This document shows positions 1 to 64,000 of a stretch of DNA of 64,000 nucleotides, piece by piece. The DNA is taken from assembly GCA_015075325.1 (NCBI GenBank), contig JABTUP010000002.1, positions 62,001-126,000 on the forward strand, written 5' to 3'. This DNA is from Flavobacteriales bacterium. GTDB taxonomy: Bacteria > Bacteroidota > Bacteroidia > Flavobacteriales_E > Vicingaceae. Made by a program: the position numbers and the translations under genes. The notes under the pieces are model-generated. The model saw only the letters and a list, made by a program, of their open reading frames with translations, made no database searches and was not told where the DNA came from. Each line of letters starts with the position of its first letter. Within the stretch, counting starts at the first letter, position 1.

Positions 1-903
1 TTTTAAAACCATATATTTTTTGGTTGTTTCAGTAACCACTTCAACATCGTCATCAGAATATTTAATTGCATTTGAAAGAATATTTATAAATATACTTTTA
101 ATGAGCTGCTTGTCCGTTTTAATTAACAATTTACCCGTATGACTATAATTAATTTTTTGATTGTCTTTACAAATTATCCTCATTCTTTCAATTTCTGAAA
201 AGATGAGTTCGTTATAATCAAATACATGAACATGTGAATCATGATTATTGTGCTCAATTTTATCTAAACTCAAGTATTCATTTAAAATTTCGAACATACT
301 ATTTACCGATGACTTGATGTATCCGTACACTTCCTTTCTTTGTTCCGTATACTCAGGTATAGGGTCGTTATAATTTTCAAGAACATCCAAGCTAATTTTA
401 ATTGCTCCTAAAGGTGTTTTAAATTCATGAGAAGCAACAGACACAAACCTTGATTTTAGCACATTCAATTCTTTTTCTTTTTCCAATGATCTTACCAGTT
501 CTTTTGTTCGTTGATTTATTTTATGTTCTAAATGTTTGTTTAAATTTTGTAACTCTATCTTTAAACGTTTTTCTTCTGTTACATCAATTGAGAGAATAAG
601 TACTCCTTCTGGTACTGGCTGCATTCTTAATTCAAAATATCCCTTTGATTTATCAGGATATTCAAATTCATTAACAAATCTTTCGCTTATCTGTTTTAGC
701 ATACATTTTTTTAGTACACTAAACATTTCAGTATTTTCTATGCCAGGGAAAACTTCCATCATGGTTTTTCCAAGCAGCTGTTTTTGGGTTGTTTTTCCGT
801 GATTTGCAACAGCTTGATTTACGTACACATATTGCCATTTTTTATTAATTACTTGAACTCCTTCAAGCAATTCGTCAAATATCTTATATTTATCGACCAT
901 CAT
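1..903 (-). CDS. PAS-domain sensor histidine kinase (partial, C-terminus beyond left edge)
   Basis: Reading the minus strand from ATG at 903 (a second ATG follows at once) gives 301 codons open to the window edge. Residues 5-115 look like a PAS domain (input sensing) ending in the typical IDVTEEKR junction. A coiled-coil linker follows (about 116-150), then a HisKA dimerisation/phosphotransfer domain with the H-box SHEFKTPLGAIK, whose phospho-acceptor is about His159. The start of a HATPase_c domain is present, with an N-box NILSNAIKYSDDD near 280-290. No membrane segment is seen, so it is probably cytoplasmic. It autophosphorylates and should pass phosphate to a response regulator; the divergent NarL-type regulator at 991 is the obvious partner, although NarL regulators more often pair with HisKA_3 kinases. 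The G boxes lie outside the window. Confidence 0.9.
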   Translation of the reverse strand, partial: MMVDKYKIFDELLEGVQVINKKWQYVYVNQAVANHGKTTQKQLLGKTMMEVFPGIENTEMFSVLKKCMLKQISERFVNEFEYPDKSKGYFELRMQPVPEGVLILSIDVTEEKRLKIELQNLNKHLEHKINQRTKELVRSLEKEKELNVLKSRFVSVASHEFKTPLGAIKISLDVLENYNDPIPEYTEQRKEVYGYIKSSVNSMFEILNEYLSLDKIEHNNHDSHVHVFDYNELIFSEIERMRIICKDNQKINYSHTGKLLIKTDKQLIKSIFINILSNAIKYSDDDVEVVTETTKKYMVLK

Positions 904-990
904 GCGTTTAAATAATTAATCGTACAAAAAAAATGATTTAAGTCATTTTTTAGATAAAAATAGTAATTTTATTAATAAATATAACATCCT
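904..990. promoter_or_regulatory. Divergent intergenic region with dyad element (kinase / response regulator)
   Basis: These 87 bases separate two divergent two-component genes and must hold both promoters. A dyad lies at about 928-951: arms AAAAAATGA and TCATTTTTT around a six-base centre. It could be an operator for the adjacent regulator; that is inference from position and symmetry. No clear TAnnTTTG element was seen. Confidence 0.35.
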
Positions 991-1629
991 ATGGATTCAA
1001 TTAAAATTTTAATTGCAGATGATCACACCATTATTAGAAATGGTCTCAAACTAATGTTAGATAAAAACAGCAAATTTAAAATTGTAGGCGATGTAAATTC
1101 TGGTAGTGCAGCAATCGATTTTATAGAAAAAAATTCTAATCAAGTTGATATTGTTTTAATGGATATTGACATGCCCGGTATGAATGGAATAGAAGCAACA
1201 AAAATACTTACCAGTAAACACCCTCACATTAAAGTATTGGCTCTTACCATGCATAAAGAAGAAAAGTTTATTAACGACATGATTAATGCTGGAGCACTTA
1301 GTTATATTTTGAAAGAAACTGATATCCCAGAACTCGTACAGGCAATTGAAAATACTGCACTAGAAAAAAAATACTATAGCAATGAAGTATCCATGAGTTT
1401 AATTAACGCCTTAATGAAAAAAGGAACTGACAATGGACACGATTTATCAAAACGAGAATTAGATGTTTTAAAACTCATTGCATCTGGAATGACTAATAAA
1501 GAAGCAGGAGAAAAATTATTTATAAGTGCCAGAACAGTGGAATCTCACCGAAGAAATATTTTGGATAAATTAGACTTTAAAAACACATCAGAAATGATTC
1601 GCTATGCTATTGAGAATGACTTAATATAA
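991..1629 (+). CDS. NarL/FixJ-family response regulator with LuxR-type HTH
   Basis: This is a 212-residue transcription regulator of usual family length. The receiver domain (about 4-120) has the acidic pair D10/D11, the phospho-acceptor D58 in the motif MDIDMPGMNG, the conserved Thr/Ser region (LALTMH) and the lysine in YILKE. A GerE/LuxR helix-turn-helix fills residues 150-212, with the hallmark LSKRELDVLKLIASGMTNKE and SARTVESHRRNI. It should bind DNA as a phosphorylated dimer. It is divergent from the PAS histidine kinase at 1-903, which is the likely cognate kinase. Target genes cannot be told from the sequence. Confidence 0.93.
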   Translation: MDSIKILIADDHTIIRNGLKLMLDKNSKFKIVGDVNSGSAAIDFIEKNSNQVDIVLMDIDMPGMNGIEATKILTSKHPHIKVLALTMHKEEKFINDMINAGALSYILKETDIPELVQAIENTALEKKYYSNEVSMSLINALMKKGTDNGHDLSKRELDVLKLIASGMTNKEAGEKLFISARTVESHRRNILDKLDFKNTSEMIRYAIENDLI

Positions 1630-1752
1630 TTAAATCATTCTCATTGAAAAATAGCATATTAACAAAACAACTATTACGAAAAAAATTGCTACAGTCTTTT
1701 CTACACTGTCTGCTTTATTATTTTTGGTGGTGGTTTTATGAATAATAGGCAT
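1630..1752 (-). CDS. Small 40-residue single-pass membrane peptide
   Basis: A short reading frame runs from ATG at 1752 to TAA at 1630. The predicted peptide starts MPIIHKTTTKNNKADSVEK, a polar, basic N-terminus, then has a strongly hydrophobic stretch TVAIFFVIVVLLICYF, and ends in a short tail SMRMI. This is the pattern of a small single-pass membrane protein. It fills exactly the gap between the response regulator stop (1629) and the next minus-strand gene. No family is recognised. Its length is near chance level, so it rests on the clear membrane segment and the tight fit only. Confidence 0.4.
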   Translation of the reverse strand: MPIIHKTTTKNNKADSVEKTVAIFFVIVVLLICYFSMRMI

Positions 1753-1773
1753 AAATATCTGTTAAGTAAAATG

Positions 1774-2247
1774 TTATTCAGCACTTCTTAGTGTAGTGAT
1801 ATAATCTTCTTGTTGATCAAGTTGTTTATCTTCTTGTTCATCCAACATATAATTTGTCACTTTTCTTCTCACATTATCAGAAATCATTTTTTCGTTATGA
1901 TAATTATTCAAAGCCTTAATCATGTTTTTATGACTATAACGATTACGAACAATTAAACCTTTAACAAACATAGGTGAAGACACCATTGATAATCCAATTC
2001 CAATAGGAGGAGTAATTGCCGTAAGAGCAAGTGTAATTGGAAGAAACGACATCTGACCAGTTCCTGCATTATGCCTCTTATCGAAGTACACATTTATAAT
2101 TGCAATACTGGTATCATCGACACCAAATTTTGTAACACACTCTTCGTAATTAAGATGTTTACTTTGTTTTTGTTTTTTGATTTTTTCTTTAGCATAAGTA
2201 CTATTGCTTAAGCTGAATAATACGGTAATTAAAATTAATGTTCTCAT
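1774..2247 (-). CDS. Small exported protein of unknown function
   Basis: This 157-residue protein has an N-terminal signal peptide (MRTLILITVLFSLSNSTYA, cleavage expected after residue 19). A lysine-rich stretch follows (KEKIKKQKQSK), then a hydrophobic segment around residues 68-90 (LPITLALTAITPPIGIGLSM), and a charged C-terminal helix rich in Asp, Glu and Gln. I do not recognise a family. It probably sits in the periplasm or is anchored in a membrane by the central segment. It stands between the two-component pair and hemN, convergent with the regulator, and has no obvious operon partner besides the small membrane peptide downstream. Confidence 0.7.
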   Translation of the reverse strand: MRTLILITVLFSLSNSTYAKEKIKKQKQSKHLNYEECVTKFGVDDTSIAIINVYFDKRHNAGTGQMSFLPITLALTAITPPIGIGLSMVSSPMFVKGLIVRNRYSHKNMIKALNNYHNEKMISDNVRRKVTNYMLDEQEDKQLDQQEDYITTLRSAE

Positions 2248-2588
2248 AATATTTATATTTTTTAGTTTAAAATTTATGGTGTAAAGTTATATTGCACAAC
2301 TTCCTAAGAACAAGGGCAACAATCCCGATTTTGAGGTCAGGAAAAGGTTGATTTTAAATCCGTAAAAGTGCGAAGTGGTTTTTTTATTTTTAAGTTAATT
2401 CTACTTAAAATACTAGGTAGTTTAACTGTTATCAAAACGTAGATTGTCCACGTTTACAACGAAAACAAAAGTTCGAGACGTTTTTAACGTCGTATTAAAA
2501 CAATTTTGATTTAAAAGAGGAAGTCGAAGAAAACAACCTTACAAACGCTATTTCTAACGCTCTTATTTATAACGAAGATAAGGTAGTT
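2248..2588. other. Intergenic region without a supported gene
   Basis: This 341-base stretch between the small exported protein gene (start at 2247) and the hemN stop holds no convincing gene. One short perfect inverted repeat is visible at 2477-2491 (GACGTT, three-base loop, AACGTC), which might help end hemN transcription but lacks a clean U-tract. A short open frame on the plus strand from about 2499 runs into the antisense of hemN and is judged a shadow. Confidence 0.5.
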
Positions 2589-3950
2589 TTAAATTGTCAT
2601 CGAAAAGATACGTGTGGTTGGGGTATTACGCAACAAACGCAAATCGAAAGCCATACAAACATTACGTACAAATGGACGAGCCGAATCGGGTAATTTTAAA
2701 CCATTTTTAGTGAATTCCACTAAACCGTCGGCTTCCATTTCTTTTAATCTTTCCAAACACTCATTTAATTCAGGAAATTTTAAACTATCATCTTCCCAAG
2801 AGGTTTCGAAATGACACATGATGTTGAGTATGTGGCGGCGAATAATCAAATCTTCTTCACTTAGTAAATGCCCTCTAAAAATTGGTATTACTCCTTGGTT
2901 AACCAAATCAGTATATTCTTCAACGGTTTTGGCATTCTGTGCAAAACTGTACCACGAATCGCTAATAGAACTCATACCCAAACCAACCATCAACTGTGTT
3001 TTGCTGGCGGTGTAACCCATAAAATTACGGTGCAATGTTTTGTTTTTCATGGCTTTATACATCGAGTCGGAGGGCAACGCAAAATGATCCATACCAATTT
3101 CTACATAACCTAAATCGGAAAGCATTTTTTTGCCCGTTTCGTATAGTTCTCTTTTCAATTCTGCCGAAGGCAAATCGTTTTCGTCGTAACCACGTTGCCC
3201 AACACCTTTAATCCATGGCACATGAGCATAGCTATAAAATGCAATTCTATCGGGTTTTAAGCTTTTGGTTTTTGTAATGGTATCCACCATACTTTCTTTG
3301 GTTTGGTGTGGCAACCCAAAAACCAAATCGTGGCTAATAGAATTGTATCCTATTTTTCGAGATAGCTCAGTAACTTCTTTTACTCTCTCAAACGGCTGAA
3401 TACGGTTTATGGTTTTTTGCACCTTTAAATCGTAATCTTGCACACCAAAACTGTTGCGGTTAAAACCTAAATCGAACAAAAATTGCAAATGTTTTTCGGT
3501 GGTATTGTTGGGGTGAGCTTCAAAGCTAAACTCAAATTCATCGCATTTTTCGGCTTTTGCCAAAATTCCGTTGATTAGTTTGGTTAAATTTTCGGGACTA
3601 AAAAAAGTTGGTGTACCTCCACCCAAATGAATTTCTTTAATTCGTGGTTTTGCTGGAAAAATTTCGCAATACAAATTCCATTCTTTAAGCACAACATCTA
3701 CATAAGGTTCTTCAACACTGTGTTGTTTAGTAATTCGTTTATGGCAACCACAAAACGTACACAGGTTTTCGCAAAAAGGCAAATGAATATAAATACTAAT
3801 TCCTTCGGTTTGGTTGCTTTCGTTAAACGATTTTACAGCTGTTTTAACCCAATCGTTGTAATCAATTCCTTTTTCGTCCCAAAACGGAACAGTAGGATAA
3901 CTGGTGTAACGTGGACCTGCAATGTTGTATTTTTGTATTAAATTATTCAT
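2589..3950 (-). CDS. hemN: Oxygen-independent coproporphyrinogen III oxidase (HemN)
   Basis: This 453-residue radical SAM enzyme converts coproporphyrinogen III to protoporphyrinogen IX in anaerobic or microaerobic haem synthesis, in the cytoplasm. The iron-sulfur/SAM motif is PFCENLCTFCGCHKR with cysteines at about 60, 64, 67 and 69; the extra CxC cysteine is the hallmark of true HemN as opposed to HemW-like proteins. The N-terminal YTSYPT and glycine motif GGGTPTF (SAM binding) are also present, and the length fits the family. It lies just downstream of gldC on the same strand, separated by about 85 bp that include a degenerate CTG-rich tract. Start ATG at 3950 is preceded by an AT-rich stretch. 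Confidence 0.97.
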   Translation of the reverse strand: MNNLIQKYNIAGPRYTSYPTVPFWDEKGIDYNDWVKTAVKSFNESNQTEGISIYIHLPFCENLCTFCGCHKRITKQHSVEEPYVDVVLKEWNLYCEIFPAKPRIKEIHLGGGTPTFFSPENLTKLINGILAKAEKCDEFEFSFEAHPNNTTEKHLQFLFDLGFNRNSFGVQDYDLKVQKTINRIQPFERVKEVTELSRKIGYNSISHDLVFGLPHQTKESMVDTITKTKSLKPDRIAFYSYAHVPWIKGVGQRGYDENDLPSAELKRELYETGKKMLSDLGYVEIGMDHFALPSDSMYKAMKNKTLHRNFMGYTASKTQLMVGLGMSSISDSWYSFAQNAKTVEEYTDLVNQGVIPIFRGHLLSEEDLIIRRHILNIMCHFETSWEDDSLKFPELNECLERLKEMEADGLVEFTKNGLKLPDSARPFVRNVCMAFDLRLLRNTPTTRIFSMTI

Positions 3951-4035
3951 AAAACTTTACTGTGTTTTGAGTGGTGGGTAATGTGTTTGGTTATTGTAAA
4001 CTGAGTGCTGTATACTGATTCCTGTCTCCTGACTC

Positions 4036-4374
4036 CTAATTACTAAACCTTTCATTCCTGATTTTCTCACCCATTTTTTTTCCTAAATCGCGTATTTCGT
4101 TGGCTAATGCAGTATCATTGGTAGCTCTTTCATAAGCATCGCCCATGGTTATAATAGATTGGTAATAAAAGTGTTTCATTTCATCAACCATCATTTCTTT
4201 TGTCCATAAATCGATACGCAAGGTATTTCGTTCTTTTTTATCCCAAAGACTAAGCATAATCGACTTACATTCTTTTAGTCCTACTTCTCCAGAATCGTCG
4301 GCTTGCCATTCTATTTTTTCTGGAACATGATTATCGTCGAGTGTTATTTTAAAGTTGATTTCTGATTTTTTCAT
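4036..4374 (-). CDS. gldC: Gliding motility protein GldC
   Basis: A 112-residue soluble protein matching GldC of gliding Bacteroidota: it opens MKKSEINFKITLDDNHVPEKI and contains the typical IEWQADDSGE and DLWTKEMMVDEMKHFYYQ segments. GldC is cytoplasmic by lack of a signal peptide, and in Flavobacterium its loss only weakens gliding, so it is an accessory factor of the Gld/T9SS machine. It lies 61 bp after gldB on the same strand, as in other members of the phylum, so the two are likely co-transcribed; a perfect 32-nt palindrome sits between them. Confidence 0.95.
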   Translation of the reverse strand: MKKSEINFKITLDDNHVPEKIEWQADDSGEVGLKECKSIMLSLWDKKERNTLRIDLWTKEMMVDEMKHFYYQSIITMGDAYERATNDTALANEIRDLGKKMGEKIRNERFSN

Positions 4375-4395
4375 GCTATTTTTTTCTTTTGAACT

Positions 4396-4427
4396 AGAAG
4401 CAAAGCTTTTTAAAAAGCTTTGCTTCT
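4396..4427. repeat. Perfect 32-nt palindrome between gldB and gldC
   Basis: Arms AGAAGCAAAGCTTTTT (4396-4411) and AAAAAGCTTTGCTTCT (4412-4427) are exact reverse complements, so the whole stretch is a perfect palindrome with no spacer. In RNA it would fold as a long hairpin. The run of A/T in its centre, and no U-tract after it in the gldB-to-gldC direction, make it unlike a plain terminator. It could tune gldC expression relative to gldB or be a mobile repeat; neither can be shown here. Confidence 0.8.
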
Positions 4428-4435
4428 AATTTAAT

Positions 4436-5461
4436 TTATGGTTTATATTTCGATTGATTTAATATTTTTTGTGCGTCGTTTTCATTCATCAATTCTTGCA
4501 AAGTTAGTTTAGGATTGTTTTCCATATATTTTTTTACAACTTGCCAGCCAACCCACTGCCCAACTTTACCTGGTGAACCCTCAGGAAATCCTTGCACAAA
4601 TGGAGCTTCGCCCATGTATTTAATAATTTCTTGGGTTTCTTTGGTGTAAAACAACTCATTATCAACCAAATAAAACCAAATTTGTTTTTCGTTATCAAAA
4701 CACCACGCCAACTGTTCTTCTGTATAACCTATTTTAAGGTGTTCTTTTTCAAACGGTGTAAGTTTATCTAAAACATAAAGCAATTTGCCTTGATGAACCA
4801 TTTCGGACAGGAGGTTTGAATTCGATTCTGTTAATTCAAATTCTGTAGCAACCCAAGCCATAATTGCCGATGTTACCAAATGATTTTTAGTCATGTTAGC
4901 TACTTTGTATTGTGGCAAACCCAATTGAACATAAGGTTTATAATCGGCACCTAAAAACATATCTAACCCAATGCCTAAATAAGCCGAATCGGTGGCAATA
5001 GCATAATTAAACCCAGAAGTGTAAGTAATAATTTCGGGCACTTGTTTACTCGGAAAGTAATGTTTATACAATTTGAACGATTCGGTAAGTTGATTTTGGT
5101 ATGGCGAAAAATCTTGGTAAATTTCATCAACCTTTTTTTGCACCTCATTTACATACGAATCGTTTTTAAAAGCATTCAAATAATAATAAACCGAAGGGTC
5201 GTTTATTTCTGAAATAGTGATGATGTTTTCTACAAAATGAGTAAAGAAAATTCCGTAATCGTTTTTAAGTTGAGCAATTTCTACATCAGTAATATTATTG
5301 TAAGTAAAAAGTTGTTGTTCGAAGCGTTTAACCTTTAAATCTAATTGAATACTTGATGTATTAACTTCAGAGTTATTTTCCTGACAAGAAAACACCACCA
5401 AACTCAAAACCAATAGTATTGAATAATGAAGTGTTGAAAAATTAGATTTTATTAATCTCAT
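4436..5461 (-). CDS. gldB: Gliding motility lipoprotein GldB
   Basis: GldB is needed for gliding and associated with the type IX secretion/motility machine of Bacteroidota. I place the start at ATG 5461, giving 341 residues that begin MRLIKSNFSTLHYSILLVLS and contain a lipobox VVFSC with lipidated Cys26. An upstream in-frame ATG at 5527 would add 22 residues and overlap the divergent gene at 5502, which is less likely. The mature part contains the family features YYYLNAFKNDSY, the YTSGFNYAIATDSAYLGIGL region and PGKVGQWVGWQVVKKYMENN near the C-terminus. It is followed by gldC. Being a predicted lipoprotein it should sit on the periplasmic face of the envelope. Confidence 0.94.
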   Translation of the reverse strand: MRLIKSNFSTLHYSILLVLSLVVFSCQENNSEVNTSSIQLDLKVKRFEQQLFTYNNITDVEIAQLKNDYGIFFTHFVENIITISEINDPSVYYYLNAFKNDSYVNEVQKKVDEIYQDFSPYQNQLTESFKLYKHYFPSKQVPEIITYTSGFNYAIATDSAYLGIGLDMFLGADYKPYVQLGLPQYKVANMTKNHLVTSAIMAWVATEFELTESNSNLLSEMVHQGKLLYVLDKLTPFEKEHLKIGYTEEQLAWCFDNEKQIWFYLVDNELFYTKETQEIIKYMGEAPFVQGFPEGSPGKVGQWVGWQVVKKYMENNPKLTLQELMNENDAQKILNQSKYKP

Positions 5462-5479
5462 TCGGCTTTGTATTAAACG

Positions 5480-5487
5480 TAAGTTTG
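5480..5487 (+). promoter_or_regulatory. Candidate -7 element TAAGTTTG
   Basis: TAAGTTTG matches the Bacteroidota -7 consensus TAnnTTTG, 14 bases before the ATG at 5502. A good -33 TTTG at the usual spacing was not found, so support is only from the match and position. Transcription would start with a very short leader. Confidence 0.35.
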
Positions 5488-5501
5488 TATAAAAATTAGT
5501 C

Positions 5502-6278
5502 ATGAAACTAAACGCAAAAATACTCACTTTAACGCTATTTGGTTTTTTATTTTCAAACCTTTATTCACAAGAAAATAACGACCCCGAAGTTAAATTTCAA
5601 AAAGAGGCTCCGTCGTTCCGATTGGGCTTGCATTTTTCTCCAAATTTATCGTGGTTTGGATTAAACACAACTGGCTACGAAAAAGATGGCTCTCGAATGG
5701 GTTTTGCTTACGGAATTTCAACCGAATTTTTTCTAGCAAAAAACTACTTGTTTTCAACAGGATTTAGCATCAACAACGTTGGCGGAAAAATGAAATACGA
5801 AGGCGTTTATGAAAATTTAGGCGTAAGTGTTGCATCATCAGTAAAACAATCGATAAAAGTAAATTTTATTGATATTCCATTGATGTTAAAAATGAGAACC
5901 AACGAAATTGGCTACATGACTTATTACGGAAAGTTTGGTTTTATTGCTGGAATAAAATACAACTCAAAATCGAATTATGAATACGTTGACCAAAACAGCA
6001 TTAAACAAACCGATGTAAATAATTCGAGTAACATTTCGTTTTTTAACATGAATTTGGTTGTTGGTGGTGGTGCCGAATACAACTTGAGCGGAAATACCAA
6101 TATTATGTTTGGAATATCTTACCACAACGGATTTATTGACATCTCGAAATCAAAAACACACGAAATTAATGCTTTAGGAAAAGCAGCCATTGGAGCCGAT
6201 GGCAAACCTGTTTATACCGACAAAGGAGTTAGTGCTACTTTAAATTATTTCTCCTTAGATTTGGGCATCTATTTTTAA
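5502..6278 (+). CDS. PorT-like outer-membrane beta-barrel protein
   Basis: A 258-residue exported protein with a signal peptide (MKLNAKILTLTLFGFLFSNLYSQ, cut after the SQ-type site near residue 23). The rest has alternating hydrophobic strands and aromatic-rich turns typical of eight-stranded outer-membrane barrels: FRLGLHFSPNLSWFGL, GISTEFFLAKNYLFSTGFSI, FIDIPLMLKMRT, GKFGFIAGIKY, and a C-terminal strand ending in aromatic residues (YFSLDLGIYF). The layout fits the PorT/outer-membrane protein beta-barrel family; PorT itself is a T9SS component, but many relatives have no known role, so I do not assign the symbol. It is divergent from gldB and 10 bp upstream of nadE, so probably co-transcribed with it. 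Confidence 0.8.
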   Translation: MKLNAKILTLTLFGFLFSNLYSQENNDPEVKFQKEAPSFRLGLHFSPNLSWFGLNTTGYEKDGSRMGFAYGISTEFFLAKNYLFSTGFSINNVGGKMKYEGVYENLGVSVASSVKQSIKVNFIDIPLMLKMRTNEIGYMTYYGKFGFIAGIKYNSKSNYEYVDQNSIKQTDVNNSSNISFFNMNLVVGGGAEYNLSGNTNIMFGISYHNGFIDISKSKTHEINALGKAAIGADGKPVYTDKGVSATLNYFSLDLGIYF

Positions 6279-6288
6279 ATTTTACTGT

Positions 6289-7083
6289 TTGAAAACCGAA
6301 AAAGTAATAGCTCACATTGTTGATTGGCTAAGTGGTTACGCCAAAAAATCAGGAACAAAAGGTTTTGTTATTGGCATATCAGGAGGTATTGATTCGGCAA
6401 TAACATCAACTTTGGCAGCTAAAACAGGATTAAAAGTGCTTTGTTTAGAAATGCCAATACATCAAGATCAAACACAAGTTCAGCGAGCCGAAAATCATAT
6501 CCATTTTTTAAAAAGTAAGTTCAACAATGTTTCATCAATAAAAACAGATTTAACTCCTGTTTTTGATGAATTTACTCGTTCCACAAAAACCAAAAATGAA
6601 ACCGAATTAGAAAAATTAGCCCTTGCAAACACACGTTCGAGGCTACGAATGACGACTTTGTACTATTATGCCCAACTTAACCAAAGTTTGGTGTTAGGAA
6701 CAGGTAATAAAATAGAAGATTTTGGAGTTGGTTTTTTTACTAAATATGGCGATGGTGGCGTAGATTTAAGTCCTATTGCAGATTTAACCAAAACCGAAGT
6801 GTATGAAATTGGAAAACAACTTGGTGTTATTAATGAAATTTTAATTGCTCCGCCAACCGATGGGCTTTTTGGTGATGAAAGAACCGACGAGCAACAAATT
6901 GGTGCAACCTATCCTGAATTAGAGTGGGCAATGCAACTAATTGAAAATAACGACACCGTTGATAAAACAAAATTTTCAAAAAGAGAAGCAGAAGTATTTG
7001 AAATTTTTAGCCGATTAAACCGAATTAATCAACACAAAATGAATCCCATTCCAGTTTGTGTAATTCCTGATGAATTGAGGTAA
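6289..7083 (+). CDS. nadE: Ammonia-dependent NAD+ synthetase
   Basis: NadE makes NAD+ from nicotinic acid adenine dinucleotide, ATP and ammonia, the last step of NAD synthesis. The 264-residue protein has the PP-loop pyrophosphatase motif ISGGIDSA near residue 30, the LGTGNKIEDFGVGFFTKYGD signature, the PTDGLFGDERTDEQQIG segment and a C-terminal PIPVC stretch, all typical of the short, glutaminase-free form. Translation appears to start at TTG (6289): the frame is conserved from MKTEKVIAHIVDWL on and no ATG lies upstream in frame before the previous stop. It follows the barrel gene by 10 bp. Confidence 0.96.
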   Translation: MKTEKVIAHIVDWLSGYAKKSGTKGFVIGISGGIDSAITSTLAAKTGLKVLCLEMPIHQDQTQVQRAENHIHFLKSKFNNVSSIKTDLTPVFDEFTRSTKTKNETELEKLALANTRSRLRMTTLYYYAQLNQSLVLGTGNKIEDFGVGFFTKYGDGGVDLSPIADLTKTEVYEIGKQLGVINEILIAPPTDGLFGDERTDEQQIGATYPELEWAMQLIENNDTVDKTKFSKREAEVFEIFSRLNRINQHKMNPIPVCVIPDELR

Positions 7084-7090
7084 AAAGTTA

Positions 7091-7199
7091 TTGAACGCTG
7101 ATGACAAGATTATTATGATTTCTTCTTGCCTACGGCAAGAATTATCTGTGTTAATCATAAAAATCTGTGTACTTGCTTTTTGGCAAGTCTGCGTTCCAA
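7091..7199. repeat. Degraded inverted-repeat element (CTGCGTT/AATCTGTG type)
   Basis: The segment starts TTGAACGCTGATGAC and ends GTCTGCGTTCCAA, an imperfect inverted repeat. Inside are two AATCTGTGT-like pieces and two hairpins of one kind (TCTTGCC-TAC-GGCAAGA at 7124-7140 and CTTGC...GCAAG near 7172-7187). The wording resembles the ends of the GxxExxY element at 21078 and the repeat at 59737. I read it as an old, non-coding remnant of a dispersed repeat. Confidence 0.5.
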
Positions 7200-7305
7200 T
7201 TTTAGCATTTTATCATATATTACCACTACTAAAAATAGTTCATAACTCCTTAAAATAGTTTAAAACCTTAATTCACTTCTTATGGTTTAAATCGTGCTTT
7301 TTTGC

Positions 7306-7313
7306 TAAATTTG
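7306..7313 (+). promoter_or_regulatory. Candidate -7 element TAAATTTG of gcvP
   Basis: TAAATTTG fits the Bacteroidota TAnnTTTG consensus, 51 bases before the gcvP ATG. The upstream -33 box is not clear. The call rests on consensus match and position in the only gap before this gene. Confidence 0.4.
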
Positions 7314-7364
7314 TATTCCTTTTTATTATCAATTTTTTATCACATTATAATTTCATAATTAGCT

Positions 7365-10229
7365 ATGGCCACACAAAATTTTTCGGCTCGACACATTGGT
7401 CCAAGAGAGTCTGATGTTAAAGAAATGTTATCGGCAATTGGTGTAAATTCAATTGACGAACTAATTAATCAAACCATTCCTTCTAAAATTAGATTGAAAA
7501 AAGAATTAAACCTTGACAAACCACTTACTGAGTTTGAATATTTAAACCACATAAAAGATTTATCGAGTAAAAACAAGTTGTTTAAATCTTATATCGGATT
7601 AGGTTATTACAACACCATTTTGCCGTCCGTAATCAAACGAAATATTTTTGAAAATCCAGGATGGTATACTGCTTACACTCCATATCAAGCCGAAATTTCT
7701 CAAGGTCGTTTAGAGGCTTTGTTGAACTTCCAAACAATGGTATTGGATTTTACAGGAATGGAAATTGCCAACGCATCTTTATTAGATGAAGGCACTGCTG
7801 CCGGAGAAGCTATGATTATGGCTTATGCCAACAGAAGTAAAGAAGCAAAAGCTGCTGGTGCAAATCAATTTTTTGTTTCAGACAAATGTTTACCTCAAAC
7901 CATTTCGGTTTTAAAAACTCGTTCCACACCACTTAACATCGAATTAATTATTGGAGATTTCAACACTTTCGAATTTACCGATAAAGTATATGGTGCATTG
8001 TTACAATATCCTGATGTAACTGGTCAAATAAACGATTATGCAGCTTTTACTACTAAAGCTCATAACAATGGTAGTTTGGTTGTAGTTGCTGCCGATTTAT
8101 TGAGTTTAGCTTTATTAACTCCTCCTGGCGAATGGGGTGCTGATGTAGTAGTGGGTTCTACCCAACGATTTGGTGTTCCAATGGGATTTGGAGGTCCTCA
8201 CGCTGCTTATTTTGCTACAAAAGATGAATACAAAAGAACCATGCCAGGTAGAATTATAGGTATATCGATTGACGAAAAAGGAAACCGTGCATTGCGAATG
8301 GCACTACAAACTCGTGAGCAACATATTAAACGCGACAAAGCAACATCAAACATTTGTACAGCTCAAGTTCTTTTAGCTGTAATTGCTGGTATGTACGCAG
8401 TATATCATGGTGCAGAAGGCGTTAAAAATATTGCATCAACAATAAACGACTTAACTGGCAAATTAGCTTCAAAACTAGATGCTCTTGGTTTAAAACGCGT
8501 AAACAATACTTTTTTTGACACTTTAACTGTAGAAGTTTCTGCTGAACAAAAACAAAAAATTAATGAACTTGCATTAGCAAAAAACATCAACCTTTTCTAT
8601 TTCAACAACAACATTTCTATTAGTTTAGGCGAAACAGAAAACGAGCACGATGTTGAAGTTATTGCTTCCATTTTTGCTACTGCTTTAGGGAAAACTGCTT
8701 CTGCAGGAAATGTCATAAACGGAATTCCGGCAAACTTAAAACGAACTTCTGCATATTTAACTCATGAGGTATTTAATAAATACCATTCAGAGTCGGAAAT
8801 GATGCGTTACATTAAACGACTAGAAAATAAAGATTTATCGCTAACTCACTCGATGATTTCATTAGGTTCGTGTACCATGAAATTAAATGCTGCAACAGAA
8901 CTTATTCCATTAGGATGGGCTGAGTGGGCAAATATTCATCCATTTGTTCCAACCGAACAAGCACAAGGCTATAGAGAGATGCTTGCTGGTTTAGAAAAAG
9001 ATTTAGCAGAAATTACAGGATTCGATGCTGTTTCATTACAACCAAACTCGGGAGCACAAGGCGAATACGCTGGATTAATGGTTATTCGTGCTTACCACGA
9101 AAGCAGAGGTGATTCTCATCGAAATATCGCATTAATTCCATCTTCTGCACACGGAACAAACCCTGCAAGTGCTGTAATGGCTGGTATGGAAGTAGTAGTT
9201 ACCAAATGTGATGAAAAAGGAAATATTGACGTTGCTGATTTAAAAGCAAAAGCCGAACAATACAAAGACTCGCTTTCTTGTTTAATGGTTACATATCCAT
9301 CAACACACGGTGTTTTTGAAGAAAGCATCATGGAAATTACAGATATCATTCACCAAAATGGTGGCCAAGTATATATGGATGGTGCAAACATGAATGCTCA
9401 AGTTGGATTGACCAACCCTGCTAACATTGGGGCAGATGTTTGTCATTTAAACCTACACAAAACTTTTGCTATACCTCACGGTGGTGGCGGACCAGGAGTT
9501 GGACCAATTGGTGTTGCAAAACATTTAACTCCATTCTTACCATCAAACCCTGTAATTTGTACTGGTGGAGATAAAGCAATAACAGCTATTTCGGCAGCTC
9601 CTTGGGGAAGTGCTTATGTATGCCTAATTTCTTATGCTTATATTAAAATGCTAGGAACAGAAGGTTTAAAAAAATCAACTCAGTTTGCAATTTTAAATGC
9701 AAACTACATGAAATCGAAGTTAGAAAAACATTATGGCATTTTATATACCAACGAAAATGGTAGAGTGGCTCACGAAATGATTTTAGAATGTAGAGATTTT
9801 AAACAAGCATCGGGTGTTGATGTAACAGATATTGCAAAACGATTAATGGATTATGGTTTCCATGCTCCAACGGTATCATTTCCTGTTGCAGGAACTTTAA
9901 TGGTTGAACCAACCGAAAGCGAAAGCAAAGAAGAATTAGACCGTTTTGTTGAAGTAATGATTGCCATTAGAAATGAAGTTAATGAAATAATTTCGGGTGT
10001 TGCCGATAAGGAAGATAATGTATTACATCATGCTCCACACACAGCAAAAGAAATAACAGCCGATGAATGGAACCACAAATATTCGAGACAAAAAGCTGCT
10101 TATCCGTTAGAATGGCTTCAAGGAAGCAAGTATTGGCCAACTGTTGCTCGTGTCGACAACGCTTATGGCGATAGAAATTTAGTTTGTAGCTGCAATCCTA
10201 TTGAGGATTATATGCAAGCTGAAGCATAA
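7365..10229 (+). CDS. gcvP: Glycine dehydrogenase (decarboxylating), P protein
   Basis: This 954-residue enzyme is the full-length, single-chain P protein of the glycine cleavage system. It decarboxylates glycine with pyridoxal phosphate and moves the aminomethyl group to the lipoyl arm of H protein. The N-terminal signature ([17 protein letters not shown]) and the glycine-rich [14 protein letters not shown] at the join of the two halves are clear. The PLP lysine is K699 in [17 protein letters not shown], followed by a glycine-rich loop. The C-terminus carries DRNLVCSC, also typical. It stands alone between a promoter-like gap and a strong terminator; gcvH and gcvT are not in the window. Confidence 0.98.
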
Positions 10230-10249
10230 AAAAAAATTGCACAAAAAAA

Positions 10250-10277
10250 GCCCGAAGAAAATTCTTCGGGCTTTTTT
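10250..10277. terminator. Bidirectional terminator between gcvP and cold-shock gene
   Basis: Arms GCCCGAAGAA (10250-10259) and TTCTTCGGGC (10262-10271) form a GC-rich stem flanked by an A-run on one side and a T-run on the other. It lies between two convergent genes and can serve both. Confidence 0.9.
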
Positions 10278-10294
10278 GTACGTCAAAATATAGA

Positions 10295-10486
10295 TTATGC
10301 TTTTTTTACATCTACTGCATTTAGACCTTTTCTTCCTTCTTTAACATCGTAAGTTACTTCGTCGTTATCGCTAACTTGATCGATTAAACCACTAACGTGA
10401 ACAAAATACTCTTCTCCAGTTTCGTTATCTTTGATAAATCCGAAACCTTTAGTTGTGTTAAAAAATTTTACTGTACCAGTTTTCAT
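10295..10486 (-). CDS. Cold-shock domain protein (CspA family)
   Basis: A 63-residue single cold-shock domain, the normal size for the family. RNP1 is KGFGFIKD (residues 13-20) and RNP2 is YFVHVS (27-32), the two single-stranded nucleic-acid-binding motifs. Such proteins act as RNA chaperones and transcription anti-terminators; whether this copy is cold-induced cannot be told. The gene is monocistronic, facing gcvP across the shared terminator, with an AT-rich leader of about 88 bp to the bacilliredoxin gene upstream. Confidence 0.96.
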   Translation of the reverse strand: MKTGTVKFFNTTKGFGFIKDNETGEEYFVHVSGLIDQVSDNDEVTYDVKEGRKGLNAVDVKKA

Positions 10487-10574
10487 AATTATGTTTAAAA
10501 AATTTTAACGAAAATACAGAAAAAAAGTATTCAAACACAAATCGTTAAAAAATATGTGCATTTTATTCTAAAAA

Positions 10575-10985
10575 CTAGCAATATTCATTAAAAGCAGCTG
10601 CTAAATTTTCAGCAATCATTTCTGCAGGTCTTCCTTCAATGTGATGTCTTTCAATAAAATGAACTAATTTTCCATTTTTAAACAAAGCCATACTTGGTGA
10701 AGATGGAGGATAAGGCAGTGTGTATTTTCTTGCTTGAGCAACAGCCTCAGGGTCAACACCAGCAAAAACAGTAACTATTTTATTAGGTTTTTTATCATTT
10801 GTTATCGCAATTCTTGCTGCTGGACGAGCATTTGCTGCAGCACATCCACAAACCGAATTTATTACAACAAATGTTGTTCCTTCACTATTTATTGCATCAT
10901 CAACTTGTTTTGGTGTTGTTAGTTCTTCAAAACCCGCAGAAGTCAATTCTGACTTCATTGGGGCTACTAATTCTGGCGGATACAT
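10575..10985 (-). CDS. BrxA/BrxB-family bacilliredoxin
   Basis: A 136-residue thioredoxin-fold protein of the YphP/YqiW (BrxA/BrxB) family. It opens MYPPELVAPMKSEL, carries the active-site CGC motif in INSVCGCAAANARPA at about residues 46-48, and the conserved cis-proline region PYPPSSPSMALFK. In Bacillus these proteins remove bacillithiol from oxidised protein thiols; many Bacteroidota also make bacillithiol, so the same de-bacillithiolation role is likely. Length and motifs fit the family throughout. It is on the same strand as the cold-shock gene but separated by 88 bp. Confidence 0.95.
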   Translation of the reverse strand: MYPPELVAPMKSELTSAGFEELTTPKQVDDAINSEGTTFVVINSVCGCAAANARPAARIAITNDKKPNKIVTVFAGVDPEAVAQARKYTLPYPPSSPSMALFKNGKLVHFIERHHIEGRPAEMIAENLAAAFNEYC

Positions 10986-11158
10986 ATTTTATCTTTTTAG
11001 GTTTATAAAATTTTTATTATTTAGACTGATTCAAAATTAGGAATTAAATAAGCTATACCATGGTATTTAATGAAATATTTTTATTAATTAAAGCAACCTT
11101 TTTAATACATTTACGACTAACAAACATAAGTGTTTAAAATTTCTATGTAATCAATTTT

Positions 11159-14100
11159 ATGAATAAGTTTCTATTAATAAATATTCTAATACTTGTATTT
11201 AATTTTCAGATTTACAGTCAAGGTACTACTTGCTCACAATCTGATCCTTTTTGTACAGGAACAACATATACTTTCCCTAACAACACAGGACAACCAAACG
11301 CATCATCTACGGATCCTGGCAATAATTACGATTGCTTAACAACGCAACCTAATCCAGCTTGGTATTACATGGAGGTTGCAACAGCGGGTAACATTGACAT
11401 TGGAATTAGCCAAGTAAATGCCTCTGGAACTGGTATTGATGTTGATTTTATTTTATATGGCCCTTATGATAATTTAACTCAAGCTATGAGTTATTGTGGC
11501 AATCATGGTAATGCAACAACTGCTTCAGATCCTAATCAGGTTATAGATTGCAGTTATGATCCAGCTCCTACAGAAACTGCTAATATACCAAATGCTCAAG
11601 TTGGAGATGTATATGTATTGTTACTAACCAATTATGCAAATCAATCAGGAACAATATCCTTCTCTCAAACTGGTGGTACAGGTGCTACTGATTGTAACAT
11701 ATTAAATCCATGTGTTATTTCAGCATTAACAGCAACACCAGGAACTTGTCAAGTGGCAACTAATACTTATTCTGTATCAGGCTCAATAACATTTACCGAT
11801 GCTCCAACAACAGGCACTTTAACAGTAACCAATTCTTGTGGAGGCTCACAAACATTTAATGCACCATTTACAAGCCCTCAAGCTTATAGTTTAACTGGGT
11901 TGACCTCAAATGGTGCAGCTTGTACAGTAACAGCGGTATTTTCTGCCGATGCAGGATGTACTCAAACATCTAATTATACCGCACCAGCTGCTTGTACGCC
12001 AAGTTGTTCCATAACTGGATTAACAGTACTAACAACAGGCTGTGATGCTAATGGAGAATATACCACTAGTGGAGAAGTAACCTTTACCAATCCACCAGCA
12101 ACAGGCAATTTGGTAATAGAAGATTGTAATGGAATACAACAAACCATATCAGTAGTTGGACTTGTTAGTCCATTTAATTATAGCCTAACAGGACAAACAG
12201 CCGATGGGGCTGCTTGCGACATAACTGCATATTTTAGTGCTGATGCAGCATGCACACAAACACTTGCTTACCCTGCACCAAGTTGTAATTGCAGTATCGA
12301 TAATCTTACAGCACAACAAGGTTTTTGTAATGGTGTTACCAATACTTTTGAGTTAGAAGGAATCGTTGAATTTAGTTTTCCACCTGCAACAGGCACATTA
12401 ACCATAACTGTAGATAATGGAACAGGAACTTATGACACCACAATCAACGCTCCTTTTACAAGCCCACAGACATGGAGTATAAGTGGAATTCCTGCTGATG
12501 GAGCAAATTATTCTGTAACAGCAACATTTTCTTCAGATGCTGCTTGTACAGTAACAGCAAACGGAACAGCACCACCCGATTGTTCTTGTGCAGCACAAAT
12601 AGGAACCTTTAATGCAGATATTATTGGAAACGGAATAAACGATTATCAGCTTTGTTTTGGAGATGTACTTGATATTACCTCTAATAACGATTATTATTAT
12701 CCTGACGAAGCAACTGCACCACCAATTCCAGCTCCGTATGGATATAATCCAGGGTTAGCATATTTAATTTACAGCTGCCCACCTACAATAGGAACATTTC
12801 CTAGTTCAGATACCAATCAGGTTATTACAAACGACCCTTGTTTATTAGGTGTAGCCACTTTTGGTGATGATTTAAGTTTGTTAAATGATTTAGGTAGTGT
12901 AGGAGCCCCTTTTAATAATAGCACAGTATATTATGTTCCTATTACTTTTTATGATACATTAAATGGGATATATTCTTATACCAACACCAACATTACCTGT
13001 TTTAGTATGGGCTCCCCCATAGCCGTACAATACCTACCCGAAGTAACCAGCAGTTTACCAACAGAGAACTGTGCCGCAGGCACCTTTACCGTAACCATAA
13101 ACGGAGGCTTACCAGAATTAGACGGCAGTAGCTTTACAGCAAGCAACCTATTACCAGCCACTGCAAGTTTTGTAAACACCACAGCAGCAAACGGAGGCAC
13201 CATACAAATAACAGGCTTACAACATGGCGACAACTATAGTTTTGATGTAGCCGATGCCAATGGTTGCCCGATAACCATAACAGGAGGTCCGTTTACAGGA
13301 GCACCAGTAGTAAGTGCCGGGCAAGCCGATACCAGTTGTACCCTAACCTACACCCTAAACGCAAGTTTAAGCCACGGCACAGGAGCATGGACAGGACCAG
13401 CAAACATTAGCTTTTCAGATGCAACAAGCCCAACAGCAACAGCAACTAGTACCACAACAGGCACCTACACCCTAACTTGGACAGGAACAAGTATGCCAGG
13501 CTGTACCGATGTAGAAACAGTAAACATTACCTTTACTCAAATGAGTACTCCTGTTACACCAGTAAATGTAAGTTGTAATGGAGGTAGTGATGGTCAAATA
13601 ACCGTAGCACCACAAGGAGGGATACCACCTTATAGTTACGCATGGAGCACATCTACAAATACAACACCATTAGAAACCAACCTAAGTGCAGGTACAGTAA
13701 CCGTAACCGTAACAGATGCCGCAGGATGCTCAGCAGACTCTACTATTACCATAACCGAACCAGCAGCATTCGGATTAAGTATAACCAATACAACCAATGT
13801 AACCTGTAAATCGGGTAACGATGGAGCCGCAACAGCGAGCGTATCAGACATTACAGATACCTACACCTATAGCTGGAACACAACGCCAGTTCAAGCCACT
13901 GCTAGTGCTACAGCATTAACAGCAGGAACTTATACTGTAATAGCAACACAAGTATCAAGCGGTTGCACCGATACAACAACAGTAACCATTACCGAACCCG
14001 ACTCTGTATCTATTGCAACCATTAGCTCAAATGATACCATTTGTTCAGGACAAAGCACCACGTTAACAGCAACAGCAACAGGAGGTTCTGGTTCGGGATA

Positions 14101-15316
14101 TGTTTACACATGGAACAATGGCTTGGGAGCAGGACAAAACCAAACAGTAACACCACCAGCAAACACATCAACAACCTACACAGTAACCGCTGTAGATGCA
14201 AATGGCTGTCCTTCAAATAGCAAAAGTGTTACCGTTACCGTTCACCCTAATTTAACTGTTGTTGCTAGTGCAGATAATACCATTTGCCCTGGAACAAGTG
14301 CAACAATAAGTGCAACTCCTGCAGGAGGCAATGGAGGACCTTATTCTTATACATGGACACCAAACACCAACATCAGTAGTACAACAGCACAAAGCCCAAC
14401 GGTAACTCCAGCGGTAAGCACAACATATACAGTTACTTTAAGCGATGGTTGTTCACCAGCAGTAACCGACCAAGTAACCATAAGCTTGTACAATTTGCCT
14501 CAACCAAATTTTAGATCTGACACCCTAAGTTTGTGTATTGAACCTAGAGAAGCCATTACATTCTACAACACCACAAACTCTGCAAATGGAATGCTAGACA
14601 CTAATAGCGTAATGTGGGATTTTGGCGATGGAACTTCACCTGTTAGTCAGCCCTGGGATACCATTTCACACACATACAATCAACCAGGAACATATAATGT
14701 TAGTTTGTTTGTTAAAAGTGAAGTTATTCAAGGAAATTGCTCAAACGATACTACAAAGGTAGCTATGATAACAGTTTATGATTTGCCAATAGCCGATTTT
14801 ACATCAAACCCAAATCCAACCAGCATGTTTGAGCCAGAGGTTCAATTTACTGATCAAAGCCAAGGATTTATTAACCAACATTTTTGGGATTTTGCAGGCT
14901 TAGATTCCAGCTCATATCCAAACCCCATTTACAGCTTCCCCGATTCAACAAATGGTGATTATCCTGTAAAATTAACAGTTACTGATATTCATGAATGTGT
15001 TGATACCATTACCAAAATGGTTAAAATTAAAGGCGAATTTGGCATTTACATTCCCAACGCATTTACCCCAGATTTTGACTTTAAAAACGACCAGTTTGGA
15101 CCTCAAGGTTTTGGAATTTCTGCCGAAGATTATCGCTTCATGATTTTTGACCGTTGGGGCGAAAAATTGTTCGATACAGATATTTTATTTAAGCCTTGGA
15201 ATGGTTTTTATAAAGGAAACAGAGTTCAAGAAGGGGTGTATGTTTGGAAACTCTTTTTCAAAGACATTAACGGCAAAAAACACGAACGTGTTGGGCATGT
15301 AACTATTATTCAGTAA
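11159..15316 (+). CDS. Large T9SS type B surface protein with SprB-like and PKD repeats
   Basis: A 1385-residue cell-surface protein. A signal peptide (to about residue 21, IYSQ) leads into a Cys-rich domain of about 160 residues. Three tandem units of about 95 residues follow (about 185-477), each opening with a Cys motif and ending in SADAACT. Next come Ig/SprB-type repeats: at about 800-945 two clear SprB units with VSCNGGSDGQITVAPQGG and VTVTDAAGC. A PKD domain with VMWDFGDGTSP and a second with HFWDFAG precede the C-terminal gliding-motility-associated (type B) sorting domain, which reads IPNAFTPDFDFKNDQF and FDRWGEKLF. The protein should be exported by T9SS and kept at the surface. Function beyond adhesion or matrix is unknown. 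Codon choice between about 13,010 and 14,000 is richer in C than in the flanks. Confidence 0.92.
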   Translation: MNKFLLINILILVFNFQIYSQGTTCSQSDPFCTGTTYTFPNNTGQPNASSTDPGNNYDCLTTQPNPAWYYMEVATAGNIDIGISQVNASGTGIDVDFILYGPYDNLTQAMSYCGNHGNATTASDPNQVIDCSYDPAPTETANIPNAQVGDVYVLLLTNYANQSGTISFSQTGGTGATDCNILNPCVISALTATPGTCQVATNTYSVSGSITFTDAPTTGTLTVTNSCGGSQTFNAPFTSPQAYSLTGLTSNGAACTVTAVFSADAGCTQTSNYTAPAACTPSCSITGLTVLTTGCDANGEYTTSGEVTFTNPPATGNLVIEDCNGIQQTISVVGLVSPFNYSLTGQTADGAACDITAYFSADAACTQTLAYPAPSCNCSIDNLTAQQGFCNGVTNTFELEGIVEFSFPPATGTLTITVDNGTGTYDTTINAPFTSPQTWSISGIPADGANYSVTATFSSDAACTVTANGTAPPDCSCAAQIGTFNADIIGNGINDYQLCFGDVLDITSNNDYYYPDEATAPPIPAPYGYNPGLAYLIYSCPPTIGTFPSSDTNQVITNDPCLLGVATFGDDLSLLNDLGSVGAPFNNSTVYYVPITFYDTLNGIYSYTNTNITCFSMGSPIAVQYLPEVTSSLPTENCAAGTFTVTINGGLPELDGSSFTASNLLPATASFVNTTAANGGTIQITGLQHGDNYSFDVADANGCPITITGGPFTGAPVVSAGQADTSCTLTYTLNASLSHGTGAWTGPANISFSDATSPTATATSTTTGTYTLTWTGTSMPGCTDVETVNITFTQMSTPVTPVNVSCNGGSDGQITVAPQGGIPPYSYAWSTSTNTTPLETNLSAGTVTVTVTDAAGCSADSTITITEPAAFGLSITNTTNVTCKSGNDGAATASVSDITDTYTYSWNTTPVQATASATALTAGTYTVIATQVSSGCTDTTTVTITEPDSVSIATISSNDTICSGQSTTLTATATGGSGSGYVYTWNNGLGAGQNQTVTPPANTSTTYTVTAVDANGCPSNSKSVTVTVHPNLTVVASADNTICPGTSATISATPAGGNGGPYSYTWTPNTNISSTTAQSPTVTPAVSTTYTVTLSDGCSPAVTDQVTISLYNLPQPNFRSDTLSLCIEPREAITFYNTTNSANGMLDTNSVMWDFGDGTSPVSQPWDTISHTYNQPGTYNVSLFVKSEVIQGNCSNDTTKVAMITVYDLPIADFTSNPNPTSMFEPEVQFTDQSQGFINQHFWDFAGLDSSSYPNPIYSFPDSTNGDYPVKLTVTDIHECVDTITKMVKIKGEFGIYIPNAFTPDFDFKNDQFGPQGFGISAEDYRFMIFDRWGEKLFDTDILFKPWNGFYKGNRVQEGVYVWKLFFKDINGKKHERVGHVTIIQ

Positions 15317-15341
15317 TTAATAATTAATCAATATCTTAGTT

Positions 15342-15367
15342 AAGGAGGTAAAAATTTTACCTCCTTT
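15342..15367. terminator. Bidirectional terminator between surface-protein gene and aroQ
   Basis: AAGGAGGTAAAA and TTTTACCTCCTT form a stem of 10-12 bp with a very short loop, followed by a T-run. It serves the convergent gene pair. Confidence 0.88.
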
Positions 15368-15371
15368 TTTA

Positions 15372-15794
15372 TTATATCATACCAATAAAAGATTGAATAG
15401 CTAAAGCATACGATTTAAGTCCAAAACCAGCAATAACACCCAAGCAGTTTTTAGCCATTAATGATTGGTGTCTGTATTCTTCTCGAGCATAAACATTAGA
15501 AATGTGAACTTCTACAACTGGTGTTGATATTCCTGCAATAGCATCAGCAATTCCTATTGAGGTGTGGGTGTAAGCTCCAGCATTCATTATTATACCATCA
15601 GCAGTAAAACCAACTTCGTGAAGTTTATTAATCAATTCTCCTTCCACATTACTTTGATAATATTCAAAAGCCACATGAGGAAATTGTGTTTTTAACGATT
15701 CAAAATATTCTTCAAAAGAGATTTTACCATAAACTGCTGTTTCTCTCTTTCCCAATAAATTTAAATTAGGGCCGTTGATAATTATTATTTTCAT
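15372..15794 (-). CDS. aroQ: Type II 3-dehydroquinate dehydratase
   Basis: A 140-residue enzyme of the shikimate pathway that dehydrates 3-dehydroquinate to 3-dehydroshikimate. It has the type II signature GPNLNLLGKRE (residues 8-18) with the catalytic tyrosine shortly after (AVYG), the NAGAYTHTS substrate loop (about 71-79), the VEVHISNVYAREEYRH stretch with catalytic His, and the C-terminal VIAGFG. Length is usual for the family, which works as a dodecamer in the cytoplasm. It is divergent from xerD with only about 39 bp between the start codons. Confidence 0.97.
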   Translation of the reverse strand: MKIIIINGPNLNLLGKRETAVYGKISFEEYFESLKTQFPHVAFEYYQSNVEGELINKLHEVGFTADGIIMNAGAYTHTSIGIADAIAGISTPVVEVHISNVYAREEYRHQSLMAKNCLGVIAGFGLKSYALAIQSFIGMI

Positions 15795-15819
15795 AAATCA
15801 AAACTGATTGACAAAGATA

Positions 15820-15827
15820 TATATTTG
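15820..15827 (+). promoter_or_regulatory. Candidate -7 element TATATTTG of xerD
   Basis: TATATTTG is a perfect TAnnTTTG match lying just seven bases before the preferred xerD ATG at 15834. If it is used, the mRNA would be leaderless or nearly so. No good -33 box is seen, so this stays a candidate. Confidence 0.4.
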
Positions 15828-15833
15828 CTTAAC

Positions 15834-16739
15834 ATGAATTGGAATTCTATACTAAAAGGCTTTAAAGCGTATCTTCAATTGGAGCGTTCGTTATCCGAGA
15901 ACTCGGTAGATGCTTATTTAAGAGACATTATTAAATTAAAGCAATTTTGTGAGTTACAAGGAATATCGGTTCAACCAGAAAAATTAACACAACAACAATT
16001 AGAACAATTTATATCTTTTGTTAGCGAATATGGGCTTAGTGCAAGGACTCAAGCACGAATTCTTTCAGGAATTAAAGCGTTTTACAAGTACCTTTCTATT
16101 GAAGATATTATTGACGAAAACCCTACGGAACTATTAGAAGCTCCAAAAATTGGACGAAAATTACCCGATGTACTAAGTATAGAAGAAATAAATGAATTGA
16201 TTAGTGCAATTGATTTGAGCAAACCAGAAGGAGAACGAAACAAAGCCATTCTTGAAACCATGTATAGTTGTGGCTTGAGAGTTTCTGAATTAATTAATTT
16301 AAAATTATCAAACTTGGTTTTTAACGAAGGTTTTATTCATGTTGTTGGTAAAGGAAGTAAAGAGCGTATTGTTCCAATTGGAAGTATTGCAATTAAACAC
16401 ATCAATATTTATATTCAATCGGTTCGAAACCATCAACAAAACATTACAAAAAGCAGTGAAGATATTCTGTTTTTAAACCGTAGAGGAGCCAAACTTACCC
16501 GAGTAATGATATTTACTATTATTAAACAATTGTGTAAAAAAGCTGGAATAAACAAATCCATTAGCCCACATACGTTGAGACATTCGTTTGCTACACATTT
16601 GGTTGAAGGAGGTGCCGATTTACGAGCAGTTCAGGAAATGCTGGGACATGAGTCAATTACCACTACCGAAATTTACACTCATCTTGATAGAGATTATTTA
16701 CGACAAGCAATTTTAGATTTTCATCCAAGAGCAAAATAA
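15834..16739 (+). CDS. xerD: Tyrosine recombinase XerD
   Basis: A 301-residue site-specific recombinase that, with XerC, resolves chromosome dimers at dif. The N-terminal SAM-like core-binding domain (about 5-85) is followed by the catalytic domain with the conserved residues: Arg in MYSCGLRVSEL, Lys in GKGSKERIVP, HxxR in SPHTLRHSFATHLVEGGA, His in LGHESI and the nucleophile Tyr in TTEIYTHL. The strong match over its full length supports the housekeeping Xer protein and not a phage integrase. I chose ATG 15834; a TTG nine bases upstream overlaps the candidate promoter element. Confidence 0.94.
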   Translation: MNWNSILKGFKAYLQLERSLSENSVDAYLRDIIKLKQFCELQGISVQPEKLTQQQLEQFISFVSEYGLSARTQARILSGIKAFYKYLSIEDIIDENPTELLEAPKIGRKLPDVLSIEEINELISAIDLSKPEGERNKAILETMYSCGLRVSELINLKLSNLVFNEGFIHVVGKGSKERIVPIGSIAIKHINIYIQSVRNHQQNITKSSEDILFLNRRGAKLTRVMIFTIIKQLCKKAGINKSISPHTLRHSFATHLVEGGADLRAVQEMLGHESITTTEIYTHLDRDYLRQAILDFHPRAK

Positions 16740-16773
16740 AAAAAAGTAATTTTAAGCACCTTTTATATTTTTT

Positions 16774-18180
16774 ATGCCACACAGAATAACTGAAAGTAGT
16801 TGGAGAAACGAAATGAATGTTTCGGTAACCAAATATCATCTCATCACTTGTTGGGTTGGTGTGGTTTTCAATCTTTTATTTTTTGTTGCCGATTATTTTA
16901 ACATCCCTGAATATTGGGCTTCTTTTTTAACGGTTCGAGTTGTTGTTTCATTAACCATTTTATTTTTTATTTTAACTTACAAGAGGTTAACTATTCCTAT
17001 TGAGTTTTTAGGTTTTATACCTGTTTTTTTAATTTCCATTGAAAATGCTTACATGTGGAGTGTAATGGATTTAACCCATTTTCAACAACACACCTTTGCA
17101 TATTTAGCTTTGTTTATTGGTTCAGGAATGTTTGTATTGTATAGATCATTTTATTCGTGGATAATTGTTGTCGTTTCGTTATTGGCGAATATTATTTTGT
17201 TAAAATTAAATAGCCCACTAACCTTTGATGAAATCATGGTAAATGGAGGTTTTTTAACTTTTGCGGTATCAATTTTTTCCGTATTCCTTATTCGTGCTAG
17301 GTTTAACTTAACTAAAAAAGAAATTATTTCTCGACTTGCACTTAAAGCAACAAACGAAGAATTGTCGGTTAAAAATGAAGTAATAGAAGAAAAAACCAAA
17401 GAAATTGTAGATAGCATTAATTACGCAAAACGAATACAGCTAGCCCTAATCACACCCGAAGAATTACTAAAGAAAACTGTTCCAAACGCATTCGTTTTTT
17501 TTCAACCAAAAGATATTGTGAGTGGCGATTTTTATTGGTTTGCCGAATTATCTACCACAAAAGAAGGTACTGATAATGAACAATTAGTAGTGTTCTGTGT
17601 TGCCGATTGCACAGGTCATGGAGTTCCTGGGGCTTTTATGAGTTTAATTGGCATGAAAATTTTAAACCAATCCATTAAACAAAAAGAAGTTAACAGCCCA
17701 GCTGAAGCATTAGACTTTTTAAATGCTCAAGTTTATGGTACCATGAATAAACACGCTTCTAAAGACAGCATTGTTAGAGATGGAATGGACGCCGTGCTTT
17801 TTGCTATTAATTTCAACAAACTTACCTTGAGTTTTGCTGGAGCAAACAATTCGTTATACATTGTTAGAGATAAAGAAATTATAGAACTAAAGCCAGATAA
17901 ACAACCCATTGGAGCTTATGAGGCTCAGCAATCTTTTACTAACCACATTTTTCAATTAAAAAAAGGAGACACAATTTATGCAACCACTGATGGATATATC
18001 GACCAATTTGGAGGCCACGAAGGTAAAAAACTAAAATCGAAAAAATTTAAAGAGAAACTAATAGAGTGTGTTGATTTACCAATAGAACAACAAAAAGATT
18101 TTTTAAGTACTTTCTTTAATAACTGGAAAGGCTCTCTTGAACAGTTGGATGATGTTTGCATTCTTGGTGTTAAAATATAA
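16774..18180 (+). CDS. Membrane SpoIIE-family serine phosphatase (PP2C-like)
   Basis: A 468-residue protein with about six membrane segments in residues 20-185, a short coiled coil (about 190-220, EELSVKNEVIEEKTKEI), and a C-terminal SpoIIE/RsbU-type PP2C phosphatase domain (about 225-468). Metal-binding acidic residues are in SGDFYWF, FCVADCTGHGVPGAFMS, RDGMDAVLF and ATTDGYIDQFGG. Such enzymes dephosphorylate anti-anti-sigma or other serine-phosphorylated partners; the membrane part may sense a signal. No anti-sigma partner gene is next to it. It follows xerD by 34 bp and could be read from the same transcript. Confidence 0.92.
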   Translation: MPHRITESSWRNEMNVSVTKYHLITCWVGVVFNLLFFVADYFNIPEYWASFLTVRVVVSLTILFFILTYKRLTIPIEFLGFIPVFLISIENAYMWSVMDLTHFQQHTFAYLALFIGSGMFVLYRSFYSWIIVVVSLLANIILLKLNSPLTFDEIMVNGGFLTFAVSIFSVFLIRARFNLTKKEIISRLALKATNEELSVKNEVIEEKTKEIVDSINYAKRIQLALITPEELLKKTVPNAFVFFQPKDIVSGDFYWFAELSTTKEGTDNEQLVVFCVADCTGHGVPGAFMSLIGMKILNQSIKQKEVNSPAEALDFLNAQVYGTMNKHASKDSIVRDGMDAVLFAINFNKLTLSFAGANNSLYIVRDKEIIELKPDKQPIGAYEAQQSFTNHIFQLKKGDTIYATTDGYIDQFGGHEGKKLKSKKFKEKLIECVDLPIEQQKDFLSTFFNNWKGSLEQLDDVCILGVKI

Positions 18181-18214
18181 AGATTAACTATCTTTACGAA
18201 CCCATTTACTAACG

Positions 18215-19795
18215 ATGAGATTTTTTTTAGCAACAATACTTTTATTAACCATAGCTTTATCATGCCGAAAAGCCATTGAAAAACCCACTTGGGATGTTGA
18301 TGTTATTGCTCCGTTAGTTAATACCACACTAAACATAAACCAACTTTTACCCTCCAATGTTCTCGAAACAAATAGCGATAGTTCTCTAAAAATTGTTTAC
18401 AGCACCGACATTTTTAATATCGATGTTGATTCATTATTTAAAATACCCGATACAACAATTACCGAAATTTATACCGTACCATTAAATCTAATTGCCGACC
18501 CTGGCGATGCTTTTTACAGCAACGATGAAGAACGACCTTTAGGAGTTAGCAACGGAGTTGAATTAAATTACGCATCTATAGAGTCGGGATTTATTGAAAT
18601 TGAAGTGTTTAACGACATTAGAGAAAAAGTATTGGTTACCTATAAAATTTTAAGTGCAACTAAATTTGGCGACACATTAACCCTAACTGAACTTATAGAT
18701 GCCGGAACTTCTTTTCAGCCTGGATACTTAAAAAAACGCATCGATATAAGTAATTACGATTTAAATTTAACAGGAATTAATGGCAACAAAACCAACACTC
18801 TTGTTACAAAAGCAGTAGCTTCGGTTGATACAAATGGTTCAACAGTAAATATTAACATCGGGCAAAAATTAAAATACATCAATACCTTAAAAGATGTTGT
18901 TCCTTACTATGTTAAAGGTTACTTTGGCAGCCAAAACTATCGTTTTGGTCCTGAAACCACAAATTTTAAGGTTTTTGATCGAATAATTGATGGAACAATT
19001 GATATTGAAGATGTAGATGTAAACCTTAGTTTTGAAAATGGTATTGGTGTTGATGCCCAACTTATTATTAACCAATTAAAAACAGTCAATACCAATAACG
19101 GAGCACAAGCATCGCTTTCTCACTCAATAATTGGCTCTCCAATAAACATCAACAGGTCAACCGAAACCAATTCAATACCAGAGGTAAATTATACTTCTTA
19201 TTTCAATCAACTAACCACCTCAAACTCTAACATCGATAATTTGATTGAATTGTTTCCTAACGAGCTTTTATACGACATCAATTTGCTTATTAATCCGTTT
19301 GGAAACATTTCTGGAAGCAACGATTTTGTATACAAAAAACACCCGCTAAAAACTAAACTGAATGTTGAATTTCCTCTTTCATTTGTGGCAAACAATTTAA
19401 CACTTATTGATACCGTTGATTTTAATTTAGAAAAAAATTCATCGGACAAAATTATTGAAGGAACTCTTTTTATTTATGCCAACAACGGCTACCCTTTTGA
19501 TGCAACACTTGGTTTAGAATTACTCGATGAAAACTCAAATCCAATAAAAAGTTTACCTATTTCTAATTATATTGCTTCTGCTACAGTTGATGCCAACCTT
19601 AAAGTTTCCTCAAAAACAGAATCTGTTTTGGCAATTCCTCTTTCCCGAGTTGATATTGACGACTTGTACCGTTCAAAAAAAATAATTATTAAAACCGCCT
19701 TTAACACTACCGCAAAACCTCAATTTGTAAAAATTTACGAGAACTATAATATTTCAATCAAAATGGTTGGCGACTTTGCTTATCAAATTAATTAA
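18215..19795 (+). CDS. Large lipoprotein of unknown function
   Basis: A 526-residue lipoprotein: signal MRFFLATILLLTIALSC with lipidated Cys17, then CRKAIEKPTWDVDVIAPLVN. The mature part is rich in Asn, Thr, Ser and beta-strand-like stretches and has no catalytic motif I recognise. The N-terminal W-D-V-D-V-I-A-P-L motif is seen in uncharacterised Bacteroidota lipoproteins that pair with an outer-membrane protein. Its stop codon is directly followed by the ATG of the next gene, a predicted outer-membrane barrel, so the two are very likely made together and may act as a surface pair. Function unknown. Confidence 0.8.
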   Translation: MRFFLATILLLTIALSCRKAIEKPTWDVDVIAPLVNTTLNINQLLPSNVLETNSDSSLKIVYSTDIFNIDVDSLFKIPDTTITEIYTVPLNLIADPGDAFYSNDEERPLGVSNGVELNYASIESGFIEIEVFNDIREKVLVTYKILSATKFGDTLTLTELIDAGTSFQPGYLKKRIDISNYDLNLTGINGNKTNTLVTKAVASVDTNGSTVNINIGQKLKYINTLKDVVPYYVKGYFGSQNYRFGPETTNFKVFDRIIDGTIDIEDVDVNLSFENGIGVDAQLIINQLKTVNTNNGAQASLSHSIIGSPININRSTETNSIPEVNYTSYFNQLTTSNSNIDNLIELFPNELLYDINLLINPFGNISGSNDFVYKKHPLKTKLNVEFPLSFVANNLTLIDTVDFNLEKNSSDKIIEGTLFIYANNGYPFDATLGLELLDENSNPIKSLPISNYIASATVDANLKVSSKTESVLAIPLSRVDIDDLYRSKKIIIKTAFNTTAKPQFVKIYENYNISIKMVGDFAYQIN

Positions 19796-21055
19796 ATGGT
19801 AATGAAAATTTTTTACAGCATAACCATTCTATTGTTGTTAGTTTCTGAAGGTATTGCCCAGCAAACCAATACTTTTTTCAACGACACCATTCCTCGATTA
19901 AGTATTAGCATCAACGGACAATTCGATTATGGCTCAAACGTAGCCAGCAATGAGTTTATCAATAAATTTATTTTTGGAGGAGAAATTGACCAACAAAATA
20001 AAACCAAACTTTATAAAAATTTAGGCTCGATAAACACCATTGGTGGCGACTTTAATCTAAACCTCAAAGCCGAAATACCTATCGATTCCTTTCTCGGAAA
20101 AACCAATTTTTCCTTTTTAATTGGTATTGAACACAACGAGCATTTTGATGGTAAATTTTCAAGCGATTTATCAAAAATTATTTTTGACGGAAACAAACCA
20201 TTTGCTGGAAAACACGCAAACATAAGTGGTACCAACTTTAACTACATCAACTACCAACAGTTAAACTTTGGGTTCATCAACTTTAAAAAAAGTCGCCAAA
20301 AAACAGCTCGCGAAGGAGCTGTATTTTCAATTATTAAAGCACAAGAACATCAGGCAATTATAATCCCTGACGGATCATTATTTACCGAACAATTTGGCAA
20401 ACAATTAGAAGTGGACATTAACTACACCTACAACAGTAGCGATAGCACAAAAAAAGGAATAAAAGCATTTAATGGAATTGGAATTTCAACCGATTTATTT
20501 ACTGAGTTTTATGTAAAAAACAACGGTAAAATAAGCATCGAAATAAACGATTTAGGGTTTATTCAATGGGACAAAAAATCGATACAAATTGAAGCCGACA
20601 CACTGCTAATTTACGATGGCGTTGAAGTAGATAATGTTTTTGATTTAAACGATAGTATTATTTCTTCATTTTCACAAGATTCTCTTTTAGATTATGTATC
20701 GACTAAAAAAAGCAAAGGTGGTTATGCCATTGCACTTCCAACAAGTATTAACCTAAACTACCAGCACACCATTAATAGCAAATGGAATGCTTCTATAGGA
20801 ATTAAGCACCGAATTTTAGCCAATTATTTCCCTTTGATTTACAGTAATATTCAATATTACATCACTCCAAAATTTATTGTTCAAGGCAATTTATTGTACG
20901 GTGGTTACGGAAAATTTAACGGTGGAATAACCATAGCTAAACAATTTAAAGATAATTTTCAATTGGTTGTTGGAACAACTCATTTGGGAGCATTTATACT
21001 TCCTTCTGCAACCTATAGCAATAATGGATTTTTACAATTAAAGGTGTATTTTTGA
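19796..21055 (+). CDS. DUF5723-like outer-membrane protein
   Basis: A 419-residue exported protein. The start is ATG 19796, directly after the previous stop, or ATG 19802, two codons later, which gives a tidier signal peptide (MKIFYSITILLLLVSEGIAQ). The mature protein has a repeating pattern of amphipathic strands with aromatic girdles (INLNYQHTINSKWNASIGIK, FIVQGNLLYGGYGKFNGGI) and ends in a short strand closing with Phe (QLKVYF), as in outer-membrane barrels of the DUF5723 type. Role unknown. The zero-gap link to the lipoprotein upstream suggests translational coupling and a shared envelope function. Confidence 0.8.
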   Translation: MVMKIFYSITILLLLVSEGIAQQTNTFFNDTIPRLSISINGQFDYGSNVASNEFINKFIFGGEIDQQNKTKLYKNLGSINTIGGDFNLNLKAEIPIDSFLGKTNFSFLIGIEHNEHFDGKFSSDLSKIIFDGNKPFAGKHANISGTNFNYINYQQLNFGFINFKKSRQKTAREGAVFSIIKAQEHQAIIIPDGSLFTEQFGKQLEVDINYTYNSSDSTKKGIKAFNGIGISTDLFTEFYVKNNGKISIEINDLGFIQWDKKSIQIEADTLLIYDGVEVDNVFDLNDSIISSFSQDSLLDYVSTKKSKGGYAIALPTSINLNYQHTINSKWNASIGIKHRILANYFPLIYSNIQYYITPKFIVQGNLLYGGYGKFNGGITIAKQFKDNFQLVVGTTHLGAFILPSATYSNNGFLQLKVYF

Positions 21056-21077
21056 TAAAAAAACCGCCAAGACGCTA

Positions 21078-21099
21078 AAAAATAGAACACAGATGACAC
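21078..21099. repeat. Left copy of 22-nt inverted repeat flanking the GxxExxY gene
   Basis: AAAAATAGAACACAGATGAC plus AC is repeated exactly, in reverse complement, at 21574-21595. The left copy runs on into GGATTTAACAGATTAACACTG just before the gene start. Confidence 0.85.
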
Positions 21100-21126
21100 G
21101 GATTTAACAGATTAACACTGAGATAA

Positions 21127-21522
21127 ATGGAGCTTTTACATAAAGAAATCACAGATAAAGTTATCAAGGCATTTTACAAGGTATATAATGAACTTGGTTT
21201 TGGTTTTTTAGAAAAAGTGTATGAGAATGCTTTATTTCTGGAATTGATTGCTATTGGTCTATATTGCGAAAAACAGAAACAAATAAAAGTATATTATAAC
21301 TCACAAATAGTAGGCGAATACTTTTCGGATATAATTGTAAATAATTGCGTTATTCTTGAACTAAAAGCAGCAGAATCTTTATGTGAAGAACACGAATTGC
21401 AGTTAATCAATTATCTTAAAGCTACAGAAATAGAGATCGGTTTACTTTTAAATTTTGGTAAAAAACCAGAGTTTAAAAGAAAAATATTTACTAATGATAA
21501 AAAGTCGGTAAAAATTCAATAA
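21127..21522 (+). CDS. GxxExxY family protein
   Basis: A 131-residue protein of the GxxExxY family (PDDEXK_3-like). The name-giving motif is GFLEKVYENAL at about residues 26-36. The later core reads VVNNCVILELKAAESL-like, with the ExK pair (ELKA) expected of a PD-(D/E)xK nuclease fold, and EHELQLINYLKAT. The biological role is unknown. The gene lies inside an exact 22-nt inverted repeat, and related repeats occur elsewhere in the window, so it looks like a small element that moves or spreads with its repeats. No neighbour suggests another function. Confidence 0.93.
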   Translation: MELLHKEITDKVIKAFYKVYNELGFGFLEKVYENALFLELIAIGLYCEKQKQIKVYYNSQIVGEYFSDIIVNNCVILELKAAESLCEEHELQLINYLKATEIEIGLLLNFGKKPEFKRKIFTNDKKSVKIQ

Positions 21523-21573
21523 ACTTTGGAAAGAGAAAGTGTGATAGCAAATCCGTTTAAACCAGTATTATCA

Positions 21574-21595
21574 GTGTCATCTGTGTTCTATTTTT
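21574..21595. repeat. Right copy of 22-nt inverted repeat flanking the GxxExxY gene
   Basis: Reverse complement of 21078-21099 with no mismatch (GTGTCATCTGTGTTC then TATTTTT). It lies 51 bases after the gene stop. The two copies bound a 518-bp unit. Confidence 0.85.
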
Positions 21596-21684
21596 GTAAC
21601 TATTTGCCAACTAGTAATTTTAATAAAGGATTTAACTAATTTTTAAACAAACATAGCACCTTTGCGGTAATAAAACACATATAA

Positions 21685-22494
21685 ATGAATAACTTAACTC
21701 AATTTAAACATACCGACTCTGGTAATTTTTTTCTAATTGCTGGACCATGCGTAGTAGAAAGCGAACAAAATGTTTTTGAAATTGCTTGTACAGTAAAGGC
21801 TATTTGCGACAAGTTAGAAATACCCTATATTTTTAAAGCTTCTTACCGTAAAGCTAACCGTTCGCGTATTGATTCGTTTACAGGAATTGGCGATATAAAA
21901 GCGTTAGAAATAATTAAAAAAGTTAAAGACCAGTTAAATATTCCTGTGTTAACTGATGTCCACACTGCTGAGGAATGTGCTCTTGCAGCTCAATATGTAG
22001 ACGTTTTGCAAATACCTGCTTTTTTATGTCGTCAAACCGATTTATTAATTGCAGCAGCCAATACAGGAAAAGTCGTAAACATTAAAAAAGGACAGTTTTT
22101 GTCGGCTGAAGCCATGCAGTTTGCAGTAAATAAGGTAAAAGATTCTGGTAATGATAACGTATGGCTAACCGAACGAGGAACCACTTTTGGTTACCAAGAT
22201 TTAGTTATTGACTACAGAGGAATACCTGTGATGCAAAGTTTCGCACCAACAGTTTTAGACATCACCCATTCATTACAACAACCTAATCAATCATCTGGAG
22301 TTACAGGCGGCAAACCTGAATTGATAGAAACTGTTGCAAAAGCAGGTATAGCAGTTGGTGTGGATGGTATTTTTATAGAAACACATCCAAATCCAGCTGT
22401 AGCTTTAAGCGATGGTGCTAACATGTTACGTTTGGATAAGTTAGAAGAGTTATTAACCAAATTGATAAAAATTAGAAAAGCAATTAATGAATAA
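21685..22494 (+). CDS. kdsA: 3-deoxy-8-phosphooctulonate synthase (KDO-8-P synthase)
   Basis: A 269-residue enzyme that condenses arabinose 5-phosphate with phosphoenolpyruvate to give KDO 8-phosphate for lipopolysaccharide inner core. Family motifs are clear: IAGPCVVES (PEP loop), FKASYRKANRSRIDSF, LTDVHTAEE, IPAFLCRQTDLL, NIKKGQFLSAE, LTERGTTFGYQDLVIDYR and the ETHPNPAVALSDG near the C-terminus. A cytoplasmic enzyme that fits a Gram-negative envelope. The upstream gap has ACCTTTGCGG, a weak likeness to a -7 element. It overlaps the next gene by 8 bp. Confidence 0.98.
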   Translation: MNNLTQFKHTDSGNFFLIAGPCVVESEQNVFEIACTVKAICDKLEIPYIFKASYRKANRSRIDSFTGIGDIKALEIIKKVKDQLNIPVLTDVHTAEECALAAQYVDVLQIPAFLCRQTDLLIAAANTGKVVNIKKGQFLSAEAMQFAVNKVKDSGNDNVWLTERGTTFGYQDLVIDYRGIPVMQSFAPTVLDITHSLQQPNQSSGVTGGKPELIETVAKAGIAVGVDGIFIETHPNPAVALSDGANMLRLDKLEELLTKLIKIRKAINE

Positions 22495-23974
22495 GTTTAT
22501 CACCATATTAACTATTTTAATTCCTTTTTTTTGCTGGTCTCAAAAAGATACCAATGCCTATATTCATACTTTTGGAGGATATGGCAATGATGTAGGCAAC
22601 AGCGTTGTTGCTACTCATGACAATGGGTTTATAATTGTTGGTTCAACAGCAACTAGCGGTGACGGAAATACTGATGTCTATTTACTTAAAATCGATTCGC
22701 TTTGCAACTACCAGTGGAGTTTTGCTATTGGCGAAAACAATAACGATTGGGGATACGCTATTAAACAAACTTTTGATAAAGGTTTTATTATTGCAGCATC
22801 TTCAAACAGTTATGGTAATGGAGGCTACGATGCTGTTTTAATAAAAAGAGACTCGGTAGGAAACTACGAGTGGCTTAAACCTTACGGCGGAAACGATTGG
22901 GATTTCGCTTACGATGTAGTGCAAACTTTTGATAGTGGTTTTGCCTTTTGTGGCGAAACTTACAACAACACCAACGGATTTTCAGATGTGTGGGTGGTAA
23001 AAACCAATGTATTAGGAGATACCTTATGGACAAAAACCATTGGCGGTAATTTGTCCGACAAGGCAAAAGCCCTTATCGAAACCAGCGATTCAAATTTGGT
23101 AGTTGTTGGTTCAACAAATACACTAACCGACTCTACTCAAGCTATTGTTTTGGTTTTTGATAAAAATGGAAACCTACTTTGGCAAAACACTTATGGCGGA
23201 GCTGGCTATGAAACAGCTAACGATGTTATTCAAACTCAAGACGGCAACTTGGCTTTTGTTGGAAGCTCAACTAGTTTAAATACCAATAACGACTTAGATC
23301 ATTACTTTTTAAAAATCGATTTTTTAGGTAATATACTCAACCAAAACACCCTTATTTCAAGTGGTTCGAGTAGTGATGATGATGAAGCAAATACCATTAT
23401 GCAATTAAACGACGGAAGATTTGCTATTGCTGGTTACACCAAAACATGGGGTTTTTCTAAAAAAGATGTTCATGTTTTTTTGCTTTCTAATACTGGTGCT
23501 TGGATTGGGGTTGGATCAACTTTTGGTTTAGACCAAGACGAAGAAATTTTTGCTTGTGCCAAAACCACCAACGACAGAATGATTTTTGTTGGACAAACCA
23601 ACACTTACGGAATGGGTAATAATGATGTCTTAGTTATTCGATTAGATACTATTTATGACGCATTTTATGCCAATCAATCTATTTATTCTGAGTTTGAAGA
23701 TGTTGCTCCTATTGGAATTACTGAACAAACCATTTTAAGTAACTCAGCAATTGTGTTTCCAAATCCTGCAAAAAATTTTTTAACTATTATCACCTCTCAG
23801 CAACCGGTTACATTTTATTTAAACGACATAGCTGGAAAAACCATCAAAACCGATATTTTACTTAATAATACCAATAAAATTGATGTTTCGAACCTAAAAA
23901 CTGGTTATTACACTTTGCAGCTAATTAAAAACTATCAAATCGTTGAATCACATAAAATTATACTAACCAAATAG
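22487..23974 (+). CDS. T9SS type A sorting domain protein with beta-propeller-like repeats
   Basis: A 495-residue secreted protein that starts within the last codons of kdsA. A signal peptide (MNKFITILTILIPFFCWSQ) is followed by about seven repeats of around 50 residues containing GG-Y-ND and DGGF-I-GST-like motifs (FGGYGNDVGNSVVATHDNGF, YGGNDWDFAYDVVQTFDSGF, YGGAGYETANDVIQTQDGN), expected to fold as a beta-propeller. The C-terminal 75 residues form a type A T9SS sorting domain with VFPNPAKNFLTI and LKTGYYTLQLI. It should be secreted and anchored or released. The ligand is unknown, and the kdsA overlap may be chance compaction. Confidence 0.9.
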   Translation: MNKFITILTILIPFFCWSQKDTNAYIHTFGGYGNDVGNSVVATHDNGFIIVGSTATSGDGNTDVYLLKIDSLCNYQWSFAIGENNNDWGYAIKQTFDKGFIIAASSNSYGNGGYDAVLIKRDSVGNYEWLKPYGGNDWDFAYDVVQTFDSGFAFCGETYNNTNGFSDVWVVKTNVLGDTLWTKTIGGNLSDKAKALIETSDSNLVVVGSTNTLTDSTQAIVLVFDKNGNLLWQNTYGGAGYETANDVIQTQDGNLAFVGSSTSLNTNNDLDHYFLKIDFLGNILNQNTLISSGSSSDDDEANTIMQLNDGRFAIAGYTKTWGFSKKDVHVFLLSNTGAWIGVGSTFGLDQDEEIFACAKTTNDRMIFVGQTNTYGMGNNDVLVIRLDTIYDAFYANQSIYSEFEDVAPIGITEQTILSNSAIVFPNPAKNFLTIITSQQPVTFYLNDIAGKTIKTDILLNNTNKIDVSNLKTGYYTLQLIKNYQIVESHKIILTK

Positions 23975-23999
23975 TTAAACCTTTTAAACTTAAAAAAAC

Positions 24000-24314
24000 A
24001 TGTTATTTGTAACAACCGAAACCATACAAGGAAAAGAAATTGCCGAATCGCTTGGAATAGTTAGGGGAAGCAGTGTTAGAGCAAGAAACATTGGAAGGGA
24101 TTTTTTTGCTGGTTTAAAAAACATTGTTGGTGGAGAAATATCTGAATACACTCAACTTCTTGCCGACTCAAGAGAACAAGCTATAAAAAGAATGCTCGAT
24201 GATGCGAAAAAAATGGGAGCTGATGCAGTTGTAAATGTACGATTTACAACTTCTAATGTAATGCAAGGTGCAGCCGAAATATTAGCCTACGGAACAGGAG
24301 TTAAACTTAAGTAA
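24000..24314 (+). CDS. YbjQ/UPF0145-family protein
   Basis: A 104-residue cytoplasmic protein of the YbjQ (heavy-metal-binding-like) family: TTETIQGKEIAESLGIVRGS at the N-terminus, the conserved RARNIGRDFFAGLKNIVGGE segment, the AIKRMLDDAKKMGADAVVNV motif and a C-terminal EILAYGTGV. Homologues assemble as pentamers; a metal role has been suggested but is not firm. It stands 25 bp after the T9SS gene and is closed by a strong terminator. Confidence 0.95.
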   Translation: MLFVTTETIQGKEIAESLGIVRGSSVRARNIGRDFFAGLKNIVGGEISEYTQLLADSREQAIKRMLDDAKKMGADAVVNVRFTTSNVMQGAAEILAYGTGVKLK

Positions 24315-24329
24315 TGTGAATAATGTATA

Positions 24330-24371
24330 AAAACAGGAAGCCCCAAGCAAATGCTTGGGGCTTCCTGTTTT
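24330..24371. terminator. Long bidirectional terminator
   Basis: AAAACAGGAAGCCCCAAGC and its reverse complement GCTTGGGGCTTCCTGTTTT form a stem of about 19 bp around a tiny loop, between two convergent genes. It is the strongest hairpin in the window. Confidence 0.93.
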
Positions 24372-24388
24372 ATTTCTATTTTTTTATA

Positions 24389-27300
24389 TTACTCTTTAAC
24401 AAACTTATAAGGATTTTCAATTCCTTCAATCATTAAGTAATACATACCTTGTGATAAGTTTTCGATATTTACAGTTTGAACAGTGCTATGGATTTTGTCC
24501 GAAATAACTGTTTTTCCTAACATATCAACCACTCTATAATTGTTTTTAATTAATGAATTATCCAATGTTAAAGTTAACATATCTTTTGCAGGATTTGGAT
24601 AAATAGCCACTGTTGAGTTTGCTAAATCATTAATACCAACCGTACAAGTTACGCTTACTGTTGAATCTAAATTTGCACTCATTCCACAAGCATTCATCGC
24701 CATAACAGAAATAGTACCTGAAGTTCCAACTGTTGCTGAAATACTACCTGTATTGCTTGTTCCTGTCCAATCACCAGGCAAAGTCCACATGTAGCTTACT
24801 CCAGTAATTGAATTGGTTGAATAAACCTCTGTTGCTCCATTACAAGGAGTCATGTCGCCTGCTATAAAATTTGGTGTTGCAGGTACAGCATCAGCCACAT
24901 TTATATATCCAATAATTTTTTTTGTTGATGGTAAACTTCCATCACTTACTGTTAATTCTACATCGTAAGTTCCTGCAGTTGCGTAAGTAACTTTCGGATT
25001 TGCAATGGTATTATCATCAGCTGTTCCTCCAAAGAAATTCCATGAATAGCTAACAGGAGTTCCTCCAGTAGTTAAATCAGTAAATTGAACCTCCTGACCA
25101 ACACATACATTAAGAGGCGTTGCTTCAAAGTCGGCAGTTAAAAGGCTAACTAAGCTATTCCATTTCCAAATACCTTTTGAAGAAGCACTTTCGTTAAACC
25201 AACCCGACCAACCCACAGCTGGGTTTAAAAATTCACAATACGTGTGTTGTTCAGTATCTATTATATTCCAAGTAACACCTCCATCTTGGCTATAAGAAGA
25301 ACCAATTGCTCCGCCGCCACCGGTTGAGAAAATGATATCAGTTCCTTCAATCCAACATAAACCACTTGTAAATACTGAACCAGTAGTAGTTATTGGTGTC
25401 CAGTTTGCACCAGCATTAGTTGTTTTATAAACATTTCCTCCCGATAACAAAATACCATTATTTGCATCTTTAAAAGAGTATTTTGCATTTGCCATATCAG
25501 TTTCTGGTGTTTGATATACACTCCAGTTTAATCCTTTATTTGTTGAATGATATAATCTTCCTTTGTTAGTACCAAACCAAACCACATCACCAACCACTTC
25601 AATATCTCTAACATAACCATACTCACCACTTAAAGGAGCTGGAATATTTGCAGCAGGAACTAATGTCCAGTTGGTACCGCCATTAGTTGTGGTGTACAAC
25701 TCAAATTCATTACTTATAGGGTCTCCTTGACAGAATCCATTATTAGCATCCCAAAAATGAACCACATTGGTAAATGAATTAGCATTGTTATATGTAGCTG
25801 TTGATTGTCTTGTCCAAGTAGAACCACCATTAACAGTTTTCCAAATACCTCCAGTTTGACCAGCAGCATTAGGGTAAGCAGCCAACCAAGCTGTTGTTGC
25901 ATCAATTGCACTAATCATGGAAATACCTAAACCTGTATTACCAACATTAATATTTTGTGGAGTCCAAGTTGTTCCGCCGTTTATTGTTTTTGTAAACTGT
26001 TGAACATTTGCAGACCCACCAGAACCATCATAAGCCAATGCCCAAACGGTGTTAGCATCAACAATATCAATGTGTGCTATCCCTCTTGAAGCTTGGGTAA
26101 AAGCGGTAGCTTGTTCTATCCAGTTTCCATAAGGATCTAAACTAACATTTACATATTGAGTTTTAGTTAATGATTGTGTACTTTGAGAGTTTGTAATGGT
26201 TAAAGTAACATCATACTGACCAGTTGCACTATACGTTATTGCTGGTGGTGTTTGCCCTGTATGAGAAGCTGGTGTTCCGCCTGGGAAAGACCATTGCCAA
26301 GTAGTTATTGCATTTCCACCATCACCCGATTGATCGATAAAACTAACTGATTGACCAACATAAATAGAAGTAGGTGAGCCTGAAAACTGAGGAAGTGGAT
26401 CACCTGTAAGTGTAGCTGATACACATGCAACTGCAGCAGGAGCGTTTATTCTTGGCCCGATATTTCCTGAAATAGAAACACCTGTTGAAATTAAGCAGCT
26501 TTCCACTTGAGCTGGAGTTAATGTTGGATTAATACTTAACATTAAACCAGCTAAACCTGCTGCAAATGGAGTAGCCATTGATGTACCTCCCATTCTTGCA
26601 TAATTGTTTCCTCCAGCAGTATAAACAGTACTCATTAAACCACCACTAGTGTAACCTCCTGGTGATGCAATATCAACAAAAGGAGTTGTTCCGTTGTAGT
26701 TTGAAAAACTAGAGCGAGAATCATTTCCATCAACAGAACCTACACAAATAACATTGTCATATCCACCTGGGTAATTTACTGTTGTTGTTCCATCATTACC
26801 AGCTGCAGCAAAGAAAACTACATCAGGATAATTATTGATTAAATTTTGAAAAGCAGAACTTTCATCTGGTCCACCAAACGACATACTTACAATGTTTGCA
26901 CCATTTGCACAAGCCCATTGTACTCCATCGTATGAATAATAAACGCTATTTGAAGAACCAGAGTTTGGTGTTGCTTTAATTCCAATTAACTCAACATTAC
27001 CACCTAAAGAAGCAATACCAATACCATTGTTAATATCTGCCGTAGCTAAACCAGCACAATGTGTACCGTGAGACCAAGCTTGATCTGATGAATAAACTGT
27101 TGGAGGAGTTGCATCGTTATCGTTGTCTGCAACATCTCTTTGTTTAAATGTAGTTAAATCGGTGTGTCCACAAGCCACAGCATTATCAACTATAGCTAAT
27201 TTAATTGCATTAGAACCTAAACTTGTGTTCCAAGCAGTTTCAGAGCCTACTAAAGTATGATACCATTTTGTTGTTCCTGTATGTTGTGGATCGTTAGGAA

Positions 27301-27685
27301 CAAAATCAATTTTATAAATAGGTTCTTTTTCAGCAAATTCAACATCTTCTTGTTGAGCCAATTCTTTAACAAAAGCATCTATTTGTGCATAATTATTAAA
27401 TTTAACTCTATAGATTTTTTGTAACTCATCTTTGTTTGTATAATAACTCGGACGAGTTAAAGAAGTTACATCGTACTTTTGAAAAGTTCTTGCAAATTGA
27501 GGATAATCCTGAAGAGATTCGTATTTAACTACTTCGGTAGTACTTTCTCTCATGGTTTCAACTGTTCGAACATTCTTTTTCAGTTTAAACATTACAGTCC
27601 CATCTAAAAAATTGGGGCTATAAGTTTGTGAAAACGCCAAACTACTTAGCAGTAAGCTGACAATTAAGGTTAGTTTATTTTTCAT
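24389..27685 (-). CDS. S8 subtilisin-like peptidase with PKD domains and T9SS type A signal
   Basis: A 1098-residue secreted protease. Signal peptide 1-19 (SSLAFSQ), a prodomain-like region to about 140, then the S8 catalytic domain with D167 (AIVDNA), H206 (SHGTHCAGL), the oxyanion Asn in FFAAAGNDG and S369 (GGTSMATPFAAGL). A PKD domain lies at about 430-515 (WQWSFPGGTPASH), a YCF48/BNR-like beta-propeller with recurring GGTTWT and NGGTNWT motifs at about 520-860, a second PKD at about 865-950 (YSWNFFGGTADD), an Ig-like piece, and a type A sorting domain at about 1035-1098 (VAIYPNPAKDMLTLTL). It should be exported by T9SS and digest external protein. All catalytic residues are present. Confidence 0.95.
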   Translation of the reverse strand: MKNKLTLIVSLLLSSLAFSQTYSPNFLDGTVMFKLKKNVRTVETMRESTTEVVKYESLQDYPQFARTFQKYDVTSLTRPSYYTNKDELQKIYRVKFNNYAQIDAFVKELAQQEDVEFAEKEPIYKIDFVPNDPQHTGTTKWYHTLVGSETAWNTSLGSNAIKLAIVDNAVACGHTDLTTFKQRDVADNDNDATPPTVYSSDQAWSHGTHCAGLATADINNGIGIASLGGNVELIGIKATPNSGSSNSVYYSYDGVQWACANGANIVSMSFGGPDESSAFQNLINNYPDVVFFAAAGNDGTTTVNYPGGYDNVICVGSVDGNDSRSSFSNYNGTTPFVDIASPGGYTSGGLMSTVYTAGGNNYARMGGTSMATPFAAGLAGLMLSINPTLTPAQVESCLISTGVSISGNIGPRINAPAAVACVSATLTGDPLPQFSGSPTSIYVGQSVSFIDQSGDGGNAITTWQWSFPGGTPASHTGQTPPAITYSATGQYDVTLTITNSQSTQSLTKTQYVNVSLDPYGNWIEQATAFTQASRGIAHIDIVDANTVWALAYDGSGGSANVQQFTKTINGGTTWTPQNINVGNTGLGISMISAIDATTAWLAAYPNAAGQTGGIWKTVNGGSTWTRQSTATYNNANSFTNVVHFWDANNGFCQGDPISNEFELYTTTNGGTNWTLVPAANIPAPLSGEYGYVRDIEVVGDVVWFGTNKGRLYHSTNKGLNWSVYQTPETDMANAKYSFKDANNGILLSGGNVYKTTNAGANWTPITTTGSVFTSGLCWIEGTDIIFSTGGGGAIGSSYSQDGGVTWNIIDTEQHTYCEFLNPAVGWSGWFNESASSKGIWKWNSLVSLLTADFEATPLNVCVGQEVQFTDLTTGGTPVSYSWNFFGGTADDNTIANPKVTYATAGTYDVELTVSDGSLPSTKKIIGYINVADAVPATPNFIAGDMTPCNGATEVYSTNSITGVSYMWTLPGDWTGTSNTGSISATVGTSGTISVMAMNACGMSANLDSTVSVTCTVGINDLANSTVAIYPNPAKDMLTLTLDNSLIKNNYRVVDMLGKTVISDKIHSTVQTVNIENLSQGMYYLMIEGIENPYKFVKE

Positions 27686-27798
27686 ATTTTTTTAGTTAGT
27701 TAAAATAAAAATCATGGCAAGTTATGATTTTTTTCAGAAGAAATTCTCTCAAAAAATTGAATAGTTATATTTTTAAAACGTTTGTTATAAAAGTTAAA

Positions 27799-28986
27799 TT
27801 AATTGAACACATAACTATAACCAATGCTAAACTCTGTAAAATCGGCTTGACCGAAGTTTGCATTAATGTGAGCTCCAATAAAAACATTGTTTCGAGGTTT
27901 TTTTAATGTATTTATCAAGTAATAATTTAAACCCATTCGAGAGTTAAACCATTTTTTTAATTGGTGATTCAGCCCTTTATCTTTCTGAAAATCTTCATTA
28001 AACTTTTCATAAAAAGGCTTGTATAAATTCAAACCTCCTTCTATATCAATTGCAACATGATTCATTAAAAATTCAACTCCCATAAAATAATAAATGTTTG
28101 AAGCCGAAAGTGTAGCATTTTCCTGAAAAGACTCTATACGGTTAGCATTAATATAATCAATATAATGTTGATAAAATCGATAAGAAAAGCCGGTTTTCCA
28201 TTTTAAATGGTTTTTAAATAAAATCCCAAATGAAATTGATGTTGTTGTTACTAATTTTTTATCACCGCCTATTGGTGCAATAGTTGCTCCTAATTCGTGG
28301 AATCCTAAGCCTTCACGTAAATGAATAAAATATTTTCTTACTTCTTTTTTATTTTTTGTTTGTTGAATAGTTGTGTGGTTAAGGTTGGCTTTATTCCATT
28401 GAAATGACACTCCAAATAATGCTGAATTTAACCCAAAATTGGGAAGTTGTGTATGACCATTGGAATGATGCGAATAACCTCCAACTAATTTTATATCATA
28501 ATGTTGTTTTTGCACAATGGTTTGATACAACATCGCTTGAAAACCCCACGTAAAAGCTGAACCAACTGATAAATTCTCGATATTTGATACACTGTCGTAA
28601 TGATGGGTGAAATAAGAAATTCCTAAACTTAATTTGATATAAGTTGGTAACCGCGAATGAATTACTTTGTATCTAATGTATGGTAAAATACTAAATTGAT
28701 TGCCGTAAATTTTATTGTTTCCAAGATTGGAAGCAAAAAATGAAACCCCTGTTTCTGGAAAATTATAATACCTGCTCCACCCTAACGAATCGTTATTTGT
28801 TTTACCTAAACTTAATGCAAATGCCTGCTGTATATTGGTTGATGGAAATATTTTGGTATAATTTGGAACAATTTTACCCGCAGTATATTCAATTTCATAA
28901 TTAATTGGAGATTTGTTTTGGGAATATAATTTACTAATAAACCAAAAAAACAGCATAAAAATAACTAAGCTCTTTACCGATTTCAT
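27799..28986 (-). CDS. Acyloxyacyl hydrolase / PagL-like lipid A deacylase
   Basis: A 395-residue outer-membrane protein with a signal peptide (LVIFMLFFWFISKLYSQ). The first half resembles the PagL-type acyloxyacyl hydrolase barrel, with the His-Ser active motif in GGYSHHSNGHTQLPNFGLNS at about residues 168-187. Such enzymes remove the 3-O-acyl chain from lipid A and so change envelope charge and immune recognition. The second half (about 220-395) adds more barrel-like strands, making it clearly longer than PagL (about 170 residues). It may be a larger barrel or a two-part protein. It lies downstream of secA on the same strand but beyond a terminator. Confidence 0.75.
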   Translation of the reverse strand: MKSVKSLVIFMLFFWFISKLYSQNKSPINYEIEYTAGKIVPNYTKIFPSTNIQQAFALSLGKTNNDSLGWSRYYNFPETGVSFFASNLGNNKIYGNQFSILPYIRYKVIHSRLPTYIKLSLGISYFTHHYDSVSNIENLSVGSAFTWGFQAMLYQTIVQKQHYDIKLVGGYSHHSNGHTQLPNFGLNSALFGVSFQWNKANLNHTTIQQTKNKKEVRKYFIHLREGLGFHELGATIAPIGGDKKLVTTTSISFGILFKNHLKWKTGFSYRFYQHYIDYINANRIESFQENATLSASNIYYFMGVEFLMNHVAIDIEGGLNLYKPFYEKFNEDFQKDKGLNHQLKKWFNSRMGLNYYLINTLKKPRNNVFIGAHINANFGQADFTEFSIGYSYVFN

Positions 28987-29006
28987 TAGTAGCGAATAAT
29001 CAAAAA

Positions 29007-29036
29007 AAACAGGCTACATTTTTTTATAGCCTGTTT
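29007..29036 (-). terminator. Terminator downstream of secA
   Basis: AAACAGGCTA (29007-29016) and TAGCCTGTTT (29027-29036) form a 10-bp stem with a ten-base loop. In the minus direction the stem is followed by a T-run. It lies 14 bases after the secA stop and may also help shield the gene beyond it. Confidence 0.85.
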
Positions 29037-29049
29037 CCATTTATTAAAA

Positions 29050-32000
29050 TTACTTTCCGTGACACTGCTTATATTTCTTACCACTTCCACAAGGACAAAG
29101 GTCATTTCTACCTACTTTTTTTTCTACTCGAATAGGTTGTGCTTTAGGTTGTTCTCGTTGTTCTGGATTTCCTGTATTTGACGAAGTATAATCAGGACGA
29201 CTTAGTTTAAGATTAGCTAAATCATTTTTTACTGGTGCTGGAGCTTCCTTTGCAGCAACTTCAGGCTGCCCTTCTTTTGGTTGTGGCAATCCACTTTTCA
29301 TTAAGAAACGAGCTACTTCTTTGTTGATTTTTAACAACATTCGGTTAAATAACTTAAATGCTTCAAATTTATAAATCAATAAAGGGTCTTTTTGCTCATA
29401 AACCGCACCTTGAACCGACTGTTTCAATTCATCCATTTCACGCAAATGTTCTTTCCAATCTTCGTCAATCATGGCTAAGATTACATTTTTCTCGATGTTT
29501 TTTATCAGTTCTTTACATTCGGTATTATAGGTTTTTTCTAATGGTGTTGAAATATTTATTTGTTTCATTCCATCAGTAATTGGAACCAAAATGTTTTCAT
29601 AATGTGCTCCTTGATTTTCGTAAACATCTTTAATTACTGGAAAAGCCATTTGAGCAATTAATTCCGATTTTTTATAGTAATGATTTAAAGCTAACTCGTG
29701 TAATTCATCAATTAATTCATTCGGCTTACTATCAATAAAATCTTGTTCCGAGAAAGGAGATTGAATGCCTAATAATCTGATTAATTCTATTTTAAAGTTT
29801 TCGTAATCTCTGGTTTCTTGGTGTTCGTTTACTAAATCCTCACAAACATCATAAATCATGTTGGAAATTTCCACTCCCAAACGTTCTCCGTAAAGTGCAT
29901 TTCTTCGTTTGGTATAAACCACCTCACGTTGCGAGTTCATAATATCATCATACTCCAACAATCTTTTTCTAATACCAAAGTTGTTTTCTTCTACTTTTTT
30001 CTGAGCTCGCTCAATAGATTTGGTTACCATCGAATGTTGAATAACTTCACCATCCTCTAATCCCATTCTATCCATTAATTTAATGATTCGTTCAGAATTG
30101 AACAAACGCATTAAATCATCTTCTAACGAAACAAAAAATTGTGATGAACCTGGATCTCCTTGACGACCAGCACGACCTCTTAACTGACGGTCGACACGAC
30201 GAGAATCGTGACGCTCTGTACCAATAATAGCTAAACCACCTGCTTCTTTTACTCCTTCACCTAATTTAATATCGGTACCTCGACCAGCCATATTGGTAGC
30301 GATAGTTACTGCTCCTGCTTTACCTGCACCGGCAACAATTTCTGCTTCGCGTTGGTGCAATTTAGCATTTAATACGTTGTGATTAATTCCTTTCATTTTA
30401 AGCATTCTGCTCAACAATTCAGAAATTTCAACAGAGGTTGTACCAACCAATACTGGTCGTTTTTGATTTACTAATGATACTATTTCATCAATAACGGCTG
30501 TATATTTCTCTCTTTTAGTTTTATAAACTAAATCTTCTCTATCGTCTCTCGCAATTTTTCTGTTAGTAGGAATAATAACTACATCTAATTTGTAAATGTC
30601 CCACAACTCTTGAGATTCCGTTTCGGCAGTACCAGTCATACCAGCCAATTTGTGGTACATTCTGAAATAATTCTGCAAAGTAACCGTTGCATAAGTTTGT
30701 GTAGCAGCTTCTACTTTTACATTTTCTTTTGCTTCAATTGCTTGGTGTAATCCGTCAGAATATCTTCTGCCTTCCATGATTCTACCCGTTTGCTCATCAA
30801 CAATTTTAACTTTGTTGTCCATTACCACATATTCCACATCTTTTTCGAACATGGCATACGCTTTAAGCAATTGGTTAATGGTGTGTATTCGTTCTGCTTT
30901 TACCGAATAATCTTGAATCATGCGTTCTTTCATGATTAATTTTTCTTGCTCCGAAGCCGTTGATTTTTCAATATCAGCAACTTCCGAACCGATGTCGGGC
31001 ATTACGAAGAATTTTGGGTCGTCGCCCGAACCTGTAATTAAATCTACACCTTGTTCGGTTAGTTCAACAGCATTAGACTTTTCATCAACAACAAAAAATA
31101 ATGCAGCATCGGCTTTTGGCATTTCTTTGTTCTGATCTTGCATGTAATAGTTTTCTGTTTTTTGTAGCACTGCTTTAATTCCATGCTCACTCAAAAACTT
31201 AATTAATGCGGTATTTTTAGGTAAACCTCGGTGTGCTCTAAGTAAAGCTAAACCACCTTTTTCTTGGTCTTCTTTGCTAATTTTCTCACCATTAATTAAC
31301 GGTGTTAATAGTTTTTTGGCTTCACTCAAAGCTTCAGTAACAAACTTTTTTTGTGCTGCTACTAACTTTTCAACACGAGGTTTTAGTTCGTGAAATTCGT
31401 GTTTGTCGCCTTTTGGAGTTGGTCCTGAAATAATTAATGGTGTTCTAGCATCATCAATTAAAACAGAATCGACCTCATCGACAATAGCATAATGATGTTT
31501 ACGTTGTACCAAATCTTCTGGTGTACGCGACATGTTATCTCTTAAATAATCGAAACCAAATTCGTTATTGGTACCATAAGTAATATCGGCTAAATATGCT
31601 TTTCTTCTTTCTGGCGAATTGGGTTGATGTTTATCAATACAATCAACAGTTAAGCCATGAAACTCAAATATTGGAGCCATCCATTCCGAGTCACGTTTTG
31701 CTAGGTAATCGTTAACCGTTACCAAATGAACTCCTTTTCCTGCCAACGCATTTAAGTAAACTGGCAATGTTCCAACCAAAGTTTTTCCCTCACCCGTAGC
31801 CATCTCAGCAATTTTACCTTGATGCAATACGCTACCACCAATTAATTGCACGTCGTAATGCACCATTTCCCAAGTAACTTCGTTTCCTGCTGCCAACCAC
31901 GTGTTGTGATGAATGGCTTTATCGCCTTGAATTAAAACATGATTGTGTTTTGCAGCTATATCTCTATCCATTTGAGTTGCGGTAACTTCAATGGTTTTGT

Positions 32001-32397
32001 TTTCAGCAAATCTTCTTGATGTTTCTTTAACTACTGCAAAAGCTTCTGGCTGAATTTCAGTCAAAACCTCTTCAATTTTTACCAAAATATCTTTTTCGAG
32101 TTGGTCTATTTGGTTGTAGATGTTTTCTTTATCAAGAATACTTAATGAAGCATCGTTATCAATTTTGCTTTTTAGGTCGGCTATTTTATCTTCGTCGGGC
32201 TTAATTTTTGATGAAATTCTAGCTTTAAATTCTATCGTTTTAGCCCTTAACTCATCACCAGAAATCGTTTGAAGTGTTTGATAAAATTGATTTGTTTTTT
32301 CAACAATTGGAGATAATTCTTTTAAATCTCTATCGGTTTTACTTCCTAAAAAGGTTTTAAGTATGGTGTTTAGTAATCCAGCTCCTGCCATTTTCAA
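29050..32397 (-). CDS. secA: Preprotein translocase ATPase SecA
   Basis: A 1115-residue motor of the Sec pathway, the long form seen in Bacteroidota (with an insertion after the first nucleotide domain). Walker A is [12 protein letters not shown] with K205; the DEAD-like motif reads [25 protein letters not shown]2 has [13 protein letters not shown] and [21 protein letters not shown] scaffold and wing region follows, and the C-terminus ends in the zinc motif [15 protein letters not shown], which binds SecB and ribosomes. The start may be M1 or M3 ([16 protein letters not shown]). It acts at the inner membrane with SecYEG and feeds the periplasmic T9SS substrates. Confidence 0.98.
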
Positions 32398-32474
32398 TAT
32401 TTATTTTTTCAATTTTCATTAGTCAATTATGTGTCCATTTTACAAATCATGACATATTGACTTTATACAACCCA

Positions 32475-32482
32475 CAAATGTA
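32475..32482 (-). promoter_or_regulatory. Candidate -7 element TACATTTG of secA
   Basis: On the minus strand TACATTTG is an exact TAnnTTTG match, about 78 bases before the secA start, in the gap divergent from cyoE. A -33 TTTG at the expected distance is not clear. Confidence 0.4.
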
Positions 32483-32592
32483 GTTATTTATAAAAGATTC
32501 AGTATATTTTAGCAAAAAAACTATTTAGAAAATCGGAATTTCGAATTGGTTTGCGTTTCTTTGTAAACGTGTTTTATAACATATAAATTTTT

Positions 32593-33483
32593 ATGTCAAT
32601 TTCTAAAGCAGAACATATTGCAGTTGTTGGTTTAGCCGAAAAGCTAAAAAGCTATGCTGCCTTATTTAAGCTAAAAATCACCCTTTTCGTGGTTATTTCT
32701 GCTGTTTTTGGCTATTTTATTGGTATCGAACATTTTTCGTTAGTTGCATTAATATGGTTAACCATTGGTGGTTTTTTTATTACAGCAGCATCAAATGCTT
32801 TTAACCAAATTATTGAACGCAACCACGATGGTTTAATGGAACGCACCAAAAACCGACCATTACCTCAAAACAAACTTTCGGTTACCGAAACATTGATTAC
32901 CTCTTTTGTTTTAACCATTGCTGGAGTTTTAATTTTAGGATTAGGATTAAATCCACTAAGCGGAGTATTGGGCTTGCTTGCTGTATTTATGTATGCTGCG
33001 GTTTACACTCCTCTTAAACGAATTTCAACTTTTGGTGTTTTTGTTGGTGCTTTTCCTGGAGCTTTTCCTCCCATGCTGGGCTATGTTGCTGCAACAGGTA
33101 GTTTTGGATTAGAAGCAGGTATTTTATTTTTTATTCAATTTGTTTGGCAGTTTCCTCACTTTTGGGCAATTGCGTGGCGTTTGTTTAACGATTACCACCA
33201 AGCAGGATTTAAAATGCTTCCGTATAATGCCAAAAACAAAACCTCAGCAATCATTATTTTATTGAGTTCGATTGCTTTGTTTGCCACCAGCTTTTTACCC
33301 GAATATGTTGGTTTAACTGGTAGAACAGCAACCATTGGCTTGTTTGTGCTTTCGTTTTTAATGGTAATTCCTAGCATTAGGCTGGTTAAAACATTAAACG
33401 ACAAGTATGCTTTACACATCATGTTGCTTTCTTATTTGTACCTGATTTTTTCTTTATTCTTTATTTTAATTGATAAAATTTAA
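32593..33483 (+). CDS. cyoE: Protohaem IX farnesyltransferase (haem O synthase)
   Basis: A 296-residue UbiA-family prenyltransferase with about eight membrane segments. The first aspartate-rich motif is NAFNQIIERNHDGLMERTKNRPLP, followed by the basic loop, and the second conserved region reads YTPLKRISTFGVFVGAFPGAFPP. It attaches the farnesyl tail to haem B to give haem O, needed for haem-copper oxidases. It is divergent from secA. The next gene overlaps it by one base and encodes a DUF420 protein also tied to cytochrome oxidase assembly, so the pair serves oxidase maturation. The oxidase subunits are not in the window. Confidence 0.97.
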   Translation: MSISKAEHIAVVGLAEKLKSYAALFKLKITLFVVISAVFGYFIGIEHFSLVALIWLTIGGFFITAASNAFNQIIERNHDGLMERTKNRPLPQNKLSVTETLITSFVLTIAGVLILGLGLNPLSGVLGLLAVFMYAAVYTPLKRISTFGVFVGAFPGAFPPMLGYVAATGSFGLEAGILFFIQFVWQFPHFWAIAWRLFNDYHQAGFKMLPYNAKNKTSAIIILLSSIALFATSFLPEYVGLTGRTATIGLFVLSFLMVIPSIRLVKTLNDKYALHIMLLSYLYLIFSLFFILIDKI

Positions 33484-33998
33484 TGAAAGCCGATAATCCT
33501 TACAAATCGCTTATCATTCTTTTATCCATTGTTGTGCCTGTAGCAGTTGCAGTACTTTATGTGTTGCCAAAAACAGAAACCACTTTGTTTTCCTTTTTAC
33601 CCATGTTAAACGCAACCATTAATGGCACTACTTTTTTTATATTAATAGCTGCTTTGGTAGCCATTAAAAACAAAAACGTGGTGTTGCACAAACGATTGAT
33701 GTGGACAGCATTGATTTTATCGGTACTATTTTTATTGTCGTACGTGTTGTACCATGCCACAACGCCTTCCACTTCGTTTGGTGGAGAAGGAACCATTAAA
33801 TACGTTTATTTTTTTATTTTACTTACCCACATTTTATTATCAGCCATTGTGGTTCCGTTGGTATTGTTAACATTGGTTAGAGCCTTAGCCGAAAAATTTG
33901 ACCAACACCGAAAACTGGCAAAAATTACTCTGCCAATATGGCTTTATGTTACGCTTACTGGTGTGTTGGTTTATTTGATGATTTCGCCTTATTATTAA
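33483..33998 (+). CDS. DUF420 (CtaM-like) membrane protein
   Basis: A 171-residue protein with about five membrane segments (LIILLSIVVPVAVAVLYVLP, FFILIAALVAIKN, LMWTALILSVLFLLSYVLYH and others) and the DUF420 signatures NATINGTTFFILI, LHKRLMWTA, FFILLTHILLSAIVVPLVL and the C-terminal ITLPIWLYVTLTGVLVYLM. DUF420 proteins such as Staphylococcus CtaM help activate haem-copper oxidase. It is coupled to cyoE by a TAATG overlap, which supports the same function. Confidence 0.92.
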   Translation: MKADNPYKSLIILLSIVVPVAVAVLYVLPKTETTLFSFLPMLNATINGTTFFILIAALVAIKNKNVVLHKRLMWTALILSVLFLLSYVLYHATTPSTSFGGEGTIKYVYFFILLTHILLSAIVVPLVLLTLVRALAEKFDQHRKLAKITLPIWLYVTLTGVLVYLMISPYY

Positions 33999-34072
33999 GT
34001 TAAACAGACTGCAACTTCTCGTAACTATATAAACAATTTACCTCTTCAAACCTTTTCATCTCCTTTTGAAGT

Positions 34073-34096
34073 AAAAGCAAAAGACTGCTTTTTTTG
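34073..34096 (+). terminator. Candidate terminator after cyoE-DUF420
   Basis: AAAAGCA (34073-34079) and TGCTTTT (34086-34092) form a 7-bp stem with a six-base loop, followed by a T-run. It ends the cyoE operon before the four-gene cluster. Confidence 0.55.
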
Positions 34097-34151
34097 TGTA
34101 ATAAAAGCTATTACAAAGTTGTTGTGAACTAATTCTAAAAAATTAGAACAT

Positions 34152-34168
34152 TATATTTGCTATATTTG
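34152..34168 (+). promoter_or_regulatory. Two tandem TATATTTG elements upstream of the four-gene operon
   Basis: TATATTTG occurs at 34152-34159 and again at 34161-34168, both exact TAnnTTTG matches, 54-70 bases before the ATG at 34222. They are the best promoter candidates for the putative defence operon. A clear -33 box was not located, so which copy is used is unknown. Confidence 0.45.
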
Positions 34169-34221
34169 ACCTGAATAGAACAAAATTTTTTTATTTTAAA
34201 AAACCACAACAATAGTTTTAA

Positions 34222-36198
34222 ATGCAAATTACACACAAATTAGATGATTTTCTATTTACCATTTTCCCTGAACTGACAGGGGGGGGTAATGAGCTTATAA
34301 TCAATGTATTAGAGAGATTTTACACTTATGGCCCTTACAAGCCAAAAGTTTCAATTGAAGACAATTGGGTAAAAATTGAAATAGACACACCAACAATAAT
34401 TTCACAAGACGGTGACTACAAAAAAGTTATTGCACTTTGTGAAAAAGGAAAATATTCTGAAGCAAAACCAATCTTAAAAAATCTCATAAGCAAGAATCCG
34501 ACAATATCAGAGTATCACCGAATAATGGGACAAATACTATCTGATGAAGGTGACCAAGAAGAAGCTATAAATTGCTTGATTGATGCTTTACGTTGGGATT
34601 CAAAAAACGGTTGGGCATTGTTAATGATGGGGAACATCTTTGCTAAGTTCAAAGATGATGTTCCTACTGCAATGAAGTATTATGACCAAGCACTTGTTGC
34701 AAATCCCAATGACAATATTACGATCAATAATATTGGTGCAAACTTAATGCAACAAGGCAAACTGGAAGAAGCCAAAAAATACTTTTGGGAAGCAATCAGG
34801 ATTAATGACAAATATCCAAACACACATTTTGCACTAGGAATGATTGCGGAAATGGAAGCAGACTTTCAGTCTGCTTTTTACAGCACAATTCAGGCAATAA
34901 AATTGAATAAGAACAAGGATGTTCTATATCAAAACTCGGTAAGACAAGCATTCGAAATTGCAAAAAAGATAATTGCAACAGATGCTGGAAAGAAGATTTA
35001 TCGTGAATACAGGCACAAACTAGAATTTGAAGGAGACAGAAGAATTGATATAGTTCAAGACGAAGAAATACCAACCGCTGCAAAGTTTGAATTTGCAGAG
35101 AATTACGAAAGAGACGTTCATATTGTAAGATATAAATCAAGCTATCCAGCAGTAGAACATCTTATCATGCACGAGTTAGTTCATCTTGATTTTGTAATTC
35201 AAGCAAGAAAGGACGATTTAAATCAATTGTTCATATCCAATCAAAGTCATAAGACACAATTTATAACAGGACTTGAGCCTACAATCAAGAAATTTAATAA
35301 AATGGGTATTCCTGAAAAGTCAATTGCAGAATACTGCTCAAACCTTTTCGATGGAATGAATCGTCAAATCTTTAACACTCCAATTGACTTATTTATAGAG
35401 CAATTTTTATTTAATGAATTTCCCGATTTACGACCTTATCAGTTTTTATCTCTTTACGCCATGTTACAAGAAAGTTTGCAGGCAGTAACAGACAAGAAGA
35501 TAGTTGAACTTTCACCAAAAGAAATTATTTCAAAAAGCAAAGTATACAACCTTGTAAATGCTCTTCAGTTCAAAGAACTTTTCGGATTTGATTTTATCAA
35601 GGAGTTTAATGCTACACCAATTGAGTTAAAACAAGCTAATGACTTTTACAATGAGTATTTACAATACAAAGATGACAAAGAACCAGCCGAAGAATATGAA
35701 TTAGTACTACATTGGGCAGAAGACCTAAAACTAGATAAAAATTTTGAACTCGTAAACGAAAAAGAATTCAGAACAAAGCGAACAAACATCGACAGTATTT
35801 TATCCGAAATAGAAAAAGATCCTTACGACTTAGAATCCAAAGGCCTTTATAAGAAGAGGGAAATGGAGAAATTTCAAAAGTCACAAGAAAGTATCGGAAC
35901 CAACATGGCTGTTGTTATGTTAATGGTTGATGCACTCCAGTTTTTTGAAGGAATGCCAAAAGAAGAAATCAAGAAAATAGCTTTTGAAATTGCTATACAA
36001 GGCACACAAGGCTACAGACCTGAAAAAGACAATTACAATATCAGCTCAATTAAAGGGAAAACCTTTTCAGGCTACCACATTTTAGCCTATTACTATGTTA
36101 GTTGGGCTTTGGCAATTCCCGAGATGCTTTCACAATTACAACTGCCATATGATGATGAATACAAACTGGCTTTAACCATGCATAAACCTAACAAGTAA
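34222..36198 (+). CDS. TPR protein with HExxH metallopeptidase motif (defence operon gene 1)
   Basis: A 658-residue soluble protein without signal peptide. Residues about 75-235 hold four to five TPR units (NPTISEYHRIMGQILSDEGD, NGWALLMMGNIFAKFKDDVP, NDNITINNIGANLMQQGKLE, YPNTHFALGMIAEMEADFQS). A predicted peptidase-like part follows with H317-E318-L-V-H321 in LIMHELVHLDFV, a zinc-binding HExxH motif; a third ligand may be a Glu in TPIDLFIEQFLFNEFPDLRP, but that is a guess. The C-terminal third is helical and unassigned. A G8 tract (34279-34286) encodes residues 20-22. Its stop overlaps the MazG-like start by one base. It could sense infection and cleave a partner, or be a toxic protease; function is inferred only from fold and context. 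Confidence 0.8.
   Translation: MQITHKLDDFLFTIFPELTGGGNELIINVLERFYTYGPYKPKVSIEDNWVKIEIDTPTIISQDGDYKKVIALCEKGKYSEAKPILKNLISKNPTISEYHRIMGQILSDEGDQEEAINCLIDALRWDSKNGWALLMMGNIFAKFKDDVPTAMKYYDQALVANPNDNITINNIGANLMQQGKLEEAKKYFWEAIRINDKYPNTHFALGMIAEMEADFQSAFYSTIQAIKLNKNKDVLYQNSVRQAFEIAKKIIATDAGKKIYREYRHKLEFEGDRRIDIVQDEEIPTAAKFEFAENYERDVHIVRYKSSYPAVEHLIMHELVHLDFVIQARKDDLNQLFISNQSHKTQFITGLEPTIKKFNKMGIPEKSIAEYCSNLFDGMNRQIFNTPIDLFIEQFLFNEFPDLRPYQFLSLYAMLQESLQAVTDKKIVELSPKEIISKSKVYNLVNALQFKELFGFDFIKEFNATPIELKQANDFYNEYLQYKDDKEPAEEYELVLHWAEDLKLDKNFELVNEKEFRTKRTNIDSILSEIEKDPYDLESKGLYKKREMEKFQKSQESIGTNMAVVMLMVDALQFFEGMPKEEIKKIAFEIAIQGTQGYRPEKDNYNISSIKGKTFSGYHILAYYYVSWALAIPEMLSQLQLPYDDEYKLALTMHKPNK
34279..34286 (+). 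repeat. G8 homopolymer near the 5' end of the operon's first gene
   Basis: Eight Gs in an AT-rich gene, after codon 19. With eight the frame is open. With seven the reading becomes GTA ATG AGC TTA TAA, a stop within five codons; with nine TAA follows directly. This is the layout of a slipped-strand switch. Whether the length varies in the population is not known. Confidence 0.9.
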
Positions 36199-36527
36199 TG
36201 AAGGAAAACAAAGAAATAATTGAAGCACTTTTAAAATTCGGAAATGAAAGAGATTGGGAGCAATTCCACAATCCAAAAGATTTAGCACTTGCAATTAATG
36301 TTGAAGCGGGAGAATTGCTTGAACTATTTTTATGGAAAAGCCCTGAAGAAGCAAACAAGGAGAAAGTAAAAGAAGAATTAGCCGACATTTTTGCTTTTGC
36401 TTTTCTTTTGGCTGAAAAGTATCACTTTAATGTGAAAGAAATTGTGCTTGAGAAAATTCAACAGAACGCTAAGAAATACCCCGTTGAAAAGGCAAAAGGG
36501 ACAGCAAAAAAATATAATGAGTTATGA
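36198..36527 (+). CDS. MazG-like nucleotide pyrophosphohydrolase (defence operon gene 2)
   Basis: A 109-residue all-alpha NTP pyrophosphatase of the MazG/dCTPase-like superfamily. The metal-binding motif pair ExxE...ExxD is seen as E36-x-x-E39 (EAGELLELFLW) and E60-x-x-D63 (KEELADIFAFAFLLAEKY). Members hydrolyse (d)NTPs or modified nucleotides to monophosphates, and MazG proteins can also act on (p)ppGpp. The start overlaps the upstream stop by one base (TAATG) and its end overlaps the McrB-like gene by four (ATGA), so it is an integral part of the operon. In a defence setting it may lower nucleotide pools or remove modified phage nucleotides; that is inference. Confidence 0.9.
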   Translation: MKENKEIIEALLKFGNERDWEQFHNPKDLALAINVEAGELLELFLWKSPEEANKEKVKEELADIFAFAFLLAEKYHFNVKEIVLEKIQQNAKKYPVEKAKGTAKKYNEL

Positions 36528-38152
36528 ACGAACAAGTATTAATATATACAATTTCAGAGTCAGCAAGTTCTAATGCAGAGCTATTATTTAATGGCGAAAA
36601 ATACTTTTACTGGAACAATGAAAAATTCAAGAATCTAGTAGTTGGGGATTATGTTTTTATTGTCAATCGAACACATAAGTATGTTCTTTTTACAAAATTT
36701 GACAAAGAAAATATCCAAACCAGAATTAATAGGACAACAAACAAAACAGCATTCAGTGATGAAGGGATAAGTTTTGAAGTTGATGGAACAGAGTCTAACA
36801 ACTCTCCTTGGGATGTTTTTGTTAGGTTTTCAATTATTAATAAATTAATGATTCCTGATAATTGGGAATGGACAAATCTCGGTGCTGGTGGAACTACATA
36901 TTTAAATGGGGATAGAATAAATACAAGTGCATATGAAAACAGACTAAAGAATATCAGTCAATTATTACAATTATCTCAAGACGAGACTATAACTCAAATA
37001 CTCGAAAATTGTAGACTAAACTTTAATGGAAGCACAACTAAGCCCACACCTATAAAACCAATTCAAAAAACCAAAGAAAACAAACAGGATGACATGAATA
37101 TACTAACAGCCATAAAAACTAAACCTTTTATTCTTTTAGCCGGAATATCGGGAACTGGAAAGTCAAGATTGGTAAGAACTCTTGCCTACAAAACTTGCAG
37201 CAAGGATGAATTAAGAAACGACCCTAAAAAGCCTGGGAATTTTGAATTAATTCCTGTGCGACCAAATTGGCATGACTCATCGGAACTCATGGGATACGTG
37301 AGTAGAATCAATGGCGAAAAATATATCACAACTTCTTTTTTGAAATTCATAGCAAAAGCATGGAAACATACAGATGTGCCGTTTTTTCTTTGTCTTGACG
37401 AAATGAATCTTGCCCCTGTAGAGCAATACTTTGCAGAGTATTTAAGCATCATTGAAACACGACAAGTCAAAAATAGGGTGCTAGTCACCGATTATATCAT
37501 ATCAAAAGAAAGTTTTGAAAATCAAAATCTCTATACCCAGTTATTAAAAGATTTAGAACTTGACGAAAGAGAATTCTCAGAAGGTATTAGTATTCCAAGC
37601 AATCTTATTGTCATCGGAACTGTAAACATGGACGAAACGACCCATTCTTTTAGTAGAAAAGTTCTTGATAGAGCAATGACTTTTGAAATGAATAATGTTG
37701 ATCTATCTGCTGGCTTAGATTTACAAAAAAACGATTGGAGTTATCCTGAGTCTTTTATTTCTAAAGAAGATGTAATTGGAATGTATACATCAGGTGCTGA
37801 AGTGTATTCTAAAACATTTAAGGAGAAAGATGAAGTAATCAGTTTCCTAACAAAAATAAATACTGAACTTGAAGGAACGCCTTTCAAAATTGCATATCGT
37901 GTTAGAGATGAGTTTTTAATATACTGTTATTACGCAAGTTTGAACGCATCAACAAATTGGTTGACAAATGCTTTAGATGAAATGGCAAGTATGAAAATAT
38001 TATCAAGAATTGAAGGAGATGAAACTAAAACTGGTAATGTCCTTAAAAACCTACAAAAGATACTCCATGCCGACTATAAAAAGTCAAATGCCAAACTGAA
38101 AGAAATGGAGTCACGCCTTCAGTCAAACGGATACACATCATTCTGGTCATAA
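36524..38152 (+). CDS. McrB-like AAA+ NTPase with EVE/PUA-like N-terminus (defence operon gene 3)
   Basis: A 542-residue protein. The N-terminal 120 residues (FYWNNEKFKNLVVGDYVFIV and on) look like an EVE/PUA-type fold that could bind a modified base; this is a weak, by-eye call. The AAA+ domain of the McrB type starts at Walker A G207-x-SGTGKS (K213), Walker B is LCLDEMNLAPVE with D292/E293, and the McrB signature N368-M-D370 (GTVNMDETTHSFSRKVLDRA) follows. McrB-type motors use GTP to drive DNA translocation towards their McrC nuclease partner. The next gene, overlapping by one base, encodes such a partner. Linkage to MazG and a TPR-metallopeptidase is unusual. Confidence 0.9.
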   Translation: MNEQVLIYTISESASSNAELLFNGEKYFYWNNEKFKNLVVGDYVFIVNRTHKYVLFTKFDKENIQTRINRTTNKTAFSDEGISFEVDGTESNNSPWDVFVRFSIINKLMIPDNWEWTNLGAGGTTYLNGDRINTSAYENRLKNISQLLQLSQDETITQILENCRLNFNGSTTKPTPIKPIQKTKENKQDDMNILTAIKTKPFILLAGISGTGKSRLVRTLAYKTCSKDELRNDPKKPGNFELIPVRPNWHDSSELMGYVSRINGEKYITTSFLKFIAKAWKHTDVPFFLCLDEMNLAPVEQYFAEYLSIIETRQVKNRVLVTDYIISKESFENQNLYTQLLKDLELDEREFSEGISIPSNLIVIGTVNMDETTHSFSRKVLDRAMTFEMNNVDLSAGLDLQKNDWSYPESFISKEDVIGMYTSGAEVYSKTFKEKDEVISFLTKINTELEGTPFKIAYRVRDEFLIYCYYASLNASTNWLTNALDEMASMKILSRIEGDETKTGNVLKNLQKILHADYKKSNAKLKEMESRLQSNGYTSFWS

Positions 38153-40380
38153 TGCAAGTAATAAAAGTAGAACATACAGACTTTACGTTGGTTGTTGAAT
38201 GCAATAACCTTGTACCTACTTTTGAAAAAGCAAGAAAAAAACAATCTGAAATTTATAATGCAACAACTTACTCGGTTAATCAAGGGGAAATTTCCATTTA
38301 TAATTTTGAATCGCACCAATTAGAAAAACTTTCAACTGTTAAAACCTATCCATTAATATTTGAAAACAAGGATTATTTTGTAGGTATCACCTTCAAAGAT
38401 AAAACTTCAATAAAATCGCCTTATATTTATTCAAAATTAAAAGAAGTAGAAGAGAAATTTTTCTATCGTGAAGAATTAGGATTCCTTGCAGGAACAATAA
38501 ACTTTGGCAATGATCTTGGTAAGAGCAATTTAATCTTAAAATACTTAAAGGATAATTCACTTCAGGAAATCAACTTTGAATTTGAAGTATTTCCCACCAA
38601 ACTAAATTACAAGAGCGATTACGAAAAAATAGTTTCAGATATCGAAAAGGAATATCCTTATCTCGTTCTTGACTTTTTAAAGAAAACATTCACGACTTTT
38701 AAAACTGGAAACTCACCTAACACTGATTTAATTTGGTGGCAAGTATTTGGTGGTCTTTATAAAGATTTCATTAATTCCTCAAAATTTATTTTAAATAAAC
38801 CACACAGCCGAATTATAAGGCAAACTAAATATGTAAAGGCTGATAGAATTCAGAAGTGGACTTCTGCTTTAGAAGAAGAATATTCTCAGTTTAACACATT
38901 TCCCAATAAGAATTACCGTTCGGAATATAAAACACTAAGCACAAACACATCCGAAAATCGTTTTTTTAAACATGCAGTTTTTCAAACACTTAGGCGGTAT
39001 AAAAAGGTAAAATCATTTGTAGATAGGCGTTTTTCAAATTCAATAAGCGATAATTTCAAATCTGAACTTTCCAACATTGAGAAACAACTTGAAATAATTT
39101 CTGTAAATCCGTTTTTCAGAACTATAGACGACTTCCAAGGCATCAAACAAGAATCGCTTGTTTTGCAGAAAGCAACTGGTTACAGCACAATCTATAAATC
39201 ATGGATAATGATGAATAGTGGTCTGAAATTTTTAGATAGCATACAGAAAATTGAACTTAAAAATATCGCTGATCTTTATCAGATTTGGTGTTTCTTGGAA
39301 ATAAAGAATGTTTTACAAAAACTATTAGGCAAAGAAAATCCTGATGATATTGATTTAGCAGAAATCCAAATAGACGACTTTGTTTTCAAAATCGAACGTG
39401 GTGTAAAATCAAAAGTCTCTTTTAATAAATCTGATGGAGAAATCATTGACTTGTTTCATGACTTTTCTTATGACACTTCTGAAAGCCAACTTGTAAAGTC
39501 GTTTACTGTTAACCAACGACCTGATATTGTTCTCAGAATTACAAAAAATGATTTGAAGGAAAATTATGTTCTCACCTATTTATATGATGCAAAATACAGA
39601 TTAGCTTCTGACGAGAAGGATGGATCTCCAGACCTTCCAACAGAAGATTCCATTAATCAAATGCACCGATATAGAGATGCGATTTACTATGTAAACAAAG
39701 ACAAATCTAAACCTGAAAAGGAAGTTATCGGGGCATACATACTTTTCCCTGGTTCAGGTGAAATCGAAACTATCAAAAAACTCGACTATTACAAATCGAT
39801 TGAATCAGTAAACATTGGTGCTTTTCCATTAAGACCTAATGATTATTCAAACAGAACGCTTTTAGAAGACCATTTAAGAACAATAATCGGACTTGACACA
39901 GAAACAATATTAAATGACGTTTCACCTCAGAAACTAACAACTTATGAAAATCATAATCCAGAAGTTCTCATTGGCATTGTAAATAAAGGAAATCAAACTG
40001 AATACTTCGAAAAAGAAAATAATCTTTTCTATCACACAGGAAAAGTTAAGCCTGCCAAACTGAAAGACGAAGACTCTGGATATGTAAAAATTAAAACTGA
40101 CATTAAATATTTTGCTCCATACTTCTCAGGTAAAGGAGTAAAAGAATATTACGATATTGTTGACTTTAGAATAATACCAAGAAATGAAGTATTTCCTACT
40201 GGTCATTCATTGGATAAACCTTATGATAAAAGTGACAGGCTTATTATTACTCTTGGCAAAAAACATATTATCAAAGAAAATCGATATTTCACATGCTCTA
40301 TAACTGTTTACAGATATACTACTCTGAAAAATATAAGAAATCCAAAAGAAAATAAGATTGAAGTTTTAAAAGTAAGTTAG
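38152..40380 (+). CDS. McrC-like DUF2357 / PD-(D/E)xK nuclease (defence operon gene 4)
   Basis: A 742-residue protein. The N-terminal half is a DUF2357 domain: GTINFGNDLGKSNLILKYL and FEVFPTKLNYKSDYEKIVSD are hallmarks. Helical linkers follow, then a PD-(D/E)xK nuclease core at about 450-490 with D458 (NQRPDIVLRI) and D479-A-K481 (YLYDAKYRL). After that comes INQMHRYRDAIYY, typical of McrC-like nucleases, and a C-terminal extension of about 170 residues (600-742) with EVE/PUA- or SH3-like strands of unknown role. It should cut DNA when driven by the McrB-like partner just upstream. Length is above that of classical McrC (about 350), as expected for the DUF2357 subfamily. Confidence 0.88.
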   Translation: MQVIKVEHTDFTLVVECNNLVPTFEKARKKQSEIYNATTYSVNQGEISIYNFESHQLEKLSTVKTYPLIFENKDYFVGITFKDKTSIKSPYIYSKLKEVEEKFFYREELGFLAGTINFGNDLGKSNLILKYLKDNSLQEINFEFEVFPTKLNYKSDYEKIVSDIEKEYPYLVLDFLKKTFTTFKTGNSPNTDLIWWQVFGGLYKDFINSSKFILNKPHSRIIRQTKYVKADRIQKWTSALEEEYSQFNTFPNKNYRSEYKTLSTNTSENRFFKHAVFQTLRRYKKVKSFVDRRFSNSISDNFKSELSNIEKQLEIISVNPFFRTIDDFQGIKQESLVLQKATGYSTIYKSWIMMNSGLKFLDSIQKIELKNIADLYQIWCFLEIKNVLQKLLGKENPDDIDLAEIQIDDFVFKIERGVKSKVSFNKSDGEIIDLFHDFSYDTSESQLVKSFTVNQRPDIVLRITKNDLKENYVLTYLYDAKYRLASDEKDGSPDLPTEDSINQMHRYRDAIYYVNKDKSKPEKEVIGAYILFPGSGEIETIKKLDYYKSIESVNIGAFPLRPNDYSNRTLLEDHLRTIIGLDTETILNDVSPQKLTTYENHNPEVLIGIVNKGNQTEYFEKENNLFYHTGKVKPAKLKDEDSGYVKIKTDIKYFAPYFSGKGVKEYYDIVDFRIIPRNEVFPTGHSLDKPYDKSDRLIITLGKKHIIKENRYFTCSITVYRYTTLKNIRNPKENKIEVLKVS

Positions 40381-40430
40381 GTTATAGTAAGAATATTACC
40401 AATTATATTTCAGTATTATTTATAAAGAAA

Positions 40431-41378
40431 TCAATGCTTATCTAACGTCAAGCTTGTTCTATCGCCAGTATAAAAGGTGTATTGGTACTGAATAATTTGA
40501 ATAAATTCGGTTTCAATATCTTGTATGAGTTGAGCAGTTAGCAGATAGGTTTTTTTGTCGTACAAAAACTGCTTAGATGTTTTGTATCTATCATTTTGAT
40601 ACACTTTTATTTCCAACAAATTATCCAGCTCGTCATACAAAAAAACTTCGCTCTCTTGGTCGTTGGTGCTAAGGTTTGCAAAATGAATAATTTTGCCAAC
40701 ACGCCCTTTTTCGTCGTACTCGTATTGTACTTTCGATTTTTTGTTGCCAATAATGTAACGCGAATAAATTTCTCTTAAATAACCCAATTCATTAAAATAG
40801 AAAAACTCCTCGCGATAAACTTTGTTGTATTTGTTGTAATACAATTTCTTGTATTGCAATTCTCCTTGTTTTTCGTACGAAAAGCTGTCGGTATTAATGG
40901 TGTATTGTTTTGCTAAATCAAAATCGGCTTTGTAGTCGCAGTAGTTTTCGTCTCTACAATAGGTTTGATTAATTACTTGATTTGAATCGTCGTATTTAAA
41001 ATGGTTTGAAAAATAGCCATAACTATCGCTTTTCCGAATTGTAGTCAGTTGATTTTTTTCGTTGTAGTAATAAATAATAATATTCGTGTCTTTTTTTTCT
41101 ACCTGGTTATGGTAAGTTGACATTTGTTTGGTTAAAAACCCTCTTTCGTTAAATTCGTAATAATAATCCAAGCCTTTGGTTCTAATAATGTCTTTAACTT
41201 TTTTGCTTGAACGCGAACCAGTAATTAACTTAATACCATTTTGTTGAATAAAACGGGTGTTAAAGAATGGTTCTTCTGAAAAAACAGGCTTGTTGATGTC
41301 TAATATTTGTGAGAGTCCAACTTGAGAAGACAGCAAAAACAACATTAAACCAATGATGCGGAGTTCTAAAAATAGCAT
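40431..41378 (-). CDS. Exported YD/RHS-like repeat protein
   Basis: I place the start at ATG 41378, giving 315 residues that begin MLFLELRIIGLMLFLLSSQVGLSQ, a signal peptide. The frame stays open to a further ATG at 41507, but that would read through a terminator hairpin and lack a signal peptide. The mature protein holds a series of short Tyr- and Asn/Asp-rich beta-hairpin repeats (YYEFNERGFLTKQMS, YYYNEKNQLTTIRKSD, YEYDEKGRVGKIIHF, FLYDELDNLLEIKVY), like isolated YD repeats. No enzyme motif seen. Probably a periplasmic or surface protein. It converges with the putative defence operon, 50 bp away, and is not an obvious part of it. Confidence 0.8.
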   Translation of the reverse strand: MLFLELRIIGLMLFLLSSQVGLSQILDINKPVFSEEPFFNTRFIQQNGIKLITGSRSSKKVKDIIRTKGLDYYYEFNERGFLTKQMSTYHNQVEKKDTNIIIYYYNEKNQLTTIRKSDSYGYFSNHFKYDDSNQVINQTYCRDENYCDYKADFDLAKQYTINTDSFSYEKQGELQYKKLYYNKYNKVYREEFFYFNELGYLREIYSRYIIGNKKSKVQYEYDEKGRVGKIIHFANLSTNDQESEVFLYDELDNLLEIKVYQNDRYKTSKQFLYDKKTYLLTAQLIQDIETEFIQIIQYQYTFYTGDRTSLTLDKH

Positions 41379-41393
41379 GTTAAAATTACACAC

Positions 41394-41417
41394 CCCTTGC
41401 CCCTCTTTATAGAGGGG
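41394..41417. repeat. GC-rich hairpin repeat (CCCCTTGCCCCTCT...AGAGGGG)
   Basis: CCCCTCT (41400-41406) and AGAGGGG (41411-41417) form a seven-base stem with loop TTAT, led by CCCCTTG. It contrasts sharply with the AT-rich gap and resembles a dispersed palindromic repeat common in some Bacteroidota. Confidence 0.5.
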
Positions 41418-41500
41418 AAATAGATGGTTAATTTTTAGAACTCCTTTAATTATCTTATTCAAGATATTTTTGTTTTTTGCAAAGAAACCAAAATAAAAAA

Positions 41501-41528
41501 GCACCACGCCTTAGCGTGGTGCTTTTTT
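41501..41528 (-). terminator. Terminator downstream of the solute-binding protein gene
   Basis: GCACCACGC (41501-41509) and GCGTGGTGC (41514-41522) form a nine-base GC-rich stem with a four-base loop, with A- and T-runs on both sides. It lies about 24 bases after the stop at 41552 on the minus strand. Confidence 0.9.
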
Positions 41529-41551
41529 ATTAACGAACTTACGTTTATAGC

Positions 41552-43285
41552 TTATTGTTCTTTATCGAAATAAACTTCAGTCATGTCTCTGTATTCCATT
41601 GCGTTTGAAGGGAAATTTTTAACATAAACCTGAATTAAACGAGTGTTTTCATCATAGAATATCGGCAAAGTTGCAGCATCGTCAACAGCAATTTGGTCAG
41701 CTTGTCTGAACAATTCGTAACGTTTTGCTTCATCAACTTCTCTCAATGCCAAGTTAAATTTCTCATCAAAAACAGGGTTTTGGTATCTCACCGAGTTAAT
41801 AAATGATTTTGTTGTAATTTCAGCAGGAACGTGTCCGCCATACAATAAGTTTAAGAAATTTTCTGGATCTGGGTAATCAGCAATCCAAGCCGAACGCCAG
41901 AACAATGCTTTACCTGTTTCTAAGTTTTCTAAGTGTTGAGGAAATTGTAATTGCTCAATAGTAACTTTTACACCTAAATTTTCTGCTAACATTTTTTGAA
42001 CTACCTCTGCAATTTGAACATTTCTGTCGCCACCACCAGAGTTAATTTGTAATACAATTTCAGGGAAACCTTTACCATTTGGATAACCTGCTTTTGCTAA
42101 ATGTTCTTTAGCTTTTTCTGGATTAAATTCATATCCTTTCACATTTTCGTAATCGTATCCTTTAAATGGAGGAACTAATCCATTAACTGCTGGTCGCCCT
42201 TCACCTTGTAAAGTATAAGTAACAATAGCATTTTTATCTACTGCATAGTTAAATGCTTTTCTTACATCAACTTTATCAAAAGGAGGAAGTTTGGTTTGCA
42301 TACCTAAGTAAACTACACTCATAGCAGGAACAACTTGCATAATATAAGGTTTGTTTCCACCTTTTTTAGCATCTTCTAGTTCACCTACAACGTCTTTAAT
42401 CATTTCTAAAGGCAAACGGTAAACCATATCAAGGTTTCCTTTTTTAAACTCTAAAAGCTCCGCTTTTTTCTCTTTTACAAAAGAAAATTTAATTCCATCT
42501 AAATAAGGTAATTTATTGCCATATTGGTCAACTCCATAATAATCAGGGTTAGCTTCTAGTATTACTGTTTCCGATTCTTTAATGGTTTTAACTCTAAAAG
42601 GACCTGTACCAACACAGTTGATTCTCATATCAATACCATAAGTATCAAATGCTTCTTTTGGATAAATCCAACAAGCAGAGTGGCTAAGTATTTTTAAGAA
42701 ACCAGCAAATGAATAATCTAAATCAATTTGAACGGTATAATCATCAATTACTTTAATTCCTTCAACTCCACCAGCCAAAGGTTTTTTATCTATAGTTGAT
42801 TGATAATATGCTGCAGCTCCTTTTACTTTGTCTTTAAACATCCAATACATTTGGTTTTCAGGAAAGCTTTCACAAACTTTATCTAAAGCAAATTTTACAT
42901 CTTTAGCATTAAATTCTCTACCTTTTCCATCAGGAAAACATTGGTTATCGTGAAATTTAACACCTTTTCTTAAATGAAAAGTAAAAGAGGTAGCATCTTC
43001 ATTTATTTCCCATTTTTCGGCTAACGAAGGAAGAACAGTTAAATCTTCTTGGTTTAATTTCACTAACCCTTGGTAAACTTGGTTGGTAATTCTATGTGCA
43101 ACCACTTCCGTTACATTTAACGGATAAAGACTTCTAAAATCTTCTGTTTCATTGATTTTAAAAACTCCACCATATTTAACTCCACCTTGTGCAACTTTAT
43201 TAGCACCATTATCTTTACCTTCATTACCTCCACAGCCCATAAAAACTAAGGAAGATGCAATCATTAAATAGATTATTTTTTTCAT
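41552..43285 (-). CDS. Family 5 extracellular solute-binding lipoprotein (DppA/OppA-like)
   Basis: A 577-residue lipoprotein: MKKIIYLMIASSLVFMGC with lipidated Cys18, then a Gly/Asn-rich linker. The mature domain follows the peptide-binding SBP_bac_5 pattern: ITNQVYQGLVKLNQEDLTVLP, LAEKWEINEDATSFTFHLRKGVKFHD, the AFNYAVDKNAIV region, LAKAGYPNGKGFPEIVL, and the AWIADYPDPENFLNLLYGG motif near the C-terminus. It binds peptides or another ligand for an ABC importer. The permease and ATPase genes are not adjacent here, so the substrate is open. A single-gene unit by its terminator. Confidence 0.95.
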   Translation of the reverse strand: MKKIIYLMIASSLVFMGCGGNEGKDNGANKVAQGGVKYGGVFKINETEDFRSLYPLNVTEVVAHRITNQVYQGLVKLNQEDLTVLPSLAEKWEINEDATSFTFHLRKGVKFHDNQCFPDGKGREFNAKDVKFALDKVCESFPENQMYWMFKDKVKGAAAYYQSTIDKKPLAGGVEGIKVIDDYTVQIDLDYSFAGFLKILSHSACWIYPKEAFDTYGIDMRINCVGTGPFRVKTIKESETVILEANPDYYGVDQYGNKLPYLDGIKFSFVKEKKAELLEFKKGNLDMVYRLPLEMIKDVVGELEDAKKGGNKPYIMQVVPAMSVVYLGMQTKLPPFDKVDVRKAFNYAVDKNAIVTYTLQGEGRPAVNGLVPPFKGYDYENVKGYEFNPEKAKEHLAKAGYPNGKGFPEIVLQINSGGGDRNVQIAEVVQKMLAENLGVKVTIEQLQFPQHLENLETGKALFWRSAWIADYPDPENFLNLLYGGHVPAEITTKSFINSVRYQNPVFDEKFNLALREVDEAKRYELFRQADQIAVDDAATLPIFYDENTRLIQVYVKNFPSNAMEYRDMTEVYFDKEQ

Positions 43286-43499
43286 AATTATAGTTTAAAC
43301 TTTAAACAATGATATTACAAATATAAATATTACCTGATAATATCCTAAATAATTAGCTAAAGTATTAATTTTTTTAGATGAATTTCGTTATCTTATTTGT
43401 TTGTTTTAAAAAAATATTGATTCATCTTAAACAATCAATAAAATTAATTGAATGGGTATTTTTATAACTTTACTTTTTTAGCATTAATTATAAGCGTTT

Positions 43500-46400
43500 T
43501 TGAGGTTTTTACTTCTTATATTATTTTCAATCTTTTTCTGTGGTTTTGTTTTCTCGCAAGAACTGAGCAACCATCGTGTTAAAGAATTTTTAATTTCAAA
43601 TGATACTACTCAAATTGATAATCAAGCAATTGTTCCTTTTTCGGAAATTGTTCGCCTAAACGATGAGTTCATAAAAAACTCTTTTTATGAAATTAATTAT
43701 GCCGAAGGTTTATTTATTGTAAAAGACGCATCGTTAAAAGGCGAAACCATTAAAATAACCTACAAAACAATACCTGTTTCATTTACCGAATCGTTTGAAC
43801 ACAAAAAGATGAACGTCATTGAGAGCAAAGATTCTATAGTAATGAATCCTTTCTTTTATGAATACACTCCAGCAAAAGATGATATTTTTTACCTCAACGG
43901 TTTAAATAAATCTGGAAGTATTTCGAGAGGGGCTTCATTTGGAAACAATCAAGATTTAGCCATCAACTCAAGTTTAAATTTACAGTTGTCTGGAAAAATT
44001 AGTAACAATGTAAATATTTTGGCTTCTATTTCTGACGATAATATTCCGATACAAGCAGAAGGAAATACGCAGCAATTACAAGATTTTGATAAAGTGTTTA
44101 TTCAACTGTATGACGAAAGTTGGAAATTAACCGCTGGAGACTTTTTTGTTCGACAACCTAAAAGCTATTTTTTGAACATCAACAAAAAAGCCCAAGGCGG
44201 AAGTTTTGAAATAGCTTTAAAGCCAAGCAAAAAAGACGACTTTAAAACCATTACCCCTTTTGCAAGTGCGGCGGTGTCGAAAGGAAAATATGCTCGTCAA
44301 TCAATTATTGGAGTTGAGGGCAATCAAGGACCATATCGATTAAGAGGAAATGAAAACGAAACCTTTATTATTGTTTTATCAGGAACTGAAAAAATATATG
44401 TAGATGGCAAATTGCTAAAAAGAGGGGCTGAAAACGATTACATTATCGATTACAATACAGCCGAATTAACTTTTACTCCAAAATTTTTGATTACTAAAGA
44501 TTCGAGAATTGTTGCTGAATTTGATTATTCTGAACGTAATTATTCAAGAACCATGTTCAATTTTGGAACAGAATACGAAAGCAAAAAATTAAAACTCAAC
44601 TTTAATTATTTTTCAGAGCAAGATGTTAAAAACCAACCATTATTGCAAGATTTAACCGATAGTCAGAAAAAACTTTTATCGGAAATTGGCGATAGTATAG
44701 AACTAGCTGTTGTTCCCAATATTAATCAAGTTGCTTTTAACGAAAACCTGGTGCTTTACAAAATGGTAGATACATTAGGTTACGATTCTGTTTTTATCTA
44801 CTCTACCAATCCTGATAGTGCTATTTATCAATTGGGTTTCTCGCAAGTTGGGCAAAACAATGGAAACTATGTATTAATTCAAAGCTCTGGAAATGGAAGA
44901 GTTTACGAGTGGGTTGAACCAATTGCAGGGATTCCTCAAGGAAATTATGAACCTGTTATTTTATTAGTTACTCCAAAAAAAATAGAAATGGCCACTTTTG
45001 GAGGTGAATACCTTTTCTCCGAATATTCAAAAATTAGTTGGGAAGGAGCTATGTCGAACAACGACCTCAATACGTTTTCTTCAAAAGATAGAGATGATGA
45101 TTTGGGTTATGCTTTTAAACTAAAAAGTGATAATTCGGTTTTATTATCAAAAGAAAAAGACGACTGGAAAATGAATGTTGGTGGAGGCTACGAATTTATT
45201 GACAAAAATTTTAAAGGAATTGGCCCTTTTAGAAACATCGAATTTCAACGAGATTGGAATATTTCTTCGGTTATTTTTACTTCAAATCAACACGCGGCAA
45301 GTTCATACCTTGGTTTTGAAAAAAGTAAAAAACTAAACATTCAATATAGCATTAACATATTAGACAATGCAAACGAATATAGAGGAGTAAAAAATATTAT
45401 TTCTGCAAATGTGAACCTAAAAGGATTTAGATTGGTTAACAATAGTAGTTATTTAATTACCGAAGGATTTAATAATACGGAGTTTATTAGAAATAAATCT
45501 ACATTAACAAAAGACATTAGTTGGTTGGTGTTAGGTGCTGAAAGCGAATTGGAACAAAATAAATTTTTCTTAGCTAATTCCGATTCATTAACAGCAAGTA
45601 GCTTTCGATTTTTAATTTGGAAAGGATTTATCCAAAATGCCGATACATCAATCAATAAATTTTTAATAAGCTACAAACAACGTGTTGATGATGCTGCAAG
45701 TTCGACATTATTTAAACCAATAGCCCGAGCCGAAGACGTGGAATTATCGTATGCTCTTCTTAAAAATAAAAACCACGTTTTAAGAAGTAGTTTTATTTAT
45801 AGAAAACTATACATTCTCGAACCAAATCTCACCACCGAAAAACCTGACGAAAACATTTTATCGCGAGTTGAATACAATGCCCGATTTTTAAAAAGTGCAG
45901 TAACATCAAACACGTTTTATCAAATTGGTTCGGGTTTAGAAGTTAAAAAAGAATTTTCGTTTGTAGAAGTTCAACCAGGACAAGGAACGCATGCCTATTT
46001 GGGCGATTTAAATGGCAATGGAGCTAGCGACTTAAATGAATTTGAAGTTGCTGCATTTAAAGACCAAGCAAATTTTATTAAAATATTTACACCAACCAAC
46101 GAATATGTTCGAACATACACCAACGAGTTTAATCAAGGACTATTTTTAAACCCAGAAACTCAATGGGGAACAAGCTATGGATTTAAAAAATTTATTGCTC
46201 GATTTGCAAACAGAACCAACTATAGAGTGAACAGAAAAACCGCAGATAAAACAGATTACTTCAACCCATTTATTAGCAACATTAACGACAGCACTCTGGT
46301 AACTACCAATTTAGGATTCTTAAACACTATCTTTTTTAATAAAACCAATACCAAATGGAGTATGGATTATACCTATCAAGATAATCAAGACAAATCACTT

Positions 46401-46955
46401 TTAACCAATGGAATTGAATCGAGAAGAACCATAATCAGAACATTTAAAACACGTTGGAATATTACCAGAACTTTTACTTTACAAAACTTGTTTTCGAACG
46501 GAATCAAATCAAACAAATCAGAATTTTTTACCAATCAAAACTATTACTTAACTAATTATGAAGCCGAACCAAAAATAACTTTTCAACCTGATGTAAAATT
46601 TAGATGGAGTGTTTTATTTAACTATAAAGAAAAACACAACAGTGAGTTAAACGGCGGAGAAATTTTAAAGGCTCAAAAATTTGGAACAGAAGTAAGGTAT
46701 AACATTGCATCAAAAGGAAGTTTAATGCTGAATATTAATTTAATTAAAAACGACTATAGCAGTGCAGCAAACAACACCTTAATCTCTTACGAAATGTTAG
46801 AAGGTTTACTACCTGGAACAAATACCACTTGGGAATTGGTGTATCAACAAAACTTATCCAAACACATGCAATTAAGTTTGAACTACAACGGGAGAAAATC
46901 TGACGAAACCCCAGTGATTCATGTTGGAGGTGTTCAGGTTAGGGCATTCTTCTAA
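43500..46955 (+). CDS. Large predicted outer-membrane protein
   Basis: An 1151-residue exported protein whose start appears to be TTG 43500, since only this gives the full signal peptide MRFLLLILFSIFFCGFVFSQ and no ATG precedes the first strand. The N-terminal 120 residues look like a periplasmic beta-domain; the rest is long runs of amphipathic, aromatic-girdled strands (LNLQLSGKISNNVNILASIS, DKVFIQLYDESWKLTAGDFF, FIIVLSGTEKIYVDGKLL) and ends VGGVQVRAFF, closing with Phe, as barrels do. No specific family or enzyme motif was recognised. It overlaps the converging PorP/SprF gene by four bases at the stop codons. It may be a large surface barrel involved in transport or secretion. Confidence 0.8.
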   Translation: MRFLLLILFSIFFCGFVFSQELSNHRVKEFLISNDTTQIDNQAIVPFSEIVRLNDEFIKNSFYEINYAEGLFIVKDASLKGETIKITYKTIPVSFTESFEHKKMNVIESKDSIVMNPFFYEYTPAKDDIFYLNGLNKSGSISRGASFGNNQDLAINSSLNLQLSGKISNNVNILASISDDNIPIQAEGNTQQLQDFDKVFIQLYDESWKLTAGDFFVRQPKSYFLNINKKAQGGSFEIALKPSKKDDFKTITPFASAAVSKGKYARQSIIGVEGNQGPYRLRGNENETFIIVLSGTEKIYVDGKLLKRGAENDYIIDYNTAELTFTPKFLITKDSRIVAEFDYSERNYSRTMFNFGTEYESKKLKLNFNYFSEQDVKNQPLLQDLTDSQKKLLSEIGDSIELAVVPNINQVAFNENLVLYKMVDTLGYDSVFIYSTNPDSAIYQLGFSQVGQNNGNYVLIQSSGNGRVYEWVEPIAGIPQGNYEPVILLVTPKKIEMATFGGEYLFSEYSKISWEGAMSNNDLNTFSSKDRDDDLGYAFKLKSDNSVLLSKEKDDWKMNVGGGYEFIDKNFKGIGPFRNIEFQRDWNISSVIFTSNQHAASSYLGFEKSKKLNIQYSINILDNANEYRGVKNIISANVNLKGFRLVNNSSYLITEGFNNTEFIRNKSTLTKDISWLVLGAESELEQNKFFLANSDSLTASSFRFLIWKGFIQNADTSINKFLISYKQRVDDAASSTLFKPIARAEDVELSYALLKNKNHVLRSSFIYRKLYILEPNLTTEKPDENILSRVEYNARFLKSAVTSNTFYQIGSGLEVKKEFSFVEVQPGQGTHAYLGDLNGNGASDLNEFEVAAFKDQANFIKIFTPTNEYVRTYTNEFNQGLFLNPETQWGTSYGFKKFIARFANRTNYRVNRKTADKTDYFNPFISNINDSTLVTTNLGFLNTIFFNKTNTKWSMDYTYQDNQDKSLLTNGIESRRTIIRTFKTRWNITRTFTLQNLFSNGIKSNKSEFFTNQNYYLTNYEAEPKITFQPDVKFRWSVLFNYKEKHNSELNGGEILKAQKFGTEVRYNIASKGSLMLNINLIKNDYSSAANNTLISYEMLEGLLPGTNTTWELVYQQNLSKHMQLSLNYNGRKSDETPVIHVGGVQVRAFF

Positions 46956-47881
46956 TTGATTGATGGTGCTGATTTTTTGTTCGCATACTGATAAAAACGA
47001 ACACCCACCATTAACTCATGTGTACCATTGCTGTAATTTCTCAAATTAGTGGTAGTAAAATCAAAACCATAAGCTACAGTAAAGTAATTGTTTATAAGGT
47101 ATCCAATCGAAGCGGTGATAGCATCTTTATCTCTATATGTGCCTGACAACCAAACTTTATCTTGGTAAATTAATCGAAGAGTACCTTCAAATTGAACAGG
47201 TACTGGGCTTATATACTTTACAAAAACAGAAGGCTCTAAAACAAAATCTTCGGCAAGTTTAAACTTATAACCACCATTAAAGAAAAAATGGCTAGGCAAT
47301 GTTCCTTCTGGATTTCTTCCATCTTTAAAAAAGGTAACCCTACTATTTAGTAATTGTGGTGCCGAAAATCCTACATAATATTTTTCGTGATAAAGATATA
47401 ATCCAAAACCTGCGTCAGGCAATAATACCGATTGAACTCCATTGGTAATAATATCGTCATCACTTTCTCTAAGCGTAATTTTTGAACCATCAATCATAAA
47501 CTGAATTACACCAGCAGAAATTCCCATTCCTAACTTTAATTTATCAGAAACTTTTACATGGTAAGCATACGATAAATTTGCACCTGTTCTTCGGGTTGGA
47601 CCAACATTATCGGTAAACACATATCCTCCCAAACCCATTTTTTGATTTTTTGTAGGACCATTTACACTCAAGGTGTATGTTCGTGGAGCATCAGTAATTC
47701 CTTCCCATTGGTAACGGTGAGCAGATTTTCCTTCAAAATATGGCCTAGAACCAGCAACAGCAGGATTTATCAAATAATCATTTAAATAATATTGACTAAA
47801 ATGTGGCAATTGCTGAGAAAACACAACACCAACAGTCAACATCAACAACGATAGTATTATTATTTTTTTCATATAGTTCAT
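46952..47881 (-). CDS. PorP/SprF-family T9SS outer-membrane protein
   Basis: A 309-residue protein of the PorP/SprF family. Signal peptide at MKKIIILSLLMLTVGVVFSQ (an ATG three codons downstream of the listed start gives the tidier form), then the family opening QLPHFSQYYLNDYLINPAVAG, and the pattern TDAPRTYTLSVNGP and GLGGYVFTDNVGPTRRTG. PorP/SprF proteins anchor or help present type B T9SS cargo at the surface; SprF serves the adhesin SprB. Here the gene follows the giant SprB-like gene by 12 bp, the same order as sprB-sprF in Flavobacterium, so it is very likely the cognate partner. Confidence 0.95.
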   Translation of the reverse strand: MNYMKKIIILSLLMLTVGVVFSQQLPHFSQYYLNDYLINPAVAGSRPYFEGKSAHRYQWEGITDAPRTYTLSVNGPTKNQKMGLGGYVFTDNVGPTRRTGANLSYAYHVKVSDKLKLGMGISAGVIQFMIDGSKITLRESDDDIITNGVQSVLLPDAGFGLYLYHEKYYVGFSAPQLLNSRVTFFKDGRNPEGTLPSHFFFNGGYKFKLAEDFVLEPSVFVKYISPVPVQFEGTLRLIYQDKVWLSGTYRDKDAITASIGYLINNYFTVAYGFDFTTTNLRNYSNGTHELMVGVRFYQYANKKSAPSIN

Positions 47882-47893
47882 CTCTCTATAATA

Positions 47894-50800
47894 TTATCTT
47901 AGAACTGTTAATGGACCAGTAAATGGTTTTGTTTTACCATCATTTAATTCAATAACATAGTAATACGTTCCAACTGGTAAATTCTCTCCGTTGTATGTTC
48001 CATTCCAATCGTTTTTATAAGCTGTTGAGCGATACAATAACTCTCCCCAACGGTTATAAATTTCTACTGCATGATTTGGATATTGATCAATATAATCAAT
48101 TACCCAAGTATCGTTTTTACCATCACCATTTGGTGTAATACCATCTGGGAATCGAATGGTAGGAATTACAGTTACAGTAACACTATCAATTGAAGTACAA
48201 CCTTCTGGAGAAGTAACAGTAACGGCATAAGTTGTAGTTTCTAATGGATTTGCAATTGGGTTTGATATTGTTGTATCACTTAATCCTTCAGAAGGAGTCC
48301 ATGTATAGCTAACACTACCTGTTGCACCAAGTTGAATGCTAGTTCCTTCTACAATAGTTACGTCAATACCTGCATTTGCAATTGGTTGAGGGTTGTAAGT
48401 AATACAAACAGTATCTGAACCAATACAAGCACCAAATGCTGTATAAACATAGCAAATTGTTCCTGCTACATTTGAACTAACAATTACACTATTGGTGTTT
48501 CCAATCAATGTCATAGCTGGTAAAGCAAACCATTGAACACTTGTTACATTTCCATCGGTGCTTCCTGTTAACATTACCGAATTATCTTCACAAACTGATG
48601 TATCATTACCAGCAAAAGCTAAAACAGTATCTAAAGACCCTACATTAACCGTTTGCAATATACTACAACCACTATTATCGGTAATTGTTACTTGGTAACT
48701 ACCAAAACATAAATTTGTTGCAGTACTGTTAACTTGTCCGCTTGGATTCCAATTGAAAGAATAACCTCCATTGCCTCCACTTACGGTTAAAGTAGCTTGT
48801 CCATCGCAAACACTACTACAACTTGCATCGGTTACTGAAACTGAAGCGGTAATTAATGTTGGTTCTGTTATTACTGCACTATCCTGAACACTACATCCAT
48901 TTGCATCAGTAACGGTTACTAAATAAGTTCCAGAAGCTAAATTAGAGATGGAATCATTTACTCCGCCTGGAGTCCAAACTGCTGTATTATAAGGAGCTGA
49001 ACCACCTATTGGATGAACAACTGCCCAACCATCATTTAATCCATTACATGTTACATTTGAAGAAGCAATATTTGCCATTAATACTGCTGGGTTAACTATA
49101 GTATCAATTGCAACACCAACACATCCTGCTGAATCGGTAACATTTAGCGTATAAACATCAGAACAAAGATTATTAATAGATGAACCAAATAAGTTGTTTG
49201 GTGTAGCATTTGGCGACCAAACATAAGTGTAAGGAGCAACTCCTCCTATAGGATTTGCCGAAATTACACCATCACACAAACTATTACAAGTTGGATTAGT
49301 AACAGTGGTATTTGGATCAGGAGCATTGGTATTGCTTAGTGCAAATACAAAATTATTTGTACAACCTTTGTTATCAGTAATATCAACGGTATAAACACCT
49401 GCACACAAGTTAATAACAGTGGCCGTATTTTGAGGAGCTAATGGGAAATCCCATGCAAATTGATAAGGACCTGCTCCTCCTGTTGGGTTTAATTGGATTT
49501 GTCCGTTACAAACATTACAAGCAGGACTTATTAAATTCTCGTTGGCTAAAATTTCAGTTGGCTCTGATAAGATTAAAGTATCTGTTGCAGTACATCCTCC
49601 TGCATCAGTAACTTCAACCCAATATGTTCCTGCACATAACCCTGAAATTACTTGAGTTGTTTGACCGTTACTCCATAAATAAGTATATGGTGCAGTTCCT
49701 CCAAGAGGTGAAGCAATTAATCGACCATCACACGCTGCATTACAAGAAATTTGATTCTGAATATTAATATTTACATCAATTACATCAGGAGAAATAATTA
49801 CAGTACTTATTGAATCTCTACAATTCATGCTGTCTGTAACTACAGCAATATAATTTCCAGCACATAAATTGGTTGCCACATCATTATTTCCTCCTGATGG
49901 ATTCCATTGGTAAGTAAATGGTGAAGTTCCTGCTCCAACAACAACTGTTGCACTTCCATCGCAAGCATTAAAGCAACTTTCAGGTATTACATCTATAATT
50001 GATAAATCTAATCCTGAATTTAGAATAGAAATAGTATCTATTGTAATGCAATTAAGCGCATCTGTTACAGTAACTGTGTAAGTATTAGCACATAAACCTG
50101 TTGCTAATGAATCTGTTCCTCCTACTGGAGACCAAGAATACGAATATGGTAAATTACCATTAGAAGCTGATAAAAGAGCTGTTCCATCACAAGAGCCCAC
50201 ACAAGTTTCATCGGTTTTAGTAATTACTAAATCAGGTCCATTAGCACTGTTTACAATTACATTAAAATCATAAATACAACCAGTTCCTAAATCAGTAATT
50301 TGAAGTGTAATTATTCCAGCACATAATCCAGTAGTTGTGGTTTGAGTATTGTCTCCATTACCCCATAAATAAGCATAAGGACCAGCACCACCAACTGGAT
50401 TTGCTGTTGCAGAACCATTGCAAACTCCACAATCTGGACCAACAACAGTTGTACTATCATTAAGTGCTGAAGGTTCATTAACTGTTAAAGTATCGTATGC
50501 AGTACATCCGTTTGCATCTACTACTACAACATTATAAGTTCCAACTGTTAATCCATTGGCTGTTTGTCCTGTTTGAACTGGTGTTGTACTCCAGATATAA
50601 GTATAAGGTGCAACGCCGCCAACTGGGTTTGTTGTAATGCTACCGCTATTTTGTCCATTACAGTTTGCATCAGTAACAACAGATGAAGTTGAAAGAACAT
50701 CAGGACTAACAACCGAAATAGTATCTGAGATAATACAACCTCTACTATCTGTTACTGTTAATGTATACAGACCTGCACAAAGGGTGGTTGCTAATGAATT

Positions 50801-53800
50801 GTTTTGGGTAGGAGTTGTATTCCAAGAATAATTATATGGAGGCGTTCCACCATTTACAATACCTAAAGCTGTTGCATCACAATCACTATTACAAGTTGTT
50901 GAAGTTGACGAAAGTGATAAATTAAGTACAGTTGGAGAGTTTATAGTAAAGTTGTGAGTAATCTGACAACCATTATCATCGGTTATTGTTACTGAATGAT
51001 TTCCTACACATAGGTTTGTAGCTGTTAACCCAACATCTCCATTACTCCAATTTATAGTATAAGAACCTACGCCACCTGTAGGAGAAACCGTAGCTGTAGC
51101 ATCACATACTCCTGAACAACTAATTGGTGTTGTGGTTAAATTTGGTAAAATAGCTTCTGGTTCAAAAACTCTAATAGAGTCAACTGAAATACAGCCTAAA
51201 CTATCTTGAACAACAACATTATACAAACCAGCACATAAAGCAGTAGCCGTATCATTTGATTGTAATAAAATATCATCCCATTGATAAATAAATGGTGAAG
51301 TTCCTGATACTATTTCTGTTTGAGCAGAACCATCACATGATTCAAAACATGAAGTGCTATCTGCTGAACTTAACAAATCAGGACCATTTGGATTACTAAT
51401 AAGAACAGTAAAAGTTTGAGTACAACCAAAAACATTTGTAACTTCAACATCGTATGCTCCAGGACATAAGTTGTTAACTGTTTGTGTTGTTTGACCTGTT
51501 GGTAACCATAAATAAGTATAAGGTCCAGAACCCACTCCTACATTTATTGTTGCAGAACCATCGCAAACCCCACATGCAGCGTCAGATGTAGTAAATGTAG
51601 CAGTTAGATCATTTCCACTAAAGATAGTAACATTATCTGTTGCTGAACAACCATGAACATCTGTTACAGTAACTGAATAACCACCCGAACCTAATCCAGC
51701 AATAGTAGGAGTTGTTAACCCATTTGACCATAAATAAGTATATGGAGCAGTTCCTCCAGCAGGTGTTGCTGTTGCAGAACCGTCGTTTTGACCAAAACAA
51801 GTTAAATTGTTTGCTGATGCTGTAACGCTTAATACATTAGATTCGTTAATTACAACATTTATAGGTGATGAACATCCTAAAGCATCTGAAACAGTTACAA
51901 TATAATTTCCTGCACATAACCCTGCAACCGCATTATTATTTGGTGCGACACATGGTCCAGACCATGAATACGAATATGGTGGAACACCTCCTGAAGGTAC
52001 AACTGTTGCTGAACCATTATTTCCTCCATTACAAGTTACATCATTTGTATTTACAGTTGCTGTTATTAAAGCATTTTCTCCAATAGTTACAGGTGTTACA
52101 GTAATACAACCGTTTCCATCAGTTACTTGAACAGTATAATTATCAGCACATAAACCAGAAACTGCTGAAGTGGTTTGTCCTGTAATTCCAGTACCAGTCC
52201 ATAAATAAGTATAATTTGGAGTTCCTGAAACAATGGCAACCGAAGCAGAACCATCACAAGAGCCATTACATGAAGCATCGGTTGTTGAAACATTAACAAC
52301 TGGTCCGTTTGCATTGTTTATTGGAATTAAAAAGGATTGCATACAACCATTAGCATCTGTTATCTCAACTGTGTATGTTCCTGCTGACAGTCCTGTTACA
52401 TTAGGAACACTTACTCCTAAAGCTGGCCAGAAATATGTATAACCTCCAGCACCACCGGTTGGATTAACAACAGCTGTTCCATCATTACTTCCACAAGTTG
52501 CATCAGTAGTTGTTTCGTTAGCAACAATTAATGTATTTTCATTAATGGTAACAACATCATTTGTTGAACAACCATTAACATCTGTTACAGTAACATTGTA
52601 TGTTCCTGCTGTTAGACCTGTTGCGGTAGGTGTTGTTTGAAATAATGGATCATCCCATTGGAAGGTATAAGGTGCTGTGCCATTAGCTGGAGTAACTGTA
52701 GCTGTTCCATCATTTCCTCCATTACAACTTACATCTGTAGAACTTGTGATAACTGTTAAAACATTTGGACTTGTAATGTCAAAATTAACAACATTTGTAC
52801 AACCATTAAAATCGGTAATAGTAACGCTTGTTGGCCCTACACATAAATTAGAAACTGAAGCCGAAGTTTGTCCGTTTGCCCATAAGAAGGTATATGGTGC
52901 TGTCCCTCCAGATGGAGTAACACTTGCCGTTCCATCGCATGTTCCACTACAAGAAACTGGAGTAAAAGATGGATTTGCAGTAATACTATCAGACTCCCCA
53001 ATGATAACAAATGTATTGAGAACACAATTTGCGGCATCAGTAATTGTTAGGTTGTATGTTCCCGCACATTGTCCAGTAATTGTTGAATCTGTTTGACCTG
53101 GAACATTCCAATTATAAGTATAACCAGGTGTTCCACCTATCGGGATAACATTAGCAGCTCCATCACAAGCACCAAAACAGGTAGCATCTATTACTGTTGT
53201 TACCACACCAGTTGGGCCAGCAGGATTACTTACTGCAAAAGTAAAAACCTCTGAACATCCGTTATTATCAGTAATGGTATCAGAATAAAAACCAGCGGGC
53301 AAATTAGTGATGTTATCTAAAATTGAACCGTTGCTCCAAGAATGAGTATAAGTTGGAGTTCCCCCTGATGGATTAACTGTAATTGAACCATCACTTGCTC
53401 CACAACCTGCATCAATAATTACTTCGTTTGCTAAAATTAAAGCAGGCTCATCAATAGTAACCGAACCATTGAAGAAACAACCATTACTATCTATAACATT
53501 AACTGAATAAACTCCAGGAATTAAATTATTGATTGAAGCAGTTGTTGTTGGTATTGGTAAATTACCACCAACCCATGAAATAGAATAAGGAGCTGTTCCT
53601 CCAATTGGAGTAACCATAGCCGTTCCATCATTCAATCCATTACATGTAATATTTGTACTATCTAAAGTAACTTGTAGAACAGCTACATCACTAACGGTGT
53701 AACTTCCAATAGTAGTACATCCGTTTGCGTCAGTAATAGTTACATTGTATGTATCAGGACAAAGATTGGAAATTGTTGAATTTGTAGGATTCGTTATCGG

Positions 53801-56800
53801 AGAACCACCTACTGAAGTCCATACATAAGTAAATCCTCCATTTCCACCTGTAGGGGAAGCTGTTGCTGTTCCTGTACAAGCTCCATTACACTCAATAGAG
53901 GTACCTGTTACATTCGCATTAAATTGAGATGGACCTGTAACTGTAATAGTTTGTGTTGTAGAACAACCATTTGCATCGATAGCAATTGCAGAGTATGTTC
54001 CTGGACACAATCCAGTGATTGTATCGGTAGTTAAAGTATTAGACCAAGTAGTAGAATGAGGCTCTGTTCCTCCGCTAACAATAATTCCAGCAATCCCATC
54101 ACAATCTCCAAAACAGTTTTCAGAAACATTATAAGGATTAGATGAAAAAATTGTCGGCTCAACAATATCGAAAGTATCTAATTTCGTACAACCCGTTGTA
54201 TCGGTAATTGTTACTGTATATGTTCCATCACCTAAACTACTAATTGATGAATTTGTTCCAAGTCCACCACCCCACAAGTAAGTGTAGCCTGGTGTTCCTC
54301 CTGAAGGATTTAAAGTTATACTGCCCGTTGTATTACCATTACAATTTACATCAACAACTACTGCATTTGAAACTATTGAATCAGGTTCAGTAATAATTAA
54401 AGTATCGGTTTGACTACATAAATTGGCATCTGTTACTGTAACCCAATAAGTTCCTGGAGCCAAGCCTGTTTGTGGAGTACTTGAATAAGTTAATGTATAA
54501 GGCGGCACACCTCCCGTAGGGTTTGCAGCAATTGTTCCATCGTTTGCCCCATTACAAGTAACATTTGTAGCAACTCCATTTGGAACTAAAACACTAGGGT
54601 CAACAGGCATTGTTACAGACTGTGTTGCTAAACATCCTGTTTGGTCAGTAACCGTTACAGTATAATTTCCAGGGCACAAACCTGTGGCAGTTTGAGTATT
54701 CTGTGTAGGGACTGTATTCCAGCTATAAATATAAGGAAGTACACCTCCAGCAGGATTAGCTGTAGCTTGCCCATCGCACGCTCCATTACAACTAATTCCA
54801 ATAGTGTCTGTAAGAATTGTTATCACTATTGAAGGTGCAATGGTAACTGTTCCATTTCTAGTACAACCATTTGCATCAGTTACTGTAACTGTATAACTTC
54901 CTGGACATAAATTAGCAGCAGTAGTTTGGGTATTATCTCCACTTGTCCATGAAAAAGAATAAGTACCTGGACCTGTTCCTCCTGTTGGATTAGCCGTTGC
55001 TTGTCCATCACAATTGGTTTCACAACTTGTGCTTATTGCGGAAGGATTAACTACAATTAAAGGTGGGTTTATAATGGTTATAGTATCACGTTCTATACAA
55101 CCAGCAGCGTCGGTTACAGTTACAAAGTATTGTCCTGCACTTAATCCAGAAATTGGATTTCCTGGTATTGGAGCTCCTGCTGGAACAGTATTCCAAACAA
55201 TAGTATAACCAGGAGAACCTCCTGAAGGTAATGCTGTTGCTGTTCCGTTATTTGAATTATTACATGTAATATCAGTAAACTGAGTGTTTGCATTTAGTTG
55301 AGTTGGCTCAATGATAGTAACCGTATCTGTTAAAGTGCAAAGAGAATCATCTGTAATTGTTACGATATATGTTCCTGCACAAAGGTTATTTACACTTTGG
55401 GTTGGAGTTGGTGCAGGAGTTGTATTCCAACTGTAAGAATAAGGCGAATTTCCTCCTGATGGATTTGTAGTGGCAGTTCCATTACAAACTCCAAAACAAC
55501 TTAAATCTGTTACAGAACTATTAGTAGTAATTGGTGTTGGTTCATCAATTGTAAAGTTTGACGAAACAATACAACCATTATCATCTCTAATATCTACAGT
55601 ATGATTTCCTGCACATAAATTTGTGATGGTATTACTGATTCCAACAACAGGAATAAAAGCAGCCCCATCCCATGAAACACTATACGGAGCGGTACCCCCA
55701 GAAGGTGTTGCAGTTGCCGTTCCTTCACACAATTGATTACATCTTAAATCTGTATTCGTTACATTAACTGCTAATGAATTAGGCTCATCTATTGTAATAC
55801 TATTACTAACACTACAACCTCCTGCATCAGTTACAGTTACCGTATAAATGTTTGGACATAATCCAAAAATTGAATCAGTACCTTGACCACTTCCTGGAGC
55901 AGGCAACCAGTTGTATGTATAATTTGGTGTGCCACCAGACACACTAACACCACCTGTTCCATCGCAAGCTCCTTTACAAGTTACATCGGTTTGATTCATC
56001 GTTAAAACCATTGGTAAAGGCTCTTGAATTTCTACACTATCAATAGCTACACAAGAATTTGAATCGGTAACCGTAATTACAACAAAACCTTCACAAAGTC
56101 CTGTAGTTGTGGTTTGCGTGTTATCTAAATTTTCCCAATTCCAAGAATAAGGTTGAGTACCTCCTGCAGGATTAGATGTTGCAATACCATCACAAACTCC
56201 TGGACAAGACATATCCTGAATAACTGAAGGATTAGCTACCAATAAATCTGGTTCGGTTATAGTTATCGTATCTTTTATTTCGCACCCTTTACTATCGGTA
56301 ACAGTAACAACACATTGACCTGGGGCTAATCCAAAAATGGTATCTAATACTGAAGCTCCACATGACCAAGCATAAAAATAGGGTGCAGTTCCATTAACTG
56401 GAGTTGTAATGGCTGTTCCGTTATCAGCACCAAAACAAGTAACATTTGTTACTGCTGTTGATGTTAATAAGGTATCTGGCTCTGTAATAACAAAGGTTAG
56501 AACAGTATCACAACCATTTCCATCACTTATTGAATCGGTATAAGTACCTGCACACAAACTTGTTATCGAAGATAGTTGACCTGCATTTAATGTTTCAGAA
56601 AAACCTGTACTCCAATTATGGGTAAAAGGTCCAACTCCTCCTGTTACAACTGTAGCTGATGCTGTTGCATCGCAATAACCTCCACAACTTACATTAATTT
56701 GAGAAGAATCAATTTGCATCTGAAGTACAGATCCAATAACACTTATCGTATCACCTATGCAACCATTTGCATCTGTAACTATTAATGTATCGGTAGAGCC

Positions 56801-58195
56801 AACACACAATCCAGATAAAGAGTTTGTTGTATTACCACTTGGAAGCCAAAAAAATGAATAAGTACCAATTCCTGTTCCACCAGTTGGATTAGAAGTAACA
56901 CTTCCATTACAATAACCGAAACAACTTACATCATCAACAATTATGTTTGCTCTAACGCTATCGGGCTCATTAACAGTGTAAAAAAAAGTAGTATCACACC
57001 CAAAACCATCTTGTACTCTAAGAGAGTAATTACCTGAACATAGATTTGATATTGAACTAAGAGTGTCAGAAGGTAATCCAGGGGACCACTCAAAACTTTC
57101 AGTTCCCAAGTTTGTAACAAAACCAGCAAAATCGATAAAAGCTTCAATTTCTCCATTGCAAACTCCATTGCATGAAGGACTTGTTATTGTTGCTGGCAAA
57201 AACTCTTCAATTCGAGCATGTCCTAATACCGTTGCTTTTGCTAATCTAGTACTTCCGCAATCATCAGTAATAATTGCAGTATATTCAATACCTGGACAAA
57301 TATTAAAAATAGTATCACTACCAGTAGTGATAGGATTTAACCCATCGTCATCTCCATCTGGAGTGCCTGGAGTCCAATTAATATTTACAAATGAACATGT
57401 TGTACTAAAATTTACTATAATCATCCCATCACAAATGTTTCCACAAGAAGCAGTATCTGAAATAATAGAAGTAACACTTACTGCTTTATTTGTATTCTCC
57501 AAGAAGTTACTATTCCCTAACTGGTAAGTTTTAGTTTTAGAAAAATCATAAGTATTTTTCTTGTCATCTACATTCCAACTGTTGTATGCTAAAATTGTAG
57601 ATTTATCAGAAAGTAATATTCTCTTTTGTGCCGAATTAGAAACAAATGAGCCGCACAACACATCGAACCCATTTAAGTCTAATGTTCCACTTATGTGATT
57701 TAGTGAATTTGCATGATTTTGAATTGGACTTGTTAATTTATATGTTCCAGTTCCTTCAAAATAAAAATCTGTTTGCCAAACATACCAACCTAAATGTATG
57801 ATTTCGTTTTTATTACTTTTAAAGTGAATTGATGATTTAATTTGATTATCAAATTCAGAAAAAATCTGAGCTGAACCCAAAATGTTAATATCTGAATTTT
57901 TTGTAGAACTTATTGCAAAATGTTTTTGAGAACTAATATTCAAGTTATTAATTGAAATACTTGAGCCTATTTTAACTTCTGCTTTAGCCTGAGAAAATGA
58001 ATTGTCATCAAAAAAAACATTATCATTTGAGGTTGGAACACCAAAACCTCCTTTACCTCCTGAGGTATTAGACCAATGAGATGCATCATTCCAGTTTCCG
58101 CTGTTTCCAACCCAATAAAAATCGCCTGCAAAAACCTGACTAACAGCCACTAACAAAGAAAATGTTAGTAATAGAAAATATTTTTTGAAATTCAT
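47894..58195 (-). CDS. Giant SprB-like gliding adhesin, T9SS type B
   Basis: A 3433-residue surface protein (start ATG 58195: MNFKKYFLLLTFSLLVAVSQ is a good signal peptide; an upstream in-frame ATG at 58243 lacks one). The first 250 residues hold a WNDASHWS-type surface domain. By eye about 38 SprB repeats of 72-85 residues follow, with consensus T-V-x-C-N-G-x-C-D-G-x-A...GGxxPYxYxW...LCAGTYTVTVTDxxGC. Near the C-terminus come two PKD/Ig-like units and a gliding-motility-associated type B domain (PDGITPNGDGKNDTWVIDYI, VEIYNRWGELLY). SprB is a mobile adhesin on the gliding machinery; the SprF-like gene downstream supports this role. Whether this cell glides is not shown. Cys pairs in each repeat suggest stabilising disulfides. 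Confidence 0.95.
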   Translation of the reverse strand: MNFKKYFLLLTFSLLVAVSQVFAGDFYWVGNSGNWNDASHWSNTSGGKGGFGVPTSNDNVFFDDNSFSQAKAEVKIGSSISINNLNISSQKHFAISSTKNSDINILGSAQIFSEFDNQIKSSIHFKSNKNEIIHLGWYVWQTDFYFEGTGTYKLTSPIQNHANSLNHISGTLDLNGFDVLCGSFVSNSAQKRILLSDKSTILAYNSWNVDDKKNTYDFSKTKTYQLGNSNFLENTNKAVSVTSIISDTASCGNICDGMIIVNFSTTCSFVNINWTPGTPDGDDDGLNPITTGSDTIFNICPGIEYTAIITDDCGSTRLAKATVLGHARIEEFLPATITSPSCNGVCNGEIEAFIDFAGFVTNLGTESFEWSPGLPSDTLSSISNLCSGNYSLRVQDGFGCDTTFFYTVNEPDSVRANIIVDDVSCFGYCNGSVTSNPTGGTGIGTYSFFWLPSGNTTNSLSGLCVGSTDTLIVTDANGCIGDTISVIGSVLQMQIDSSQINVSCGGYCDATASATVVTGGVGPFTHNWSTGFSETLNAGQLSSITSLCAGTYTDSISDGNGCDTVLTFVITEPDTLLTSTAVTNVTCFGADNGTAITTPVNGTAPYFYAWSCGASVLDTIFGLAPGQCVVTVTDSKGCEIKDTITITEPDLLVANPSVIQDMSCPGVCDGIATSNPAGGTQPYSWNWENLDNTQTTTTGLCEGFVVITVTDSNSCVAIDSVEIQEPLPMVLTMNQTDVTCKGACDGTGGVSVSGGTPNYTYNWLPAPGSGQGTDSIFGLCPNIYTVTVTDAGGCSVSNSITIDEPNSLAVNVTNTDLRCNQLCEGTATATPSGGTAPYSVSWDGAAFIPVVGISNTITNLCAGNHTVDIRDDNGCIVSSNFTIDEPTPITTNSSVTDLSCFGVCNGTATTNPSGGNSPYSYSWNTTPAPTPTQSVNNLCAGTYIVTITDDSLCTLTDTVTIIEPTQLNANTQFTDITCNNSNNGTATALPSGGSPGYTIVWNTVPAGAPIPGNPISGLSAGQYFVTVTDAAGCIERDTITIINPPLIVVNPSAISTSCETNCDGQATANPTGGTGPGTYSFSWTSGDNTQTTAANLCPGSYTVTVTDANGCTRNGTVTIAPSIVITILTDTIGISCNGACDGQATANPAGGVLPYIYSWNTVPTQNTQTATGLCPGNYTVTVTDQTGCLATQSVTMPVDPSVLVPNGVATNVTCNGANDGTIAANPTGGVPPYTLTYSSTPQTGLAPGTYWVTVTDANLCSQTDTLIITEPDSIVSNAVVVDVNCNGNTTGSITLNPSGGTPGYTYLWGGGLGTNSSISSLGDGTYTVTITDTTGCTKLDTFDIVEPTIFSSNPYNVSENCFGDCDGIAGIIVSGGTEPHSTTWSNTLTTDTITGLCPGTYSAIAIDANGCSTTQTITVTGPSQFNANVTGTSIECNGACTGTATASPTGGNGGFTYVWTSVGGSPITNPTNSTISNLCPDTYNVTITDANGCTTIGSYTVSDVAVLQVTLDSTNITCNGLNDGTAMVTPIGGTAPYSISWVGGNLPIPTTTASINNLIPGVYSVNVIDSNGCFFNGSVTIDEPALILANEVIIDAGCGASDGSITVNPSGGTPTYTHSWSNGSILDNITNLPAGFYSDTITDNNGCSEVFTFAVSNPAGPTGVVTTVIDATCFGACDGAANVIPIGGTPGYTYNWNVPGQTDSTITGQCAGTYNLTITDAANCVLNTFVIIGESDSITANPSFTPVSCSGTCDGTASVTPSGGTAPYTFLWANGQTSASVSNLCVGPTSVTITDFNGCTNVVNFDITSPNVLTVITSSTDVSCNGGNDGTATVTPANGTAPYTFQWDDPLFQTTPTATGLTAGTYNVTVTDVNGCSTNDVVTINENTLIVANETTTDATCGSNDGTAVVNPTGGAGGYTYFWPALGVSVPNVTGLSAGTYTVEITDANGCMQSFLIPINNANGPVVNVSTTDASCNGSCDGSASVAIVSGTPNYTYLWTGTGITGQTTSAVSGLCADNYTVQVTDGNGCITVTPVTIGENALITATVNTNDVTCNGGNNGSATVVPSGGVPPYSYSWSGPCVAPNNNAVAGLCAGNYIVTVSDALGCSSPINVVINESNVLSVTASANNLTCFGQNDGSATATPAGGTAPYTYLWSNGLTTPTIAGLGSGGYSVTVTDVHGCSATDNVTIFSGNDLTATFTTSDAACGVCDGSATINVGVGSGPYTYLWLPTGQTTQTVNNLCPGAYDVEVTNVFGCTQTFTVLISNPNGPDLLSSADSTSCFESCDGSAQTEIVSGTSPFIYQWDDILLQSNDTATALCAGLYNVVVQDSLGCISVDSIRVFEPEAILPNLTTTPISCSGVCDATATVSPTGGVGSYTINWSNGDVGLTATNLCVGNHSVTITDDNGCQITHNFTINSPTVLNLSLSSTSTTCNSDCDATALGIVNGGTPPYNYSWNTTPTQNNSLATTLCAGLYTLTVTDSRGCIISDTISVVSPDVLSTSSVVTDANCNGQNSGSITTNPVGGVAPYTYIWSTTPVQTGQTANGLTVGTYNVVVVDANGCTAYDTLTVNEPSALNDSTTVVGPDCGVCNGSATANPVGGAGPYAYLWGNGDNTQTTTTGLCAGIITLQITDLGTGCIYDFNVIVNSANGPDLVITKTDETCVGSCDGTALLSASNGNLPYSYSWSPVGGTDSLATGLCANTYTVTVTDALNCITIDTISILNSGLDLSIIDVIPESCFNACDGSATVVVGAGTSPFTYQWNPSGGNNDVATNLCAGNYIAVVTDSMNCRDSISTVIISPDVIDVNINIQNQISCNAACDGRLIASPLGGTAPYTYLWSNGQTTQVISGLCAGTYWVEVTDAGGCTATDTLILSEPTEILANENLISPACNVCNGQIQLNPTGGAGPYQFAWDFPLAPQNTATVINLCAGVYTVDITDNKGCTNNFVFALSNTNAPDPNTTVTNPTCNSLCDGVISANPIGGVAPYTYVWSPNATPNNLFGSSINNLCSDVYTLNVTDSAGCVGVAIDTIVNPAVLMANIASSNVTCNGLNDGWAVVHPIGGSAPYNTAVWTPGGVNDSISNLASGTYLVTVTDANGCSVQDSAVITEPTLITASVSVTDASCSSVCDGQATLTVSGGNGGYSFNWNPSGQVNSTATNLCFGSYQVTITDNSGCSILQTVNVGSLDTVLAFAGNDTSVCEDNSVMLTGSTDGNVTSVQWFALPAMTLIGNTNSVIVSSNVAGTICYVYTAFGACIGSDTVCITYNPQPIANAGIDVTIVEGTSIQLGATGSVSYTWTPSEGLSDTTISNPIANPLETTTYAVTVTSPEGCTSIDSVTVTVIPTIRFPDGITPNGDGKNDTWVIDYIDQYPNHAVEIYNRWGELLYRSTAYKNDWNGTYNGENLPVGTYYYVIELNDGKTKPFTGPLTVLR
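48640..57480 (-). repeat. About 38 tandem SprB repeats with a four-unit higher-order period
   Basis: Units of roughly 220-250 bp encode 72-85 residues each. Five units are a shorter form opening CG-x-x-(D/N)G and ending in SNPxG- or NANG-like, followed by a Pro that starts the next unit. These junctions fall at about 53216, 52305, 51383, 50237 and 49321, spacings of 911, 922, 1146 and 916 bp, i.e. four units (once five). This implies growth by block duplication. Confidence 0.85.
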
Positions 58196-58325
58196 TAACT
58201 GCAATTTATGTTCAAAATACGGATAAGTACGACAATAATACAAAATAAGTTGCTAAAAAATAAATATTTATTCAATTATAAGTATTTTATGCAGACGTAT
58301 TTTTAACAACCTAAGTTGCAAATTG

Positions 58326-59090
58326 TTACAATTCTAAAAACTCTCTAAGAATTTGCATAAAAGCCTGAGGTTGTTCTGCGTGAATCCAATGTCCACTATT
58401 TGCAATAGTCTTAACTTCAGAATTAGGGAAAATACGATTTATTTCTTCAACATCTGAATCTAAAATATAATTGGATTTTTCTCCTCTAATAAATAATGTC
58501 GGCTTTAAAAACGGATGAATATTAATTAAACCCTTACCAACAATTTCTATGTTTTGATTAATTACTGGTAAATTAAACCGCCAAGCTAATTTTTCTTTCT
58601 CTACCCAAAACAAGTTTTTTAAAAGAAATTGACGCACTGAAAGGTCAGAAATATGTTTACTTAACTCAACATCAGCCTCAGTTCTCGATTTTATTTTATT
58701 AAAATCTAAAGATAATAATCCATCAATAATTTGACGATGATGAACTGGATAGGGTTTTGGAGCAATATCGGCAACTATAAGCTTTGCAAGCATATTTGGG
58801 TAATTCATTGCAAATTGCATAGCAATTTTACCTCCCATGGAATGCCCTAAAATTATAGGATTAACAATATGATGCACATGAATAAATTCATATAAATCGT
58901 CGGCCATCACTTCATAATTAAACTCACTATCGTGTTGCGATTGCCCATGATTTCGAGCGTCTAAAATATAAACCTCAAAATGTTCTCCTAATGTTTTAGC
59001 TATTCCCATCCAATTGTCTAACGAACCAAATAATCCATGAAGAATAATTAACGGAACACCTTCTCCTACTTTTTTATAATTTAAATTCAT
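58326..59090 (-). CDS. Alpha/beta-fold hydrolase (YbfF-like esterase)
   Basis: A 254-residue cytoplasmic alpha/beta hydrolase. The oxyanion HG motif is ILHGLFGSLDNW, the nucleophile is S84 in GHSMGG, an acid is expected in the TLFIRGEKSNYI region (about 200), and the catalytic His is H234 in SGHWIHAEQP. The LDARNHGQSQH stretch is typical of the YbfF esterase group. The natural substrate is unknown; activity on short acyl esters or acyl-CoA is seen in relatives. It lies upstream of the giant adhesin gene on the same strand, 130 bp away, without clear functional link. Confidence 0.94.
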   Translation of the reverse strand: MNLNYKKVGEGVPLIILHGLFGSLDNWMGIAKTLGEHFEVYILDARNHGQSQHDSEFNYEVMADDLYEFIHVHHIVNPIILGHSMGGKIAMQFAMNYPNMLAKLIVADIAPKPYPVHHRQIIDGLLSLDFNKIKSRTEADVELSKHISDLSVRQFLLKNLFWVEKEKLAWRFNLPVINQNIEIVGKGLINIHPFLKPTLFIRGEKSNYILDSDVEEINRIFPNSEVKTIANSGHWIHAEQPQAFMQILREFLEL

Positions 59091-59217
59091 AACTATTGAC
59101 TATTTGTGATTTACGATTGATGAATTGTGTTGCTTTTTAGAAATTTCTTATTTCTATCAGACAAAGTTCTTATTTTTAAGTTATATCGTTAATTTTGGAT
59201 GGTAATTAATACAACCT

Positions 59218-59727
59218 ATGGATTTGATTAAAGTAATTGCTGAAAACAAACAAGAGTATAAAATTGGGTTTGACAAAGACCTTAAAAGTGGAACAATTGA
59301 CAATCAATCTTTTAATTGGGATGTGTCGAAAATTAACGAACGTACTTTTCATGTAATAAAGAACAATAAATCATATAACATTGAGCTGTTGAAAGCTAAT
59401 CCAGAAGAAAAGAACTTTTTTATTAAAGTAAATGGAAGGAAATTCAAATTTGCTGTAAAAGACAAGTACGATGAATTACTAAAAAGCTTAGGAATGGATA
59501 ACATGGCTAGCACAAAAGTTGCCAACTTAAAAGCTCCTATGCCTGGATTGGTTATAAACATTGCTGTAGAGGTGGGGCAAACAGTTCAAAAAGGTGATGC
59601 TTTATTGATTTTAGAAGCCATGAAAATGGAAAACGTAATAAAATCACCAACCGACGGAGTTATTAAAAGCATTACCGTAAAAAAAGGCGATGCTGTAGAA
59701 AAAAATCAAGTTTTATTGAATTTTTAG
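59218..59727 (+). CDS. Biotin carboxyl carrier protein-like subunit
   Basis: A 169-residue biotin/lipoyl domain protein. The biotinylation motif is EAMKMEN with K136 the target; KAPMPGLVINIAVEVGQTVQ and KKGDAVEKNQVLLNF are the flanking half-domains. The N-terminal 95 residues (a beta-rich BT-type domain) are the kind seen in propionyl-/methylmalonyl-CoA or acetyl-CoA carboxylase carrier subunits of Bacteroidota. Carboxylase and transferase subunits are not adjacent, so the specific complex is open. It should act in the cytoplasm as a CO2 carrier. Confidence 0.93.
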   Translation: MDLIKVIAENKQEYKIGFDKDLKSGTIDNQSFNWDVSKINERTFHVIKNNKSYNIELLKANPEEKNFFIKVNGRKFKFAVKDKYDELLKSLGMDNMASTKVANLKAPMPGLVINIAVEVGQTVQKGDALLILEAMKMENVIKSPTDGVIKSITVKKGDAVEKNQVLLNF

Positions 59728-59736
59728 AACTATTTT

Positions 59737-59808
59737 TCTCGCAGATTACGCAAAAAACCGCAGATTTAATTCCTTAGTTTTCTCCGAAAATCTGTGTTAT
59801 CTGCGAGA
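59737..59808. repeat. Inverted-repeat element (TCTCGCAGAT...ATCTGCGAGA)
   Basis: TCTCGCAGAT (59737-59746) and ATCTGCGAGA (59799-59808) are exact reverse complements; nested inside, CGCAGATTT faces AAATCTGTG. The whole 72-bp unit could fold as one hairpin. It is related in wording to the repeats at 7091 and around the GxxExxY gene. Confidence 0.75.
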
Positions 59809-59829
59809 TACCAAAACAAACATACTTTT

Positions 59830-60603
59830 ATGAAAATTCTTTTTTCTATAATTATCTTAACATTATTGGGTTGTTCTGGTTCTAATTCGGAGCAAAAAAT
59901 TGATTCAAAACAAGATTCAACTATTCAGTCAAAAATAAGTTCTGATAAAGCTCAAATAATAGAGCCTATTGTTGATGATGAAATAAAAACATACACCAAA
60001 AATGGTATTTCATTGGTAGAGATTAAAGCTGAAGATTACTCCAAAACTTCGTTAAAATTATCGACCAACCAATTTAAAGAAGGAATTAATGCGTTGAGTT
60101 TTTTGGTTGAAGGAATATCAAACTACAACATTGCTATTTTGGAAAACAATTACTCGTTAACCTACTTTAATCAGCCAAACATTAAAAAAGAATTTTTATT
60201 TGGAAACAATGTTTTCCTAGCTTTTTTAACTGACCAAAACAACATTAGCATAAAAAAAAATAAAGCACATTTATTAGAAAATGTAGTAATTGGCAACATG
60301 GATATCCTTTTTAACATGAATGTACCACACTTGTTTTACTACTTACCTCAATCTGAAACTAAACAACCTATTTTAGATTTTTATTTAGTAAACACTACTA
60401 TTGCTGAAAATGGAAACAAGGTAAAAGTTACTCTTAATGATACCGAATTTATAATAGACAAATGGGCTGCTTATTCCATTAAAGGTTTAACAAAATCAAA
60501 TAATACTATTCGTATTCAGTTAATCGATAAAAACGGAAATTTAATTGAAGGTCCTTTTAACGACTCAGGCGATAGAAATTTTACAATTGGCAAAGAAAGT
60601 TAA
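59830..60603 (+). CDS. Lipoprotein of unknown function
   Basis: I start it at ATG 59830 (257 residues) since MKILFSIIILTLLGCSG gives a clean lipobox with Cys15; an ATG at 59794 would add 12 residues inside the repeat element. A Ser/Lys-rich linker follows, then a beta-rich domain with TNQFKEGINALSFLVEGISN, IAILENNYSLTYF and the late LIDKNGNLIEGPFNDSGDRN segment. No catalytic motif seen. It should be envelope-anchored. The repeat just upstream may hold or disturb its promoter. Function unknown. Confidence 0.8.
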   Translation: MKILFSIIILTLLGCSGSNSEQKIDSKQDSTIQSKISSDKAQIIEPIVDDEIKTYTKNGISLVEIKAEDYSKTSLKLSTNQFKEGINALSFLVEGISNYNIAILENNYSLTYFNQPNIKKEFLFGNNVFLAFLTDQNNISIKKNKAHLLENVVIGNMDILFNMNVPHLFYYLPQSETKQPILDFYLVNTTIAENGNKVKVTLNDTEFIIDKWAAYSIKGLTKSNNTIRIQLIDKNGNLIEGPFNDSGDRNFTIGKES

Positions 60604-60626
60604 GATATTTCTTTGATTGATATCCA

Positions 60627-61649
60627 TTAAAACAAGTTGCCTTGATTGGGTTGTTGTATTTTACCCAAATGCTTATAAGCTTTTTCAGTAGCTTCTCGCC
60701 CTCTTGGGGTTCTCATTAAAAATCCTTCTTTAATAAGAAATGGTTCATAAACCTCTTCAATAGTTCCTGCTTGTTCGCTAACTGCTGTTGCAATAGTAGT
60801 TAAACCTACGGGGCCTCCTTTAAATTTGTCAATAATTGCTGTTAGTATTCTGTTATCCATTTCATCTAACCCATGTTTATCTACATTTAAAGCGTTTAAT
60901 CCGTAAAGAGCAATTTCTTTTGAAATTCTACCATCACCTTTTACTTGTGCAAAATCCCTAACTCTTCTTAGCAATGCGTTAGTAATACGAGGTGTTCCTC
61001 TGCTTCTTCCTGCAATTTCAATAGCAGCTTCTTCATCAATTTCAACATTCATAATACTAGCCGAACGCTGTAAAATGGTTGAAAGCAATTCTGTATCATA
61101 ATATTCTAAACGTGAAGAAATACCAAAACGTGCTCTTAATGGAGAGGTTAGCAAACCTGTTCGAGTAGTTGCTCCTATAAGGGTAAAAGGGTTTAATTCT
61201 ATTTGAACACTTCTAGCATTTGGTCCAGAATCAATCATAATATCAATTCTATAATCTTCCATTGCTGAATACAAGTACTCTTCTACAACTGGCGACAAAC
61301 GATGAATTTCATCTATAAACAACACATCTCCCTGCTCCAAATTAGTTAATAAACCTGCTAAATCGCCTGGTTTTTCTAAAACTGGTCCTGATGTTACTTT
61401 AAATCCAACATTCAATTCATTGGCAATAATATTTGCAAGGGTGGTTTTTCCAAGCCCTGGAGGTCCATGAAGTAGAACATGGTCAAGAGCTTCTCCTCTT
61501 TGTTCGGCAGCTTTAACAAATATTTTTAAATTTTCTAAAACTTGTGCCTGACCAGTAAAATCATCGAACGAAAGTGGACGCAATGCTTTTTCGAACTCTC
61601 TTTCAGTAGAGTTAAAATTTTGTCCTTCGGCATCAAGATTTGTGTTCAT
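60627..61649 (-). CDS. ruvB: Holliday junction branch migration ATPase RuvB
   Basis: With the ATG at 61649 the protein is 340 residues, the family's normal size; an ATG 15 codons upstream would give a hydrophobic extension foreign to RuvB. Walker A is [10 protein letters not shown] (K68), Walker [11 protein letters not shown], and the sensor and arginine-finger region reads [21 protein letters not shown] winged helix ends the protein ([26 protein letters not shown]). With RuvA it drives branch migration of Holliday junctions. ruvA and ruvC are not in the window. Confidence 0.98.
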
Positions 61650-61711
61650 GTTAACAAAGGTAAGTAATAGTTTATTATTGAATAAAAAAGCCAATTTATT
61701 TTAGAATAAAA

Positions 61712-61738
61712 AAGGGCTGTTTTGCAAAAACAGCCCTT
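61712..61738 (-). terminator. Terminator downstream of the right-edge T9SS gene
   Basis: AAGGGCTGTTTT (61712-61723) and AAAACAGCCCTT (61727-61738) pair over 12 bases with a three-base loop, followed on the minus strand by a T-run. It lies 29 bases beyond the stop at 61767. Confidence 0.92.
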
Positions 61739-61766
61739 ATAAGTTCAACAATATTTATTTTCTCTT

Positions 61767-64000
61767 CTACTTCACCATCAACTTATCCGTTTTAATGGTT
61801 TGGTTATTTTGAGTAATAGTATAAAAATAAACACCTGATTTTAGGTTGTTGATTTTTACTTCATTGTTGGTTGATGTTAAATTTTCGTTTAACACTTCAA
61901 CTCCTAACATGTTATACACTTTAAAGTTTACTTTACCATTTTCTAAGTTTAGGTTATGAGTAATGTTAACCTCTCCACTTGTTGGGTTTGGGAAAACAGC
62001 TATAGAGTGTTGGGTGATGAATGTTGAGTTTTGGGTTTCTTCATTGTGATTCATCAATCTTGCTGAGCTTAGGTTTATCATTTCAATAGTTTCTAAATCG
62101 TTTCTTAAGCCTGCTCTTTTTAATATTGTTTTTGCAAATGATTTTTCGTAAGAATCATCTGTTGCATCAGCAAGTTCGGTAATTTTTTGAAGCAAAGTTG
62201 CATTGGTTCTTAATTCTTCATCAAAATTAGCACTTTGCTCTAATGCTAATAAACTGCTGTATAATTTGATAAATGAGCCAAATGTTTTTTTGTTTGCTAC
62301 CTTATCAAGCAATTCTTGTGCTTTATCAAATTTTCTAGCAGCAAGGTAAAATCTCATTTTTTTGTGAGGATTTGCCTCTTTTTCAATAATTGGCAGCATC
62401 TCTTCAAAACGATTTTCTACATCTTCGCTTAATAAATAATGTTGCAATAAATTATTTTTTGCTTTTTCTTTTTGATTTTTAAAGTAGGCAATGGTTTCTT
62501 TTTTCTCTTTAATTGCAGTGGTGTCGTTCGTATTCATTTGAGCTAATTCTTCTTCCAAATCTTCAATTACCACTTGATTGGCTTCCATTTCGCTCATTAA
62601 ATTGGTTGAGCTGCCACCAAAACTCATGCTCGAACTTCCTCCGCCTGTATTTATCCTATCAGGACAACTTGTTGATGGGTTAAAATTATAGCTACCACAA
62701 ATGGTTGGAAAGGTGTTTACATCGTTATAATGAGTTGCAATAGGGTAGTTTCTTGGGGCTAAATTGTAACCATTTGGTTGACTAAATTGGTAACTTATGT
62801 GTTTAGTTAAATCAACATGCCAAAAATCGCCATATTGTGTGGTGTACGAAAACCTATTGTTAGATGGACTTGTCGCATTTAAACAAGTACCATGCGTTTG
62901 ATTAATAGAACCACTTGAAATTAAGATATCATGGTCTCTACCATTGATATAGGTATTACATCTAAATTCTAAGCCTTTTGAACCAGAGCCAAACACTCCA
63001 TTTCCATTTACATCTACAGCTTGTGAGCCAATGTAAAACTTGTCAAAAGTATTTCTGTAAATTTCATTGTTTTCAGTTCCTGAGTTGAGCACATAAACTC
63101 CAACATAACCGTTTTGAGTCGTAGTATTGGTGTTGAAAGTGTTGTTTTCAACAGTGTATCCATCACAAGTGTTTAGGTATAATCCATAAGAACTACCCCA
63201 GTAGCTATCTGCTCCAACATTAACATAGTTTTGTATTATTTTTGCTAAATCAACTTCTTCTAAATAAATGCTTCTCCAATTGTTGTAAAAATTGGTATAA
63301 CTAACCTCTGTTGTTTTGGTTGATGTTGCAATCGATTCTATTCCTCTTAATAAGTTTATAAAGTTTCCTTTATCTGGATTTGTACAATTTACAACATTAC
63401 ATTTTTTGGTTACGGTTATTAAACAATTGTTGGCAGAGATACCCATACCTCTGTCAATATAAGGTATTGCAGCATAACTTGCAGTATTTTTAAAATCGCA
63501 ACCGTAAAAATTTACTCCTTGTACATCAAACAAGTGTGCCATAATAACTGTTGGTGTTAAGCTGGGTTTGTTTAATTGAGCACTGGTTTGAAATATACAA
63601 TTGTCAAATTTCGATTCATCGTTTATTGGTAAATTTAATATACTTCGATTCTCAAAACCAAAAAACACAGTTCCTCTATGGTTGTTTTTAAACGTGGTAT
63701 TGGTAGCTTGTATTACTCCCCCTCTTTTAAAAGTGTAATCTTCCCAAAATACGCCCGGTGTGCCGCTTTTTACCGTTGCAAAATTATGTGCTCCTAAATA
63801 CGAGTGTTCAATGGTAGAGCTGTTTGCAATAAACCGACCTGCATCGTACCACTGTTTGTTGGCAGATGGCCCATGAACTTCAATTCCGTTCCACATCGGC
63901 GAGTTTTCGCATTCGGTATTTACAGTAAATGTACAGCTATTAGCGGTAAATCTAGCTCCTTGTTCTATTACCAATTTGGCATCGGGAGCAAATTCAAATC
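61767..64000 (-). CDS. T9SS type A protein with right-handed beta-helix (partial, N-terminus beyond right edge)
   Basis: The frame is open at the right edge (reading FEFAPDAKLVIEQGARFTAN), so at least 744 residues with the N-terminus missing. The first 370 residues have many short beta-helix-like rungs with NNTFxNN and YRNTFDKFYIGSQAV motifs, a pectate-lyase-like parallel beta-helix. A Gly/Ser linker (GGGSSSMSFGGSS) follows, then a helical, coiled-coil-like region (EANQVVIEDLEEELAQMNTN) and a second helical part. The end is a type A sorting domain (AVFPNPTSGEVNITHNLNL, LKSGVYFYTI). Just before it the coding sequence holds a low-complexity tract (62001-62045). It should be exported by T9SS; function unknown. 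Confidence 0.9.
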   Translation of the reverse strand, partial: FEFAPDAKLVIEQGARFTANSCTFTVNTECENSPMWNGIEVHGPSANKQWYDAGRFIANSSTIEHSYLGAHNFATVKSGTPGVFWEDYTFKRGGVIQATNTTFKNNHRGTVFFGFENRSILNLPINDESKFDNCIFQTSAQLNKPSLTPTVIMAHLFDVQGVNFYGCDFKNTASYAAIPYIDRGMGISANNCLITVTKKCNVVNCTNPDKGNFINLLRGIESIATSTKTTEVSYTNFYNNWRSIYLEEVDLAKIIQNYVNVGADSYWGSSYGLYLNTCDGYTVENNTFNTNTTTQNGYVGVYVLNSGTENNEIYRNTFDKFYIGSQAVDVNGNGVFGSGSKGLEFRCNTYINGRDHDILISSGSINQTHGTCLNATSPSNNRFSYTTQYGDFWHVDLTKHISYQFSQPNGYNLAPRNYPIATHYNDVNTFPTICGSYNFNPSTSCPDRINTGGGSSSMSFGGSSTNLMSEMEANQVVIEDLEEELAQMNTNDTTAIKEKKETIAYFKNQKEKAKNNLLQHYLLSEDVENRFEEMLPIIEKEANPHKKMRFYLAARKFDKAQELLDKVANKKTFGSFIKLYSSLLALEQSANFDEELRTNATLLQKITELADATDDSYEKSFAKTILKRAGLRNDLETIEMINLSSARLMNHNEETQNSTFITQHSIAVFPNPTSGEVNITHNLNLENGKVNFKVYNMLGVEVLNENLTSTNNEVKINNLKSGVYFYTITQNNQTIKTDKLMVK

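What the first reader, a model, noticed from the sequence alone, without database searches (positions are those of the whole stretch)
34222..40380. Four-gene operon TPR-metallopeptidase / MazG / McrB / DUF2357-McrC: candidate new defence system
Seen directly: four genes in line with overlaps of 1, 4 and 1 nt; motifs for HExxH, MazG, McrB-type AAA+ and PD-(D/E)xK. Known: McrB with a DUF2357/McrC-like nuclease is a type IV restriction core against modified DNA, and MazG-like enzymes occur in defence loci. Inference: the first two genes add nucleotide depletion and protease signalling to a McrBC core, giving a composite abortive-infection system. I do not know a named system with this exact set of four.
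Basis: partly seen in the sequence, partly recalled or inferred. Interest (0 to 1): 0.85.

Follow-up and report, generated by a model that had tools for sequence, protein, structure and literature searches.

The report
Restriction operon with portable protease and dCTPase
Four co-transcribed bacterial genes form a DNA-restriction (McrBC-type) operon carrying two interchangeable helper genes, a predicted zinc protease and a dCTP-destroying enzyme; the protease gene is also found beside many unrelated restriction systems, so it looks like an undescribed general accessory of bacterial antiviral defence.

Summary
Four ORFs (34222-40380, overlaps 1, 4, 1 nt) encode a TPR protein with an HExxH...E zincin site, a DCTPP1-like MazG, an McrB-type AAA+ protein (NxD motif) and a DUF2357/PD-(D/E)xK McrC. 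The 6.4 kb cassette is absent from the same site in a sister species. The same order recurs in at least five other genomes.

The four genes are not one fixed system. The TPR-zincin lies beside unrelated restriction systems: of 61 classified loci, 27 have a MazG-linked nuclease-SLFN helicase, 8 McrBC, 8 BREX, 9 type III, 3 type I, 3 type IIG and 3 others. Its tree needs many partner switches. MazG accompanies only partners without their own methyltransferase (35/36 versus 0/25; sign test on independent contrasts p=0.008), and it also occurs with the helicase where the zincin is absent.

Best reading: a type IV-like McrBC core plus two portable accessories. The zincin would act on a phage or host protein, not on a shared partner; MazG would hydrolyse dCTP or C5-modified dCTP. 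Both functions are inferred. "Composite abortive infection" has no direct support. I found no published description of the zincin association. Novelty: new variant of a known kind; the accessory family is the novel part.

The parts
33999..40436 (.). 6.4 kb inserted cassette between the DUF420 gene and an RHS-like/OppA gene pair
   Evidence: Sister species G001 has the empty site: BLASTN blocks end at window 33997 and restart at 40437 with about 3 nt between in G001
34133..34168 (+). putative control region: inverted repeat TTCTAA-N4-TTAGAA followed by two TATATTTG motifs (Bacteroidota -7-like TAnnTTTG)
   Evidence: read directly from sequence; function inferred; Bacteroidota promoter consensus is from my own knowledge
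34222..36198 (+). TPRpep: TPR domain (about residues 56-250) plus zincin-like domain with HExxH and downstream N-x-P-I-D-x-x-I-E
   Evidence: TPR Pfam; AF2 pLDDT 87; TPR fold; invariant residues
35170..35184 (+). HELVH (HExxH) motif, residues 317-321 of TPRpep
35374..35400 (+). NTPIDLFIE, residues 385-393; E393 is the candidate third metal ligand
   Evidence: invariant N385, D389, E393 in 48 sequences; ligand role inferred
36198..36527 (+). MazG-like all-alpha pyrophosphohydrolase of the dCTP pyrophosphatase 1 (DCTPP1) type
   Evidence: Pfam PF12643; PDB match to human/mouse DCTPP1 E=4e-20, with W20, E36, E39, W46, E60, D63 identical in the alignment
36524..38152 (+). McrB-type AAA+ protein: N-terminal domain of unknown family (1-170), Walker A GISGTGKS (207-214), Walker B LDEMN, NxD signature NMD (368-370)
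   Evidence: CoCoNuT paper PMC11090510 for the NxD branch
36524..37033 (+). McrB N-terminal domain, candidate specificity domain
   Evidence: shared by 7 of 8 TPRpep-linked McrBs across two AAA+ lineages, 0 of 10 unlinked McrBs; no Pfam or PDB match; only this genome of 296 has it
38152..40380 (+). McrC: DUF2357 (114-351) plus PD-(D/E)xK nuclease (375-536) with RPD (456) and DAK (479) motifs, and a C-terminal extension

Best explanation
This is a horizontally acquired defence operon built round a two-gene McrBC-type restriction core of the NxD branch. McrB, with an unknown N-terminal domain, would recognise foreign (probably modified) DNA; the McrC DUF2357 domain would dock on the AAA+ ring, and its PD-(D/E)xK domain would cut. 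Two portable accessory genes precede it. MazG is a dCTP pyrophosphatase of the DCTPP1 type; I think it removes C5-modified dCTP (or dCTP), either to starve phages that build modified DNA or to keep modified cytosines out of host DNA, where the nuclease would attack them. TPRpep is a zinc peptidase with a TPR substrate arm. It is shared by BREX, type I, IIG and III, McrBC and SLFN-helicase loci that have no protein in common, so it most likely acts on a phage or host protein outside the core, during or after restriction. Shown: gene order, domains, intact motifs, insertion, recurrence, partner switching, MazG association. Inferred: every catalytic activity, the substrates, and phage defence itself.
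For: ORFs and domains. Recurrent four-gene order. TPRpep beside restriction systems at 61 classified loci; 0 of 43 control loci (unrelated TPR, EVE and DUF420 loci) had such a neighbour, though the reference set came from TPRpep loci. The TPRpep tree needs 22 partner changes for 8 classes. MazG with methyltransferase-less partners 35/36 versus 0/25; 8 of 9 independent contrasts agree, none opposed, p=0.008. MazG pairs with the SLFN helicase even without TPRpep at 12 loci. Human DCTPP1 hydrolyses dCTP and 5-methyl-, 5-formyl- and 5-halo-dCTP (PMC7162842). GIY-YIG nucleases can be type IV enzymes against 5hmC DNA (PMC12923530).
Against: No experiment and no phage data. Modified DNA as the target is not shown for NxD McrBCs or for the SLFN helicases. 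The MazG contrast is driven largely by one co-inherited MazG-helicase pair. The peptidase part has no sequence match to any solved structure and could not be folded alone. Chlorobiaceae carry TPRpep without a recognised restriction system next to it, so it can exist alone. One divergent homologue (L065) has lost the HExxH.
Confidence: 0.55

Rival explanations
1. TPRpep is a controller protease like CapP (partner of CapH) or IrrE/PprI: when DNA damage or infection is sensed it cleaves an HTH repressor and switches on the restriction operon downstream.
For: TPRpep is usually the first gene of unrelated defence operons, the position of CapH+CapP and CapK+CapS (PMC13373217; PMC10904395). An XRE-type HTH gene lies directly upstream in the same direction in 8 of 81 loci, plus a distinct HTH ORF in L080, including close relatives of this operon (L070, L073). 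An inverted repeat lies in front of the window operon, and distant XRE relatives exist elsewhere in this genome.
Against: About nine in ten loci, including this one, have no adjacent HTH gene. No ImmA/IrrE (Peptidase_M78) Pfam match. In L079, L096 and L145 the gene converges on BREX rather than leading it, an odd place for an operon controller.
Confidence: 0.27
2. Composite abortive-infection system: the protease and MazG kill or arrest the infected cell by proteolysis and nucleotide depletion after McrBC fires.
For: Protease and nucleotide-depleting effectors exist in other defence systems (general knowledge); MazG is listed as a predicted but unvalidated defence domain (PMC13092281).
Against: Both genes occur beside ordinary restriction systems that do not need suicide. 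MazG is a stand-alone dCTPase-type enzyme without a sensor domain, and nothing links it to activation.
Confidence: 0.1
3. The operon is a chance assembly in a defence hotspot: TPRpep and MazG are independent genes that share a promoter but no function with McrBC.
For: All three units (TPRpep; MazG; McrBC) occur without the others.
Against: Overlapping stop/start codons and the same order recur in several lineages; partner switching is non-random for MazG; McrB from two AAA+ lineages carries the same rare N-terminal domain only next to TPRpep.
Confidence: 0.08

Closest known systems
McrBC type IV restriction (E. coli K-12 McrB/McrC)
   Same: McrB AAA+ fold (6hz4, Z 16.1), McrC = DUF2357 + PD-(D/E)xK, adjacent overlapping genes
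   Different: NxD instead of NxxD signature, unrelated N-terminal domain, long McrC C-terminal extension, two extra genes upstream
NxD-branch McrBC systems / CoCoNuTs (PMC11090510)
   Same: NxD motif followed by E (NMDE) in McrB of this and all compared loci
   Different: no long coiled coils in the McrB model, no HEPN ribonuclease, active nuclease motifs, no methyltransferase; MazG and the metallopeptidase are not mentioned in that paper
PADLOC candidate PDC-M26A/B
   Same: McrB gene matches PDC-M26A E=4e-45; McrC gene matches PDC-M26B E=1.6e-4
   Different: no model for TPRpep or MazG; candidate only, two-gene
CapH+CapP and other Cap controllers of immune operons (PMC13373217)
   Same: HExxH protease gene at the 5' end of diverse defence operons, sometimes with an HTH gene just before it
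   Different: different sequence family with a large TPR arm; mostly no HTH partner; also convergent placements
M48-family metallopeptidase in the RptR/type I RM/DarTG island of EPEC (PMC12255303)
   Same: Zn metallopeptidase gene accompanying a restriction system
   Different: gene 1 here has no M48 match in Pfam, lies upstream and carries TPRs; any relation untested
Human/mouse DCTPP1 (RS21-C6)
   Same: MazG gene 2 aligns over 98 residues, E=4e-20, with the Trp and acidic residues conserved
   Different: bacterial, operon-borne, next to nucleases
CMoRE/PD-T4-3 (PMC12923530)
   Same: GIY-YIG nuclease against 5hmC DNA, comparable to the GIY-YIG domain of the MazG-linked helicases
   Different: single gene, no helicase, no MazG

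Membership tests
McrBC type IV restriction | McrB AAA+ domain of McrB type | tested here: met
   6hz4/6ut6 Z 16, rmsd 2.8 over 173 residues; Walker A/B and GTVNMD motif
McrBC type IV restriction | McrC with DUF2357 and active PD-(D/E)xK nuclease | tested here: met
   PF09823 4e-47, PF04411 8e-36; RPD and DAK motifs
McrBC type IV restriction | cleavage of modified DNA, GTP hydrolysis | not testable with these tools
   biochemistry needed
McrBC type IV restriction | N-terminal modified-base reader domain | tested here: inconclusive
   N-terminal domain has no Pfam or PDB match and no convincing profile match to EVE
CoCoNuT | NxD GTPase motif | tested here: met
   NMD at residues 368-370
CoCoNuT | long coiled-coil fusion and HEPN or other extra nuclease | tested here: not met
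   no long coil in the McrB model; no HEPN family in any of the four proteins; McrC nuclease motifs intact. McrC itself was not modelled
DCTPP1-type MazG | sequence similarity with conserved acidic and Trp residues | tested here: met
   A4; that these are the DCTPP1 metal and base-binding residues is from my own knowledge
DCTPP1-type MazG | hydrolysis of dCTP and C5-modified dCTP | not testable with these tools
   enzyme assay needed
CapP/IrrE (ImmA-like) controller protease | Peptidase_M78/ImmA-IrrE domain | tested here: not met
   no such Pfam match in gene 1; HExxH alone is present
CapP/IrrE (ImmA-like) controller protease | adjacent HTH repressor gene | tested here: not met
   none next to the window gene; present in 8 of 81 relatives, plus a distinct HTH ORF in L080
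Known named defence system with these four genes | PADLOC model set covering all four genes | tested here: not met
   only PDC-M26A/B for the last two genes; literature searches found no such set

The most novel reading that the evidence does not exclude
The TPR-zincin defines an undescribed, general accessory of DNA-restriction defence: one protease family that attaches itself to BREX, type I, IIG, III and type IV systems lacking any common protein, acting on a shared third target (phage anti-restriction protein or host factor). In the methyltransferase-free versions a dCTP pyrophosphatase takes over self-protection by keeping modified cytosine nucleotides out of host DNA, in place of the methylation used by the other systems.
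Probability: 0.3. Interest if true: 0.82.

Novelty: new variant of a known kind. Interest (0 to 1): 0.6.

Why it matters
If the zincin is a working part of defence, one protease family serves restriction systems that share nothing else. That points to a common step after, or beside, DNA cutting that is not yet known, and it gives a search handle for unannotated defence loci. If MazG sanitises modified dCTP, it would be a second solution to self-recognition for nucleases that lack a protective methyltransferase, testable with one enzyme assay and one plaque assay.

Tried and rejected
First TPRpep search with the whole protein gave only TPR noise; the C-terminal part was used afterwards. Hypothesis that the four genes form one fixed system: rejected by partner switching. 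Hypothesis that the McrB N-terminal domain is an EVE domain: profile comparison gave 0.7% probability, so not supported. Phage collections: one Microcystis record and one partial IMG/VR contig only, so this is not a phage gene family. Sigma-70-type promoter scan found no excess over shuffles. GC content of the cassette does not stand out.
Full report
Observation. Gene 1 has TPR repeats and, in its second half, HELVH at residues 317-321 and NTPIDLFIE at 385-393; Pfam knows no domain there. Gene 2 is MazG-like (PF12643). Gene 3 is an McrB-type AAA+ protein. Gene 4 is DUF2357 plus PDDEXK_7. PADLOC gives the candidate PDC-M26A for gene 3 (4e-45) and a weak PDC-M26B match for gene 4 (1.6e-4), and nothing for gene 2.

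Mobility. The nearest congener (G001) has the same neighbours without the cassette: BLASTN blocks end at window 33997 and restart at 40437, with about 3 nt between them in G001. So 6.4 kb was gained here or lost there; the sparse distribution in the phylum (TPRpep C-terminal part in 18 of 296 Bacteroidota genomes) favours gain. Copies lie on plasmids of Hymenobacter canadensis (mobilizable) and Marivirga.

The set is modular. A scan of 84,980 species genomes with an alignment of the TPRpep C-terminal part gave 80 loci. Family scans of the genes beside them and similarity annotation give 61 classified loci: SLFN-g3 (DUF2075-type) helicase with MazG 27; McrBC 8; T5orf172 protein with MazG 1; BREX 8; type III 9; type I 3; type IIG 3; Eco57I-type methyltransferase/SNF2 or SspC-like 2. 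TPRpep-MazG-McrB-McrC occurs in L070, L073, L082, L112 and L119 and, with one extra ORF, in L080; L076 lacks MazG. Most of the remaining loci are contig ends or Chlorobiaceae, where TPRpep stands without a recognised system. Controls: 0 of 43 loci of other TPR, EVE or DUF420 genes had such a neighbour, against 5 of 11 TPRpep loci from the pattern-free search; the reference proteins came from TPRpep loci, so this control is indicative only. On a tree of 49 TPRpep sequences the partner classes need 22 changes (shuffled mean 25.3); the window's own closest relatives include a type I-linked copy.

MazG. It aligns to human and mouse DCTPP1 (E=4e-20) with the key Trp and acidic positions kept. Human DCTPP1 hydrolyses dCTP and 5-methyl-, 5-formyl- and 5-halo-dCTP (PMC7162842). 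This genome has no second copy at E<0.001. Among TPRpep loci MazG is present with 35 of 36 partners that lack a methyltransferase and with 0 of 25 that have one. Relatedness inflates that, but nine independent contrasts on supported branches give 8 agreeing, 0 opposed, p=0.008. In a separate search of 296 genomes, MazG sits directly before the SLFN helicase without TPRpep at 12 loci. Those helicases carry either a GIY-YIG domain or an N-terminal stretch with a PD-(D/E)xK-like ELKQW motif. Close McrBC relatives without TPRpep have no MazG.

McrBC core. Structure search of the McrB model returns E. coli McrBC first (Z 16.1, rmsd 2.8, 173 aligned). The signature is NxD, followed by E, in this and every compared locus, which places it in the NxD branch described in PMC11090510; that paper states no NxD McrB has been characterised and does not mention MazG or a metallopeptidase. 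The first 170 residues form a domain without Pfam or PDB match, found in 7 of 8 TPRpep-linked McrBs across two AAA+ lineages about 41% identical, and in 0 of 10 others.

TPRpep. The AF2 model is good (pLDDT 87). R100, H313, H317, E318, H321, N385, D389, E393 and E491 are invariant in 48 sequences, which argues for a working metal site; one seed pattern of the scan was the HExxH itself, so loss could be under-sampled, and L065 has lost it. Since its neighbours share no protein, a direct protein partner common to all is unlikely. I therefore favour a third target. [quoted passage not shown] An XRE gene lies just before TPRpep in 8 of 81 loci, including close relatives L070 and L073, and L080 has a distinct HTH ORF, but not here.

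Verdict. The operon is real, mobile and recurrent. It is best filed as a new variant of McrBC-type restriction with two portable accessories; the accessory behaviour of the TPR-zincin, and the link of a dCTP pyrophosphatase to methyltransferase-free nucleases, are the parts I could not find described. All functions are inferred from sequence. The abortive-infection claim is not supported by anything I could test.

Noticed in passing
L216-L226, L228 (Bacteroidota genomes): MazG directly upstream of an SLFN-g3 helicase with GIY-YIG or PD-(D/E)xK-like N-terminus, without TPRpep: a recurrent two-gene unit that PADLOC does not name.
   Followed up: partly
L066:6449-6667, L068:5036-5224 and fragments in L067, L069 (Chlorobiaceae): Several Chlorobiaceae genomes hold short remnants of only the last 40-60 residues of TPRpep at other places, one between umuDC and a DNA methyltransferase/Vsr pair; full copies are often next to umuDC-like genes.
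   Followed up: partly
L152 (PP438423.1, Microcystis phage Mwe-JY31): A record deposited as a 22 kb phage carries TPRpep-MazG-SLFN helicase and a ParA gene, all but ParA annotated as hypothetical; it may be a plasmid or island rather than a phage.
   Followed up: no
L103:11277-20334: TPRpep followed by a DrmD-like helicase, an N6/N4 methyltransferase and a type III restriction subunit: a hybrid of DISARM-like and type III parts.
   Followed up: no
L082, L113, L119, L128 and others: Some MazG proteins carry an extra N-terminal part of about 90-100 residues of unknown kind.
   Followed up: no
window 47894-58243, - strand: A 3449-residue open reading frame next to the region, not examined.
   Followed up: no

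Follow-up and report, generated by a model that had tools for sequence, protein, structure and literature searches.

The window analysed here is a 64,000-nucleotide stretch of DNA from a Flavobacteriales bacterium. In it, a run of eight G residues (G8) lies near the start of the first gene of a four-gene operon. Comparison of sequences makes it likely, at odds of roughly four in five, that this tract is a slipped-strand contingency switch; no reads were available, and switching within a population has not been shown. In the proposed mechanism, replication slippage would add or remove one G and so bring a stop codon into frame immediately behind the tract or a few codons further on. The 658-residue product of the gene, which contains tetratricopeptide (TPR) repeats and an HExxH motif, would thereby be made (ON) or absent (OFF), reversibly. 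The inference is that the defence module behind the gene, here composed of MazG-like and McrB/McrC-like proteins, requires this protein or is licensed by it. OFF cells would lose defence through the missing protein, and possibly also through polarity on the overlapping genes, and would be spared the cost of defence; ON cells in the same population would stay protected. That OFF means defence off remains an inference, as do the role of the TPR protein and the direction of its effect. The features are as follows.

34152-34159 and 34161-34168, plus strand: two TATATTTG boxes, putative operon promoter (by eye), resembling the Bacteroidota -7 element
34222..36198, plus strand: first gene, 658 aa, with N-terminal cap, TPR repeats and HExxH zincin-like domain (open reading frame, profiles, alignment, model)
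34279..34286, plus strand: G8 tract, putative frame switch; ON at G8 and G11, OFF at G7 and G9; site conserved in 30 homologous loci
36198..36527, plus strand: MazG-like nucleotide pyrophosphohydrolase, 109 aa (Pfam MazG-like, 1.1e-20)
36524..38152, plus strand: McrB-like AAA NTPase, 542 aa (Pfam AAA_5; PADLOC PDC-M26A, 4.2e-45)
38152..40380, plus strand: McrC-like protein, 742 aa, DUF2357 plus PD-(D/E)XK nuclease (Pfam DUF2357, 4.2e-47; PDDEXK_7, 7.6e-36)

The tract and the first gene

The G8 run begins 57 nt from the ATG at 34222 and forms codons 20-22 (GGG GGG GGT), so that sequence and open reading frame agree with the initial annotation. The early stop that it had foreseen on loss or gain of one G was reproduced by rewriting the tract in silico: G7 yields a 25-residue product and G9 a 22-residue product; G8 and G11 yield the full 658 or 659 residues. 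The gene therefore has a homopolymer of at least 7 in its 5' coding region, where a change of one base truncates the protein.

Two other roles for this region were considered and rejected. A translation start downstream of the tract would have refuted the switch, as the initial annotation pointed out. However, the alignment of homologues begins at residue 1 and shows a conserved MxIxH..DDFLF..FP start preceding the tract; after the ATG, no further in-frame start codon occurs before codon 102. A σ70-like promoter across the tract (CTGACA-N17-TATAAT, 34273-34301) has no more total matches than shuffled sequences, and its hexamers are not conserved in homologues; moreover, promoters of Bacteroidota differ from this type. 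The consensus of the Bacteroidota -7 element, TAnnTTTG, is what the TATATTTG boxes resemble. Just 5' of these boxes stands an operator-like inverted repeat, TTCTAA-AAAA-TTAGAA (34131-34147).

The TPR repeats span residues 60-250 or so (Pfam; Z about 18 to known TPRs). The remainder (residues 250-658) contains the HExxH motif at 317-321 (H317, E318, H321) together with E393, all invariant in 42 sequences. In the predicted structure (mean pLDDT 88.6) the tract maps to a loop between N-terminal helices 9-14 and 23-33, a location where changes of length are tolerated. Metallopeptidase activity is only inferred, from the HExxH motif and weak structural matches of the C-terminal domain (Z 3.5-4.5), with zincins among the best: Spartan, MATCAP, selecase, LTA4 hydrolase, and BlaR1. 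A Pfam search of the protein gave no peptidase match; a Foldseek search of the C-terminal domain alone against the PDB returned nothing with E under 0.001; and sequence and fold searches of the PDB with the whole protein found TPR proteins only. No relative was found in the viral contigs searched, and the plasmids searched held two homologues of about 40% identity.

ON and OFF alleles in homologous loci

A profile scan of species-representative bacterial genomes identified 80 homologous loci, 40-90% identical. The sample holds one genome per species, and several loci come from metagenome bins. The tract was absent from the first set of homologues (25 or so, at most 59% identical). Those distant homologues, and the tail of the G-run distribution in the genome that contains the window, had favoured a reading of the tract as chance; closer homologues overturned it. 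In 30 of the 80 loci, from many Bacteroidota families, 7-13 Gs occupy the homologous site, and in nearly every case TAA or some other stop-forming context comes next. Absence of the tract from homologues, which the initial annotation had named as grounds for refutation, thus does not hold: the run stands at the same codons.

Among the 31 tract-bearing copies, the window included, 17 are ON and 14 are OFF, the latter shifted by +1 or -1. After the tract the frame stays open for at least 634 codons in 12 of the 14 OFF copies; of the other two, one has an extra frameshift and one reaches the contig end. By comparison, every scorable homologue without a tract is ON (44 ON, 0 OFF; Fisher p 4.7e-7). 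This p value, like that of the codon test described below, overstates the strength of the result because related copies are counted as independent. Some OFF calls could reflect assembly errors in metagenome bins.

Opposite states are found in close relatives. L201 (G13, ON) and L206 (G8, OFF) share 87% DNA identity, as do L198 (G8, ON) and L203 (G10, OFF). Both states also occur among cultured strains: Pedobacter puniceum HX-22-1 is G10 and OFF, and Flavobacterium sp. RSP15 is G11 and ON. The nearest tract-bearing pairs are about 11% apart in DNA, and no strains of the same species were compared. The comparison of related genomes, with G7-G13 at one site in mixed and mostly otherwise intact ON and OFF copies, nonetheless supports the phase-variation switch first proposed from the window alone. 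It matches features that define a contingency locus, namely length variation between alleles at a conserved site, with both ON and mostly intact OFF alleles.

Mixed frames also bear on whether slippage occurs in expression and not in replication. RNA polymerase or ribosome slippage could yield some full-length protein from OFF copies, with the tract tuning its level. Homopolymers can be slippery for both enzymes (poly-A/T, PMC3711429), and OFF copies do remain intact. However, the tract lengths fall in all three frames, and a programmed frameshift needs one fixed frame. With 17 copies in frame and the others at +1 or -1, the gene does not qualify as a programmed frameshift gene, and recoding is very unlikely as the main function of the tract.

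Two genomes offer variations on the pattern. One Flavobacterium sp. UBA5153 bin contains three paralogous TPR copies (L208, L233, L239): one is G11 and ON with a helicase; one is G11 and OFF with type III restriction; and one is tract-less. In L224 (Flavipsychrobacter) the usual tract is absent, and a G8 lies at 470-477, codons 39-41 of the same gene, possibly as an independent switch.

Chance, constraint and phylogeny

Could a G-run arise by mutational equilibrium in a tolerant loop, without any switch, and the OFF alleles be ordinary pseudogenes? Taken by itself, the genome that contains the window permits this. Over 3.32 Mb and both strands it has 38 G6, eight G7, one G8, two G9, and one G13 runs. 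The single G8 is the tract in the first gene of the operon, and a geometric tail drawn from the G7/G6 ratio predicts about 1.7; the three runs of at least 9 compare with 0.45 expected. Runs of at least 8 Gs are present in 39 of the 41 genomes searched (relatives and this one), and among 30 run sites read some lie in housekeeping genes (for example mraY, bioB, and shikimate kinase). The length of the loop also varies among homologues. In this genome alone the tract is within chance expectation; it is far beyond chance only once homologues are compared.

The comparison then turns strongly against chance. The same site carries the tract in 30 of 80 loci, and only four other G or C runs of at least 8 occur across 897 kb of homologous loci (one being the G8 of L224). 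Outside the tract, the 31 tract-bearing genes have no further G or C run of at least 6. GGG makes up 37 of the 53 glycine codons inside the tract and 55 of the 365 in the rest of these genes. In two of 12 source genomes the TPR-gene tract is the only run of G8 or longer, and the cultured isolate Pedobacter puniceum has just one such run besides it. Finally, OFF copies are otherwise intact and under purifying selection: median dN/dS after the tract is 0.09 for ON-ON, 0.12 for OFF-ON, and 0.14 for OFF-OFF pairs. These low values in all classes indicate that OFF copies are not decaying pseudogenes. A chance origin is therefore strongly disfavoured. A poly-glycine requirement of the protein was rejected as well, since loop length and residues vary and the codons are biased to GGG.

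On a tree of the post-tract protein, tract presence is clustered (10 changes, versus 23.5 in shuffles) but does not form one clade. L197 and L199, which are closest to the window copy (89-90% amino acid identity), are without a tract, so the tract can be lost. A single gain with several losses and an exchange of 5' ends can both account for the distribution, and the choice between them is undecided.

Mismatch repair and expected rates

The genome encodes a complete MutS. The match to MutL is in two halves, each at the end of a different contig, so that MutL is apparently encoded but split. In wild-type meningococcus, OFF-to-ON frequencies are 2.4e-8 for G8 and 1.2e-7 for G10; without MutL, the G8 frequency is 9.3e-6 (PMC4085013). 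Because mismatch repair genes are present, and meningococcal G8 rarely switches when repair works, the window copy may switch slowly. If meningococcal rates transfer, the window G8 would be among the short, slowly switching tracts, with more frequent switching expected of relatives that have G9-G10.

Operon structure and module swapping

Behind the TPR gene, most loci have a MazG-like gene on the same strand and then an effector module. The assignment of the operon to defence is an inference from its gene families; no phage phenotype has been shown. In the window, the McrB-like NTPase motif reads GTVNMDET by eye, which is the NxD form described for one McrB branch (PMC11090510), and the fusion of DUF2357 to a PD-(D/E)XK nuclease meets the criterion for McrC. 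Restriction of modified DNA and use of GTP by this putative pair are suggested by sequence families only.

The four window genes are as tightly coupled as the initial annotation described: TPR/MazG overlap by 1 nt (TAATG), MazG/McrB by 4 nt, and McrB/McrC by 1 nt. Its suggestion that OFF could be polar is plausible from these overlaps, but does not extend to all relatives. In L200, L204, L209, and L233 a gap of 49-328 nt separates the TPR gene from the next gene; the one effect that all share is therefore absence of the first protein. Where genes do overlap, polarity could add to the effect of OFF.

The modules behind tract-bearing TPR genes are diverse. (Effector classes are based on profile matches to representatives and on BLAST to those.) They comprise McrB with DUF2357/PDDEXK (window, L202, L203, L209, L212, L215, and in part L204); Schlafen-group-3 helicase of one kind (L198, L205-L208, L219, L220, L222, L223, L236, L243) and of a second kind (L227, L257, L258); type I restriction (L200, and HsdR alone named for L218); type III restriction (L233, probably L211); and ResIII helicase (L221). 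TPR copies that are 85-90% identical precede different modules: helicase in L198, McrBC in L203, and type I restriction in L200. When the window is aligned with L198, identity drops beyond position 36500 or so, where the MazG gene ends; the TPR-MazG pair thus moves as a unit.

Such swapping, behind TPR copies up to 90% identical, would also be expected if the G-run were mainly a recombination joint for exchanging 5' ends or modules, and the roughly 10 changes in tract presence on the tree are compatible with that idea. However, identity breaks downstream of the gene (about 36500 for L198) and upstream of it, not at the tract. A recombination joint is accordingly disfavoured to the point of being barely credible.

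The direction of the effect is less secure. The TPR/HExxH protein might instead restrain the downstream effector, in which case slippage to OFF would turn defence ON or be toxic. A zincin-like domain could process a partner, and the gene often has MazG-like and XRE-type regulator genes as neighbours. Against restraint, the 14 OFF copies out of 31 mostly stand in operons whose effectors are intact, so loss is not lethal; the commonness of OFF alleles beside intact effector genes makes it unlikely that the TPR protein is an indispensable antidote. Restraint is thus improbable, though it survives if OFF is polar. A licensing or required role for the protein remains the preferred reading.

Several further arrangements were observed. 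A small XRE-like helix-turn-helix gene, of two types, lies right before the TPR gene in L197, L198, L200, L201, and L202, and in the same position in L206, L215, L221, L242, and L258; it is absent in the window. In L250 and L206, the second gene of the operon belongs to the endonuclease/exonuclease/phosphatase family and lies at or next to the place of the MazG gene. In Balneolaceae (L067:5146-11863 and L256), a tract-less TPR/HExxH gene lies immediately 5' of genes that we take to be BrxA/BrxB/BrxC-like, from recognised resemblance and without a profile test.

Relation to known systems

It is well established that polyG tracts can drive phase variation and that restriction systems can be phase-variable (PMC11868660, PMC12707154, PMC8437040). 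The tract resembles known polyG contingency loci in its in-frame G7-G13 coding run, its one-base change between ON and OFF, and its intact OFF alleles (PMC8437040, PMC4085013). Those loci chiefly concern surface structures, whereas the present ones are intracellular defence operons of environmental Bacteroidota, and the window host has mutS and apparently mutL. Type I and III phasevarions likewise place a defence locus under homopolymer slippage (PMC12707154). There, however, the switched gene lies within the restriction-modification system and is typically a methyltransferase; here it is a separate TPR/HExxH gene common to unrelated modules. With no methyltransferase among the four operon genes, the window operon is not a phasevarion.

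The pairing of an McrB-like AAA NTPase with a DUF2357 plus PD-(D/E)XK protein is shared with McrBC type IV restriction; the TPR/HExxH and MazG-like genes in front, and the G-tract, are not. The text of an McrBC census mentions neither phase variation nor MazG nor metallopeptidase (PMC11090510). McrBC of C. jejuni protects from phage, and the available part of that report does not describe phase variation of McrBC itself (PMC8713573). Recombinase-driven phase variation in Bacteroides (capsules, S-layers, restriction genes) also concerns Bacteroidota and is in some cases phage-protective (PMC11868660, PMC12548429), but proceeds by DNA inversion, not homopolymer slippage. A search of open-access literature on phase variation with McrBC, BREX, TPR/MazG, or Flavobacterium polyG did not find this locus described, which is weak evidence. 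The mechanism is thus known, and its placement on a gene common to defence operons appears to be undescribed.

A switch on an accessory gene that heads several unrelated defence modules across Bacteroidota implies that a single tract of this simple kind may make immunity random in many bacteria of the environment. In that case, the defence genes present in a genome would overstate the defence that is active, since 14 of the 31 assembled tract copies are OFF. The locus would also allow bet-hedging of costly immunity to be tested directly in harmless culturable strains, and it supplies a sequence marker countable in reads that already exist, namely the G-run around codon 19-23 of the TPR gene.

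Other long G-runs in the genome

The three runs longer than the G8 lie outside the operon. The longest G-run of the genome, a G13 (L063:3469-3481; C12:57468-57480), is intergenic, in promoter position for a small downstream lipoprotein gene that by eye looks META/HslJ-like. A G9 (L064:3171-3179; C62:22170-22178) has a cas2-like gene on one side and, on the other, a CRISPR array with repeats ending in AATTTCTACTATTGTAGAT, like those of Cas12a systems; if it is part of a CRISPR leader, such a run could alter expression of the array. The other G9 (L062:2254-2262, on C4) is likewise in promoter position, just upstream of an outer-membrane receptor-like gene.
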